Source of the DNA: Gracilaria domingensis
Lineage: Eukaryota > Rhodophyta > Florideophyceae > Gracilariales > Gracilariaceae
Assembly: GCA_022539475.1 (NCBI GenBank)
Contig: VCMS01000040.1
Coordinates: forward strand, 243,676 to 307,675
Length of the DNA stretch: 64,000 nucleotides
Reading direction: 5' to 3'
Of the stretch, positions 1-64,000 are shown piece after piece. The stretch's first letter is position 1; each line of letters begins with the position of its first letter. Under the pieces are notes generated by a model. It did no database searches, had not been told where the DNA came from, and worked only from the letters and a program-made list of their open reading frames with translations. Both the position numbers and the translations under genes were made by a program.

Positions 1-1061
1 TTAGCAGATATCATCCTTGCATTGATGCAAGAGAACAAACTCTAATATTGCTTGGCCAGGCAGTGAGTGCCAACCCAAGTTGGGTACGTTTAAGCTCTGC
101 TTGGATGCAAGGGCTCGAAATTGCCGTCAGTTCAAGCAGTTCTTCAAGCCGCATAGCAGTGTGTACGAGCCTCGCAGCCAGTAGGATGGAAGTCTCTCAA
201 ACATGTGCAGAATTGTCCCAAAAGTTTGGGGCAAGAGGCTACCTCTTATGGACAAAGCTTCTACAAGACGACAATGCTGATGTAGTATCTCATGCTCTAA
301 AAACAGTGCAAGCATATCTCTGGGAACAGCAAAGTGTTACAAAGAGTGTCTTGCCAACTCTGACAGAAATCTTCAGACGTTTGGCTGAGCAGCACAAGAC
401 TTCACCCGCCCTCTTCCACTTCACTGAAATGTTACTTGCCGGGAATACACAAGCTGAACAAAGAAGCCGCAGGCTTTTTACGCTCCTTGGAATGCTAACA
501 GGTCAACAGACTAAACACGCAGAAGTCGAATGTCCCAAGCAAAAAATGCTTGATGCTGAAAAGTCCCAGAATACGCGGTTGTTTGAACTTGAAGAAAGTT
601 CATTTCGTGGGGAAAGAGTAATGTGTATGCAGTTTGTTGCTCGATGCTACAGCCATATTTTGTCTACTATGCCAACTAGCAATCGGTGTCGAACGGAAGA
701 TGCTGAAAATCTGATTGAAGACCTGTTTGGTGAGGTACGCATGGCTCTTGATTGCGCGACGCAGTCAATCAATGCAGGACTCTTTGGGTCGAAGTCGTTT
801 AGTAGTCCTGGTTTTGAAACTTGCTATGCGTCCATATTGCGTACCTTTCTCGGCATACGTTGCGTGCAAATGACTTCCAGAAACAAAAAGTCTATTGCGT
901 TGAGGAAGATGGCAGGGGACCTCCGAGTTGAAATTCGTCGATGGAAGTCCTCATTGCATCCTGTTTTGACAATGGCAATGAATGGCCTCTGTGCCCTGGT
1001 GGATGGCAATAGAGGACCGTGGGGAGCAGAGGCAATTAGCCAAATCCTGTTTTTGTTGTAA
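1..1061 (+). CDS. THADA/Trm732-like protein, C-terminal part (5' end outside window)
   Basis: The frame is open from the window edge to the TAA at 1059-1061, so only the C-terminal ~353 residues are visible and the true start lies upstream. The protein is all-helical and HEAT/ARM-like. The stretch LWTKLLQDDNADVVSHAL and, further on, LFELEESSFRGERVMCMQF followed by a long helix resemble the C-terminal region of THADA (yeast Trm732). That family is the scaffold partner of the FTSJ1/Trm7 methyltransferase that 2'-O-methylates position 32 of the tRNA anticodon loop; this is family knowledge, and the match is from memory of the family pattern. No intron or break is seen. The gene converges on the Ycf49-like gene with only 65 bp between the stop codons, which shows how compact this part of the genome is. 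Another large HEAT-repeat protein remains possible. Confidence 0.55.
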   Translation, partial: SRYHPCIDAREQTLILLGQAVSANPSWVRLSSAWMQGLEIAVSSSSSSSRIAVCTSLAASRMEVSQTCAELSQKFGARGYLLWTKLLQDDNADVVSHALKTVQAYLWEQQSVTKSVLPTLTEIFRRLAEQHKTSPALFHFTEMLLAGNTQAEQRSRRLFTLLGMLTGQQTKHAEVECPKQKMLDAEKSQNTRLFELEESSFRGERVMCMQFVARCYSHILSTMPTSNRCRTEDAENLIEDLFGEVRMALDCATQSINAGLFGSKSFSSPGFETCYASILRTFLGIRCVQMTSRNKKSIALRKMAGDLRVEIRRWKSSLHPVLTMAMNGLCALVDGNRGPWGAEAISQILFLL

Positions 1062-1126
1062 AACAAGTGGACGTACGTCTCTGCAAGTCGAGTTCTTTGC
1101 CTTCACAAAGCATGCAGTCTCGTACC

Positions 1127-2338
1127 TCACTTGCGGGATGCCCATTTAAGTATATTTAGTCCCGTCGGAACGAATATTATCCCCAAAGCGAGCGGTAGAG
1201 GGGCATTGAAAGGAGAATCGAAGTACAAGGAACCCCATTTAACTAAAGCAGATCCTATGGCAGAGAGGACAAAGAGCTTGATTGTGAACAACAAGTTCGA
1301 ATCTGGTAGACTGGCGAGATCCTCAAACCCAAGAAGTGAAGACTCCTTGATTTGACTCTTTTTAGCTTCATTACTAGCACCGCCAGCCCCGTTGCCCGCC
1401 CTTGAAATGCGATACGTTGCCAATGCCATAGTGGTATTTCCAAGTACGGTAAGACCTGCCTGGAGAAGGACCAGTACGCTAAGAGATGGTGCGTTATAAA
1501 ACAAGTGATAAGTACATGCACAAATACCGCTCGTGTGTAATGGGAGCATTCCCCACGTGAGACCTTTCCATTTCTGATTCTTGGATGATTCGGCATATTG
1601 CCACACGAGGCCCATGGCAATCAGCCATTCAATAAGACTGGATAAATGAATAACCCAAGTCGGGAATGACAGGGCATTCTGCGGTTCTTGATGCAAAGGA
1701 GCGTATATTGACGAAGCTAGATGAAGGAAAACTAAAAGAGTTGGCAGTAGCTGAGCAGTCAGCTTTGTTGGTTGTTGACTCTGTTTCAATTCTTTTTCCA
1801 GCTTTGTAGTTTGTTTTTGTCTGAACCCAAGCACAATAAGGAGATTAGTTATTGTGAGGAGAGATTCGGCACCACCATGCAGCCAGTCAATGTTTGCAAG
1901 AATATCATGGTAATGGACCTTTGCGTATATACCTGCTGGAATCGTTGCAAACACAAAAACCAAGAGAAAGCGAAAGCCAAAATTCACAAGAGGTGGGCAT
2001 TCAACCTCCGAACGGTTTAGGAAGTAGAGGAAAGTAAGATAGGGCATCAAAGACAACGCAAAAAACTGACCAGCCAGTCCGTCTATCGTGGCTGGAGAAA
2101 CTGACCACGGATCAACCAACATTTTCGTCACATTGCCATGTAGCGAAGGCGAGATAACCGGCATAGCTCTTATCGGTGTACCCCTCAGAGATGAACGACG
2201 CCATCTGGTGGTCTGTCCCATTGACGAAAAGCTATAGACCTGAGAACTAGACTTTATCGCTATTCCTTGCAGTCCATATGCTGAGTTGTACGGGAGGTAC
2301 CAAGACCCTACGATTGATCCCACGAAAGCGCAGTTCAT
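1127..2338 (-). CDS. Ycf49-like plastid membrane protein (DUF3593-like + DUF2499-like domains)
   Basis: Predicted 403-residue protein. The frame is open to an upstream ATG at 2557, but I chose the Met at 2336-2338 because it begins MNCAFVGSIVGSW, a Phe-containing N-terminus typical of red-algal plastid transit peptides. Residues ~85-175 (from GQFFALSLMPYLTFLYFLN to WLHGGAESLLTITNLLIVLG) match DUF3593. Residues ~218-300 (from ALSFPTWVIHLSSLIEWL through WKGLTWGMLPLHTSGICACT to FYN) match DUF2499, the Ycf49 family. Hydrophobic segments lie near 92-108, 122-140, 158-172, 196-212, 226-246, 286-308 and 350-372, so it should be a multi-pass protein, probably thylakoid or inner envelope. In cyanobacteria the two domains are usually separate proteins; here one chain carries both. 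The biochemical role of the family is not established. The frame is unbroken with no sign of introns. It is the best evidence that the organism is photosynthetic. Confidence 0.8.
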   Translation of the reverse strand: MNCAFVGSIVGSWYLPYNSAYGLQGIAIKSSSQVYSFSSMGQTTRWRRSSLRGTPIRAMPVISPSLHGNVTKMLVDPWSVSPATIDGLAGQFFALSLMPYLTFLYFLNRSEVECPPLVNFGFRFLLVFVFATIPAGIYAKVHYHDILANIDWLHGGAESLLTITNLLIVLGFRQKQTTKLEKELKQSQQPTKLTAQLLPTLLVFLHLASSIYAPLHQEPQNALSFPTWVIHLSSLIEWLIAMGLVWQYAESSKNQKWKGLTWGMLPLHTSGICACTYHLFYNAPSLSVLVLLQAGLTVLGNTTMALATYRISRAGNGAGGASNEAKKSQIKESSLLGFEDLASLPDSNLLFTIKLFVLSAIGSALVKWGSLYFDSPFNAPLPLALGIIFVPTGLNILKWASRK

Positions 2339-2757
2339 GTCAAACTCGAATGCTTCCTTGTAGCATGTAAACCCTTTTGGTTTAGTTATGGTTGGCGTAC
2401 TTTTTTGGGTTGCTCTTCGAAAGGCCAATCTGTATCGCGCGGCCACACGGGGATGAGAAGATATATCACGAGGTTCAAACAACCCACAAGGATAGCTGGG
2501 ATGACCCTCGAGATTGTGTTGTGAAATGTTCACAGAACACGTGATTTGTCTTCCCACTGATGCTCTGGCAGGAGTGGGGGCTACTGGTAAAAACAGAAAT
2601 TGCCTGGGTTTTGCTGAGATACACCATGCTGGTGAGATTCTCGCTTTCAGCCCTTGGCTGCGACAGCTATAGAATGCAAACTGCTCACAAGATTTTCGAA
2701 GTCACGGCGTGGGATACAAGTCCAGAAGAGTGGAGCTGTGCAATCCTATCTAGTCGA

Positions 2758-2804
2758 GACTGTTTCTCTGCTGATACGTAGTATCTACCAGCAGAGAAAC
2801 AGTC
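2758..2804. repeat. Perfect 16-bp inverted repeat, 15-nt loop
   Basis: Arms 2758-2773 and 2789-2804 are exact reverse complements (GACTGTTTCTCTGCTG and its complement), separated by 15 nt. It lies between the 3' end of the cysteine-rich gene and the 5' end of the Ycf49-like gene, both on the minus strand. In RNA it would form a stable hairpin, which could be a small transposon footprint or part of a 3' UTR. The rest of 2560-3017 shows no gene. Confidence 0.7.
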
Positions 2805-3017
2805 CGGCGAAATGGAAATCCTTGCTTTCTCGCTTAATATCTACTTCTCTTTCCACAATATACTAAAGGGTAATTTAATTATGATGTTCTATCATCATTC
2901 GCAGATCAATGGGGGACGTGTTGCTCACCAGACAGTCTCAAACATGATTCAAGATTCAAAAAGAATTATACCCTGACTTCCTCACGTTCCCGCACACTGT
3001 TTCTCAGAAATCAAGCA

Positions 3018-3998
3018 TCAATAACCGTAATCGTTATCGTACTCGTAAAATTTGGGACAAACGCCATCCAAATACCTTAGTCCGCCGAGCTTAAGACAAT
3101 GACACTTGCTATAGGAGAACACCTCATCATCATTTTCGAAGATACAACATCCGGGAAAGTCGTCTCGGACACAAGGGGTTGGAGCCACGGACGGTGTCGA
3201 CGATGGTGAAGGTGAAGGCTTGGGTGACGAGGATGAAGAGGCTGAAGGTATAGGTGAGGGAGATGAAGATGGTGAAGGAATGGGTGACGAGGATGAAGAG
3301 GCTGAAGGTTCATGTGAAGGAGATGAAGAGGGTGAAGACACTGGCGGTGGTATTTCGGGACATTTCCCTCTCGATAACACCTTGTTTAGAGGGTTGCACT
3401 TGCATGCACATTTGTTTCCCATTGTGACGTTTCCGTCCGGAGTTGAACAGCAAACTGGCCTTCGTTTATTTCCCCCGCAGCAGAGACATTTGTCCACAAC
3501 TTCTCCTTGTTGACACTTTCAAGCGCATTGATTCCTCCTCCGGCGAATGCGATTTTTCAGGGCGCAGCACACCCGAGGGCCGCCCAGTTTGCCACACTTG
3601 CGATAACAACGACCACCAAATCTTCCCCTGAAGAAGAAATCAAGTGGGTGTTGCTTTATCTCAGGTAGAAGAGAGGTTTCCGTGAACTCGGAAGGTGCCA
3701 TGTTTCTTGCGCGTTCGAAAGGATCTTCATTGAGCTGATTGTACTCGATGTGTTTAGTCGTTTGAAAAGACGAACGTAACCATTCATGAGGGGAGTCATA
3801 CTCCATGTCGCTCATGGAGTACGAAACAGCGAGAGCCAGCGCAACAGTGACAGAAACAAAGAGCAACAACTTCAGAGATAGGCGACGAGGAAGGCGTGCG
3901 CCAATTCGTTGCGTCCATGAAGACCTCTCTCCGGTGTTGTTAAACTGCAAGGAGTGGCCCGGTGCACAGATTGCTTCATAGTTGGATGGAGTGTCCAT
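3018..3998 (-). CDS. Cysteine-rich membrane protein with in-frame TGA (selenoprotein candidate or nonsense mutation)
   Basis: Minus-strand frame of 326 codons, interrupted once by TGA at 3519-3521. Residues 41-60 (SLKLLLFVSVTVALALAVSY) form one hydrophobic segment after a basic stretch, so this should be a signal anchor with the C-terminus outside or in the lumen. Three cysteine modules follow. Modules A and B flank the TGA; a Ser/Pro-rich low-complexity linker separates B from C. Each module has CC, then 12-13 residues, then a C-x-C element: CA[TGA]KC in A, CACKC in B, CHCLK in C. The TGA therefore sits precisely where modules B and C have Cys. After it the frame stays open for another 166 codons, and no ATG lies nearby to restart translation. 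The protein may be a UGA-encoded selenoprotein or a recent Cys-to-stop mutant. I recognise no known family; function unknown. Confidence 0.6.
3200..3345 (-). repeat. 60-bp tandem repeat encoding a Ser/Pro linker
   Basis: A 60-bp unit containing TGACGAGGATGAAGAGGCTG (plus strand) occurs twice (near 3222 and 3282) with partial copies on each side. On the coding (minus) strand it reads as repeated SSSSSP/PSPS blocks. It separates cysteine modules B and C of the membrane protein and probably changes length readily. Confidence 0.75.
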
Positions 3999-4359
3999 TC
4001 TGCAGGATGAACAGAAGAAACGATTGCTCGTTGTAGAGGATGTTGAGCGGAACTGTCGAATGAGGAAGGCTGGGAACTCTCATTTATATCAGTCTGTGAA
4101 GGGACTTTTGCAGAATGGGCAAGGATTCGATGAGGAGTTTCAGTATCACAGTTTGTGCAAATGCGCAACAAGCTTTGCTGCATCGGGACGACATCATATC
4201 GTCCCCGTGCGGTAAAGCACCATGATGGTGAAACAGAGATGGTAATCGTAGGATGAAAGATGATACACTGCTTCCATGTTTATCCTGAGTTACCGGAAAA
4301 GCGGCTCAGGATTGCAAACTAAATATTAGGGTACAAGTTGGCATTGATTGGACATAATC
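3999..4359. other. Intergenic, no gene seen
   Basis: Upstream flank of the cysteine-rich gene. No coding signal or strong repeat is visible. Confidence 0.5.
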
Positions 4360-5170
4360 GAGTAGCGTAAAACGTTGAGGTCAAAGATGGAACACAGGCT
4401 GGACGAGACTCGTGATCGGACCATTGCTCGCGCTCTATATCTGATGGTTGATATTCCGCAAAAGGAGCAACGAGTATGAGGAGAGGGTTTGGTGAACGAC
4501 TGACGTTGTGACAAGACGTGGCGGAAGGTATTGTGATACGATTCCATAAGCGGAATTGGCGTAACTAAGAGATCTCCAAGCGATTATTCGAATTCAATAT
4601 GTCCGTCAACGCAGCAAAAAGAACACGTCGCTTGATGGAAAAGTCTCGCGGACAGGACTTTTCGATATAGAGTTTGCTCGTAAACCATGTGATGGGAATA
4701 CTCTGGAAAATGAGAGCCAAGGAAATGAGGAGAGGATTGGGCTTACGACTGACTTCTGACAAGATGTGGAGGAAGAAATTGTGATACGACTCATGTAGCA
4801 AACTTGGCCTACGTAAGAAAGCTGCAAGCGGTAATTTTGGTTCAAGTTGTTGGTGGACTCAGCGAGAAGAACCTGTTGCTTGATAAATTAATCTCGAGGA
4901 CGGTACTTACCGATATGCTGCTCTCCAATGTTGCTTAGTATTGTACAGTACAGTTCGATAGGTGATAGGAGCCACGGGAATGAGGAGAGGGTTTGGTGCA
5001 TGACTGACGTTCCGACAAGATAGGGAGGAGGAGGACGTGATATGTCTTCAAAAGCAAAAATGGCCCGAAGAAGAAAGCTCCAAGCAATATCTCGAGTTCA
5101 ATATACACGTGAACGCCGTGAAAAGAACAAACTGGTTGGTGGGCAAATCTCGAGGACGAGATCTGTCTTT
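4360..5170. repeat. Three diverged tandem repeats of ~250 bp
   Basis: The anchor ATGAGGAGAGG(G/A)TTGG recurs at 4476, 4725 and 4980 (spacings 249 and 255 bp). Each anchor is followed by a diverged CGACTGACGTT...GACAAGA block and, ~80-100 bp later, by CTC(C/G)AAGC, AGAACA and CTCG(A/C)GGAC motifs in the same order. The copies have drifted by substitution and small indels. Minus-strand translations of copies 1 and 2 share SYHN-F-H-LS, but this does not persist in copy 3, so I do not call a gene. It may be satellite-like DNA or a decayed repeat of unknown origin. Confidence 0.75.
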
Positions 5171-6669
5171 GTGCTGGAATGCTGGGCAGCGTATTGCGGC
5201 GTAGCGTAAGGATGCTTGTTTGGAATTTAGTCTAGAGTACGATTAACCTTTGCGCGGGGGATTGAATCGAATAGCGTAATAGCTAGAAACAAGGAGATGT
5301 GAACTGCGGGTACCTGCAAGGAGCTCGATTAAACAGAGAAGGATGAGGCCGAAGTTAACGGGCAAAGGTGCAGCGGTGTGTTGCAGCGATGCGTTTCACT
5401 GTCTGTTAGATACAGACGGATATACCGGTCACATGAGGTGTAGCTCGAGACCAAGCAAACGCTCTACGCCAAGAAATCGTCCGGATATATCTGCTGGGGG
5501 TGAACGCCGCCGCGCGTAGCGTTATGTTTTGGAGGAACTGTTGCGTGAAATGTCGCATCGTTCTCTGGTGCCATGAGACTTACAATGCGAATCTCGAGCT
5601 CTCGCTGGCCCAGCAAGCCTCTACGCGTCCCGGAGAGGGTGCCACGCGCCCTAAAGACATGCCTGCGCCGTTCTTGCGGACAACGACAATCATGAACGGC
5701 TGTGCATTTGCATGCGTCCAACGCGAGCAGAGACTCTTAATGCCCGCATCTACTTTTTGTAGCAACGCACGACCGTTATTTTCCAAACTATCGCCTTCAG
5801 CTTGTGTAAAACTATCGAGTGCTGCTGCTCAAACATGGAATATATCATGTCATCGATCGAATCAAAGAGGAGCATCATCACGTGTCATGAGGCAAGGTCG
5901 AGATGACGTGCCTTGTATCGTCAACATGACATCCCGTTCAGCCTTTCGCTGATATGGAGAATCTCTCTCTCTCTTACCCGCGCAGTATCGGATGACTATC
6001 ATGGGCTCGTGAGGAAGACCCAAGTACATGTGCAACATCGGCAACAACAAGAAAAACGAAGAATTGTCAGAGTATAGCAATGAGAGTGCAAGGTATGTGC
6101 TGTTGAGCTGTTTCTCTGGTCACTAACGTCATGTTTGCGGAGCCTTTTTCTTGTTTCAATTCATCGTCGTAGAACACGGTTTAGCTTGTCCGATTCCCTT
6201 ACAAAGAAAAAGTCGAGGCCAAGAGGCTTTTGTGTCGCATCGTAAAGTGCTTCTCGGCACAGTGGAGAGAAAAGTCAGCGCTGTTTAGGATTTTGGACGG
6301 ATTCAATCCACCAAGGCCGTAACAACTTGGAGAAGTACGCAGATATGTTTCCGTGCCGAAGAGAAGGTCGAATGGGAACAACTGTCACCCGCATAGCCGA
6401 GCCATCATAGGCTGTTGGTCGGAAGTGTGTGAAAACGCCAAGATGCCCAACTTCCTTCGAAGGAGAACGGAATCTGTCTTACCTTGGTGCACAAGAACAC
6501 ACACTGGTTATGCGCATCCGTGAAGATGTAAGGCAAATGAGAGACAACACGGTGTAAGGGACAGAGCTTCGACCCATCTAACGGAGAGCAACAGGTAAGA
6601 TTTTGCCCATCATCATAACTGTCGCAACAATAACTGAAGTCCATAAGCGGGACCTTGTACTCTTTACGT
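5171..6669. other. Intergenic, no supported gene
   Basis: About 1.5 kb with only short unconserved open frames on both strands. I see no tRNA, no TIR and no recognisable protein. It probably represents the original host flank into which the LINE to the right inserted. Confidence 0.5.
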
Positions 6670-6740
6670 GACTCAACCTTGAACCTGCAATGGACACATG
6701 AGATGATCTCATGTGTCCATTGCAGGTTCAAGGTTGAGTC
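6670..6740. repeat. Perfect 71-nt palindrome (35-bp arms, 1-nt centre)
   Basis: 6670-6704 is the exact reverse complement of 6706-6740, with a single G at 6705. Pairing stops on both sides at 6669/6741. It lies immediately 5' of the LINE. The left arm contains GAACCTGCAATG (6681-6692), which recurs in direct orientation at the LINE 3' end (10896-10907), so the palindrome overlaps the likely target-site duplication. It may come from template switching at LINE 5' integration, or from a fold-back artefact in the assembly. Confidence 0.85.
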
Positions 6741-6846
6741 TCATTGAGATCCGCCTTCACGTGGTGTGTCTGACTTCCCTCCAGGAAGCGAAACGGATCT
6801 AAACTCGGGACTCCGAAGGAGACCCACACCTTTCGAGCCGAACAAG

Positions 6847-7470
6847 ATGAAAAAATCAAAAATTGACGACGGACGGAGAACGTTACGCATACTTTAACTC
6901 AACTGTCGCGGACTTAAGCGTGCAGAACTGGCGTGCATAGCGCACAAATGGAAAGCTGATATCTTATGTTTGCAGGAAACGCATTTACGCGAAGGAGACT
7001 AGACCCCTAAGATCCAAGGATTCTCACTAGTGGGTCGATGTGACAGAAATGCGTCATACGGAAGCCACGGCGGACGGGGTGGAGGTGTTGCAACATACCA
7101 GAGACTCGATCTACGTGTAGATTTGGTAACGGACCGCGCAATAGTCAGTGGAATTGACCGAGTAACTGCAGTGGCACGGTCGAAAAAAGGTGTGCTGTCT
7201 ATCGCCAACGTTTATGTTCCACCTCAAATGAAGAGTGTAAGATGGTATGAGTCTCTACATGAGCAAGATATCGTTGTGGCTGACTGCATTACATGTGGGT
7301 CATGGTATCCTACCAGGGCAGAGGCCTCAGGTATCGAGTTCGAAGAGCATCTTCGTAGCACCGGGAGAGTGGTTATTAGCACAGATGGCGTTCCGACCCA
7401 TACAGACCCAGCCAGAGGAACGCAGAGCGCCATTGATGTGATAGCTGTACCGGAAAATGGCTTCACTTGA
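6847..7470 (+). pseudogene. LINE endonuclease domain (EEP fold), broken
   Basis: From the ATG at 6847 the frame reads through LNCRGL, DILCLQETHL and SHGGRGGGVATY to THTDPARGTQSAIDVI, the expected order of exonuclease-endonuclease-phosphatase motifs of LINE endonucleases, which nick the target DNA to prime reverse transcription. It is broken by TAA at 6895-6897 and TAG at 7000-7002. The normally conserved GDFN metal-binding motif is replaced by ADCIT near 7278, so catalysis is lost as well. The frame then shifts near 7465 into the frame of the RT domain. Confidence 0.8.
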
Positions 7471-10400
7471 GAACATGGGAAACCACGGACGAGCCTTTCT
7501 CCGATCATCACCCTTGTCTTCTCACGTTGGATATGGACACGAAGTCGTACATTCAAAGGAAACGAGCACGTTGGTGCATCAAAAAAGCAGACTAGAAGAA
7601 GTATCAAGAAGAAGTAGAAAAACAGCTTAGCATGATAGATGATGATCCAAAAAGTAGTGTACATGAAGATTATTCGCGATTGTATTCTGTAGTGATGAAT
7701 GTAGCAAGACAAACAGTTCCATTTGGTAAGAAGAAGAGAGAAGCACCTTGGTGGAATCACGAAGCAGCAGAGGCTATTCAGGAACGAGTAGCGAGATGGA
7801 AAGAATTCCGACAGAACCCATCAGAAGCGACTAAAGAAGCGTTCTGGCAAGCCCAAAAGTACGCCAGAACAACGATAGACAAACTGAAAAGGGATACGTG
7901 GCGAAGCATGGTAGGCAGTCTCAAACCGACAGACGAGGATACGAAGCTTTGGAAAGTAACGAAAGCTATTGAGGAAGGAGACTTAGAGACACCAGCACTA
8001 TGTCCGCCGAATGGAGAAACTTGGCATGACTCGAGGAGAGCTCTATGGTTCGTGAAGTCGGAAATCAGGCAAACTCGAAAACACAGAACCGACAGGATCA
8101 TGAGGAACAAGTACAGGAAAGCGCTGGACAAATACCGTGAGAGCACCAGAGTACCTGGGGTGTGCACAGAGCAGCAGTTCAACATGTCTCATCTGGAAAC
8201 CGCTCTCAATGAGATGGAGCCCGGCAAAGCTGCCGGACCAGACGAGATTCAAATCGCGTTCCTTCAGCATCTACCACAAATTGGGAAGAAACTCTTGCTT
8301 GATCTCATAAACAAGAGTTATTTCGTAGGAACTACCCCAGCACAGTGGCGCTTATCCCAGCTCGTACCGATACCGAAGCCAGGAAGAAGAGGAAAGTTCC
8401 GTCCGATATCGCTCACATCAGTAGTGGCTAGAGTGTCAGAACGCATGGTCAACCGCATATTCATGAAGTGGCTTGAGCCGAAGCTTCCGCCCTGCCAGGC
8501 CGGCTTCAGAATGAAGCGAACAACTGATGAACAGGTGGCCACCATATGTGAGAAAGTAGCTTCAGGATGGAATGAACGGAAACAGACTTTGGCAGTATTT
8601 TGCGATTTCTCGAAGGCGTACGACAGTGTGGAGCACCACAGGCTTCTCGTAAAACTGCAGGAGATGGGATGTCCCACACAATTATGGAGATGGATAAGAG
8701 CGCTGTTAATGGATAGACGGTGGACATGCAGATGGGATACAGCGGATAGTCGACAATTTGTAGTCCCGCAAGGAGTGCCTCAAGGTGGAACGTTATCACC
8801 AGGACTTTGGTTAGCCTATATCGCGGATCTAGAAGAGAAAGTGAAGCAAGATGGTGATAACATCAACTTAAGTATGTTTGCAGACGACGTTTCTATGTGG
8901 TCAACTTGTCCAAAGTTGGAGTTATGCAAGAACGCGCTGCAACCAACATTGCAAAGATTGGAGGAGTAGTGCGCGGAGAACAACATCACACTGAATCCGA
9001 AGAAGACATCTATTGTCCCGTTCACGTACACGCAATGGAAGAAGGATAGGGATAAACTCGCTCTGAAGATTGCAGGAGAACGGATAGACTTACAGGAAAG
9101 CACGAGGTTTCTAGGAATAGTGTTAGACTGTCGACTCAACTTTCATCACCATATGAACAAAGTAGCAACAAAGTATAGGGCCCGATGCCGCATACTGAGA
9201 CGCTTGACTGGCACCCGATGGGGAGCAGACTGGACGACCATGAATACTTTCAGGATTGGGCTCGTGGAACCTTTGGCCAAGTATGGAGCTTCTGTCGTGA
9301 TTCCGAACGCGCTCACAGTCGCCGTAGAAGAAGTCGAAAGAGCGAGAAATGAGGCGGCTAGGATACAAACAGGGTGCGTCAGGTCTTCACCAGTACAGAA
9401 GTTACGAAGCTTACTTGATCAAACCAGCCTCTACTCTGTAGCAGTATCTCAAGCTGCCACGTTGTATGAGAAAGCAATGCGGTGCCCTTCACAACGATTG
9501 ACACCAATTTTGTTGGCACTAAAGAAGGAAACCGTACCGCGTATCCGAAAGTCAAGGTCAACGTTCAAAACAGCAGCTGAGCATCGCCTTGCAGAGAGAG
9601 GTTTGTTACAACTGCCAAGAGCACTGCTGCCTCGAGAGCCCGGTTTGGTTACTACAGGAAGCATTAACTTTCACCACACATCATGCTCAAAAACAGACCC
9701 AGTTGGATTTCAGAAGCTGAAAGCAGTAGAAGCGTTGAATACATTACCAAGCGCAAGTTGTGAAACATGGATAGATGGATCCGTTGGTGCCCCTGATTGG
9801 ATCAAAACTGCTAGGCCTTTGCGTACCGCCGTGAAGTGGCCAGAAGGATGGTACGCAGGAACGATGGTTTACCCGGAAAGCTATCAAAACGTTTGGGAAG
9901 AAGTTCGAGAATTTGTTGCAAAGCGAAAGAAACCCCCAGATTTCGTAATCCACTATGATGATGGACTTGATGTAGGGTATGAATTCAAAGGTGATAATGG
10001 ACAGGAAATTGAAGACCGCTTTAACGATGTTCGAAAAATGGAGCCTCTTAGGACAGCAAAAGTTGGAGGGAGTGGATTTGCAATTTGGTGGGACGAGAAT
10101 ACCGCTTCAGAAACTGGAGTCTTCCCAGCAGGTGTTAATGTTTGCTCCTTCTTTGCCGAAGCGACAGCCTTATACAAGGCTTCCGAAAGAGTAATAGCGA
10201 GGGTACGGCAAGGATGGAGAGGAAATGTAAGATTTGTATTGGACTCACAAAGTCTAGTACTTAGTCTCCAGACATCAGTGAGAGATCAGCCTCGTTCCGT
10301 GCAGGACATTTCAGTAGTGCTCAGTGAAATTGGATCTGTTTGCTCAGTCGATGTACTTTGGGTTCCCAGTCACTGCGGATTAGAGCGTAATGATTTGGTA

Positions 10401-10865
10401 GATGAATTGGCAAAGGAGGGACTTAACCTTCCAATGGACATTGAAATCTCCGTGCCCGTTGACTTTGCAGAGGTTAAGCGAACGGTATCAACACGAAACA
10501 AGATGCAACCACTACTGTCAAGTGTACCGCCGAACATAGAGAAACCGGTCTCGTTGCGAGAATCCGAGGTAGCGTTGTCTCAATTGTATGTGGGACACAC
10601 TCTAGCATTGCATCCACTTGCAACATACCTTACTGGTAAGAGAGCAGTCTGCAAATGTCGTCCGGGGGTACTGAATGACGTAGAACACTACGTGTTGAGA
10701 TGCCCGCCGAGGAAAACGTCTAGAGTAATGTGCTTACCACCCCGTCACGATCGTCGAGGAATGAGTGTAGCGGATATTATAAGGAAATGGCCCAATAGAG
10801 TGCTGGGTTTTCTAGTGAAAGAGCGTTTCTTTCATCAGAAACGGTCCGCAGTATGTAGGAATTAG
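7467..10865 (+). pseudogene. LINE reverse transcriptase-RNase H polyprotein, broken
   Basis: RT motifs are present and catalytically intact: LNEMEPGKAAGPD, IPKPG..FRPISLTS, FCDFSKAYDSV (motif A), QGVPQGGTLSP (motif B) and MFADDVSMW (motif C). The thumb region follows with ESTRFLGIVLD. RNase H is seen from WIDGSVG (~9770) to GGSGFAIWW (~10066), FFAEATAL, DSQSLVL and WVPSHCGLERNDLVDELAK. An extra ~95 residues separate the first catalytic Asp from the rest of RNase H. The C-terminus has CKC-x7-H-x4-C, as in related LINEs. Breaks are TAG near 7592 and TAG at 8967-8969 (EE*CAENN), with the frame otherwise continuous to 10865. Confidence 0.9.
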
Positions 10866-10882
10866 ACTACTGCGCCCGTATT

Positions 10883-10907
10883 AGAGAGAGAGAGAGAACC
10901 TGCAATG
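10883..10907 (+). repeat. (AG)n tail and 3' target-site duplication of the LINE
   Basis: (AG)7 at 10883-10896 ends the LINE. GAACCTGCAATG at 10896-10907 repeats 6681-6692 exactly. The hAT transposon begins six bases further on. Confidence 0.6.
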
Positions 10908-11027
10908 AAAACTAGAGGGTGTCAAAATACAATTTAAATAGTATTCTAGCTATTGGGAGACAGAAATAAACTATTCGCTACACAGGCGGACAAGAAATAA
11001 ATAATTCGAGTTTTATTTACTTATTTT

Positions 11028-12557
11028 TTATGAAGACGATTGCATCACCTTGTCTACATCAGATACACACCACAGGTCTTGATTGGCGTGCAAAAAAAGC
11101 TGACTCTCGAAATTAGATGGCAGCATACTGCCACGCCAACCTGACAAGACATAGCCTGCCTTTGAAAAAAAGCGCTCACAAGCGTTGGAGGTAGGTTGTA
11201 TGAAGCGCGAGTCAATATAGCGCACAACATTATTGTTGCCCACTCGTTGCCGCTTCAAGGCGCGCTCCGCCATCGACAGGGACATGCCTGAACTACTGCT
11301 AACAGCAGTAGCATCAACTTCACACCGTAGTTTCCTTACAAAATTCCTTTGTTCCGCCGTTAGCTCATGTCCTTTTCCTCTTTGTAGTAAAACAATAGCA
11401 GACTCAAACGTTGAGTCGTAGAAAGTATCAGCGTTAAAATCTAACCTGTTACGTAGAACGGGATAATCCTGAATTGTTTCATGAAAGAGCGCACGAACAT
11501 CCGCCATTGCAGTACCATCTCTCAATAATTCCAAACTAACGGACTGTAATTCCTTCAAGCGTCCACACAACACCTCAATGCAATGATGTTCAGAAACGCT
11601 AGGAATCAATTCATCCACCTCACTGCAACCAAGTTCCCCCAGTAACGAATGTAGCTTAATGTAACGACACAGCATAAGGTACGTCGAGCCCCAACGCGTA
11701 GGGCAATGTAACTTCGGCTTCAGTTTAGTCACAGTTCGTAGTTTAGCGGCGACCAATAATGTTCTCAATTTCACCATCAACTTATGTACCTTATTGACAA
11801 GCGGTTTTTCCATCGATATCTCATCCTGTACCGCAAGGTTAAAGCGGTGACTTGCACAACCAACAAGCGGAATCGATGCCTTGTTAGCAGTTGCTTTGTT
11901 AACTGCACAATTATCACCAACTAGTGCGACAATATTTTCCCAAGTTTTGCCATACAGTTGAAGAACGTAAAAAAGAAACGAGTAATGTTGATCAGCCGAT
12001 AGACTTAGTTCATCCCCCATAGTTGAAATTGTCAAAATAATTCTGGAATAGCCTAAATCATTTTCCGCTTTGAACGTAGCAAACACTGCCACATAATGAG
12101 TATCTCCATTAGTCCACCCGTCAAAAATTAGCGACATTTGATCCGGCAAAGAAGAAGATATCTTGGCCTCCACGTGCTCCACCAAGCGTGAAAGGTACTT
12201 TTTAAATGTATTCAAGCTGACAGTTTGAAGTTTGCAGTGCTTTCGAATAATACTGTTAGTGACAATTGAGAAAGGAAACAATCCTTTGGATACTAGTTCC
12301 ATTCACCCATACATTTTCACACTATTAGCCGGTAGCTGTAGTGCTGTAAGTGATGAAGGGTGTGCATTCTTCTGAAGAAACATCAAGTCGTTTGCATGCT
12401 TTTCGCGCACATGCGTGACAAGATTTGTAAAACCTGATCGGTTCTTTGTGCGTGCAACGCCACATTTGCAGCGCCATTTAGCGCTATCGGGCGCTATCTG
12501 TTCAAAGAAGTGTTTGACAATATCCTTGTTGGCCAGACTGCGTTCGCGTGGCGCCAT
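11028..12557 (-). pseudogene. hAT transposase, one in-frame stop
   Basis: Start chosen at the Met of MAPRERSLANKD (12557); the frame is open further upstream through a hairpin. A BED-type zinc finger lies at KWRCKCG...NLVTHVREKH. After it comes KMYG, then TGA at 12303-12305, then MELVSKGLFPFS. Relatives typically have MYGWM here, so the stop is probably a TGG (Trp) to TGA change. The RNase H-like core follows with FDGWTNGDTHYVAVF and VGDNCAVNKATA, then ASHRFNLAV and PTRWGSTYL. The hATC dimerisation block at the end is PTSNACERFFSKAGYVLSGW. Apart from the single TGA the gene is complete, so it was probably inactivated recently or needs readthrough. Confidence 0.9.
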
Positions 12558-12621
12558 GGTGTTTCGAAATGCTCTCATACCTGGTTCGATGCTGTGGGCA
12601 TCATTTGACGCTTGTGTTGTT

Positions 12622-12669
12622 GTACTACCTCTCGCTGATCGCTGTACTGCGATCAGCGAGAGGTGGTAC
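12622..12669. repeat. 21-bp near-perfect hairpin in the hAT 5' leader
   Basis: Arms 12622-12642 and 12649-12669 pair with one mismatch around a 6-nt loop. It lies just upstream of the transposase start, inside the element. It could be a transposase-binding subterminal repeat or affect translation. Confidence 0.7.
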
Positions 12670-12853
12670 GACTGTAAAAAACTCGACCGTTGAATGGTTT
12701 GAACGTTCAAAAATTTGAACGTTTGTATTCCGAATAATTTGGTCATTGGGAATAACTTATTCTTGTAGGGGGTCACAGTGGAATAAATAATTCAATACTA
12801 TTTATTCCAGAGTATTTAAATACAATATATTTTTGACAACCTCTATTGAAAAC

Positions 12854-13495
12854 CCCGAAACAGAATCTGTTTCGCTGCTGTCGATCAAGCGCATCTGTCA
12901 CATCGCAGTGAATTGACAATAGAAAAAGGGTGTGTTTACCGAGTAAAGGCAGTGATGCGGAACGGACCAGGTCCATCGAGAGGGACACCGGAACTCTGTA
13001 TCTGATCCCGATTTAACTTGCTTCGATAGATGACAATATGGACGGGTTGGCTACGTTGCAAAGAACCAAGTGGGGCTTGGGAGATACACAAATTCTGTGA
13101 GTAGTCGCCGTAGAACAAGTTTTCATGGACAAACTTTCCCCCTCATGGCCTTTTTGCCGTAGAGTTTTCTGGGGGAAGCTTTTCAGGCACCCAGAGCCTT
13201 CTACATAGTCTTTCTGAACATTCTTGTGAAGTGCTTTCGAACCACAAGGTGGAAGATCCATCATGCAGTATATGTACACTGGATCGTATATGATCGTCAT
13301 CATCATGATTCGAACGACTTCGTCGGGGCTCCTAGACGATTTAATTAGGCATACCAAATAGTTACCGTCATCAAAAACTGAATCACGTTAAAAATCGAAA
13401 ACGCGTACCCCTGGTACAGAAAAATTCAGCCCCATATCTCCAAGTCAGCCTCGAACTCGACAGAAAAGGCAAGGAGGAAGAAGGAGCACGACGGC
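12854..13495. other. Interval between nested elements, no gene
   Basis: Host-like flank between the hAT element and the piggyBac-like nest. Only a short hairpin (GAAACAG...CTGTTTC near 12858-12874) and unconserved short frames are seen. Confidence 0.5.
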
Positions 13496-13550
13496 TAGTG
13501 TCTATTCGACAATTGGCCTCATATGAGGTCAATTGGCCTCATATGAGGCC
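13496..13550. repeat. Left end of piggyBac-like element: TIR plus two CCTCATATGAGG palindromes
   Basis: The TIR at 13496-13510 is followed by AATTGGCCTCATATGAGG, repeated after two bases. Palindromes lie at 13517-13528 and 13537-13548; the second extends to the 16-bp GGCCTCATATGAGGCC. They are likely transposase-binding sites. Confidence 0.75.
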
Positions 13551-13723
13551 GAAATTAAAATACTCATTATTTTAGTTCACTTCCTTCCATCGCAGTTTAA
13601 ACCAATGTACACAGTCCTCCTTGATCTCCTCTTTCTTGGCGTCAACCAAAATCACGAGATTTTGGGACGTAAACGACAACAAACTTTGTTTACATCACAG
13701 CACTCGACACATCTACGCAACTA

Positions 13724-13743
13724 CCTTCCAGACCAGGGCAATT
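13724..13743 (+). repeat. Left TIR of pogo-like element
   Basis: Twenty bases identical to the reverse complement of 16621-16640. A second shared block AATTTGGAACAC follows on both sides after a short gap. Confidence 0.9.
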
Positions 13744-13940
13744 ATGAACAAAGGCTAATTTGGAACACCAACAACTTGAGAAGGTTATGAACCTCTTAAC
13801 TCGTAGTAGCCGTTCTGTAGACCCTGTGTACCGCAAAAGCACATCGCGTAACTAGAAACGACACACGTAGAAATCAGTTTGAACAAAAATGGCCCGCTTT
13901 CTTCTTCACAGACACCTTTATTCTTCAGTCTACATCTGTT

Positions 13941-16427
13941 GTGTTTATTGACGTATGTTTGTACCTTAGACGCCAGATTCAAACAAAAGGGCGCCACACG
14001 CGCTGCACAAATCCATACCTCAAAGCCAATGTTCTTTTGCGCTCACCATATGCCGCAGCATGTCTTCGACGACATCACAGTCGCCATAGTGACTCCATCC
14101 ATGCGTCGCACAAGCAACACGAAAAAAAGAGAGAAACGCAAAACAAAGACATCAGAGCGCAGCAAGAGAAAGCGATAGCGTTGATAGGTACCCACACTCC
14201 ATATCAGACTATCCGCACTGTCAAAAATCTTTCTCTTGGCAGCATATCACGTCTCAAAACCAAGATGGAGAGGGCAAAACAAGAGAAAACTCCATATGAT
14301 GACAGAATTCATGACACAAAGAGAGGCCCCAAAAAAATTCTTTCGTTTTCCGACCAGCGGATGATTGTCGCTCGAATGAAGGAAGTCGCCGAACACGTCT
14401 TTACGGTTTCCACGGAAACATTGAAATCAATCGCCGCTGATACTGCAGACGATGGTCGCAAGGGCTTTCCCAACAAGCTCCCCAGTGACGATTGGGTCCG
14501 TGCCTTTCGTGCCCAACACAGAGATGGAACCCTGCGAAAGATGGAGTCTCGCGAGGGCGCAAAAATAGCCGCAGGCAACCCCGAACATGTTCAAACTTTT
14601 GTCGATGCACTCAAACTGTGCATCAATCAGAACCCCGGTATTGCTGATGATCCAGACTTGGTCTGGAATATGTATGAAACACAGGTGTCTATAAATATGG
14701 AAGAGACAAAAACGGGGTTCGTGAGAGCAAACACACATCACGGTGGCTTTCGAATGAAGTGTGATTCGGCTGGTAAGCATTTGACAGCAGTGGTAATTGC
14801 CTCCGCTTCCGGCCATGCTCTCCCGCCGTTCTTCATCTTTGCGGGAAAGTAGCAGATGAAGAAGTGGTTCGACCAACTTTCAGAAGACATATTCAAAGAT
14901 GAAACAGGAGTGCCACATTGTTTAGCCCAACAAGGATGGTTTCCTGGAGACAGTTTTGTGATCGGTACTGAGCACGGGTCAATGACGAAAGAGGTCATTC
15001 CATTTGCAATTGAGCACATAAGGAGACACGCAGCGAAGTACACGAAAGGGCGGAAAATTTTACTCACTCTCGACGGCCATAAATCGCGAACAGGATGGAA
15101 GTGGTTACAACTCGCAAAGGAAGCAAATATTGAAGTCGTACAGAGCCCTGCGAATACGTCACATTTTCTTCAAGCCTGTGACCAGTCCTTTAACAGAATG
15201 TACAACGAAACAGTGCGCGCCACATACGACGCATTGAATGTCAAAGCATTCATCGATTTTGGAGACATGGGAATAAAGCTGAAGCTCGGCACGGCAGGCT
15301 ACAAAGCGTTGACAAGCCCAGTTGTGAGGAAAGCCTTCGACGTGATCGGAATGTGGCCAATGGACTTTCGCTTTCTAAGATGGGCAAAAGAAAAGTGGAA
15401 CGGCAAGCAAGAGCAAGAATCTGCGGGTAGTCGGCGTTCGGATAGGTTAGAGTGCCACAAGCAGTGGGGGGATATTATGTCCGTCGTTAATCAACGGCTC
15501 AGCAAGGAGCACAAGATCGAAAGGCTCGGAGAAATTCTGTCAAACGGACGAGACCGTGTGCAGTTCCTTATTTTGAACCGCACTCCCACGAAGAAGAGTA
15601 TATGGAAGTACCCCATGGAACACTTCGACAGAAATACTCTTAGTCGTGGTGCCCCTGCTTGTTATCTGACGCATGCTGAACTGATAAAGAAAAGGAAAGA
15701 GGAAGAGGAGAAAGAACGTGCCGAGGAGGCTGCTCGTGCGCGTGCGAAACAAGAAGCGGCCGAAAAGCGAGCACAGCAGGCTGCAGAGAAAGCCCGTTTG
15801 AAGGCAGAGACTGAATCGAAGCGCAAGAAAGCAGCGGCAGAGAGAGAAAAGAAACGTAGATTGGCTGTTTTGAAAAGAAAGGAAGTGGCTGAGCAACGCG
15901 CAAAAGCAGCGGAAGAGAAGAGAATGAAGCGGGAGCTGGCTGCGGCAAAGCGCTTGCGGATTGCTGAGGAGAAGAAGGAAAAGAAGGAACAGACTGCCGA
16001 TGCTCGAGGATTCAAGCGAAATGGTGAGAAGCGCAGTACGGAAGAAGCTGGCCCAAAGCGTCAGAAAACAGATGCAATCAGTTCAGGAAGTACTCCATTG
16101 GTGTCTGTACCTTGCAGCGGAGCTTTGTTGTCTTCTAACGTTGACGATCGCTCCTCGGATGATGACTGCGAAGGGACTGGCGAGCCAGAAAAGCAATCCT
16201 TTACGCAACGCTTGGGTCTCGATGACGAAAGATCCGAGCAGAGTAGCGACCAAAGTGACGAGGATGATGTGGCTAGGAGCTTGTTAAAGCTTCATAACAT
16301 GGACACTGATCTTCTGAAGACGCATACGTTAGTGTATCAAGATTCTGTGGGTGATCAGCAATGTGTAGATGACCCAAATTGGCTGAGTTGGTCGCTGGTG
16401 CCCAAAGAGGACGTTGTTCCGAAATGA
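13941..16427 (+). pseudogene. pogo-like DDE transposase with long coiled-coil tail
   Basis: One frame from 13941 to 16427, broken only by TAG at 14850-14852 (FIFAGK*QMKKWFDQL). A basic N-terminal DNA-binding region (to ~14500) precedes the DDE_1 core: WNMYETQVSI, then LLTLDGHKSRTGWKW, then SHFLQACDQSFNRM. The family motif around the first catalytic Asp is N-D-E-T; here it reads MYET, so the Asp is replaced by Tyr (GAT to TAT would explain it). The other two acidic sites look intact. From about 15680 to 16020 the protein is an Arg/Lys/Glu/Ala-rich heptad-like helix of more than 100 residues, followed by an acidic Ser/Asp tail, which is longer than usual for pogo transposases. This copy should be inactive. 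Confidence 0.85.
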
Positions 16428-16620
16428 CCGGTGTCGGGCAGTATTCGGCCGTTCTCGACAGGAGAAGAAGAACGGGCCGCCGCGCAGAGAGTCGACTGCT
16501 TTTCTGCACGCTACTTTGCTCTTCAATGAGACACTCAAAGAGCTTCTATTGGAGCAGAATTGTGTTTAAATTTAACCTCTGAGCTTTGCGCTACTCATGA
16601 TTCGTTTCAAATGTGTTCCA

Positions 16621-16640
16621 AATTGCCCTGGTCTGGAAGG
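16621..16640 (-). repeat. Right TIR of pogo-like element
   Basis: Exact inverted copy of 13724-13743, followed by the TA duplication at 16641-16642. Confidence 0.9.
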
Positions 16641-16641
16641 T

Positions 16642-17817
16642 ATGCCACAGGCAAATCGTCCGCGCAGAGTTGTTAGAAATCGCGTCCACAGTCGTGCACG
16701 ATTGGTAGTATCCGAAACTGATTGCAAACGTTTCTTCGAAATCTAATAGGAGACAAAAATGATCAGTGGAACGGTTGTGTGCACATCTCTCAATGTCAAC
16801 AACGGCCGTCGTAGAACCATCGTGCGAATCAATTCCAAGTTACTGGGTCGCTGCAAAGAGTGTGACATGAAACTTTGCAGCGTCAAAAACGGTGACCATG
16901 TCACCACTGAAACAGCACCGACTCTTCAGTGTCAACAGTAGTTGGAGACAAGAGGCGCGCAAACGAACGAACAAGGTCAGGAAATACCTCTAGGAGAGCA
17001 ACGTAAAAGGTCATGCAATCCGAATGAGCAAGCCGCTCCAACACCAATCACAGAGGAAAACATTGTTGAAGCGAGTTCCAAAGTCGACGCTCATTCGACG
17101 ATTTGGAAGATGCAAAGTGTACCGTTACTGCTACATGGTCAGATCCGAATGAATCAGTGAAAAGTTATTGGTCCAACCGAAGAATTTATTACTGCCTGTC
17201 ATGCTCCCCGGGATCTCACAACTTTTGACTGTTTCATGTGGATATTTCTTTCCTCCTATTTAAACATTATTGTACACAAGACGAACATCAGATTAGGAAG
17301 CATGGGATTCAAGGAAACAACTGCCGGGGAGATTCTCAGATTCTTTGGGGTCATGATATTAATAACTCGTTTTGAATTCACAGATTGACGAAAATTATGG
17401 AGCTGTGAATCTTCGTCAAAGTATATACAAGCACCCGGATTGCGTAAAGCTATGGCCCGTAATCGGTTTGAGGCTCTCCGGAGATGCATCATTTTCAGCG
17501 GCGAACCTGAGGAAGAGATGGAAAACGAGGCACGGTGGTCACGTGTGTCCGACTTCGTTTCAGCAATCAATAATCATCGACGAACGTTTGTACCGCCTTC
17601 AAGCTCGTTGTGTGTGGACGAAAGTATGTAACGCTGGTATAGACTGGGTGGACATTGGATAAACATTGGACTTCCGAACTACATTGGTCTGGACCGAAAG
17701 CCAGAGAACGGCTGTGAACTGAAAACCGTTTGTTGTGGTCAGAGCGGTATACTTCTCAAAATCGAGATAACAATGGGAAGTACTAGCACGGAGACAATGG
17801 ATTACTGAGAAGAATTT
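16642..17817 (+). pseudogene. piggyBac-like transposase, N-terminal half (with stops)
   Basis: A single frame from the ATG at 16642. The motifs DLTTFDCFMW, GEILRFFGVMILITRFEF, SSLCVDESM, GLPNYIGLDRKPENGCE and SGILLKIEITMGS identify the DDE_Tnp_1_7 (piggyBac) fold up to the first catalytic Asp region. Stops occur at 16744, 16747, 16939, 17158, 17386, 17629 and 17806. The first of these (after DCKRFFEI) has a counterpart at the same place in the second copy at 32161. The frame is cut at 17817 by the LTR insertion and resumes in the same frame at 30379 once the insert and its 5-bp duplication are removed. Confidence 0.85.
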
Positions 17818-18381
17818 TGTAGAGCAACGCAATTCGCGTGGTTATCAGGATGATGCGACTAATATAGTCAGGGATGAGTATAGGAGGATGCACTCGAAAG
17901 TTATGAGTTGGACCATATTTTGGAGGTTACTTTTGGATGGCTTTCCCAGATTTTTACCTGTAATCAGGGTTTCCATTGCTGGCTAGTACGGCTAGGTAGA
18001 CGCGTGTATGACACGACCGTGTGTGCATAATATGGGAGGATAGGTGGTGCACCTGAGGCGCCTGACACTGGATTAGCCACGTGTAGGGACCCCTGCGGGT
18101 GTGCACCATGTGTACATAGTTAGTTTAGACCTACTTAGGTGAGCTCGACCTCGCTGTCGCGAGCACCTTTGTAAATTCAACCCGAGCACTGCTCAAGAAA
18201 AAACTCTTTGTCGAGTAGCGCTCTTTTGAGTGGACTCTACAAGAGTGAGGCTCTGGCGCCAACCGCCTACGTAGGTTATCACTCTCACGAGTATAGCCGC
18301 GTCTGGTTACGGTGGTCCTACCCTCTCGGTACGCTTGAGGAACATCTGTCGTTGATGTCACGACTTGCGAGTCATACCCAG
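17818..18381 (+). mobile_element. Solo LTR, 5' part (inserted in the piggyBac transposase)
   Basis: Starts TGTAGAGCAACGC and is preceded by AATTT (17813-17817). The matching 3' part is 29953-30373, also followed by AATTT, so the two pieces form one LTR of about 980 bp with a perfect 5-bp target duplication. The full retrotransposon at 18382-29952 inserted inside it. With no internal region of its own it is a solo LTR left by LTR-LTR recombination. Confidence 0.85.
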
Positions 18382-19274
18382 TGTAGAGCAAACCCTCCTC
18401 AGGGATACCGTTTCGGTAGTGGCAATCATAACTTATGGAGACGCCCATCGATGGGGAACTCGAGGTTATGAGTAGCACGATGACGTAGATCCGGACCCGG
18501 AATGTGTACATGTGTACCACTATTTGGTTGTTTGGATGGAGTGATTCTTTTCATAATTTTTAGAAGTACCCCGTGGGTTCTGGTCCGCCACTGTCAGGAC
18601 TGCCCGGGACGGAAGGTGCATATGAGGTGCTTAGATTAATCTATTATTTAGATATTTTTGATAACCCTCTACAGGGCCGCTAATTCTACTACTTAGGTGA
18701 TGCCTCACCGCCATCACCAACCTAGTAAAGGTAACCCGGTGTGCCGCTCTAACTATTTCGCCTGCGCGACAACTCCAACTCCTCGCGGAGCGAGTTACCG
18801 CAACACGGTCTAGTTATCCCCCGGCTCCAACCAGGAGAGTTCACGCAGTGCATACCATCATTGGTCTTGTTTTTCTTTTGTTTCTCTTGTGACTCGTGGA
18901 GTGCACACATATTTGTTACCGACCGGTACTTTCTCTCCGCCCCAGTGCTTGGGTTTGTTTCTGTTCTTTCTTTTGTTTTTACCATTGGTTTGGTTCATTA
19001 CCGCCTATTTCTATTTAGTTGTTCCACCTTTGGATGTCTACATTTGGCTACAGATACCGTCATTGGTCAGCTACGATCTACACTACTGTGTCCGCCTTTC
19101 CTGGCCTTTTTCCCGTTCGGGCGTTCTTTCTCAACCCTGTGGTATAGCCTGAAGTCCTCGTGGATTTACAGCCACACCGGAGGATACGGGGTGCGCTGTC
19201 GCTGTGCAAACCTCTCTTGAGAGCGGAGATTCGAACTGCCTCGGTGGCTTTTCCCTTTCTGGGATTGCTCCACA
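18382..19274 (+). repeat. 5' LTR of copy 1
   Basis: Begins TGTAGAGCAAAC and ends TTGCTCCACA. It contains a T-rich stretch and, near its end, GATTCGAAC (19228-19236), which is a tRNA B-box-like GTTCGAATC on the opposite strand. Confidence 0.9.
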
Positions 19275-19277
19275 AAT

Positions 19278-19295
19278 TGGTCTCCCGACTTAGAA
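19278..19295 (+). other. Putative primer-binding site of copy 1
   Basis: Three bases after the LTR the sequence TGGTCTCCCGACTTAG starts with TGG, as expected for a site complementary to a tRNA 3' CCA end. I could not assign the tRNA. Confidence 0.5.
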
Positions 19296-19455
19296 GCTTA
19301 AGAACGGGTTAACTACAGTTGGTGTTAATTGTTGTTGATCGTTTTCGATTGGTTTCTTGTTGTCCAGTTTGGATATCTTTGTTACTTTTGTTGCCATTGT
19401 CTGGCCTTGGTTTGTTGCTGTACTGAAGTAATCAGTCCGACCACGTCTGGTTTAT

Positions 19456-21473
19456 ATGGCTGGCCTTTCAGAGGGATCTCGTGAAGGTTCGAACCGCTCC
19501 GCCGCCCGCGCGTCGAAGCAGGTGTCGCGGAATCCTACGCAGGAAAAGCCGACATCGGCCCAGGTGAAACAGAACCCGGATGTCCCGGCTACCCAGGCTG
19601 GTTGGTTGGCTGTGATATCTTCCCAATTGGGTTCTCTCGTACATGAGGTTGAAGAGTTGAAGACCCACGTGCAGGTTCTCCGTATATCGAATACCGATCA
19701 TCTGCAGGATATTCAAGATCTCCGGGCTCGTGTCTAGGAAGCCCAAGTTAGGGATGTTACTGCAGAACTACGCACCATGCGTAAGGATATTAATTCCATG
19801 TTGGAAGGTTTCGGTGCCCCAACCATATTCGTATCGAACATCGAAACTCGTTTCGAGACTCTCCAGAGTATGATGGAGCGAGCCCAGAGTCGCATCGATA
19901 CGCTGGAGGCTACTTTCCGGGCAGATGAAGAGTTCATTGCTGCCCAAGCAAGGGAAGATTCCCGCCCTCGGGTTTCAATCCGTCATTCTTCAAAGAAGTT
20001 CCGAAAGGACCGACCGACTACGTATGAATACCGTTTGGTTCGTACTGACTCCGACTCGGACAGTTCTACTACTTCGTCATCTGACTGGTCCAATGATGGA
20101 TATCGTGACCGCCGCGAGCGACCGACACGGTCCAAGGTTACCTATGCTGCGCACGGCACCATCATGACCCGCGAGAAGGGTAGGAATCACATTGGACTCA
20201 AAGAGTTGAAGCCCTCTAACATCCTGTTTCGGAAACTGTTATCGTATCGATATTATCGCTTAGACGATTCATCACTTGATCGTACTCCTCGTGGGACAGG
20301 TCGTGTGAAGGACTGTATCAATAGGATGGACCTCACGCTGAAGGATCACGCTTTCAGTGGTGAAGACCCAATTTTGGTACTGGACTTTCTCGCCCGTTTC
20401 GTATCGGAAGCCGCCATACTCATGATGAGTGAAGCCCAGGCTTTCGTGGCACTACCGTATTTCCTTAAAGAAATGGCAGAAGATCACTTTCGCTCCGTCA
20501 TGGGAGTTTCCCGTGCTTCGGAGGGAGGTGTAACTTTTTGGCCGGAAGCTGTTCAATACCTTCTGAGGTCATACGCCACTGGTACTGCGATCCAGTCTGC
20601 CATCTTGGGGCTTTACGCGATACAAAACAGAAATCCGGAGAAACGGAAACCCTTTATTCGACTCGCCTCAATAAGGCTTTCCATCCTTCTGGAAATGTAT
20701 ATTCTCACTATGAGCGATGCGCTTTGTTTTGCTATGGTTTAGATCCTGCCATCAGGACACTTGTGTCCCGGTATCGGGAATCCGACAGGAAGGCAACCTA
20801 CCTGGAACTGGTTCAGTTCGCCCAGGCAGAGGGAGATGCTTTGCGTGCTCGCCAACACCCGAAACATCGGTCTTCTAGGATACTCCATGCGGAGAACTCA
20901 CCATCACTCTCGTTACTCCACCGTTCTAAGGAAAATCCAGGTGTGGATAATTTTCATTTGGCTCAAAGCCAGGGCAGACAGTCCTTGCTTAGTACGGAGT
21001 TTCCGTCAACCTCAATTTTCTCTGAGGAAGACCCGGCTTTGTACGCGGGAACACAGGTTATACCACCGAAGGTCCCATATGCCAACAACACCACAGGTTT
21101 CAGTAGACCCGGTTGGCGGGATAACACTACTGCGCAACATCGGATGGATAACCGTACGGATACCCGTCCACCCTTCGATAGGTCAACGCTTATCTGCCAT
21201 GTTTGCTACCATCTTGGTCATGTTTCGACTCACTGTCAGTTCAATCTGAAAGATATGTCGAAGATTATCGAAGCTTATGAGTCCCTTAGGAAAGAAGAAC
21301 GTGCGCGCGTTCCGAATTTGTCCTACCAACAGGTCCGTTTGCTGTTCTTGCCAAACACCGTTGTATCGGTCTGCAACCTGGTGCCGGTATCTCTAGGAGC
21401 TCAAACCTCTGAGGTCGTTCAGTACTCAGACGGAGGCAAAACTGCTTCGGTGGATTCGCCTTCGAAAAACTAA
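19456..21473 (+). pseudogene. Gag polyprotein of copy 1
   Basis: Starts at the ATG of MAGLSEGSREGS. A coiled-coil-like stretch (HEVEELKTHVQVL to SRIDTLEATF), an acidic Ser-rich segment and a capsid-like helical region (DPILVLDFLARFVSEA) precede the zinc knuckle CHVCYHLGHVSTHC (C-x2-C-x4-H-x4-C) at 21195-21236. One TAG at 19735-19737 and one frameshift near 20600 break the frame. The protein should form the virus-like particle and bind the RNA genome. The stop at 21471-21473 lies two bases before the open pol frame, which is in the -1 frame relative to gag. Confidence 0.85.
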
Positions 21474-21475
21474 TT

Positions 21476-24400
21476 TTGGGAGTCTCCCCGAACGGAGGGG
21501 CGCCCACAGAGTCGAGGAGTGTGGCGCCCGAGGCGTCATCGCCTCGCTCCCCAGTCAAGATCCTTACTAGGAAATCGGCTGAATCCGACGTGAACTCGAG
21601 ACACTTTGGTGTTCTGCGTCGACCGTGGGTGCGGTATAGAAATCGCCGTATCCCGGATCAGGTTATGGTCATGGCCAAGTGTAACTACAAGATTTAAGCT
21701 GACCTTGGCTTGTCTAACCAGTTTATGGTTCGACAGTTATCTGTTCTAGATACAGGAGCTGTTCCTAACCTTTTGGTTAAATCGTTGTTGCCTGCCTCGT
21801 TACGGCCGTTGATTCGTCAAGGTCCATCGCTGGATATTGCCGATGCAAACAACAATCCGTTACGGACAGAAGGCTTCATTGACCTGATGGTTCGGCTCGG
21901 CCAATGTACAGTCCAATTGGAATTTCTCGTATGCGAATCACTAGCTGCTCCCGTTATTCTGGGCTGCGATTTTTGCGACAGGTTCGTCGAAGCGATTCGC
22001 CCGCGTTCCAAATGTGTGGAAATGGAAGATGGTTCAACCATACCGATTGTTCGGAAGCCGCTTCGGCAAGATTTAAAGCGTCAAGTTCCTCTCCCTTCCG
22101 CACAGGATAATCCAAACATGGATAGAAGTTCTACTCGTTTACAGTGTGCCCGTTCAATTTCGATTCCGGCGGAATCCCAAACCTGGGTCACTGTGAGCTC
22201 GGACCAACATGTTTTACGTGTCGTGCAACCGATACAATCATTGTATGATTCTCGTCGTCTTGCTCTCGCTAATGGAGTTGTTCATATTGAACCTCAGAAG
22301 CCTTTTAAGCTTTTGATAGCCAATTTGGGGCCTCAACCTCAATGGTTAACTAAAAACCAGGTTATTGGTTCAGTAATGCCGCATCCGGCCGCTGTAATAC
22401 CTACAAAGGTTACCCTCGCGGACGTACTCGGCGTACAACACCCTGAGAAGGGGGAAGAGGAGTTAATTGCAACCGTTTCGGATGTCAGTACGCCGAACGC
22501 ACCATTAGAGCCTGAGGCAAAGGCTAGTCCCCCGGGACAAGAACAGAAGGATCCTGTTAAGGAATTGGAAGAATTGAATCTGGAGCATGTACCAGACACT
22601 CATCGTGAGAAACTAAGTGATATGTTGAGGGAGTTTACCCCGATGTGGGATGGTTCCCTAGGAAAGATCTCGATTACCCAGCACAGAATTGATCTCCTTC
22701 CGAACACTCGGCTGATAGCGCAACACCCTTATAGGGCTGGCCCTAAGGCTAGGGAAGAAGGAGAAGCTCAAGTTGAGAAGATGCTTAAGGCTGGAGTCAT
22801 CGAACCGGCCCAATCCCGGTGGGCATCACCGGTAGTACTAGCTCCTAAGAAGGACGGATCGTGGCGATTCTGTATTGATTACCGTCGCCTCAATTCGGTT
22901 ACAGTTAAGGACGTCTACCCGATTCCACGAATGGACGAATGCATTGCCTCACTCGAGAGTGCTCAGGTTTTCACGGCCTTCGACGCAAATTGGGGATATT
23001 GGCAAGTTCCTATCCGCAAGGAAGACCGTGACAAAACCGGTTTCGTGTGCCATCAAGGCTTGTATCGTTTCAAACGAATGCCCTTTGGGCTCACAAATGC
23101 GCCCGCTACGTTCCAAAGAGCATTGGATATTCTACTGGCTCCATACAAGTGAAAGATCTGTTTGGTATACCTTGATGACATCATCATCTTTTCCAACAAC
23201 ATGGACGATCATTTGTCTCATGTGCGAGAAATCATGCGTGTTCTCCGCGATGCCGGAATAACTCTGAAGTTAAAGAAGTGCGAGTTTTTCACCGATTCGG
23301 TTCAGTATCTTGGACATACGATCCGTCCCGGAAAGCTTTCGATTGACGAAGTTCGTGTGAAATCCTTGAAGGAAGCAAAGCACCCGACGAACCAAACGGA
23401 ACTCCGTTCTTTTCTTGGACTTTGTAACGTGTATCGTAGATTCGTTCCGAATTTTGCCGAAGTCTCTTCTCCCCTTAATGAGCTTTTGAAGAAGGGCAGG
23501 CCAGTTGAGCTGGAACCCTTCAGGGAAGCGGAAGCTTCCGCATTTCAGTCCCTTGTGGACGCTGTAACGTCACCACCAGTTTTGGCTGTACCAACTCCTA
23601 GTTTACCACATTCGGTTGACACAGACGCTAGTGCCTACCAAGTTGGTTGCGCTTTGTTCCAAACCTTGGAAGACGGAACCCGTACACCGATTGGCTATTG
23701 GTCAAGGACACTGAATGTTCATGAGAAGAACTACTCAGTATCTGAGAAAGAATGTTTAGCCGTCGTCTGGGCATTGAACATACTGCGACCCTACTTAATG
23801 GGTACTAACTTCGTGGTGCATACCGACCATTCGGCCTTCCGTTTGCTCTTCGGAATATCGGAACCCTCTGGCAGGTTAATGCGCTGGCGTCTCCGTTTTG
23901 CGGAATTCGATTTCGAAGTTAATTGTAAGAAAGGTTCTCTGAACTGCCAAGCAGATGCCCTTTCTCGTCTAGGGACTAACGCCTATACATCCGCCACGGA
24001 AGACTTGGAGATACCGTGCTTTATGGTTATGACCAAGGATGGTTTGATCGAGACGATAGATGGTGACGTGTGTGATGATTTATTCGTTACCGAATCCACG
24101 GAACCCACGTCGGGTTTCTTTGTGCCTATTACTCCTGAGGAGATGATAAGAGAGCAGTTGTCCGATCCATTCTGTACGCAGATACGCTCTCGCCTCAATG
24201 GAGGTTTTCAGATCCCGTTCGCTTTGAATAACCAAGGATATTCGGTTCGTTTCGTTAATAAGGAACATCCACAGATTGTGGTACCTCATACTCCACAGCA
24301 GAGAGTTTTGCATCTGTCACATTATGTGAAACTGGGTGCTCATCCTGGTGGAAGGAAGTTGTATTTGACTCTACGCAGAGATTTCTATTGGCCCGTAATG

Positions 24401-25683
24401 GCGGTAGACTGCTACGCAGTTCGCCGTGGTTGTACGGAATGCTCAAAGAACAATGTCCGTCTCCGGAAATACTCGAAGAAGCTCACGCTTTTTCCCGCAA
24501 GGGCTCCACTAGAGTTCGTGGCGATTGATATTCTTGGACCGCTACTCCGTACCGCTCGTGGTCATCGTTTTCTTTTGGTTATTACCGACAGGTTCTCCAA
24601 ATTGGTTCGTACAGGTCCTTTAAGGACAATCACTGCAACGACGATAGCGCAAGCGTTCGTCCAGCATTGGGTTTTTGCTTACGGCCCACCTGTTCAGGTT
24701 CTATCCGACAATGGGGACAATTCGCTTCGAAATTTTTCCAAGACGTCTATCGTATCCTTGATGTCAGGAATCTGTTTACCACTACTTATCATCCCCAAGG
24801 GAACGGTAAATTTGAACGGTTCAACCGTACGATGCTTAACGCATTAAGATCCTATGTATCGGATCACCCTAAGAATTTGGACTTATTCACAGACGCTATT
24901 ACGTATGCTTACAACACACAGGTCCATCGTGTTACCGGTTTATCCCCATTTGAGCTCGTACTATCGAGGATACCGCCTCCGGTCGCTATCGAGTCTCAAC
25001 CCAAGTTAGGAACCTTCCCTTCACACCGGTTATATCGGGATACCTGGAAGGCTTGGTTAGGAAAGATGGTTCCGGTCGCTCGGAAAGCTATGTCTAAAGC
25101 ACAAGCTGCCTACAAGGCTAACTTCGACAAGCGAATTCGTACGCTGTTACCCTCAGTTCTTAATCCTGGCGACCTTGTCTTTGTCCGTAAGGAATATTAC
25201 AATCCTGAAAAGGAACCAAAGCACATACTCTCTCCTATTGCTGAGGGACCTTATAAGGTAGTTTCCGCCGGAACGGAGACTGTCGTACTGGATATCAATG
25301 GCTTTCATGAACGGCTCTCACGCGATCGCGTCACTGTTGCTCCCAATCCTACTGTGGAAACTATCGCTGTACCTCCACAGGGTAATTCAAGTGAAACTGA
25401 AGCCACTTCGCCGTCAGGGCCCGCTACAGTTCCGCATCGGGATCGCAGCTTGACTGATTTGCCGCAGGAGTCGGCTAATTCTTTATCTACTCTAATAGAG
25501 AATCCTGTGGACCCACACGCCCATGTAACCCCACCACCCGAGATTGTTACCGCATCGGTATCTCAGACTGAGAGGGGGAAGAGACGCATGAGGTTGTTTC
25601 GTCCTCGATACCGAGCTTCGCACCTCGCGGCGATGAGTTGCCACAGCGTGGAAATCCTCAGAACCAATTGGTTACTTCCGTGA
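21476..25683 (+). pseudogene. Pol polyprotein of copy 1: protease, RT, RNase H, integrase
   Basis: Aspartic protease is marked by SVLDTGA (~21745). RT is marked by WRFCIDYRRLN and VYLDDI (~23164), RNase H by VDTDASAYQVGCALF and VVHTDHSAF. Integrase has HLSHYVKLGAHPGGRKL with CTECSKN (zinc-binding), VAIDILGP...VITDRFSK, LSDNG and the Glu in NGKFERFNRT, followed by EGPYKVV (GPY/F module). Breaks are TAA at 21695-21697, TGA at 23150-23152 (in APYK*KICLVYLDDI, probably Trp) and a one-base deletion near 24715 within the DNG motif. All catalytic residues remain visible. The chromodomain lies further downstream, after a repeat array. Confidence 0.92.
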
Positions 25684-26039
25684 GGATCGTTCGTCCACTA
25701 CGAAGACTGTGTCCGCAGACCCTGGCTTGTCGTTTGCCGCGATGAGTTCACCGAAGTCTACCTTGTTCAGGTCATGCATAATGCTACAGAGCACACCCTC
25801 GTGGGAGACACAGCACAAGCGCAGAGCACGTGCCCACTCGCTTACTACGCTTCAGCGTCAGGAATTGCGACACGGCGTGTTCTCCCGCTTGGGCGACAAT
25901 TACAGTACTTAACAAAAATTTTTCAAGCTACCCTTGTTGAACGGTCTTGTCCGTTCAGAAACGGCGCATTGCGCAATGGAAATCGGCCAATTTGGCATAT
26001 TTTTGATGCATTACGGTGCCGCCGTCGCCCACCGCAATG

Positions 26040-26330
26040 AGCGGCGGGGCACAAGGACACTTGGTGTGTTGCACAGCCAATGGGATTCGTTTGCACACGC
26101 CCACGTGTCAGAAATCATGTCCAATGTGGATTGAGTGCACTACCAATGAAAATGGTTTGCTCACTTCCACGTGGCAGATGGACGAACCAATTAGATGGTG
26201 TTGCACAACAGGAATGTTTGGAAGTGCACATGGCCACTTGGCAGTTGTTCCCTCAATAGGAATCAGTTGCACAGAGCCACGTGTGTGGTGTTCCAACCAA
26301 TGGAATTGCTTTGCACTTGCAGGCAACACG
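26040..26330 (+). repeat. CCAAT/CACGTG repeat array of copy 1
   Basis: Irregular repeats of the form CCAATG - 8 to 12 nt - TTTGCAC - short spacer - CCACGTG recur (CCAATGGGATTCGTTTGCAC near 26069, CCAATGAAAATGGTTTGC near 26141, further partial copies to ~26330). A block very similar to the second unit occurs in the decayed relative near 52242. CCAAT and CACGTG are known binding motifs for NF-Y and for bHLH/bZIP factors. The array lies between integrase and chromodomain, where copy 2 also has a repeat. Confidence 0.65.
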
Positions 26331-26679
26331 GCGCGTAACCGCCGAGCTTCACCGTCAGAACGGTCAACTCCCGTGATATCGACAGGAATACTCGTATTCG
26401 AGATGCGATAACTTCGCACTACGCAGTCCAATTCGTATGGAATTTAACTTGTGACAATCAGCTCGTCGCCCTCTTTCAGGGAATACCTTGTTTGGTTAAT
26501 CTGCGCTTGAGACTATCGAACAACACGACAGTTGAATCGATACATCGATGCTTAATTGTGGAACCACTACTGGTTGTTGAAAGAGTCAATACGCCGTCAG
26601 GGCTGGACTCTTATACCCGCATCATCTTGGGAACTCCGTTAGGAGACAGTAGGGTGAATTCAACGACCGACCAAGCGGT

Positions 26680-26884
26680 CTATCCACGTGAGTACGTTGT
26701 GGAGAAACTTGTGAATCTAAACAAGCTCCAAATGGAAAGTGGCTTTATCGCGTGCGATGGTATGGATTTCCGGCATCGGAAGACACCCACGAGCCTGTGA
26801 GACACCTGCCTAGGTCTTTCATCGTTCGCTGTCACCGACGCACCGGTACACCACTACCGCCCAACATCGGCGAACCCAAACTGG
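26680..26884 (+). pseudogene. Chromodomain of copy 1 (frameshifted)
   Basis: YPREYVVEKLVN in one frame is followed in another by RWYGFPASEDTHEPVRHLPR and VRCHRRTGTPLP. This is the pattern of a chromodomain (EYVVEKI...W-G-P-SEDTWEP-ENLP) as found at the C-terminus of chromovirus integrases, where it directs integration to marked chromatin. The frameshift separates the first strand from the rest. Confidence 0.8.
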
Positions 26885-26929
26885 GTGACGCTACTGTAGC
26901 AATGACGCGCGTAGCCCGCAAAGGGAACT

Positions 26930-27135
26930 CTCGTTGCTCGAGAATGAGAAGAAGAAGAACTTGAAGTAGTTGCTCTATGAAGAGAAGAAGAAGATGAACT
27001 TGCGAATGAAGTTGAAGGATAGTTACCATGGAATGGTCTACCAATTATGGTCATGAAGATTTACCGATAACGGTCATTATGAAGATTCAAGGAAGAAGAA
27101 GAAGAAGAAGATCTACGAAGAGGAAGCAAAGAAGA
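26930..27135 (+). repeat. Purine-rich GAA tract
   Basis: Several GAAGAAGAAG runs (near 26948, 26981 and 27090-27110) make a strongly purine-rich plus strand between the chromodomain and the 3' end of the antisense ORF. Confidence 0.6.
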
Positions 27136-27247
27136 CTTATCAGAAGTTTACCACTAGTTGTTGGTTTTTTTATTTCGTTTACCTATCATTCAGGTGATGT
27201 AGTTGGTCAACGCCAAGCGTTCCCGAGCATCCCACAAAGGAAGTTCC

Positions 27248-28988
27248 TCATGATTGGAAGTACTGCGCCGCGAATGCGCGCAACTCTCCGTCGTGGAAAC
27301 GTTCCCGGGAATGTTCACACCCATTGAGGTCAGGAACTGGTGATGGTAACCGCTTCTGGGTCAGCCACCACGGGATTGTCCATAGCTGGGTTGTAGCCAA
27401 AGTCCGCACCCGGAGCGCCCATTCCACATCTTGGTCAACGCTCACTGCGTCGTAGTGCATCATTGGATCGTCGAGGTCGGCCGGCGGTGCGAACTCGTCA
27501 GCATCGACATACCCCCTCGGGTACCATGAGGAATGATACGCGGTGCGTCTCGAATGGCCGCAGGCGAACATAACACGCCCTCGTAGGGATCGTAATAGAC
27601 GAAATCACAGGCTCGGTAACTCCTACGTCCTGGAGAACGGTCGAAGACCCTAGGCTGGCCACGACCACGCTGGTTAAAAGGCACGGTGTCCCAATTCACG
27701 CTGTCAATGACATCGACCAGGTATCTGAGTTCTTCCAAGTTGGACTCACCCCCAAGGGGAACTCGTAGGTCGAGCGTACGAAGATTGTTCCGTAGTGCCA
27801 TCGGAAGATACCAGATTCGGCACTGGTCATGCGCTTCCCATAGGAGGAACACGGCCACACGGGCAATCCATTCGGTTAGGAACACGGACCAGTAACCGCT
27901 TTGTCGGTTGGCCAAGAGCTTCGAACCTAGGTAGGTCAAGCACGGAGGCAACTCTGGGAGACATCCACGAGGAACTTCCACCATACCCCACCAATCGGGC
28001 AGGGCTCGGTAACGTCCATGAAGGAATCGCGCTGCGATCGCTCGAGCTTCCACGTTCTGGTAAGGAACCAAGAATCCGAATTCGGAACGAGCCTTGCGCT
28101 CATACCGGACGCGGTCATGCAAGTAATCGCCTCGCGGCTTGCTTCGCATATACCGGAACTCGGCACGGAGCAACGGTCGCTCCCAGCACAACAATTCCTC
28201 ACGGACAACCGGCGCGCTAATCCATCAAACTGTTGGATTGTCCCCGCAAGGGCAGCCAGTTGGCACCGTAAGATTCTTCTCCGCGAGTTCGGAAGATGGC
28301 AACATCGAACCCGTACTCGGGCGGAATGAGGGTATTACCAGGGGTACGGACCAAGCGTTGGTATGCGATTCTCGCCATGTTACTTCTCGCGTCATCACGA
28401 GTCTGACCATGTCTCACGGGAGATGACCAAGAGGTATCGCTACGCGCACGCGCCAATCCACGACTGGGCAACCGCAACTGGAAGGTCACCAGGGAGTACA
28501 CCATTCTGGCATACGAGTCCAACAATGCGGCGTCATTTACCGCTACGGTATGGAACCAAGGTGCCCGGGAATATAATCGGGGGTCTTGCAAGGGATCGCA
28601 GTTGATCAGTACGCTACGCGGAATCCAAGTTGGAATTGCCGGCACGGTAGGCATAGGATCGGATGCGTTCCACGCGCCCACGTCCAGGGCTTGACCAAGC
28701 GGTACTGTTGGAGCAGAGGAACGAACAGAAACCGGTATGAATCTGACCCATCAGGGGATTTGAAGGCCCCGCACCAGGGAAGGTCCAGCGTTCTGGAAGG
28801 TCCCGCTGCGGACGGAGTCTGCTGTCCGGAAGACGGAGGAATCTGTTGGTTAAATTGCTTTCCGACATCGGAGATTTCGGAGGAGAAAGTAGGAAAGGTA
28901 TAGGTACACTCGCGTTCGAGAGGTCTGGAGAGACTGGTGTGATATCCGAGTGTGGATCTATGGAAGCCGAGCGTTCGGAACCCGCCAT
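27248..28988 (-). pseudogene. Conserved antisense ORF (aORF) of copy 1
   Basis: Reads from Met at 28988, 76 bp inside the 3' LTR, towards pol. Frame pieces 28988-28614, 28681-28217, 28194-27460 and 27571-27248 join into one protein of about 580 residues. Conserved segments shared with copies 2 and 3 are SRAPWF, MARIAYQRL, PPEYGFDVA, WERPLLRAEFRYMR, FGFLVPYQ, VEVPRGC, ELPPCLTYLGS, TEWIARVAVFLLWE, DRSPGR, DFVYYDPYEG and a C-terminal LRAFAAQYF. I recognise no domain. No signal peptide or membrane segment is evident; the protein is rich in Arg, Trp and Pro. It is convergent with the chromodomain end of pol. Confidence 0.8.
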
Positions 28989-29052
28989 CGCGGTCGGATA
29001 TTTATACTGATGTCCGCACGGAACTCGTCGTCAACCAGGGTGGTTTCCTCTT

Positions 29053-29064
29053 GAGAAGAGGATG
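29053..29064 (+). other. Polypurine tract of copy 1
   Basis: GAGAAGAGGATG directly precedes the 3' LTR, as expected for the plus-strand primer. Copies 2 and 3 and the decayed relative have GAGGAGGG(G/A)GAGA or a close variant here. Confidence 0.65.
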
Positions 29065-29952
29065 TGTAGAGCAAACCCTCTCGGGATACCGTTTCGGTAG
29101 TGGCAATCATAACGTATGAGACGCCATCGATGGGGAACTCGAGGTTATGAGTAGCACGATGACGTGATCCGGACCCGGAATGTGTACATGTGTACCACTA
29201 TTTGGTTGTTTGGATGGAGTGATTCTTTTCATAATTTTTAGAAGTACCCCGTGGGTTCTGGTCCGCCACTGTCAGGACTGCCCGGGACGGAAGGTGCATA
29301 TGAGGTGCTTAGATTAATCTATTATTTAGATATTTTTGATAACCCTCTACAGGGCCGCTAATTCTACTACTTAGGTGATGCCTCACCGCCATCACCAACC
29401 TAGTAAAGGTAACCCGGTGTGCCGCTCTAACTATTTCGCCTGCGCGACAACTCCAACTCCTCGCGGAGCGAGTTACCGCAACACGGTCTAGTTATCCCCC
29501 GGCTCCAACCAGGAGAGTTCACGCAGTGCATACCATCATTGGTCTTGTTTTTCTTTTGTTTCTCTTGTGACTCGTGGAGTGCACACATATTTGTTACCGA
29601 CCGGTACTTTCTCTCCGCCCCAGTGCTTGGGTTTGTTTCTGTTCTTTCTTTTGTTTTTACCATTGGTTTGGTTCATTACCGCCTATTTCTATTTAGTTGT
29701 TCCACCTTTGGATGTCTACATTTGGCTACAGATACCGTCATTGGTCAGCTACGATCTACACTACTGTGTCCGCCTTTCCTGGCCTTTTTCCCGTTCGGGC
29801 GTTCTTTCTCAACCCTGTGGTATAGCCTGAAGTTCTCGTGGATTTACACCCACACCGGAGGATACGGGGTGCGCTGTCGCTGTGCGAACCTCTCTTGAGA
29901 GCAGGGATTCGAACTGCCTCGGTGGCTTTTCCCTTTCTGGAATTGGTCCACA
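29065..29952 (+). repeat. 3' LTR of copy 1
   Basis: Begins TGTAGAGCAAAC and ends TTGGTCCACA. Differences from the 5' LTR are a few substitutions and 1-2 bp indels, mostly in the first 120 bp. Confidence 0.9.
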
Positions 29953-30373
29953 CCAAGGAGGTATCAGACTAGATTACGAAGTGATCCGACTCTGTATAGA
30001 GTTTCGCCGTGGTTACGGAACCCCGTGCATCCCTGTTGGAGGATCTCGCCCCGCTCCGGGCACAGTGCCGAGGGGGCTCTACCCGTCGCGTGTGGGTGTT
30101 GGTTGTTCGTTTTTGTTGTGTGTTGCTTTCCCTCTCGGGACTACACCTGTCATTGGTAGTGACGCCTCGTTGCCGATACTACCCCATCTCTGGATTTTCT
30201 CATCGTTTCCCCACGATCGTACCTGGCACCTCTGTAGGTATAGCCAGTCGCCACTTCGGTCTTACACCCGATCTACGGTGGTACAGAGGGCTCTGTCACT
30301 GGTCTACCATCTCGCAAGAGAGCGGACCTTCGGGCAGTCTGGTGGGTTTTCACTCTTCCGAGTTTGCCCCACA
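29953..30373 (+). mobile_element. Solo LTR, 3' part
   Basis: Continues the LTR cut at 18381 and ends TTTGCCCCACA at 30373, followed by the AATTT duplication (30374-30378). Confidence 0.82.
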
Positions 30374-31326
30374 AATTTCAGCATGGCACATCTGCTCTGT
30401 TGATATTGGTTCAAGATTGGTTTGGGAGTGATCGTCTCGTGTGCGCTGATTCCTATTTTGCTTCTGTTGAAACAGCAGAATCTCTTTTGAAAAAGAGGAT
30501 GCGATTTATTGGTGTTATTAGAAACGCTACAAGATGGTTTCCTATGAAGCGATTGTCAGAACAAACTATTACGAATCGTGGAGAGCATGTATCAATGGTT
30601 CCGAAGCTTATTGAAATTGAAAAAGAAATGATGGCTGTTCTTTGGGTGGATCGGGAAAGAATATACTTTATCAGCGCATACGTTTTGACCAATCCATGCA
30701 CTCCAATCAATCGTACTCGCTGGAGACACGTGAACGGGACGGCCAAAAAGCTTTCTCTTTCGATATCCATCCCAGATGTTTGTGAAAAATATTACGATGC
30801 ATGCTCTAAAAGCGATCGTCACAATCGTTGTAGACAGGATGACCTCAAAATCGAGAGGAAATTTGAAGTCAAAGAATGGTCTTTCCGGGTTAATACAACT
30901 TTATTTGCAATGTGTGCGGTAGATGTCTGGAATCTTTACAAAAGTTCTACTGGAAATTTAAGAAACCTATCACCACATTCTTTCTATCGCAAACTGGAAG
31001 ACCAGCTAATTGAAAACAACTGGGATTCTATTGGTCGAATCAGAAGAAATCCTGAAGAAAAGGTTGATTCTAGCTTGCCAGTGGCTGGAACAGGTATTCA
31101 TCTGGCGCAAACAACTCGGAAGCGAATGAAAAAAGATGGAACTTTAACAGCTGCGGTTTACCAGGGAAGATGCAAAATATGCAAGAGCAACATTAAGTCG
31201 AAGTTTTTGTGCTCTGGATGTCTTAAGAGTCGAGATATATCTATTTATTTATGTCACAGTTCGACTGGTCGCTCTTGCTATTTAGATCATTTGCGTGACT
31301 GTCACTCTATTGTGGACATAAATTAG
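30374..31326 (+). pseudogene. piggyBac-like transposase, C-terminal half
   Basis: Open frame continuing that of 16642-17817. It holds the second catalytic region LVCADSYFASVETAESL and MRFIGVIRNATRWFPM. The helical domain YYDACSKSDRHNRC...WSFRVNTTLF..AVDVWNLYK follows, and the protein ends with a Cys/His cluster CKICKSNIKSKFLCSGC...H-x4-GRSC..H, the zinc-binding tail of piggyBac transposases. This half has no stop before 31324. About 480 bp of non-coding element sequence follow before the right TIR. Confidence 0.88.
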
Positions 31327-31810
31327 TCAAAATGGTATGAAGGCTGATGTCAACATTTGATTAAAGTTATTATACGAGTACTTTCAAAAGGAAACGAAAC
31401 ATAAGTTCGATTTCCTATAGCCCCCTACTTAATCACTCTGAGTTCTTGACTTGCAAGATGCACTTTTACTCTCTGACGAAACTACCCCGTTGACAAATGT
31501 CACCTTGTTCTGTTTGCCGTTCAGGTGAGAGCTCATGCGTTCTTAATGTAAAGCGATTTTGAACAAGTCGAGCTGCCGAAGCAGTTTTTGAGCTTAAATT
31601 TGAACTCAGCGAGGTTCGAACTTGGGTTTTTAATGCTCTTTTGTAGTCTTTTGACCACTCACGCACGTCTACACTAACTACATAGGCGTCAAGTTCAAGC
31701 ATTTGAATGAAAGAACCAGAACAGTAGTTCAAACTGCTGTTTAAACTTTGAATTTTTGAATCGTGCACTTAAAATAAACAAAATTTTACACAAATCTACT
31801 TCAGCGCCTT

Positions 31811-31863
31811 GGCCTCATATGAGTGCAGAATGCCGGTCGGATAGACACTATTGTCTATTGGAC
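31811..31863. repeat. Right end of first piggyBac-like element abutting left end of the second
   Basis: GGCCTCATATGAG (31811-31823) and the TIR (31836-31850) close the first element. TATTGTCTATTGGAC starts the second at 31849, followed by GCCTCATATGA. The two elements share the TA at 31849-31850. Confidence 0.65.
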
Positions 31864-32653
31864 AAATAGCCTCATATGACACCAGAATTACAATTGGCAT
31901 TAAACTTCAGAATCTTTGCCAAAATTTCACGTAGTTAAATGTCAACGCTTGCTCAGTCTCCTCTGTCGAGGCGTTAACGTTGATTCCTTTTCTGTCAACA
32001 ATCAAGCTAGAAACAACACTGTCAATCCTCACTATTTGCAATAAATTTGTCAGCTATGTCGAGAGCAGTTGACCTTCGCAAACAAGTTGGAACTCAAGTT
32101 CATGCACGTCCGCGCCTTGTTACATCTATAAGTGACTGCAAACGTTTCCTTGGCACTCTTTAAAAAACCAAACTAGTCAGTGCAACTACTACTGCTGTCT
32201 ACACCAATGTTAGTAATAAACGTAAACAGATAATTGTCACGTTTAGTTTAAAGCTTTTACGCCGTTTCAAGAAGACTGACATAAAATTATACAGTCTTAA
32301 AGTTGGCGATCATGTTACGTTTGCGAATTAACGGTATGTGCCTGAAAACGTTACCATAGCGCAAATTACGGAGGCTCAAACTAGAAACAATACCGATGAG
32401 ACCGTTCAGCGATCTAATGTGACCAGTGACAATACAGTGAGAGAGGAGGACAGCTATCAGTCCGCAGGTGCCGATCGTGAGGCAAAGATTGACGTGGTTT
32501 CTGCTCATTCGATAAATTGAAAGTCACAAGATGTACCTCTAAACGTGAATGGTTCTGTGCAAATGCACCGGTGGAAGATCATAGAACCAGCCGGAGATTT
32601 CAATTCGAAAAGTCAGGCTCAAAGTGGTTTGACGCCTTATGACATTTTTCTGT
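31849..32653 (+). mobile_element. Second piggyBac-like copy, 3' truncated by an LTR
   Basis: Its leader and coding start are homologous to those of the first copy. It is cut after ~800 bp, where an LTR in minus orientation begins at 32654. Confidence 0.75.
32056..32653 (+). pseudogene. piggyBac-like transposase, N-terminal fragment (second copy)
   Basis: Starts MSRAVDLRKQVGTQ and ends GLTPYDIFLL, aligned with the first copy over DCKRF, KLLxRxK, SxKxGDHVT and the ...GDFNSKSQAQSGLTPYDIF / ...EEFITACHAPRDLTTFDCF segment. In-frame stops lie at 32161-32163 (same place as 16744 in copy 1) and 32329-32331. The catalytic domain is missing. Confidence 0.75.
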
Positions 32654-33298
32654 TGTAGTGCAAGGCCTGGAAGCAGGAAAACACCACGAAGACGTTGGGG
32701 ATCTTCCTGTACTGAAGGCAACCAAGAGAACAGAGCCTCTCTGGAATGGCATAACTAGCCGGGTGTAAAAACGGTGCCAAACCGTCACGACGGCGCGTTG
32801 AGAGTTGAGCAGAGAAGCGTGACTCACACGTGAGTATAGCAGCCTCGGAAGAGGGACGAAACCACAGAGTGGGGAAAGGAAAAGAAAGGGAAAGAGGGAG
32901 AGGTAAGAGAGGTACGGCATATCGCCGAGGTATTCCCTATACAGGGTCGAACACAAACAACAAAGGTGAAACACTCCCAAAATTGGGTTCTGCGGAGACG
33001 CAGGGTGGAGGGACGCACCGTGACAACGGGGAGTCCCTCCGATAAGAAGTGGTGCACCGCCAAAGGCGAGAGTGGCTAGAGCCGAGATTCTTGAAGTAGG
33101 ATCACCCGTGGTTGGGGAACTTTACTGGTGCGACGTCGGCGACGCCGTCGCACTAAGTAGTGTCCTCACTAAAAATAATAAATAATAATAACTAAACACC
33201 CCACTAATTGTGGCAAACGCCCACGTGTAGTGGCCAACCTCCGCTCAGCTCCACCGTGTCCCACTTGTCCAAACCATCTCGATGGCAACCACTAGTTG
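32654..33298 (-). mobile_element. LTR fragment, minus orientation
   Basis: Starts TGTAGTGCAAGG, like the plus-strand left end of the minus LTR at 54685. It shares with that LTR the blocks GAGCC(T)CTC, GCTAGAGCC / GTTAGAGCC, a GC-rich CGACGNCG inverted repeat and GGCCACGTGT-like sequence. It stops at the next LTR; the last ~150-250 bp are missing. Confidence 0.65.
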
Positions 33299-34247
33299 TG
33301 TAGAGCAAACGCGGAAACGCGGTATCAGCGAAGTTGATACTCATAACTCGTGCACAGAGGTTTAATCCTAGGAAAGGAAAGTATGAAACTTGGTTCAAAA
33401 CTGGGGTATTTTGAGGTGGTTGGATGTCGGAATGTCCGCTGGACTGGCCATGGTGTGGCACGTGGTATTGAGTGGTCGTGGGTACACGTGGTCTTATTTG
33501 GGTCTATTCACCGAGGAATTGTTTCGACAGTCGAATTATTTACTGTCCGCTGACGCGGGCTGGTCACGTACACCACGTGTGTGGCTTTGCACAAGTATGC
33601 ACCAGATTATTTAATTTAGTTTAACAAATTTACCGGTTACGGTATAAGAAGTGACCTCGCGGCCACCTCCACCTTCAGTAAAGGGTAACCGGGTTCGGCT
33701 CTGGACTAGTTTCGCCTGCGCGAAGTGCACCACTCCTCCCGGAGAGTCATCGCGTACGGTACGTTCTAGCTCCATCCCTCGGGATCTTTCAGGCAATTCT
33801 GATCATTTGTGGCCATTGCCCCCGGGCTTCTTCCGTCTTCGGACACCTTACATTGTGCAGATACCTGCTTACCCACAAGTGGTAGAACTACCAACTCTGT
33901 ATAGAGATCTTTGCCGCGTGGGCTGAATACATGTCTCCGTCACCCGCCGCCGGGTCTGTTGCCGCTTTCCCCACGCCGTGCCGGGGGTTTCCTCTAGTTT
34001 TTCCCTCTTTTTCCCTTTTTGCCTAGGGTTTCCACTCCCCGCTGGTGCGGCCCATCACTGTGGTCTCCGTTCCTGGACCTTTACCTAGCCTGTTCCCCGT
34101 CAACCTCCGAGGTATATCCCGAGTCACGGGCGGTCTTACACCCGCCATTTTCCGTGCACGGAGGGCTCTTTCCCTGAGTCTACCTCCCCTAGGGAGCAAG
34201 GACTCGAACGCCTTGAGTGTCTCTCCCGTCCCCGGGTTTGCACTACA
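33299..34247 (+). mobile_element. Solo LTR, plus orientation
   Basis: Begins TGTAGAGCAAAC and ends GGTTTGCACTACA, so its ends are inverted (TGTAG...CTACA). It shares AGTAAAGGGTAACCGGGTT, TTTCGCCTGCGCGA and a GGACTCGAACG block near the 3' end with the other LTRs. No internal region is attached on either side. The expected 5-bp duplication is not evident. Confidence 0.75.
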
Positions 34248-35003
34248 GGTAACCACGGTTGGTCTCGACATATCTACCACTCAGGGTCCTTAAGGAAGCC
34301 TGGTTTCGTAGTTCTAATATGGGTTATCTTAGGGATACCATCTGGACATCAATTCACCTCTCTGAGGTTGGTGATGGCTACAAGAGATATTCATGAACAC
34401 GACGAACTATACGTAGACTATGGAACCAGCTATCCATGAGAGAGGTATTTGTAATTCTCCCATGCTTTATAGTTGGACGTAGTACACACTGTTGTAGTGT
34501 ATTTCATAACTACTGCGTCATTTATTGAATGTATTCATCATTCCAGTAAACCTATTGTAGCAGGAATCGACAACGTGGCACAAGGACACATTGTCTTGCT
34601 AAGCAAAGAGCTACTAAGAAGACTCCACAGCGGTCAGAGCTACCATCTCAAAAGCAACACCTCAGAACTAACACCTCACACCCTGGAGGTTGGACCAAGA
34701 AACAGAGGACCTTCATCATGAAGGGACCCGACAGACAGACCTGGCATATATAACATAGCCAATGAAAAATACGGCCATGGGAAATGTGGAAAATTGGTAT
34801 GAATGTCTTCCACAGGAATGGACCAGCTCTCTCATGGCTCAAAAACCACTGAAGGTCTCCATCATCTGCTGCAAAGGGTTCACAAGCTTCCCCGCTTCCG
34901 CTTTTTCACCCCGCACTACGAGCAGAACTCCCGAAGCTACCGTCTTCCCACTCCATAATCTGAACATGATCCCTTCCTTTTCACAAAATTCTGAAGCACA
35001 ATC
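34248..35003. other. Unassigned, possible end of the Plavaka-like element
   Basis: No conserved protein found. Short frames such as 34473-34721 have no family resemblance. It may hold the left end of the element to the right, but I could not identify TIRs. Confidence 0.4.
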
Positions 35004-37710
35004 ATGGCTCCACGAAAGTCCAGCAACGCGGACGACCGGGAGACGAAGGTATGCCAAACAATCTCGCGATATGGTATTGGCGTCGCTAAGCGCAAGAACC
35101 CTCCGCCTGCCGCGACCAGAAGAAGTACTCGAAGACGAGCTCCCCGTGTCGGGCTTACTGGAAAGACGTCTAGCTCTAGGTCAGCACTCAGGGCTTCAAA
35201 GGCAAAACCGAAACCGAATCTGAGTGTTAGTACGACCACAACAGAAGTGACAGCGAGAGAAGTAGTGTTATCACATCACAGCTCAGTGGAAAGCCTGGTT
35301 ACTCGACACATGGCTCCAGAGAAAGTGCCAAGAATAATCGATGATGCGAATGTGGAAGAGAATGGTGCCGAGAGACGTACGACAGCAAAAGGAAGACGGA
35401 CAAGAAATTTGAGAAACAATATCATCGAAGAAGAGTTGGACAGACATGAAAGAAAAATCTCTCCTCGTAAGGCGAGGGGCATTACAAACGCTTCTATCCA
35501 ATCTCTACGTACTAGGGACGAAGAAGAAGCCGATGATATACAGCCCGCTGTACGTGCGCTCGCAACATCTCGAAGGGAGATGTAAATAGGAACGATTGAC
35601 TTCATGCCGATCGTGCTAGTGACGAGGAAGAAGTCCATAATGTACAGTCTTCTGTACGTGCGCCCACACCGTCGAGGAAGAGTTTCCGGAATAGAAACGA
35701 TTCCATTCATCCCGAACGTCGTACGAACGAGGAAGATGTCGACGAGATACAGCATGCTCCTTGTATGGTCGTACCATCACAGAATGGGTTCAACCATATG
35801 AGAAGGAAGGGTTCGACCTCGATTTCCTTTGGCGAGATGCGTGGGGAAAGGACAGAGGTGGGGTCAGAATTACCAAGAGAGACATGGAACGAAAGGGATT
35901 GTAATGTGGCAGGTCGCCCGGAAATTAACCGTACGCTTCTATCTCGTGCTCTTCCTAGCGTAGACGAAGAAAGTGAAGAAGATGAAAGCCTAACGCCACG
36001 CTACGAGCTGTTGGACAAGATTGGAGACTTGAAAGCGGATCTCTTTCGAGTAACCGAGGATAATCAAAGTCTCAAGATGAGGGTAAGAGTAGCACAGAAA
36101 AGCGTGACGGAACTAGAGCTAAAGGTGAAGGAGAAAGATGTTCTAATGCAATTGCTTTGAGAGACACTGAAGCGAGGAGCAACAAGGAGAGAGCGTGATT
36201 CGCACTGGGGAAAGAAAAGATACGAGATAGATGTGAACGCCGCTTATGTAGGGGTATGGAAGACAGTATACGAGTCCATACTGCGATACGCAAAAGACGA
36301 GACAAGGGAATTTTGCTTCGAGATGAGTTCACCGGCGAGAAACTGGGGGAATCGAAGTGAGAAACTCGGACCTGAGACTGAGTACTGTGTCCTGGTCGTT
36401 GATGGGAAAGAGATTGTTCCACGCTGTCCAATGGAGGTCGCGATGGAGATAAGAGCGTATACTCCATCGATTGGTGGTACGGATCATAACTTGCTGATGC
36501 AAATCGTGGAGACGGAGGTAATGAAACCTCGTCGGGAATCTATCCGGGAGATGAAGATGGAAGAAGACTGCATCAGACAGCTGACCAGCGACATGTGCTT
36601 ACGGAAGAGGTAGAAGCAGGCCTTGAGCGATGCGGTGGGGGTTCGAAAACGCAATGCGAAGGAGAAGTTGTTGATGGGGCTAGGGTATGACATATTGGTG
36701 AAGACACCATCTCATGAGAGGGAGAAGAGTATATACCTAAAACAAGCGAAGGAACTACGGGAGAAGCTTCTGCAACTAGATGCAAAAGGGTGTGAGATTC
36801 TTTCCACATGAGGAACATCCGAAAGAGAGGACATATCATTTTCCGGGTTCAAAATGCGTGTCGAAGAGAACAAGCCGCAAGACTTGCTGTTTAGAAACGT
36901 TCTAAACCTACAGGTCTTACTAAAGTTTCTGGTTTACGATGTGAACCAAAAGGATTCGAGAAATGCGGGAGACAAAGACCCAGTGGATGGCACAATAGTG
37001 CAGTTGGCACAATAGTGCAGTTGGCGCGTCTAGACGCTTGGATCGGGTCAGTTGCTCGAGCTACAGAGTTTGAAAGAGGGCGGGGGGTGGAAGGAAGATG
37101 TTGTTCTCAAACCTCTTCAGAAAGTATGTTGCACAGGCGTTGGAAAGTATACTGATGGCTGTACGAATGAAAATGGAGCAGAAGTTTGGAACGGAGTTCA
37201 GGAACGACTCAATGGCTCAGGATCGACCCCATGGAAATAATGACCGTGTGGGAACTGTGGCATACTGGATACCGTCTAATAAGAAGCTATATCTAGCTGC
37301 TTGAGAAGATGTATTCATGGAAGATATTACGGAACATCTTGGAGCCGTATTGGATTGCTATATTGGGCATTGTCACCCACGGGATCGCGTATACTCTCCT
37401 TTAAGAGCAATCGATGAAATCCGAGATAATAATGTGATCGATTGTAATCCGAATGTCTGGGAAAAAGTTAGGGAACGAGACGGGGGAGACGTGGACGATG
37501 AGCACGAGATGGAAGACGAAGAGGAGAATATCTAAAGTACGTGAACAGTTTATGTTAAGAATGTTACGTAGTACGAGTATGATGAATGTGGGCTCTAGGG
37601 TTACGATAGAATCTGTTAATGTAGAAACGATGGAATTGCCAGTGAAGGGGAGGGAAAAATGGTCGGGCAGGGTAATTTTGGCGAATGAAGTGTATGGAGC
37701 CTTTGATTGA
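35004..37710 (+). pseudogene. Accessory gene of the Plavaka-like element, function unknown
   Basis: Begins MAPRKSSNADDRETK with a very basic N-terminus (RRSTRRRAPR). Three tandem DEEE-xx-DIQ/VQ-A/S repeats follow, with a change of frame inside the repeat. A coiled-coil stretch (KIGDLKADLFRVTEDNQSL) lies at ~36015-36150. A globular part reads EIDVNAAYVGVWKTVYE through EYCVLVVDGKEIV. A further helical region is ELREKLLQLDAKG, and an acidic tail reads DDEHEMEDEEENI. Stops are at 35583, 36158, 36611 and 36809, with frame changes near 35600 and 37050. The long frames with consistent composition suggest a real gene of ~850-900 codons that has decayed. I recognise no family. Confidence 0.5.
35514..35760 (+). 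repeat. Three coding tandem repeats of ~105-110 bp
   Basis: Blocks starting GACGAAGAAGAAGCCGATGA (35518), GACGAGGAAGAAGTCCATAA (35621) and ACGAGGAAGATGTCGACGAG (35728) repeat with divergence. Each encodes an acidic DEEE stretch followed by xIQ/VQ. Confidence 0.65.
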
Positions 37711-40700
37711 AGAGAACGGGATAAGCCCGAAGCAAGGAGAGACCGTAGCAGAACGAGGTTTCATCCTTGACGTACTTGGATGCACGGTGTGATCATGCTC
37801 GTCGTCGGTGGCCCAACGGAGTGATATACAGTTCAGAGTTTTATCAACGTCATCCAAGGGCTCTGTCACTTCGAAGAAACGAACGAAAGCGAGCTCCGAT
37901 TCCGAGTTGTCTAAGGTCTTGTCCCTGACGCGAAGCAATGCAAATACTTTGCATACCCACGCTGTGCAAAAAGTACAGTTGGGAGGGGGTGTTCCGTGCA
38001 CGAGAACCGTGGAGAACTTAGGCAACTTGGAAGGTGCGAAGGAGGTCGTAGCGAAGATGGGTTCACATAGTTGTACATCGTGTTTTCTCAGTCTTATGCA
38101 TCGAAGATCCCGATAGTAATCATCGAGAGAGGGGCAGAACCCGCTAAGAACGTATGCTGAATTAACGACAGTGAGCTTGATGTTCTGAGGGTTCTTCAGC
38201 TGTTGAATGGTTTCTACAAAAAGGGTGCGGAAGGAGATGAGAGCGTCGCGAGATATTTTGTTGATGAACTGCAGTGTGGGTGTCTAGAAAAGTGCTACCA
38301 GAGCCTATAAAGATACATGTGGATGCGATCGTAGGTACTTGTCAGCTGTGATGATGTCAAAGAGTGAGAAGGAGTAACCGTCGCGAACCATGGACGGAAA
38401 GCGGTTGATGGAAGGTCTGCGAGAGTTGAAGAAGACAGAGAAATGACTTCTTACCGAAAGGGATTGCAAATAGTCCTGCAACTCTTGAATGGCGTTCACC
38501 GTTTCCTTATGAGCTGTAGCTCGCCTTCGAGGAGTTCGACGATAGTGGTTCTTGAAGAGAAGATGAGCATGTTCGTACACGCCTGCATCGCCGAACTGCA
38601 CGCCTCCGTATCGCCGTACGTCTGTAATAATGTGGTCAAGGAGGAGGTGGAACTTAAGAGTACGAAAGTTGGAGGCTTGGTACGGGCCGAGAATGGAGAC
38701 TGTGTGAAACTTGAAGTTCTTGATCATAGTTTCCAACGCATCTATGCGATGCTCCGTCCATTCTGGAGTATTATTGTAGCGAAGGACGTTGTTGACAAGG
38801 TCAACGTAGGATGTGAAAACGGTGGTAATAGGGGCGGAGGATTCCTCACCACAACAGCGGTCAAAGAAAGCGCCAATGAAAGGGAAGACCATATCAAGGG
38901 AACGGTAGTCCTTGGCTTCCAACATACACCTGATGCCGTCTGTCGTGAAGAAACCGTTGAGAGATTTTTCTTTTTCGGATGTGGAGAAGTCGATGTGAAG
39001 TCCAGGTCCCGGATGGGAGCGCTCAATGTCGGCGAGAATGGCCTTGACATGGTTTAGAATAGAAGTTCGAACAGTCTTGAAAGACCTCTGGTATCCCTAA
39101 GAACCAACAGAGGTGTGAAGCGAATCGGACTTGAGGGGTTTAATCCACGCGAGTTTGATGAGTTTGGAGGTTCCGAGATGAAAATCATGAAGGGGCTCGA
39201 AGGAGAAGATTGAGTAAGAAGTGGGCAGCTCAGAGACATTGAGCATAGGGGATGATTCGAGAAAAGACTTGTAAGTGGATAAGGAGGTAGTTTGGAGTAG
39301 TTCAACAGCTTCATTTTTTAGGGTCTTTGCCACTCGAGGTCTGCAGGAGAGCAGAGCGCGTTCAACGCCAGCAAGTAGATATTGGTGTTTCTTTCTCGTT
39401 GCAGATATGTGGGATACGGTTCGCTTATTGAGGATGGGTTGATAGATATTGAGTTGCGAACGAGGGATGAGGCATCTATGACAGGGCTTGTTTGGTTTTG
39501 TGCCATGGAAGACAGCGAGAATGTCCTTTGCTTCGGGAATGTCAGCGCTATAGTTAGCGATGATGGGATGGCACTGACGAAGGACTCCCTTGGCGTCTCT
39601 GAAGGGAAAGCTTTTTTTGCATATGTCGTACAGAGGTTTGAGGATAGTTTCCAAGGACTTCTGGACGAGCTCCATTCGCACAACGCGAGTTATATTCGAC
39701 GACAAGGGGCCAATTTTCAAAGAGTTGCTGTCGGTTCGAGGGAGAACCGAGGGAGAAGGATGTAGAGGAAGTAGGAATGTAGCCGACGAGAGTGTGGTGG
39801 TGCGTGATACATTTTCTGCGGAAAGAGTCCTTGAAGTTGAGAAACGTAATATGGAGGGGGTATGGTGTGACAGAGGAGCTTCTTAGCGTTGTGGAGGACT
39901 TATCGGAGTAGAGTTGAAGCATGCCGATGAAGAAGTCTATACCAGTAGTAGTGGGATCATGCCAGATGACTCCTGGGTTTGGAGAATGTGCGATGTGCTT
40001 TTTCAGAGCGGGAAGGACGTCATGTTCGAGTTTGGAGGCCATGGGATGCGCGAATGCGTCGGTTCCTGTGCGGGAGGCGTGGTGAATTGGGTGAAAGATG
40101 GAGTTCTCATGGGATGCTACCCGAAGTTGTTGTTGAAGGACTTTAATGGGGTCCTTGACATAGAGGGTGGCAGAGAACTGACGGTCGTTATCGTGAATGG
40201 TGGTGGAGGTGAAGCCGATGGAGCTCACGGTATCTTCAAAGATTTTGGAGTGTAGTTTGAGACACTCAGAAGCGGAGGTGATGGAGGTTTGGAAAAGAGA
40301 GGGGGGAAAGTTGGACTGCCTGAGAATGTTGATAAGCTCGTCTGCGCAGCGCTTTCCGAGTTTCGTGGCGATGGAGCAAATGTATATGACGAGATTGTGA
40401 ATGTTATCACTTGAAGCAGGCGGAGAGAGGGCATGACCGGAACCTACCGAGAGGGACTGAGAATTGAATGGGGGTTGTGGTGTAGCTAGATGTGCTGCGT
40501 CAGAAGAACGTATGGAGAGAGCGAGCTGCTGTTCTTCATACGGTTCGTCAGTGGCGAGTACTACATTATCGGAGGGGCGGTTGGAGGGAGAAGACAGAGG
40601 GGGTTTAGTACTGCTGAGTCGGCGACGTTTCGTTCGGGGGAGGGCAAGAGGGAACCGCGGGGGGCAGCAGAAGTGAGAAAAGGGTTTGGGTCATGCCAGT

Positions 40701-40869
40701 GCCTGCATCGTTTCTGATGTTGCGCAATGGAGGCGATAGAGTCTGTTTGAAAGGCGCAGCGGGGGAAGCAACATATGAACATGATGCAGTAGGGCGGGGA
40801 GGGGGTGGGAGAGGCGGTTGGTTGGAACGTTGGAGGTGGGGAGCGGAGGTCTAAGGTGCAGTGTTGCAA
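37564..40869 (-). pseudogene. Plavaka-type (CACTA superfamily) transposase, several frameshifts
   Basis: The pieces lie in order on the minus strand. An N-terminal C2H2 zinc finger (CCFPRCAFQTDSIASIAQH..RC) is at 40869-40561. GIDFFIGMLQLYSDKSS...PLHITFLNFKDSFRRK..LVGYIPTSS is at 40228-39554, and IANYSADIPEAKDILAVFHG...KPCHRCLIP at 39720-39097. A helical region (FRTLKFHLLLDHIITDVRRY) is at 38925-38305. A C-terminal block ELAFVRFFEVTEP..D..LNCISLRWATDDE...GLIPFSSIKGSIHFI...FYINRF is at 38025-37564. This is the domain order of Plavaka-like transposases of fungi and algae. Several frameshifts or stops separate the pieces. The 3' end overlaps that of the accessory gene. Confidence 0.75.
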
Positions 40870-41149
40870 CTTGCAGGAAATTGTTGCCGTACCGTGAGAA
40901 TATAAGGAGAGTCGAATCGGCGCCGTGCACGTGATGGTTTACGTACATCATGATATGATATGGGTACGTCGAGGAGGGAAGGAATCGTGAAAAACTGAAA
41001 ACATTCCTAAACTTTTGAGCCCATACATTGCGGCCGTCGTGAACTCTACAATAGACGTAGATAGAGCTGCACTGGGGAAGTCAGGAAAGTGCCATGGCAC
41101 GGGCCTGACCAGTGCGATGCGAGCTCTGATCATGGCACTTCTCTGCGAC

Positions 41150-41400
41150 ACATTATCTCTCAGATCATGCGAGTTCCGCACAGGTACGTGAAACATGTAA
41201 CGTTTTTGACTCTTACTGCGATCTTATTTGTTACCGACCTAGTTCGATGCGAGCGATGTAGAAATAACGAGCGAAAGACTATTATGCAGATCATGCAAGT
41301 GATGTACTGGTACGGTTTACACTCTATCTACAGGTGTCATGGGATCTAGTTGTTGCTGACCCCGTTTGACGCGAGCGATTTACGGAGAGCGAGCGAAGGT
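41150..41400 (+). repeat. Diverged ~120-bp direct repeats, possible subterminal repeats
   Basis: CAGATCATGC(G/A)AGT at 41161 and ~41290, and the blocks CGATGCGAGCGATGTAGAAA / GACGCGAGCGATTTACGGAG, each followed by CGAGCGAA, recur in the same order. They may bind the transposase of the neighbouring element. Confidence 0.45.
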
Positions 41401-41676
41401 TGTAGGAACGCATGTGCGCGCTCGTAAGTTACGTCGCTAATTACGCTCTAAAAAGCGATTCGAGTGGGAAATATACTACAAATCTCACTGGAGACGATTG
41501 TAGAATTTAATTAGCGAGGTTCTAATGACAAACAGTTTTGTTTGGTTTTACTTATGGCTTAGTGAACTTTCGCTCGTCCATTGAATTGGATTGGAAACTG
41601 TGACACAGAGGGGGCGTTGAGGGTAGATAGTGGAGCGGTAGACAGTGAAGGTGTCGCATTATCAGGACATGGAGAG

Positions 41677-41755
41677 GTATGTAACAATAACGTAAAGACG
41701 AGAGTCTTACCTTTGTTGTATAGGTACTAACTGTGTGTCCAATTACTGCTTGCAG
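41677..41755 (+). other. Candidate spliceosomal intron (79 nt)
   Basis: GTATGT at 41677, the perfect branch-point consensus TACTAAC at 41725-41731 and TGCAG ending at 41755 fit an S. cerevisiae-like intron. The upstream exon frame (EGVALSGHGE) joins to IFDPG before a stop. No protein family is recognised, so this may be a remnant exon or chance. Confidence 0.35.
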
Positions 41756-41764
41756 ATTTTCGAT

Positions 41765-41810
41765 CCAGGTTGAATAGGAACGGGAACGTTCACTTTCCTA
41801 TTCAACTTGG
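41765..41810. repeat. 16-bp inverted repeat (one mismatch), 14-nt loop
   Basis: CCAGGTTGAATAGGAA (41765-41780) and TTCCTATTCAACTTGG (41795-41810). It lies ~80 bp before the point where copy 2 of the retrotransposon abruptly begins. Confidence 0.7.
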
Positions 41811-41891
41811 TTCAAAACTCTAGAAAACATAGATCTTGAAGCAGTGGAGGGTACATTTGTCGCATTAGGAGGCGTCGAGGGTGGATTGTGT

Positions 41892-44800
41892 GTGATGCGA
41901 ATCCTACGCGATGCAGGCAGTACGCTCAAGCTCAGGAAGTGTGAGTTCTTCACCGAAACCGTCAGGTGTCTCGGCCCCGTTATCCGTCCTGGACGGCTGA
42001 CGATAGACGAAGCTCGCGTGACATCCCTCAAAGACGCTAAGCATCCGCGGACGCAGACTGAACTCCGATCTTTTCTCGGCTTTTATAATGTTTATCGCCG
42101 CTTCATACAAAACTTTGGGGAAATTGCGGTCCCATTGAATGAGCTACTTCGCAAATGACATCCAGTACAACTGGAAACGTTTGACGTCCGCAAGGCTGCT
42201 GCTTTTTCATCGCTCGTTGACGCGGTGACATCGCCACCAGTTTTATCCCTACCAAGAGCTGGGTTGCCGTATGCTATCGATACGGATGCGAGCGACTACC
42301 AAGTTGGCTGTGCACTGTTCCAGACCACCGAAGAAGGCGAGAGATTGCCAATTGGGTATTGGTCAAGATGCCTCAACGTTCACGAGAGGAATTACTCGGT
42401 ATCCGAGAAGGAGTGCTTGGCACTGGTCTGGACCTTACAGACACTGCGCCCCTACCTAATGTGGAATCGCTTCATGGTCCATACCGATCATTTGGCCCTG
42501 CGCAGGTTATTCTCTATTGCAGAGCCATCTGGACGCCTGATGCGGTGGGGACTCCGGGTAGCCGAGTTCGATTTCGAGATTCGGTACAAGAAAGGACTCC
42601 TGAATACACAGGCTGATGCACTGTCTTGCTTGGAAACAGCGGCTGAAGCCGCGCCAGTCGATGATCTGGAGATACAGTGCTTCCTCGAGGAATACGACTC
42701 GAGCGATGCCGATGAACATTCGGAAGGATGGGAAATCTACGATGTTGTTTTAGCCGTGCCAGACACGTACCCAGAACTGGGCTCTTTCGTACCGATCAAG
42801 CCGGAAGAACTCATCCGGTAACATCACACGGACCGTTTTTGTACGGAGATTGGTAGCCATTTGATCGTTGGAGCACGGCTGCCTTTCGTCGACAATGACC
42901 AAGGATTTCTCATCCGGACTGTGGGAAACAGGCCGCAGATTGTGGTTCCGCACTCACTTCAGTCACGAGTACTGCATCTGTCGCACTATGCGAAGCTCTT
43001 AGGCCACCCTGGTGGCAGGAAGCTGTACTACATCTTTACGAAGGACTTCTACTGGCCAGCGATGGCTCTCGATGCATATGCCACTGTTCGTGGATGTTCT
43101 GATTGCGCAAAGAACGGCGTCAAACTGCGGAAGTACTCCAAAAAATTGGTACTCTTCCCTGCTAGGGCTCCACTCGAATTCGTAGCTATGGACTTGCTCG
43201 GTGAGTTTATTCGCACTCGCCACGGAAACCGGTTTCTACCTGTGATCACCGACCGCTTTTCCAAGCTGGTACGGACCGTGCCTTTGAGGAATGTTACCGC
43301 CAGTGCGGTCCCCCAAGCTTTCATTACATACTGGGCTTTTGTCTACGCACCGTCAATTGATTTGTTATCGGATAATGGACCGCATTTTGCGGCTAAGTTC
43401 TTCCAGGACGTCTGCCGCATCTCGCGGATCCAAAACTGGTTTACGAAAACATATCATCCCCAGAGTAATGGGCAGGTTGAACTATTTAACCGCACCATGC
43501 TGAATGCATTGCGGATGTTCGTTGCCGATCACCCGACGGAATGGTATCAATACACCGATGCGGTGACTTATGCCTACAATACTCAGGTTCATCGCACTAC
43601 TCAGATCTCGCCGTTTGAGCTCGTGCTATCACGCGTTCCACCGTCGGTGGTCATCGAGCCACAGCCAATACTGGATAAGTTCCCCTCGACCCGCCTATAT
43701 AGGGACGCGCGGAAGGGCTGGCTCACGAAGATTATTCCTACGGTTAGGTAGAATATCGCTAAGGCACATGCCGCCTACAAGCGAAAATTTGACGCGAGAG
43801 TGCGCAAACCTGCCCCTCAGATCAGGGAAGGTAGCTATGCCTTCATACGGAAGGAATACTACAACCCCGAGAAGGAGAAGGGCCACAAGCTTTCTCCTAC
43901 CGCGGATGGTCCCTACAGAATCATTTCAGTTACCGACACCGCGGTTGTCCTTGAGATCAAGGGAGAGCACGAGCGTTTTTTGCGTGATCGCGTAGCGCCT
44001 GCGCCAACGCCTGCCTCTCAGGAAACGAAACCGGAAAGGCCGGATACCGCTACGCCTACTGTGGAACCAGCCGCCAAAGCGGGAATGCACACTTCCTTGT
44101 CAGTATTGCCGCATCCTAACCGCAGACTTGCTGATTTGCCGAATAAGCCGGAATCTCGCCAGTCAGTTTCTGCTGCCGCTCATGTACGCGCGCGGACACT
44201 GGCCTCTCTTGCGATACTGACTGCCGCCCCCGACGCTCCAACTGAGGAGGGGGAGGAGGCAGATCGCTCTTCTTCGTTGTCATCGTCGTCGACGGAAATG
44301 CTTTCGCAGATCTCTGTCACTCCGCAGCACGCGCTGACGCAGGAGAAGCAGCAGGAGGTCCAGAGTGAGGAGACTGGCCTGCAGTTATTGCGGAAGCCTG
44401 AGGAGGAACGCACCACTTCGGTGGAGCACGGGGCCGGAAAAACGGAAGAACACCAGGATGTAGCTGCTGCAGAAGCCACCGCTTCGCCCGCGGATGGTAC
44501 TGTATTGCCGTCACAGACGGAGGGACAGGAGCTTGCCCTAGCTGTGCAGCGTGACACCGGCACGCTGGAAAAAGGTGTAACAAACACCGCAACAGCCGCG
44601 TCGAATGCAGAAAATACACGCGCACCGCAGCCGGAGACCCACAGCGGGTGCGCTAACGCATCAAGCAAAGCCGGAAGTCCGGGGGAAAAGTTAGTCGGAA
44701 GAGACCGTGCTGTTACGGCAGACTCGACTTCCAGAGATCTTAGTAAAGCATCGAGTGATGAAGCCGTTGAGAACGCGGGGGAAACCGCTGATATAGCGAG

Positions 44801-45569
44801 CCGATACGCCACAGTAAGTGGGAAGGGACACAACGCTTTACCCGCGCGCACAACGCGCCAAGTGTCCGGATTCCCAGGCGATCCGCCCCCAGTGGAGGAT
44901 GACAGCACAAGAGCTGGGCACGTGCCTGCTGTAAGGCTCGCGGCCGCTGAAATCGGAAATGCCAAATTCGAATCAGCAGCGCACAGCCGTAGGACGGCGC
45001 AAGCCTCGGCACGAGCTATGGGTGGCGAAACGCCGCCACGGCGCGAGCCACAGCACCACTCGCTGGCGCACCGCAATGCGGACTGTTTACCCTCAAGACG
45101 GGAGATGTTGCCGGAACTCCGGAAGCTCGCTATCCGAGAAGACCGAAGTAAGGTCAAAGCACGACAAAACGGGAACGAAAGCCAGAAATCTGGAAGCCTG
45201 AATGTCAGTAAAAAACCATCGTTACCAGGACCACCTGGCGTACAGAACGCACTGCCGTCAGCACGTAAGCCATTTAGCGAAGACGCCGATGACGGTAAAA
45301 CCAACAAGGACACCTCGAAGGGGGACACAAGAGCCAAACCGCACACTGAGCGGCGTGTCCTTGACAGGGAGTATGTTATGGAACGTCTGATCAGTCACGG
45401 CTACGCCTCTGATGGAGAGCTTTTGTATCGAGACCGTTGGTACGGCTCTCCCTCATCCAAGGACACACACGAGCCTATCGAGCACTTGCCTCGCTCTAAG
45501 GTCTTACAGTACCACCATCGAACACGAACACCGATACCGGCTACGATAGAAAAGGCCCAAGTGGGTTAA
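41892..45569 (+). pseudogene. Pol of copy 2: partial RT, RNase H, integrase, linker, chromodomain 1
   Basis: One frame with only three nonsense codons: TGA 42156-42158, TAA 42819-42821, TAG 43749-43751. RT remnant: MRILRDAGSTLKLRKCEFF and ELRSFLGFYNVYRRF. RNase H: IDTDASDYQVGCALFQ, NYSVSEKECLALVW and VHTDHLAL. Integrase: HLSHYAKLLGHPGGRKL, CSDCAKN, VAMDLLGEF, ITDRFSKL, LLSDNGPHF, YHPQSNGQVELFNRT and GPYRII. A Ser/Ala/Glu/Pro-rich linker of ~450 residues (44000-45350) precedes an intact chromodomain, DREYVMERLISHGYASDGEL, then RDRWYGSPSSKDTHEPIEHL, ending KAQVG and TAA at 45567-45569. The linker is much longer than in copy 1. Confidence 0.92.
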
Positions 45570-46937
45570 CCACACACATCACAATTGAGCACGGACGTCC
45601 TTAAGACGGATTAAGCCGCATATCGCGGACGCTACTGAAGAAAAGCTAAATTGTTGCACTTGCGGAAGCCAAAATACAGTGGAAAAGAAAAATACAAAGA
45701 CTAGCTACAGCCACTTTTACGGACAAATTAATTCCCGATTAGTGCGCTGATTGCAATAGCCTCTATCGAGGTATCGCTTACCGCAGAGGGGAAGCGAACC
45801 GTTCATTCTTCGTCACGTTCGGCGTCCGGGACGGGTTCGTCTCTGCAAGATGCTGCGCCAGCGCCTACAATCTCCGCAGGGGACACACAACCAGAATATC
45901 TGGCGACGGACATTGGCGGTGATGCTATACCTGTTAAATTGCGTAAGGGAAACTGGCAGTCATTGAGAAGGAAAGGCAAGCCAATAGGCGGTACTTAACC
46001 GGAATCACCGGAGAGACACAGTGATAACGCTGTTGATGACGCCGCTTCCCAAGCGGAAGACGCACGCTTGTCCTAGAATCAGCCTCAACTCAGCTTCGAT
46101 TCTGTTTCGAACAGAGAGGGCGTCCCGAAGAGGGGCAATGCTGTTCCTACAGAAACCGCCTCACGGTGCGAGGATGTTACGTGAAAATGCGGGAAGAACG
46201 CCCAGGAAGAGTTCGTACGATTGCGATAGCCGGAAATCTGGACGAGAAGCAAGTCGACACTGTCAGTGTAGTTACGGCGGATCCAACGTTGGGACACTTT
46301 GCACAGCCGGTCATTCTGCAACGGCGCATGGCACAGGCGATGACAATGCACCCCGTACACGTGGGCTTGCCACGGCGCGTTCGCTTGCAACGGGCATGGC
46401 CCGGGCGATGACAATGCATCCCGTACACTTGGGCTTGCAACGGCGGGTGCAGCACAGAGTGACAATGCACGACATACACGCGTGAATCGTGCCAAGCACG
46501 CGCGGTCGAAAAGCGGAGATCGGCGATCTGCCTTGGCAACCCACGGTAAGGCGACCGCTCGCCACGTACAAGACGACAAGCACGTCGAAATTACTCCGCG
46601 TTTCGTGCCACAACCCCACGACCAAGAGCACCACCATGCACTGCGTACGTCACCTTCTCATCGGACAATTTGGCTGGAGCATCAGGAGCTTGCAGTGCGG
46701 ACAGCCTGAAGCTTGGTCAATGCTTATAGAACGGGGGATGTCGAACTCACAGTCATAGAGCAAGACGCGCTCAACACATCGGGCACCAAACCACGAGCAA
46801 TCTAGTGCACGCGCCGCTTTGCCCTTGGCACTGAAGCCCCTCACGGAGGAGGACACTCACCAACGCAGCACCGGCGATGTGCCCTCTTCGAGCATGTTAG
46901 CATTATTCCGCGCCTTGCGCGGGAGACAAACGACCGG
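45570..46937 (+). other. Non-coding stretch between the two chromodomains of copy 2
   Basis: No intact frame. It contains the repeat array at 46311-46495 and decayed low-complexity coding-like sequence. It probably derives from the variable linker of another family member. Confidence 0.5.
46311..46495 (+). repeat. ~65-bp tandem repeats with CACGTG in copy 2
   Basis: CGATGACAATGCACCCCGTA, CGATGACAATGCATCCCGTA and GTGACAATGCACGACATACA recur, each followed by CAC(G/T)TGGGCTTGC or a variant. The array has the same position relative to chromodomain 2 as the copy 1 array has to its chromodomain. Confidence 0.7.
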
Positions 46938-47150
46938 AAATTCGACGTCGGCCGTATCGTTCAGCGCGGCTTCGCTGCCGATGAGGAGCTACTGTACAGG
47001 AAGCACTGGTGTGAGTACCCGTCAATCGAACATACTCACGAGCCCAAAAGCAGATCGGCCTCTCTCAAAAGTACCCCAATATCAACGTAAGAGACCGATT
47101 CTGGCGCCAGCCACGCTCAGCGGTCCCCAAGTGGGTTCATCAGCTCTCGC
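46938..47150 (+). pseudogene. Second, degenerate chromodomain of copy 2
   Basis: FDVGRIVQRGFAADEELLYR then KHWCEYPSIEHTHEPKS aligns with chromodomain 1 (VMERLISHGYASDGELLYR / DRWYGSPSSKDTHEP). The lower part is frameshifted. It ends at CCCCAAGTGGGTT, close to the CCCAAGTGGGTTAA at the end of chromodomain 1. Confidence 0.7.
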
Positions 47151-47582
47151 AATCGTGAGATGGCTGCCTTCGGCCAGTAAATTCGCATCTCTTCAACAAC
47201 CCTGCGTTGTGCGCGGTCCCAAGCCGTACCTGAGCGCGCCATTTCACAGGAGGGACTAAGGAGCTGCAGGGGGATATGGGGATGGCGTAGGAACTGGATT
47301 GGAGGAAGTCGAAGAAGAACATGTTGCTTATGCGGAATTTATGACGCTCGTTCTGCCAATGTCGGTATTTGCGAACGCTCTCTCTCTCCTTTGAGGATCA
47401 GCAATGTCTCGCGAGGTGCTACCACCAGAAAAAGGGGAGGAGATGAAAGAAAGTCACAAGAACTCATGAGCAAACGACCGGTAGTGGACGGAAGGTTTGT
47501 TGACCACTTTACTTTGGGCCAGGCCCGGATATTGCACTACTGGATGACAGGCAAAATGCTATCGAACTCTCGCGGTAGAGAC

Positions 47583-49640
47583 CTAGATGTCGAATAGCCC
47601 TACACCGGGGGTATCGCTCGTACCGGTGACGTGCTCCCTCAGAAGCCCCCGCATGGCCGATTCGTCGGTCACCGTGTCCGGCACGTCTACACCGCCTCCA
47701 CGTAGAAACTCGCGGATCATCGAAGCGCGCGAAGTTATGTCCGAGATAACTGCCCCGGGCAGTGTGAAAGGAAGGCCACGCGGAAGAGATTGAGGAGCCG
47801 CAGTGGCGGTCGTGCCGATTAGTTCGGAAATGCCGTTCTCGTCCGTAGGCTTGGAGTCTCCTTCCTCGTCCATGGGACTAGCGTCCTCGCCGAACGATTC
47901 ATCCGGATGGTCGCCATCGTCGTCGACATAGACAAAGCCACAAGGTTGGTCGGCGGGAATATCCCGTTCCTCACGTCGTCGCTCTTCGGCCTCCCCGGCT
48001 GAAATGACCTTGCGATTCCACTGGTCGTAATACACAAAATCCCCAGCGTTGACGTTACGGCCAGGGGAACGATCACTAGCTCTGCGGATTTCTTCCGACA
48101 CCTGACTTGCAGGCATGTCGTTCCATTCGACGGCGTCCATCGCACGGACTAATGAGATGGCCTCTTTGGCGTTTCGCACGCAGCCGAGTACCTCGGATAG
48201 ATCCCGAACACAGATGGATCCCCGGACCTTTTCTGGTATGTACCAGAGACGGCAAGCGTCGTAGGCTTCCCATAGAAGAAACGTCGCAACGCGGACGGTC
48301 CACTCGGTGGCCAAGATGCTCCATACGCTGCGCGGCGGGTTATTCATTAGGTACGACCCTATGTACGTGACATAAGGTGGTAGCTCGACGTGACAACCGC
48401 GCGGTACCTCCACCTCATGCCAAAACGATGGCAGTGGCACATATCGCACACGGTGCGAATGGCGTGCAATCCGCTTGACTTCCGTACACTGGTACGGCAC
48501 CAGGACTTCAAAACGGGAGCGCTACTTCCTCTCCGAACGGAGGCGATCAAAGAAGGAAGACCGTGTGGAAGGCGCATGTACCGGAATTCGGGTCGTAACA
48601 CTGGTCGGTCCCACAGGATCAGATCCTGGTGGGGCTGCACCACATCCGCATATCGATCGATCTCATCTAGCGCGTGAGCTAGTCTGTCGCTATAGTCACG
48701 TTCGCCGACAGTTAGGTACCGAGCAACGTCAAAGCCGTACTGCAATGGGACCTCGTGTTCATTCGGCGCATTGGAATGCCGCGCGTATCCAATGCGGGCG
48801 AGCTCGTTTCGGGCAAACTGCCTCGTCTGGTCTCGGCCAACCTACGAACACCGGAAATGGCCGAAATATGGCCGAAACATGACCGAAATGTGGGCGTTTA
48901 GCTCGAAAAAATTTGAGAACGTGTAACTGGTGGAGATAAACAATTTTCATTTTTCTTGGTGGCCATATTTCGGCCACATTTGGGTCATATTTCGGTCATA
49001 CTTCGGCCATTTCCTTGAGAATGAAAATTGTTTATTTTCACGAAATAGGTGTTTTCACAAATTTTCGAGGTAAACGCCCACATTTCGGTCATGTTTCGGC
49101 CATATTTCGGCCATTTTCGATGTTCGTAGGGCAAAGAACAAACAGCTGGGATGAACCGCCACGCGGACGAGCCAATCCTAGGAATTGGTCACTGCTGCTG
49201 GGAGCCCACCAGGTAGCGCGCCGTTGATCGCGTAAGATTCCACCAACACGGTATCGCGCACAGCTTGTGGGTCAAACCATGGAGCTCGGACAAAGAGATC
49301 GCTGTGTGTAAGCGGGTCTCGGCTGCGCAACGAGGCGGGAGTCGGCCAACGACAAAAGGTTGTCGGCATACCTGCGTTGAGCCAATCCCAAACGGGAGCC
49401 CCCTCGTAGTGCGACGGGCCTGGAGTGTCTCTGGCAGAAGCCGGAGGATGCATCGCATGGCGCGGAGGGGACTCAGACCGGAATTTCGGCGCGTTGGAAA
49501 CGGTGGCTCACGACGTCGACGAAGGCAGACGCTGTGATCCTTGCGGGTTCCTGTTAGAAGTGGGCAGATGCAGCGACATCGTTGCGACTTCGTAGGACGC
49601 TTGTGAGGTGGGTGAAAGCTGATTGACTCCGGTGTTTCGC
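47583..49640 (-). pseudogene. Conserved antisense ORF (aORF) of copy 2
   Basis: Reads from near the 3' LTR towards the chromodomain. The C-terminal ~305 residues (48500-47583) are fully open: VRYVPLPSFW, VEVPRGCHVELPPYVTYIGS, ATEWTVRVATFLLWEAYDAC, SDRSPGRNVNAGDFVYYD, then an acidic stretch PCGFVYVDDDGDHPDE. Upstream pieces are YGFDVARYLT and LWDRPVLRPEFRYMR (48745-48359), and RDPLTHSDLFVRAPWFDPQA with VRDTVL and GALPGGLP (49453-49178). Breaks are TGA at 49508-49510, TGA after VTNS, a frameshift near 48520 and a 290-bp MITE at 48841-49130. Unknown function. The residues conserved with copies 1 and 3 run the whole length of the protein. Confidence 0.8.
48841..49130. mobile_element. MITE with TGGCCGAAATA repeats (copy A)
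   Basis: 290 bp with long inverted ends: CCTACGAACA... pairs with ...TGTTCGTAGG, and the array GGCCGAAATATGGCCGAAAC with ATGACCGAAATG and GGGCGTTTA is repeated inverted at the right end (49070-49120). A second, inner inverted repeat (AAACAATTTTCATT / GAATGAAAATTGTTT) lies inside. No coding capacity. Possible 4-bp target duplication CCAA/GCAA. It interrupts the aORF of copy 2, so it is younger. Confidence 0.85.
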
Positions 49641-49643
49641 ACT

Positions 49644-49656
49644 GAGGAGGGAGAGA
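49644..49656 (+). other. Polypurine tract of copy 2
   Basis: GAGGAGGGAGAGA immediately before the 3' LTR. Confidence 0.75.
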
Positions 49657-50359
49657 TGTAGTGCAAGATGATTCCGCGGGTTGTTCCGGTGACGCCACTT
49701 ATACAGTTTCCGTGCGAACACCCTCGTTGCACACGTGTGCCATGTGCCGCATGGTAAGATGGCCCGTGGAAAAGCAGGAGTTGCTGGACACGTGTGTGGT
49801 GATGGCCGGCATGACCGAATGGTCTACATATTTTCTGATATTTTAGTCAGCCTTATATGTAGTGGCACACCCAACCCGAGTGTACGGGGAAAGGAAACCT
49901 CGGAAGGAGGCCTTTGGCTCTAGCTTCTTGCCGCGTGCGAACGGTTCTTCGTCCCTAACCGGGCTATACCGCCGCATCCCCGAAGTTGCTATCCACCTCT
50001 GTCTCCGAGGAGTCCTAGACCGTCGTTACGGCATCTTTCTGTGGTTATTCCCGTTTATCACGAGTCAGTGCTCCGCAGTTCGGCTCGTTTGCTGATTCTT
50101 TGTTGCCCCATACCGTTGGGTTGGATATCTCCATTCGCTGTGGCTCGCCGGAACATCCGGATACCTACGCCGATTCTTCCCCTTTACCTCCGACTGCACG
50201 CTCAGATCGGGGCCACCCGGACTCATACGCGGCATTGCGCTGGCCCTATCGGAGGTTTCTACTGCTGCATCTACCTCTATAGAGGGCACTCTCGAGCACC
50301 CTGTCGGTGCGCTTTCCGCGACGCGGCTCTTGTTTGCCCACTGGTGGGATTGCACCACA
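49657..50359 (+). repeat. 3' LTR of copy 2
   Basis: Begins TGTAGTGCAAGA after the polypurine tract and ends GATTGCACCACA. About 703 bp, shorter than the other LTRs. It includes GACACGTGTGTGG near 49785. Confidence 0.7.
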
Positions 50360-51879
50360 AGCTGTTGTCCACGATGCGGGAAGAACGCTGTGCATTGTTA
50401 TTCCGACTCTTCGAAGGTTGCGCGCAATTGCGTGAATCTACCGTAGTACGGGGTTATACCTGTACGCAGGATCCCCTCGTTGGGTGAATAAGATGGAATG
50501 TTAGATGATTAGTGCAGCCGCATTACCGTCCCGATGATCACTTTCCGGAGTGTCGGTGACTTCCGCAGTGTCACGCGGTACGAAATTCTTCGACCGAGTT
50601 TCGGAATGTGCAATGAAGCCCTGGTTGTGCTTTTCGCGATTCTACTCGGATACGGATCACATCGGATTATGTTCTTGATTCTCAAAGTGACGGAGATTCA
50701 CCGTTGTTAACGGAAGACCGTTCCGTCGAGGCGGTAATGTTCCCCAGGTTTGGGTTTCGCATAGTGTCGCTTCGTCGCGTATTGATACCGCATCGTTGCG
50801 GAATTGGTTGGAGAGTGTCTTCCGAAAGCTTCAGTAGTTCCCGAGTGCTCGCGGAATGGTAGGGAGAGATACGCCGAACTTGTCAGGAGAAGCTATCTAT
50901 ACGATGCTGTTGTCCCCGTTGTAATAGGATTTTCATGTGCCTCGCCTTGAGAAATGAATACCGGCTGCGTTGATCGTTACAGATTCCATGTCCGTTTGTG
51001 ACGGGAAAGTGACCTCCAGAAGTTCCGGAGAAGGTTTCGTGAAGTATCCCAATCGTGGGCTTCGGACCTGTGCACAGGACGCTCGCATTGAGAAAAACTG
51101 ATAGTGTCAGTCGGTGGTGTTCTCTGATCATGCAGTATTTGTTAGAAGTGCCGATTATCTCATACCGGAAGAACCCATCATCACTGGGTTTTTGCTCCCT
51201 CATCTCGAGGACTGAGTGTGTGCACATAGCCGATTCAGTGGGAGAATTTGGCCCTGAAGTCAGGTTACGCTCGGTTTCCGAGGCCGTTGATCACGGTAGA
51301 ATGACCCCCAAATGACGCAGAGACCTTCGCAGAATGTCAATCAATGGGTGTTGCACCTGCTCGCAGGACGCCCAGCAATGGGAGAAGTATGGTATGTCAG
51401 CTGTTCGATCTCTTTCGGCTTCGTTATTGCGGATGTGAACCAGAGCCCTGGTAACTCCCGCATTGCTGCAGTTGTTTGCTCATTAGCTTCGCTGGAGATT
51501 ACTTCCAGGGTTGCTCGCAATGAGAGAGAATTTCGACATCAGTGGGTGGTCGCCGCGCTGAAATGCAGTTGTTGCCAGTTTCGTCTGATACCACTTGCGG
51601 TGTGCGAGTTGGTTGTGTGCACTTGTCGTTGTCTCGATTGCTTGGTATAGGCCGCATTTTGCGCGGAGAATCTGATAAGAACGTACCGTAGATGACGGAT
51701 TACTTGTTGCTATGTCGGATCTTACTCGCACGAGCGAGAGTTCGAAATGACTGTGGATGAAGAAGGAGGTGCTATTCGATGCGCAGAGCTTTTGCACGGT
51801 TTAGGATTTGCCCGCCGATCGCGGTTTTGCATCTGGCACGAAAAATTCGGATTAATTTACTGCTCAATGTTGCAGGGCT

Positions 51880-52345
51880 GCACAGCAAGGTTGCTTGCTG
51901 CGGCGCGTGGGACAACCCATGTAATGCACATGGCTGGCCGACCAAGTCAGACAACACGTGTGTTTTGGCCATTGCACTCGGTTGTCTACCCTTCCTAGGG
52001 AATTGCCACATTATTGTTTGTGCAGTGCCACACGTGTATTTTGACCGGTGCACCCGGAAGTGAACCCTTCGTGGATGGAAGGCGAATTGAATGATGTGCA
52101 ATGCAACACGTGTCATTTAGCCCGTGCAAGCGAATGTGAACCCTCCATGGGTGAAACAAATAATGAAAGTCTACACCACTACGCGTGGCTTGCCGTGCAA
52201 ACGGAGCGCTTTGCACACATTGAATTGGCAGTGGAAAGGACCAATGAAATTGGATTGCACATTTCCACGTGTACTGTGTTACGACCAATGATATTAGAAT
52301 GCATAGCATGCCTGGCAAGCCGTGCTGACAATGTGCAGTGTGCAT
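51880..52345 (+). repeat. CCAAT/CACGTG array in the decayed element
   Basis: CACACGTG / AACACGTGT motifs recur about every 60-110 bp (near 51952, 52030, 52105, 52266), with CCAATGAAATTGGATTGCAC (52242) close to a unit of the copy 1 array. Confidence 0.6.
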
Positions 52346-54475
52346 ATTAAGGGAATTTTGGCCCTTGGCATTTTATCTGCACTATCAACGGTGTTACTTG
52401 TGTTCAACATGCTATAACTTCGCAACGGAGAGTCCGTTCAAGCTGGACGGCACCTCTTTGTAGTCGGGACAACGTGTTCTGTTCGTTGTGCCGTCTCAAC
52501 AGGGATAAATCCTTGGCGAAGGGCGGTGATTTTTTAGACTTGACCAGAAACAAACTGGACTCTAACCGACTGTATCGAGAACGACTACATTCAGTGGCCG
52601 TGCCAAGCAGCCGCTGTTTTTGGAGTCTTGGATGCTGACCGTCGCAGCGGATGAATCTTTTTGTTGACACCTCTTCTGAGGAAAGCCTCAACGAGGATGC
52701 GCGCCTCCTCTGGTAATTTACTGGGGGCTGTTGCAGAACTCAAGCTCACTGAAAGAAAGCATAAAATCAAGGAGAGTCGCCATATTCTGCGTGTCGTCTC
52801 TGTATAGAAAGAACCATCATGTGGAGCACTAAGTCCACATCGGAGCGAAACGGGCGACCGGGAAAAACTCCACTTCACGGGAGGAACACTCAGCATAGCG
52901 GTCGGTCCTCTCTTAGCGTGCATCACGCACTTCGCCATGCGTTGCTGACCGTCATCACCGGTCGAATCTTGGAGGTATCTCCGGACATCAGGGAGGAAGA
53001 CCCTCAGTGAGGAAAAACTGCTTCTTTGGAAGTATCCGACATTCTTGGGAACCAACATAGGATATGTTGGATATCGTCTACCGTGTCTGTCATGGTCGAG
53101 AAAATTGATGAATGGACTTTGCGCGCACGGCTCAGAGGACCGGGCCTCACGACGGAAGTTGACCCCGGTTGGGATCGGACCCTGGAAAAGAGGACCTGAT
53201 TAGCCAAATGCCGCATTGCGGATGAACTCTTGTTTAGGAGAGCAGTCCCTGGTTCATACTGAAATTGTTATTGGACCCTTGTTACTGGGAGCAAAACCTG
53301 ATCGTTCAGGACATGTACTGGATATTCCAGGGTTTTCTGGAAGATACGCACACCGTTGGTTACGGAATACCAGGATGGCTAGATGATGCACCTACTGTAC
53401 AGGGTTGGACTGCCGTGGTTCTCGGAAGATGAGTGCAACGCAGAATGAGTTTGTCGCTTTTGCTGTTCTGCATGAACTCAATTGTTCTGCGTCAGTGACA
53501 CTGCGGTTGCCACGTTGTGGAAGTTCTCCACGATGGGGTACGGAAGAGACTCGTGTCGTGCAGAGACCCTCATGAGGGATGTCACTGCCAATGGACGGAG
53601 AGTGTTGCTACCATCCGGTGTTGGCAGGGATGTTTTATTGTCTTTTGTTTACTCACGAGAATTGAGGATTTCCATGTAAGTCATGGTTTAATTGTTCGCC
53701 CTGCCACGGGACTCTGCGTCTGCTGAGTACGAACGCCGCACTGCGGAAAAGTACCAATAGGCTTCGAAGCCCTTGGTGCTGACCGCGATGTTCAGGGAGT
53801 ATCGTTGTGTACCAGTGCGAACTGGAGCCTCTCGCTACCGTTCGTCACAAGATCCCAGATGGTTGGAACTCTGACCAAGATCTGACTATCTTGGAACACC
53901 GCAATCTGCGGGCCTTGCATGCTACTCTACCTGAGTTCTCCGATAATATCGGGTGGTGTATTCATTTATCCAGCTACTGAGTCGCGGCTCGCCTGGCTCG
54001 CAACGCGAGATGATAGTGACGTGCCAGAGACTCTGGAAGTCTCCGAGTATCTAGTGGATGTTGTAAGAAGTACGGTTTTCACGGTGGGAACTCCTGCAGT
54101 GGAGCAGCACCAAAGATGAGTGCTGCTGAATAGGATGTCGCGTGCTAGCCGCATTGCGGAATCCGATGGTATCGGTTAATTGCTGAACCCACTGGTGGGG
54201 TGTGTTGGGACTGATCCGTTCCACCAGTGACCCGTTTGCTACGGATGTGTTTGTCACTCCACAACTTGTGGTGATGACCACTAAGTGGATATACTAGCGT
54301 CGTTGGGTTTCATGTCGTGTTGGATTACCGTTTGCACGGATTGTCGCTCGTTGTCTAGGTGAACCGAGAAGAGATATCGGATTGGATTTCACTCGCCTCG
54401 ACCGAATTCTCCGACATTGTGCTTCTTGCCTCTTCGAGGAAGAAACCCGTGGATTCGGGAAGGTACCCGAATCTT

Positions 54476-54488
54476 GAGGAGGGGGAGA
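54476..54488 (+). other. Polypurine tract of the decayed element
   Basis: GAGGAGGGGGAGA directly before TGTAGAGCAAAAC. Confidence 0.75.
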
Positions 54489-54684
54489 TGTAGAGCAAAA
54501 CGCTCGGATTTCTGGTCGGGCTCGCTCTATTTCACAGGTTTGCCGGGTTTCCCGAAGTGTTACCTCAGAATTTTGAGGATTGAGCTGACGGTCGCAGGAC
54601 AAAGTATAGTTTGTTGGCCTCGATGGTGGACACATCAGGTGTCTACGTAGTGGATGTGTCCGCTCACGCGGATTGCCGTCTGAG
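54489..54684 (+). repeat. Truncated 3' LTR of the decayed element
   Basis: Begins TGTAGAGCAAAAC and is cut after 196 bp by copy 3, which entered in the opposite orientation. Confidence 0.75.
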
Positions 54685-55571
54685 TGTAGTGCAAAACCAC
54701 TCCACAGACGGAGACAAAAACCACCCGCGTGTGCGGTAGACACTCAAGGTGTTCAGCCTTGCTCCCTATGTCGCGCGGCTGAGTGGAAGAGCCCTCCGTT
54801 GAGGTCGACACGTTCCGGGCGTAACTCTGGGCGACGTCTACCTGCCTTACAGACGGAAGTGAAGTGGGAGAATTTACCGATATGGCGGTCCCAAGTGTGA
54901 AGGGCACGCCACAGAAGTGGCAAGATCCGCGTTAGCCGTGGAAAAGAGGAAAAAATGGGGGGAGGGATCGGGCGGTGTATACGAACACGAGCCCGGGGAA
55001 CACGGGTGGATGGCGAAATCAGCGCTGAAAAAACCTGTACACACAGGGCGGAACACACCACAACCGTGGGTAAACAATGTAGAAATATGGATACAGAAAG
55101 AAACAATAGAAACAGGAAGTAGCACCGTAGTGCACGGACAGTGGTTCCTCGGCGCACAAGGGGGGATAACCACACTGGAATGGTGGCGATGCGCTCCTCA
55201 ACGGAGCAAGATCGGTCACCAGCGGAGCTAGTTAGAGCCAAGATTTCCCTTGTTGGGTTTACTTAGTGGGGGCGACGGCGGTCGCTGTCGCCTAAGTACT
55301 AGCACTACGCTACCCTAGATTACTAGTCTTTGCTGGCCCCGTGGCCAGTATTGGCCACGTGTGCCTCACTGTACGCCCTTGACTCACGGGGCGTCCGCCC
55401 AGGGCGGCCACACTACAAATGTCCGGAAGCCATACCCCTCTCTGGTAAACTCCCAAATTGGGGGAATCCTCCCTATCGATACTCATAACCGAGGGTGCTA
55501 CCGTCAAAAGGGATCTAACAACTACGAGTTTCCATTAGCTGCTTTCCCCGCAAAAGCGGTTTTGCTCTACA
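54685..55571 (-). repeat. 3' LTR of copy 3
   Basis: 887 bp. On the minus strand it starts TGTAGAGCAAAACCGC and ends GTGGTTTTGCACTACA, so the first and last ~12 bp are imperfect inverted repeats of each other. Confidence 0.9.
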
Positions 55572-55583
55572 TCTCCCCCTCCT
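55572..55583 (-). other. Polypurine tract of copy 3
   Basis: AGGAGGGGGAGA on the minus strand, adjacent to the LTR. Confidence 0.8.
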
Positions 55584-55600
55584 GAGGCGGTAACACCCGA

Positions 55601-57468
55601 ATGCACTCGGTCATTCCCATCACCATGAGTATAAGTACTCCTCCCCATCCGGGAGCCTTTCCCGACATTTTGGTCAACGCACTGGCAAACGATAGCGCCC
55701 TCATCATCCCTGCTCTTCCGCAGCTCCCCCTCGCAATGCAAGGCAACAGTTCGAACTACCCGCCTCATCCGCCGCGGTACCTGCGTCGCGGTTCTCCAAT
55801 TCTCCGGCGCTCCGGTACTGCGCGCCTCTTCGTTCCCGTGCAAGATCCGTTCTGTACCCTACCCGACAGGGACTCCTCCTGCCTCCGTGGCAGCTGCCGA
55901 TGCCACTCCGCGGACTGCCGCTCCCGCGAATATCCCCGATTGAAGTGCACCGTCTGCCGCAGCAGTTCCGGCCACCTCCGGTGGATGGCCCACGCCGAGC
56001 TCCCTCCGAGTGAGGACCTCGCACTATCATAGCGGTTTCTTCGCCAGGGCTCCCTGGATCGATACCGAAGCCGTTCGGGACAACTCCCTAATCGACTATT
56101 ATGCCGTTGATGGAGTGCTCCCCGGCGGTCTGCCAGTCAGCGTAGTCCGGTCGCGGGACTGGTTAGCCCACATTGCGATTCCGCGCGACTCCCTCTGGTG
56201 GGAGAGCAACGAGTCCGAAATGTATGCTCGGAGCGAGATGACCCGCTTGGGATATGCCCGGTTCTACCGGTCTCCGAACGATCTCCCGGTGCCACCGGAG
56301 TATCGTTTCGATGTTGCGCGATACCGTACTTACGAGGAAGCCCAGTATGAGGACCGCCTCGCGGCGATATTTCCCGACCTTGGGAGCTACGCTGACAGCG
56401 TTCAGTCTTACCAGAACCTTGTGCTCTGGATGAGGCCGATTCTCCGAGCGGAGTTCCGATATCTCCGCAAGTCAACGCGGGGCGATTTCTTCAAAGACTC
56501 CGCGACGAGCGAAAGTGGAGGTCCCGATTCGGGTTGCTGATTCCCCACCAGTGTGTGGAGGTCGAGCGCCTTGCGGCGAGCTTCCGTTATGAACGGTATG
56601 TCCCAATCCCCGATTTCTGGTTCCGGGCGGAGGTGCCACGAGGATGTTGCGTGGAGCTTCTTCCGTGCCTGACATACGTGGGTTCCCGGTTCCTTCCGGC
56701 ATCGAATCCGCCTCGCGGTCTGTGGAGTCTCCTCGCTACGGAATGGACTGTCCGCGTTGCGGCCTTTCTCCTCTGGGAGGTGTACGACGCGTACCGGTCG
56801 TGGTTTGTACTGGAGTTATTCCGCTATTCCATTCGCGGTTCGTATCTTTCCGAGGTCCTCGGTTCTGTCTGCAACGAGCGGGAACTCCGTGGGCTTCTTG
56901 ATGTCCTCGACGAGGTCGATTGGGACCAGGTTCCCCCTGGGCAGGTGTCCGAGGGCATCCGCCGTCGGTGGGACCGATCTCCAGGACGCGATGTGAACGC
57001 GGGAGACTTCGTTTTCTTCGACCCATGAGAGTGGGAGCACATCTCTGCTCAGGAGGCTGCCGCGCGGCGTGCTGCGGAGGGTACCGTCCTGGCAGAACAC
57101 CCGAGAGGGCTCGTCTTCGTCGAAGGGAGTGACGAAGATGAGGAACTCCCTGCTGTGGAGGACGTACCGGCCGAAGGGTCGGAAGTGGTGGAGGAAGTGG
57201 ATATCACCGAGGTCAGTGTGCCCGTTCCGGCTCTCCCGGCGATTCCGGCTGCCCAGATAGGTCCGGCTCCTTCGGCAGGAGGCGCCGGTGCCAGCACCGA
57301 TCCGCAGGAGCGGTTATCCGCAACTTCCTTAACGGAATGGAACTGTTCGTTCCCCCGTCGGTGACGGACCTTGCCACGCTGCAGCAGCTGGCTGCGCAAC
57401 ACTTCCGTGGTGGCGGCGGAGGCTCTACTGCTGATGGTAGTGGATTCTTCTCCGGTCTTGGAGGTTAG
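55601..57468 (+). pseudogene. Conserved antisense ORF (aORF) of copy 3
   Basis: Starts 17-41 bp inside the polypurine tract (ATG 55601 or 55625) and runs opposite to pol. N-terminal part: low complexity, Pro/Ser-rich. Then come GGWPTPSSLR, FARAPWIDTEAVRDNSLIDY and LPGGLP. Further on are MTRLGYARF, VPPEYRFDVARYRT, LWMRPILRAEFRYLR, VEVERLAASFRYERYVP, AEVPRGCCVELLPCLTYVGS, LATEWTVRVAAFLLWEVYDA, WDRSPGRDVNAGDFVFFDP and HPRGLVFVEGSDEDEE. The C-terminus is SVTDLATLQQLAAQHF followed by a Gly/Ser tail and TAG at 57466-57468. Frameshifts near 55950, 56530 and 57320 and one TGA at 57026 break it. It ends 182 bp from the pol stop codon, convergent. No known domain recognised. Confidence 0.85.
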
Positions 57469-57649
57469 TCCCATGATGGCGTGGGTGATCTCAGAGTGTA
57501 GTGAAGGGCCTTGCCCCAGATATGGCAGTATAAACTTTCCGGCTGTTGCTGGTCTTCCCTTCTCCTTCCTATTCTTCCCGCCTAGTAGCGGTGTTCCGCT
57601 TTGGGCGGTAATTGTCCGCATGAAGCGGTGTTCCTTCCCCTATGGCGGT

Positions 57650-60600
57650 TCAGCCTACTTGGGCCTTGTCCAGCGAGCCTGGTATCGCTGTTCGGGTTCT
57701 CCGGTGGTACTGCAGTACCTTCGACCGCGGTATATGCTGGATTGGCCCGGTAGTGTCCTCCTCGGGAAGGTAACCGTACCAGCGGACCTGGTGCTCCAAC
57801 TCTCCGTTGTAGCTGTATCCATGTCCGGCGTTGCGGTCCATTACGAACTCCTTTTTGAAGGTCTCCCTCTCCGTACGCGGAGCAGTTGAAGTCCTCTCTT
57901 CGAGGGCCTGAGCTTCACCTCCGCGGTTGCGGTGTCCGTCTCCGGTCGCCGGTAGGGCTTCCCGTATACTGGGCGACTTGTCCCTTGTTCGCCAGGGTTC
58001 CTCGTGGAGAGTCACTGTCCGCGACACGGGGTCGCCTTCCACATCCTTGTGGGTCGTTCTGTCCTTCCAGTCTGCTCTAACGGCGAGCTGCCGTGACTTT
58101 CCGGGCTTGGGAACCCGTGGTGAGGGAGAAACTCCCGCTTGGCGGCGGTTGAGCGAGTGGTGCACCGTCACGTGCCGTGGTGGCGGTTTGGCACCCGGCG
58201 GGCACGTGCCGGCTTTCCCTGTGCTTGCTTCGGGGTGTTCACTGTCAGCGACAGGTCTTGTGAGCTCGTTCGGGGCTTCCGTAACGTCTCCGTTGTCCAC
58301 GATGGCACTGTCAGCCTTAGGCGGCGGTTCTTCTGACTGTTGGGGCACTTGTCGGTCCGTGCGCTCCCCGTTGGCACTTGGGGTTCGATGGAACGCCGTG
58401 GCTCTGATTGAGGCTTGCAAGCGTCGCTGCGGCATTGCGCCCTCCCCTGGAGGTTCTCCGGTGTCATCTGGTAGGTCTCCGGTGAGCGGGCGTGCCGTGA
58501 GCACACGGTGCGACGACGTGCTCCGTTATTCCGGTTTCTTGGTTACATCCTCTCTCGAGTCCGAGGCTTGCATCTTATGGGCAGTCTTCCGCCACTGCGA
58601 TTGTTCTTCCGTACTCGGTACGGTCTCTCTGGCCGTGATTTCAAGCGCGAGAGTGGGCGTCGGTATCGCGCTTTGCCCCTCCTCCTGCGGGGTTTCCACG
58701 CTACGCGACGAAAGCGACGAAGAACTAGCGTCTACCTTCCCCTCTTCAGCTTGAGCTGGGGGTGTGGGGAGTACTATCCCGGGTGGCGGAGCGATGCGCG
58801 TACGCTTTGCCGATCGAACCATGGCGGTCGGGTTCTTCTCCGGCTCTGACGGGAGGTCAGCCAGGCCACGCTCTGGGTGCGGTTGGATCATCAGCCGTTG
58901 TTGGCTCTCCGCTGCGAAAGCGGGTGCTTCCTGCGGCGAGGCGATATCCGACGGTGTCAGTGATGAACTCCGGGACTCCGGCTTTGGTGCCGGTACGACC
59001 CAATCGAGCGAAAAATGCTCGTGGGCTCGCTCGACATCGAGGACAACCGTTGTTTCGGTGGACGACACTACCCTGCAGGGGCCGTTAGCGATTGGTGACA
59101 ACTTGTGCCTCTTCGCCTTCTCGGGGTTGTAGTACTCCTTGCGGAGGAAAACGTAGTCATTATCCCGAATTGGAGGGGAATTCCGGCGCACCCTAGCGTC
59201 GAAGTTCCGCTTATACGGGGCCTGAGCCTTAGCGAGGTTTCCCTGAACCCTCGGGACAAAGCGGGTCAACCAGGCCTTCCAGGCGTCCCTGCGTAGACGG
59301 TGTGACGATAATTTGGCCAACGTTGGTTGTGATTCGAGAGCCACCGTTGGTGGAGCGCGCGAGAGCACTAACTAGAATGGCGAGAACTTCGTCGTGCGAT
59401 GCACCTGCGTATTGTAGGCGTATGTCACCGCATCGGTGTAGAGATCCCAATCAGTTGGGTGTTCTGACACGTATGTCCGCAATGCGTTTAACATCGTGTG
59501 GTTGAATCACTCCACTTGTCGGTTGCTTTGCGGGTGGTAAGTGGTCGTGAACCAGTTCTGGATGTCCAAGATCCGACCTACGTCCGGAAGAACTTCGCCG
59601 TGAACTGCGAGCCGTTATCCGATAACGAATCAATCGGTGGTTCGTAGACAAACACCCAGTGGGTGACAAAGGCTTGTGGCACCGCACTAGCGATAATCTT
59701 CACGAGAGGGACTGTCCCCATCAACGTCGAGAAGCGATCCGTAATGACCAGTAGGAACCGGTTGTTCCGACGTGTTCCGACGAACTCTCCGAGGATGTAG
59801 ATTGCGACAAACTAAAGAGGTGCCCGTGGTGGGAAGAGAACCAATTGCTTGGAACACTTCCGCAGCTTCACGCGGTTCTTCGCACAATCCAAGCACCCAC
59901 GCACCCTGGCGTCTGCATCAAAGGCCATTGCTGGCCAGTAGAAGTCCCCGCGAAGGGTGTAGTAAAGCTTTCTTCCACCGGGGTGGCCTGATAACTTCGC
60001 GTAGTGCGCTAAGATCAGAACTCGAAACTTTAACGAGTGTGGCACCACAATCTGTGGCCTGGGTCCGACTTTTCGGATTAGATACCTCTGATCGTTAGTG
60101 AGAAAAGGAGATTTGGGCTCCCCCGTTGAGACGGACGCGAATCTGCATGCATGTGGGGTCCGTTTGTTGCTCCCGGATTAGCTCCTCTGGAGTGATTGGG
60201 ACAAACGCTCCCGGCACGAGTTGCGCGTCTGACGTGGCCAGGATGGCATCACAGATATCTGTCTCCGAGTCATCATCGGTATCTTCCCCCTCACCTTCTC
60301 CAAGGAGGAAACAGGGAACGTCCAGATCATCAACTGGTTCTGCCTCCGCGCCTGTCGCCAGACCGGAGAGAGCATCGGCCTGAGTGTTCAGAATTCTCTT
60401 CTTGTAACGGAACTCGAAGTCGAACTCTGAGAGGGGGAGGCGCCACCGCATCAAGCGGCCAGAGCGCTCTGCGATGGAGAGAAGCCAACGCGACGCAGCG
60501 TGATCGGTGTTTACCACAAAGTTGTTTCCCATCAGATAGGAGCGAAGAGTCTGCAGTGCCCACACGACTGCCAGACATTCTTTCTCGGGCACCGAGTAAT

Positions 60601-63130
60601 TCTTCTCATGGATATTGAGGCTTCTTGACCAGTATCCGATTGGTACGCGATCCCCACTGTCAGTGGTCTGAGACAACGCACAACCGTTCTGGTTGTTGCT
60701 GACATCCGTATCCACCTCGTACGGAAAATCCTGACTTTGGTAGAGCTAGCACGGGAGGTGAGGTAACGGCATCCACTACGGATGAGAACGCTTTTGCCTC
60801 AGGGTCTCCAAATGGTTCCAGTTTGACTGGTTGCCCCTTTCGAAGGAGAAAGTTCAACGGAGCTGCGATATCCGCAAAGTGCGATATGAAACGTCGGTAG
60901 ACGTTGCAAAGACCGAGGAAGGATCAGAGCTCCGTCTGCGTCGTCGGGTGTTTTGCCTCCTTGAGGGACTTTACCCGTATGTCGTCGATCGACAGCCGTC
61001 CTGGACGGATAATGTGTCCGAAATACTTCACGGTTGATATGAAGAACTCATACTTCTTCAGCTTGATGGTGATACCTGCGTCCTGCAGTGCTCGCATTAC
61101 TTCCTGTACATGCTTCAGGTGTTCGTCCAGATTATTGGAAAATGCAATAATATCGTCCAGGTACACCAGGCAGGTCTTCCACTTAAAGCAGGCAAGTAGG
61201 GTATCCACCGCTCGCAGGAAAGTAGCGGGAGCATTCGATAATCCGAATGGCATCCGCTTAAAGCGGTACAGCCCCTGGTACCAGACAAACGCAGTCTTGT
61301 CATGGTCCTGTTCCCTGACAAGGACTTGCCAATACCCCTAGTTTGCATCTAGGGTCGTGAACACTCCCGCGCTTCCGAGCGAGTCAATACATTTGTCCAT
61401 CCGAGGGATGGGATAAACGTCCTTGACGGTGACCGCATTGAGCTTGCGATAATCAATACAAAATCTCCACGAGCCATCGGCCTTGGGAGCCAACACTACC
61501 GGCGATGCCCATGGCGACTGGGGGGGTTCAATCACTCCAGCCCGGAGCATCTTCTCAACTTGAGTCTTCTCTTCCTCCCGAGCTTTCGGTCCAGCCGGGT
61601 AAGGGTGATGTGAAATGGGCCGGGTATCCGGGAGTAAATAGATCCGGTGTTCGGTAATCCCAATCTTCCCAAGGGAACCGTCCCACATCGGGGTGAACTC
61701 ACGGAGCATGTCCAGCAACTGATTGCGTTGAGACTCCAGAACATGGGAGAAGTCTAATGTTTCCAATTACTCGATGGGATCTTTCGTTGGTTCCGCCTCT
61801 TGCGGCTTCAACTGTCCCTCACGTGGGATTAACATCTCGTCTCCCGACAAGTTCGGTTCATCCTCTGCCTGTAGTGGAGATCTGTAGTGCCCCGTCTCCC
61901 GACAAGTTGGCGGCACGTTCTCCCGAGCGAGGCGGGTGAAAGGGATTGACACCTTCCTCCTCCCCCTCCTCAGGGTTGATGAGCTCGAGAATCTCGGCGG
62001 CAGAGACCTTAGTAGGGATCATGGCCACCGGGTGTGGGAGTGCCGAGCCAATTACTTGGTTCTTCACCAACCGCTGTTGGAAGCAGCTAAAGTTAGCCAC
62101 CAATACCCTGAAGGGTTTCTCGGGTTCGACGAGGACAATACCGTTTGCCAACGCTAGTTGGTCTTCTCATACAGATGAGGTGACGGTCCTACCGTCTGTA
62201 GACCGTGTCGCCCTATAAACCCCGGTTATGGCCGAAATATGGCCTATATGTGACCGAAATGTTGGCGTATAAGTCGAAAACTCGTGAGAGCATATATCTC
62301 TTCAAGATAAGGAGCTTTTGTTTTCATGCATGTGGCCGAAATATGGCCGAAATATGGCCCATATATGGCAGCATTGAAAAACAAGAAATACCTATCTTGG
62401 TGAGATACGCGTTCTCACAAAATTCCGACTTATACGCCAACATTTCGATCACATATCGGCCATATTTCGGCCATAACCGGGGTTTATAGGGGTCGAGCGG
62501 AAGTTACCGGGACCCATACTTGCGTTCCGGGTGGGAGACAGGTCGACTGTGCCACACGGATCTTCGTGGAAGGACGGCCTGTCTCCTGGGTTCCTGCGCC
62601 GCTGGTAGCGGGACTTGCTTCTTCAACGCCTTGCAAAGTGGCTTCCGAGTAATCGGGATTGTGGTACCGTCTACCAATTCGGTGGGGTTTGTCACGCTGT
62701 CGGATCGCTTCTACAAAGCGGTCGCAAAAGTCCCATCCCAAAATGACTGGAGCTGCAAGAGCTCGACAAACGAGAAAAGACAACTGCACAAGGCAGCGCC
62801 CTAGCCTCACCCTGGCGTCGATGGTACCCACCAGTGAGATGGGTTTGTTGTTCGCGTCAGCGATATCCATCTCCGGTTGAGGGCGTACGAGAGACCGCAG
62901 CTGCGGGGGTAGTAACGAGTGAACCAAAAAATTAGGCCCGGCGCCCGTATCGAGAACGGATAGATGCCGAACCATGTACTTATCGGACACACCCAGGTGA
63001 CGTAAACTTTGTGATTTCGTTTCGCCATGACCAGGACCCTGTTCGAAATATGGACATTCTTAGACAGTACCCACGGGCGACGGAGGACAGCTAACTGTTC
63101 GGGTTCACGTCAGTAGTCGCCATCTTCCTT
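57650..63130 (-). pseudogene. Pol of copy 3: protease, RT, RNase H, integrase, chromodomain
   Basis: Read right to left. VLRRPWV and VLVMAKRNHKV are the start of the pol frame. Protease HLSVLDTGA lies near 62950. RT has WRFCIDYRKLN, FKRMPFGLSNAPATF and LVYLDDIIAFS (~61160). RNase H has VDTDVSNNQNGCAL and VVNTDHAASRWLL, integrase HYAKLSGHPGGRKL with CLDCAKN (~59900-60000), ITDRFST and LSDNGSQF, and the linker follows. The chromodomain is KEFVMDRNAGHGYSYNGEL, VRWYGYLPEEDTTGPIQHI, ending KAQVG at 57650. The frame is broken by stops after TTLDAN, TQTEL and QISFSH, by frameshifts in RNase H and integrase, and by a MITE at 62211-62491. The most damaged stretch is integrase 59370-59800. Confidence 0.9.
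62211..62491. mobile_element. MITE with TGGCCGAAATA repeats (copy B)
   Basis: 281 bp. The ends CCCTATAAACCCCGGTTATG and its inverse are followed by GGCCGAAATATGGCC arrays. It is flanked on both sides by GTCG (62207-62210 and 62492-62495), a perfect 4-bp target duplication. Shares the repeat core and overall fold with copy A but has different outermost bases. Confidence 0.88.
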
Positions 63131-64000
63131 GTGAGGATTTTGACCAGGGAGAGGGGCTTTGGCGCCTCGAGCGCCTCCACTCTCGACTCTGGAGGCGCCT
63201 TTCCACGAGAGAAGACTCCCGTACTCAGTTTCTTTGAGCACTACAGCTGTCTTGCGGTGCTTGGGAAGCCCTCGGCGTTTCCACGGTACCGCTTCCTCCG
63301 TGAGGAAACCCGACGCTTACCCTGTTCTGCTAAAGGTACGTGCAATGAACGTTGGTTCTCCGAATATGGTTTCAGCATCCGTTTGGCTGTTCTCGTACGA
63401 CCAAAGTAGGAACCCTGGCCTTCTTGGCCGGACCGATTTAACGTACTCGCACTTGGGTATCTACTCTTAGCCCACATATCTCTAATATTAGAACATTTCG
63501 TAGGATGAGCTGTCCTCGGTCTTCTCTATAACCAAATGGGTCGCGTTTAAGCTGATGGCGAATGAAAATCCGCATTGCTGCGGTCAGGCGTTCCTGTCTA
63601 GGCGTGGCCGTTCGTCCCTCACTCCACGTGGCGTTCGATGTACGCATCTCATAGCGCTGGTGGGCCGAACCGGCAGTGCTCGTAACATTGGGGTTTCCCA
63701 AGACAATTATGGTAGATCCACGCCTTCATGGATGGGCCGTCGTGACGGACTGCGCGTAGACTGTGAGGATATAAACGGTTGTCGGCTGCGGCTTGCAGCA
63801 TGGTATGACAATATGTCGTACTCCCTTTGGCGCGAGCCCGTCGTAAAACCCCGACGAGCGGTTCGAGACTCCAATGTTTAGAGGACATTACGGCTAGCCC
63901 GTCGGAGCTCTCTCCTGTCGCTGGAGTGCTATCACCCTCGCGCTTGGCGAACGTGGTGCCCAGCAACGTACCATCTTCCGTCGTTTCCTCGCGATGGCGG
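63131..64000 (-). pseudogene. Gag remnant of copy 3
   Basis: Upstream of pol in the minus orientation, where gag is expected. The stretch CLGKPQCYEHCRF near 63690 resembles the end of the copy 1 zinc knuckle (HLGHVSTHCQF) with small indels. The rest is not readable as protein because of stops and frameshifts. The 5' part lies beyond the window. Confidence 0.4.

What the first reader, a model, noticed from the sequence alone, without database searches (positions are those of the whole stretch)
55601..57468. Conserved antisense gene inside a chromovirus family: best witness, copy 3
Seen in sequence: opposite to pol and starting just inside the 3' LTR there is a ~600-residue frame with motifs shared with the two other readable copies (RAPW-D, PPEYxFDVAR, LRAEFRYxR, EVPRGCxVEL, TEWTVRVAxFLLWE, DRSPGRxVNAGDFVYYD). 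The copies differ a lot in DNA, but these protein blocks persist in the same order, including a C-terminal LAAQHF-like end. Known: some plant Ty3/gypsy lineages carry antisense ORFs near the 3' LTR. Inference: this is an independent, undescribed element-encoded protein that was under purifying selection, perhaps for particle assembly, silencing evasion or regulation of the sense transcript.
Basis: partly seen in the sequence, partly recalled or inferred. Interest (0 to 1): 0.88.

Follow-up and report, generated by a model that had tools for sequence, protein, structure and literature searches.

The report
Antisense accessory gene in seaweed retrotransposons
Several families of jumping genes in a red seaweed genome carry an extra gene on the opposite DNA strand, with what looks like its own switch, and evolution has kept the protein it encodes intact although its job is unknown.

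Summary
The antisense protein is real, but copy 3 is a broken witness: two stops and at least two frame changes. The genome (77.9 Mb) is probably a Gracilariales red alga, judged from the three named relatives. It holds at least 285 places with the protein (capped lists) in at least five sequence families. Many have open frames of 580 codons or more; in families A, D and F the gene lies opposite to pol, downstream of RT. Selection is clear: 16 of 17 family-A comparisons give dN/dS 0.13-0.33; families A-D are 36-43% identical. New here: the best TATA-like match lies 46-50 nt from the 3' polypurine tract in 11 of 15 sequence groups (0 of 400 shuffles), not in the one ORF-less group held; the box is quasi-palindromic and weak in several groups. 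In family A the coding signature starts at the second methionine (M37). Layout: Pro-rich N-terminus, ~360-residue core, acidic linker, short C-terminal motif; no recognised Pfam, NCBIfam or PDB family. A recent subfamily (40 matches) keeps a family-A-like pol end but lacks the gene, so it is not needed in cis. Best reading: a trans-acting, probably regulatory, accessory protein, a new variant of the known antisense ORF between pol and 3' LTR. Function is inferred; no expression or structure data.

The parts
55845..56495 (+). Copy 3, antisense protein, first recognisable block; one in-frame stop
   Evidence: tblastn vs L011 protein, translation
56483..57145 (+). Copy 3, antisense protein, second block in another frame; stop after FVFFDP
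   Evidence: tblastn, translation
57307..57468 (+). Copy 3, C-terminal block (..LQQLAAQHF..) in a third frame, with its stop
   Evidence: tblastn 57307-57405 E 2e-5, translation
55630..55637 (+). Copy 3, TATA-like box (TATAAGTA), 46 nt from the polypurine tract
   Evidence: sequence
55572..55583 (-). Copy 3, 3' polypurine tract (sense strand is -); the 3' LTR begins TGTAGAGC at 55571
57650..58504 (-). Copy 3, 3' end of pol (sense strand)
   Evidence: ORF; DNA match to the pol end of other copies
47598..49525 (-). Copy 2, antisense protein in pieces (305-codon open piece 47583-48500); pol on + at about 41.9-45.6 kb
27523..28717 (-). Copy 1, antisense protein in pieces (244-codon open piece 27460-28194)
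28999..29006 (-). Copy 1, TATA-like box (TATAAATA), 46 nt from the polypurine tract
18381..19274 (+). Copy 1, 5' LTR (98.5% identical to the 3' LTR)
29064..29952 (+). Copy 1, 3' LTR

Best explanation
LTR elements of this genome carry an independent accessory gene antisense to gag-pol, between pol and the 3' LTR. Shown by sequence: a conserved protein (599-681 residues from the first ATG, 563-628 from the second methionine), purifying selection in that frame, and a TATA-like box at a fixed 46-50 nt from the 3' polypurine tract. Inferred from these: the gene is transcribed from its own core promoter inside the element and, at least in family A, translated from the second methionine (M37). Inferred and less sure: the protein acts in trans as a regulatory or nuclear accessory factor of the element, working like plant Grande gene23 or retroviral antisense proteins; the ORF-less subfamily would then borrow it or do without it.
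For: Many intact copies. Position: 60 of 150 scored RTs have an opposite-strand hit 4.4-5.8 kb downstream, against 2 same-strand pairs downstream and 2 RTs with any hit upstream; 79 of 150 after adding. NG86 dN/dS against L011 is 0.13-0.33 in 16 of 17 family-A frames, 0.25 in B, 0.19 and 0.26 in C, 0.17 in D; the other five frames hold 5-27 stops in six sequences examined. Relatives in Gracilariopsis chorda (65%) and Agarophyton chilense, and unnamed proteins at 35-54%. TATA-like box in one 5-nt window in 11 of 15 groups; shuffle maximum 6 in 400; none at that place in ORF-less L069. Variable sites by codon position in family A: 3/8/3 in codons 2-36, 5/6/21 in codons 37-120, 68/65/184 in the core; the B pair agrees in direction (dN/dS 0.63 in the leader, 0.33 after M60). 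Gene models P0003 and P0005 start at the matching methionine. Acidic linker (net -3 to -17) in 15 of 15 rows.
Against: A subfamily with a family-A-like pol end but no antisense gene amplified recently, so the gene is not needed in cis. The TATA-like box is quasi-palindromic: on the sense strand 8 of 15 groups score best at the same place, so the motif alone does not fix the direction. Taken singly, only 5 of the 11 boxes beat shuffles at p<0.05; D, one F group and the C group are weak. The 11 groups are related by descent and D and B count twice. L010 bears the gene but has no such box. The G. chorda gene model P0001 starts at the upstream ATG, against M37. For families B and C no scored RT partner was found, only the adjoining polypurine tract and LTR. 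L021 has dN/dS 0.62. No expression data, no fold, no recognised DNA-binding domain; 'regulatory' rests on analogy and the acidic linker.
Confidence: 0.58

Rival explanations
1. The antisense protein is a structural or packaging protein (a second particle component) made from a separate transcript.
Against: No similarity to the element's gag-like protein (hhalign probability 0.2%; one broken gag-like sequence only); a particle protein would be expected on the genomic transcript; ORF-less elements amplified.
Confidence: 0.16
2. The protein counters host silencing of the element (RNA silencing or chromatin repression).
For: Trans action fits an ORF-less subfamily amplifying beside it; antisense transcription itself would invite silencing (inference).
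Against: No recognised domain; no small-RNA data.
Confidence: 0.16
3. The antisense RNA is what matters (dsRNA or interference with the sense transcript) and the open frame is a by-product.
For: TATA-like box at fixed spacing; a dsRNA role is discussed for plant antisense ORFs (PMC7264820, passages seen).
Against: Protein-level constraint: dN/dS 0.13-0.33 and recognisable relatives at 35-54% identity.
Confidence: 0.04
4. The frame is a chance or decaying open frame carried along by amplification.
For: The three window copies are broken.
Against: Intact frames in many copies and several families, relatives in other species, third-position excess.
Confidence: 0.01

Closest known systems
Antisense ORF of maize Grande (gene23) and relatives in rice RIRE2 (PMC7264820, passages seen)
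   Different: Plant hosts; no plant protein appeared or 68 among the named ones; Grande's protein is reported as nuclear and its gene as transcribed, here neither is tested
Retand antisense ORFs with TRP28 / PF04195 (PMC11963269, abstract and passages seen)
   Same: Antisense ORF is a standing feature of a Gypsy lineage; function unknown; DNA binding suggested there
   Different: Non-chromovirus lineage of flowering plants; PF04195 has no match in this genome or in the proteins scanned
Boty antisense gene brtn of Botrytis (named in PMC7264820; its own paper not read)
   Same: Non-plant LTR element with an antisense gene in the same place
   Different: Fungal host; no protein named as fungal appeared
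HTLV-1 HBZ (named in passages; HTLV antisense promoter)
   Same: Antisense gene at the 3' end of a retroelement; would work like it if the regulatory reading is right
   Different: HTLV's antisense promoter is inside the 3' LTR, here the TATA-like box is in the internal region; no bZIP match in Pfam scans

Membership tests
[quoted passage not shown]
   Window copies and families A, D, F; for B and C only the side next to the polypurine tract and LTR was seen
Antisense additional ORF between pol and 3' LTR (aORF-3R) | Present in most copies, not a single transduction | tested here: met
   79 of 150 RTs by capped lists, 10 of 150 with the ORF-less module, 61 unresolved; of 8 unresolved sampled, 7 carry it
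Antisense additional ORF between pol and 3' LTR (aORF-3R) | Antisense transcript | not testable with these tools
   No RNA data; only the TATA-like box
Retand TRP28 antisense protein | PF04195 domain | tested here: not met
   0 matches at E<=10 in the genome (among 14 control genomes it rang once, below the cut-off) and none in Pfam scans
Chromovirus (chromodomain Ty3/gypsy) | RT, RNase H, integrase in that order, with a chromodomain after integrase | tested here: inconclusive
   Order seen in copy 1; Chromo PF00385 in copy 2 only at E 0.023, 15.1 bits against a cut-off of 25.1; no RT tree was made
Gag/capsid protein | Similarity to the element's gag-like protein | tested here: not met
   hhalign probability 0.2%; a single, broken gag-like sequence
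Env-like protein | Transmembrane segment | tested here: not met
   Highest 19-residue hydropathy mean 1.2-1.5 in the 6 of 15 rows scanned
HBZ-type bZIP protein | bZIP domain | tested here: not met
   Pfam at E<=1 gives only E3_binding 0.029 and DEC-1_N 0.31, each in 1 of 15 members

The most novel reading that the evidence does not exclude
Gracilariales LTR elements share an old antisense gene with its own promoter, whose protein is a diffusible regulator of the element; the ORF-less subfamily, in which the whole 3' module (antisense gene plus LTR) differs, is a natural parasite of or escapee from that regulation.
Probability: 0.3. Interest if true: 0.8.

Novelty: new variant of a known kind. 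Interest (0 to 1): 0.62.

Why it matters
Antisense genes next to the 3' LTR are reported in plants, a fungus and retroviruses, but their function in retrotransposons is open. Here a protein family not linked by sequence to those cases is kept in at least five sequence families of another lineage, with a position-locked promoter candidate and a natural ORF-less subfamily as contrast. That makes the question of what the antisense gene does for the element testable by strand-specific RNA, 5' end mapping and structure work on one protein.

Tried and rejected
Homology to plant TRP28 (PF04195) and to the plant mobile domain (PF10536): no match in the genome (for PF10536 the control rang nowhere, so that search shows nothing). 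Homology to gag: none. Pfam, NCBIfam, PHROGs and PDB sequence searches: only chance-level lines. Viral contigs and plasmids: none. tRNA and Rfam scans of the window: nothing. My first idea was an antisense promoter inside the LTR; the TATA-like box lies inside the element, so I dropped it as the main reading. The inner polypurine tract that brackets the gene in family A was not found by the same pattern in the other families held, so it is not made part of the system.

Limits: the genome searches score only the best candidates, so copy counts are lower bounds. The 17 family-A frames were picked from 48 family-A loci held (L011-L058) for a long open frame; they share L011 as partner and are not independent (L043 and L044 give the same values). 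In one search, 6 of 16 between-group pairs gave no usable dS. The leader count rests on 11 of 17 frames. The groups are related by descent, so the shuffle test measures a conserved place, not independent origin; ungapped identity understates their likeness.

Full report
What was checked. Copy 3 has pol on the - strand and the antisense protein on +. But the frame is broken: a stop in the first block, a change of frame near 56483-56495, a stop after FVFFDP, and a further change of frame before the C-terminal piece. The other two window copies are also in pieces. Copy 1 has LTRs at 18381-19274 and 29064-29952, 98.5% identical.

Genome-wide. The window is part of a 77.9 Mb genome in 680 contigs. 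Searches with three forms of the protein gave 129, 88 and 78 scored matches out of 1,057, 1,273 and 1,098 first-look candidates; ten family-A places recur in the third list, which leaves 285 places. Two core searches gave 150 scored matches each, out of 942 and 954 candidates. With no stop in the match and an open frame of at least 580 codons: 63 of 129, 45 of 88, 60 of 78. At least five sequence families can be told apart: A (typically 610 codons), B (651), C (710-721), D (660), and F, seen in L072-L077 (46-53% to D in the best pieces). Identity between A, B, C and D is 36-43%.

Position. Of 150 scored RT matches, 60 have an antisense-protein hit on the opposite strand 4.4-5.8 kb downstream; 2 same-strand pairs were counted downstream, and 2 RTs have any hit within 9 kb upstream. 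Nineteen more were linked after adding. Ten have the ORF-less module instead, and 61 are unresolved because the lists are capped. Eight of the 61 were sampled: seven carry the protein, C113 does not. The hits linked are from the A and D lists. No scored RT was linked to the B and C list, so for these families the pol side was not shown, only the polypurine tract and LTR on the other side.

Host and relatives. Named relatives are Gracilariopsis chorda BWQ96_10156 (65% over 100% of the query) and two Agarophyton chilense proteins, both in Gracilariaceae, order Gracilariales. A core search added seven unnamed proteins at 35-54% identity. I infer a red alga of that order; the species was not given. 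Viral contigs and plasmids gave nothing.

Selection. NG86 pairs: 17 family-A frames against L011 give 0.13-0.33 in 16 cases and 0.62 in L021, whose N-terminus reads differently. One B pair gives 0.25, two C pairs 0.19 and 0.26, one D pair 0.17. L011 against window pieces gives 0.16-0.23 in three of four cases and no usable dS in the fourth; 6 of 16 between-group pairs were saturated. In most of the nine pairs split by region the core is more constrained than the linker. The other five frames hold 5-27 stops in the six sequences examined, so an overlapping sense gene does not explain the signal.

Promoter and start. Sequence groups were aligned at the 3' polypurine tract. The best TATA match on the antisense strand falls 46-50 nt from it in 11 of 15 groups; the largest count in any 5-nt window in 400 dinucleotide shuffles was 6. 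Against this: the box is quasi-palindromic, and on the sense strand 8 groups score best at the same place; singly, 5 of the 11 matches beat shuffles at p<0.05; D and B each fill two groups. The four exceptions are the ORF-less L069; L010, an ORF-bearing broken copy; a second polypurine tract in L040 (not resolved); and the one at window 54477, upstream of which no antisense protein is found. In A and B the box lies inside the first codons of the longest frame. In family A, variable sites show no third-position excess in codons 2-36 (3/8/3; 11 frames) but a clear one in codons 37-120 (5/6/21) and in the core (68/65/184); the one B pair agrees in direction. So the start is probably M37 in A and perhaps the matching M60 (B), M54 (C) and M38 (D), where gene models P0003 and P0005 also start. 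The G. chorda model P0001, however, starts at the upstream ATG.

Protein. Proline-rich N-terminus with PLPQ in 7 of 15 rows, a ~360-residue core with invariant Arg, Glu, Gly and Trp positions, an acidic linker (net -3 to -17 in 15 of 15 rows) and a C-terminal motif of about 40 residues in most rows. No family or solved structure matches (the one PDB line has E 2.2). No fold was obtained.

The ORF-less subfamily. C14 and C12 match L011 at 90.8% over 1.36 kb at the pol end, then carry a different ~1.3 kb module without a long frame and a different LTR start. The module has 40 matches, 17 of them full-length at 99-100% (its own place included). It is therefore recent, and the antisense gene is not needed in cis. 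C_L060 and C_L062 share the first part of the antisense gene (no difference in 162 codons, 99.4% in 359) but are about 80% alike after it, which points to recombination inside the gene.

Literature. The general kind is known: PMC7264820 and PMC11963269 (abstracts and passages; [quoted passage not shown] In the searches for red algal cases no listed title or abstract start describes one; those papers were seen as listings only, and most subscription journals are not in the library.

Verdict. A real, conserved antisense accessory gene with a likely promoter of its own. The regulatory role is inference.

Noticed in passing
G000:C14:362999-364299 and 39 other matches (L069, L070): A subfamily with a family-A-like pol end has a different ~1.3 kb 3' module without the antisense gene, and a different LTR; 17 of 40 matches are full-length at 99-100%.
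   Followed up: partly
L060 and L062: Two family-C copies are nearly identical in the first 521 codons of the antisense gene and about 80% alike after it: in-gene recombination.
   Followed up: no
L011 about 1347 and 3326; also L038, L039, L045, L057: In family A a second polypurine tract much like the 3' one lies on the pol side of the antisense gene, so the gene is bracketed by two.
   Followed up: partly
3' LTR of L011, L061, window copies 1 and 3: GTTATGAG lies about 80 nt inside the LTR in these four; in C_L060 it is about 138 nt inside, and the pattern was not found in the B, F and ORF-less stretches scanned.
   Followed up: no
G000:C144:60656, 72246, 83836: Three RT matches spaced exactly 11,590 bases: probably a tandem array of one LTR element.
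   Followed up: no
window 18381-29952: Copy 1 has LTRs 98.5% identical but broken pol and antisense frames, so it may have moved with help from other copies or hold assembly indels.
   Followed up: no
window about 54477 (+): An extra polypurine tract and LTR start on the + strand, with no antisense protein found upstream.
   Followed up: partly
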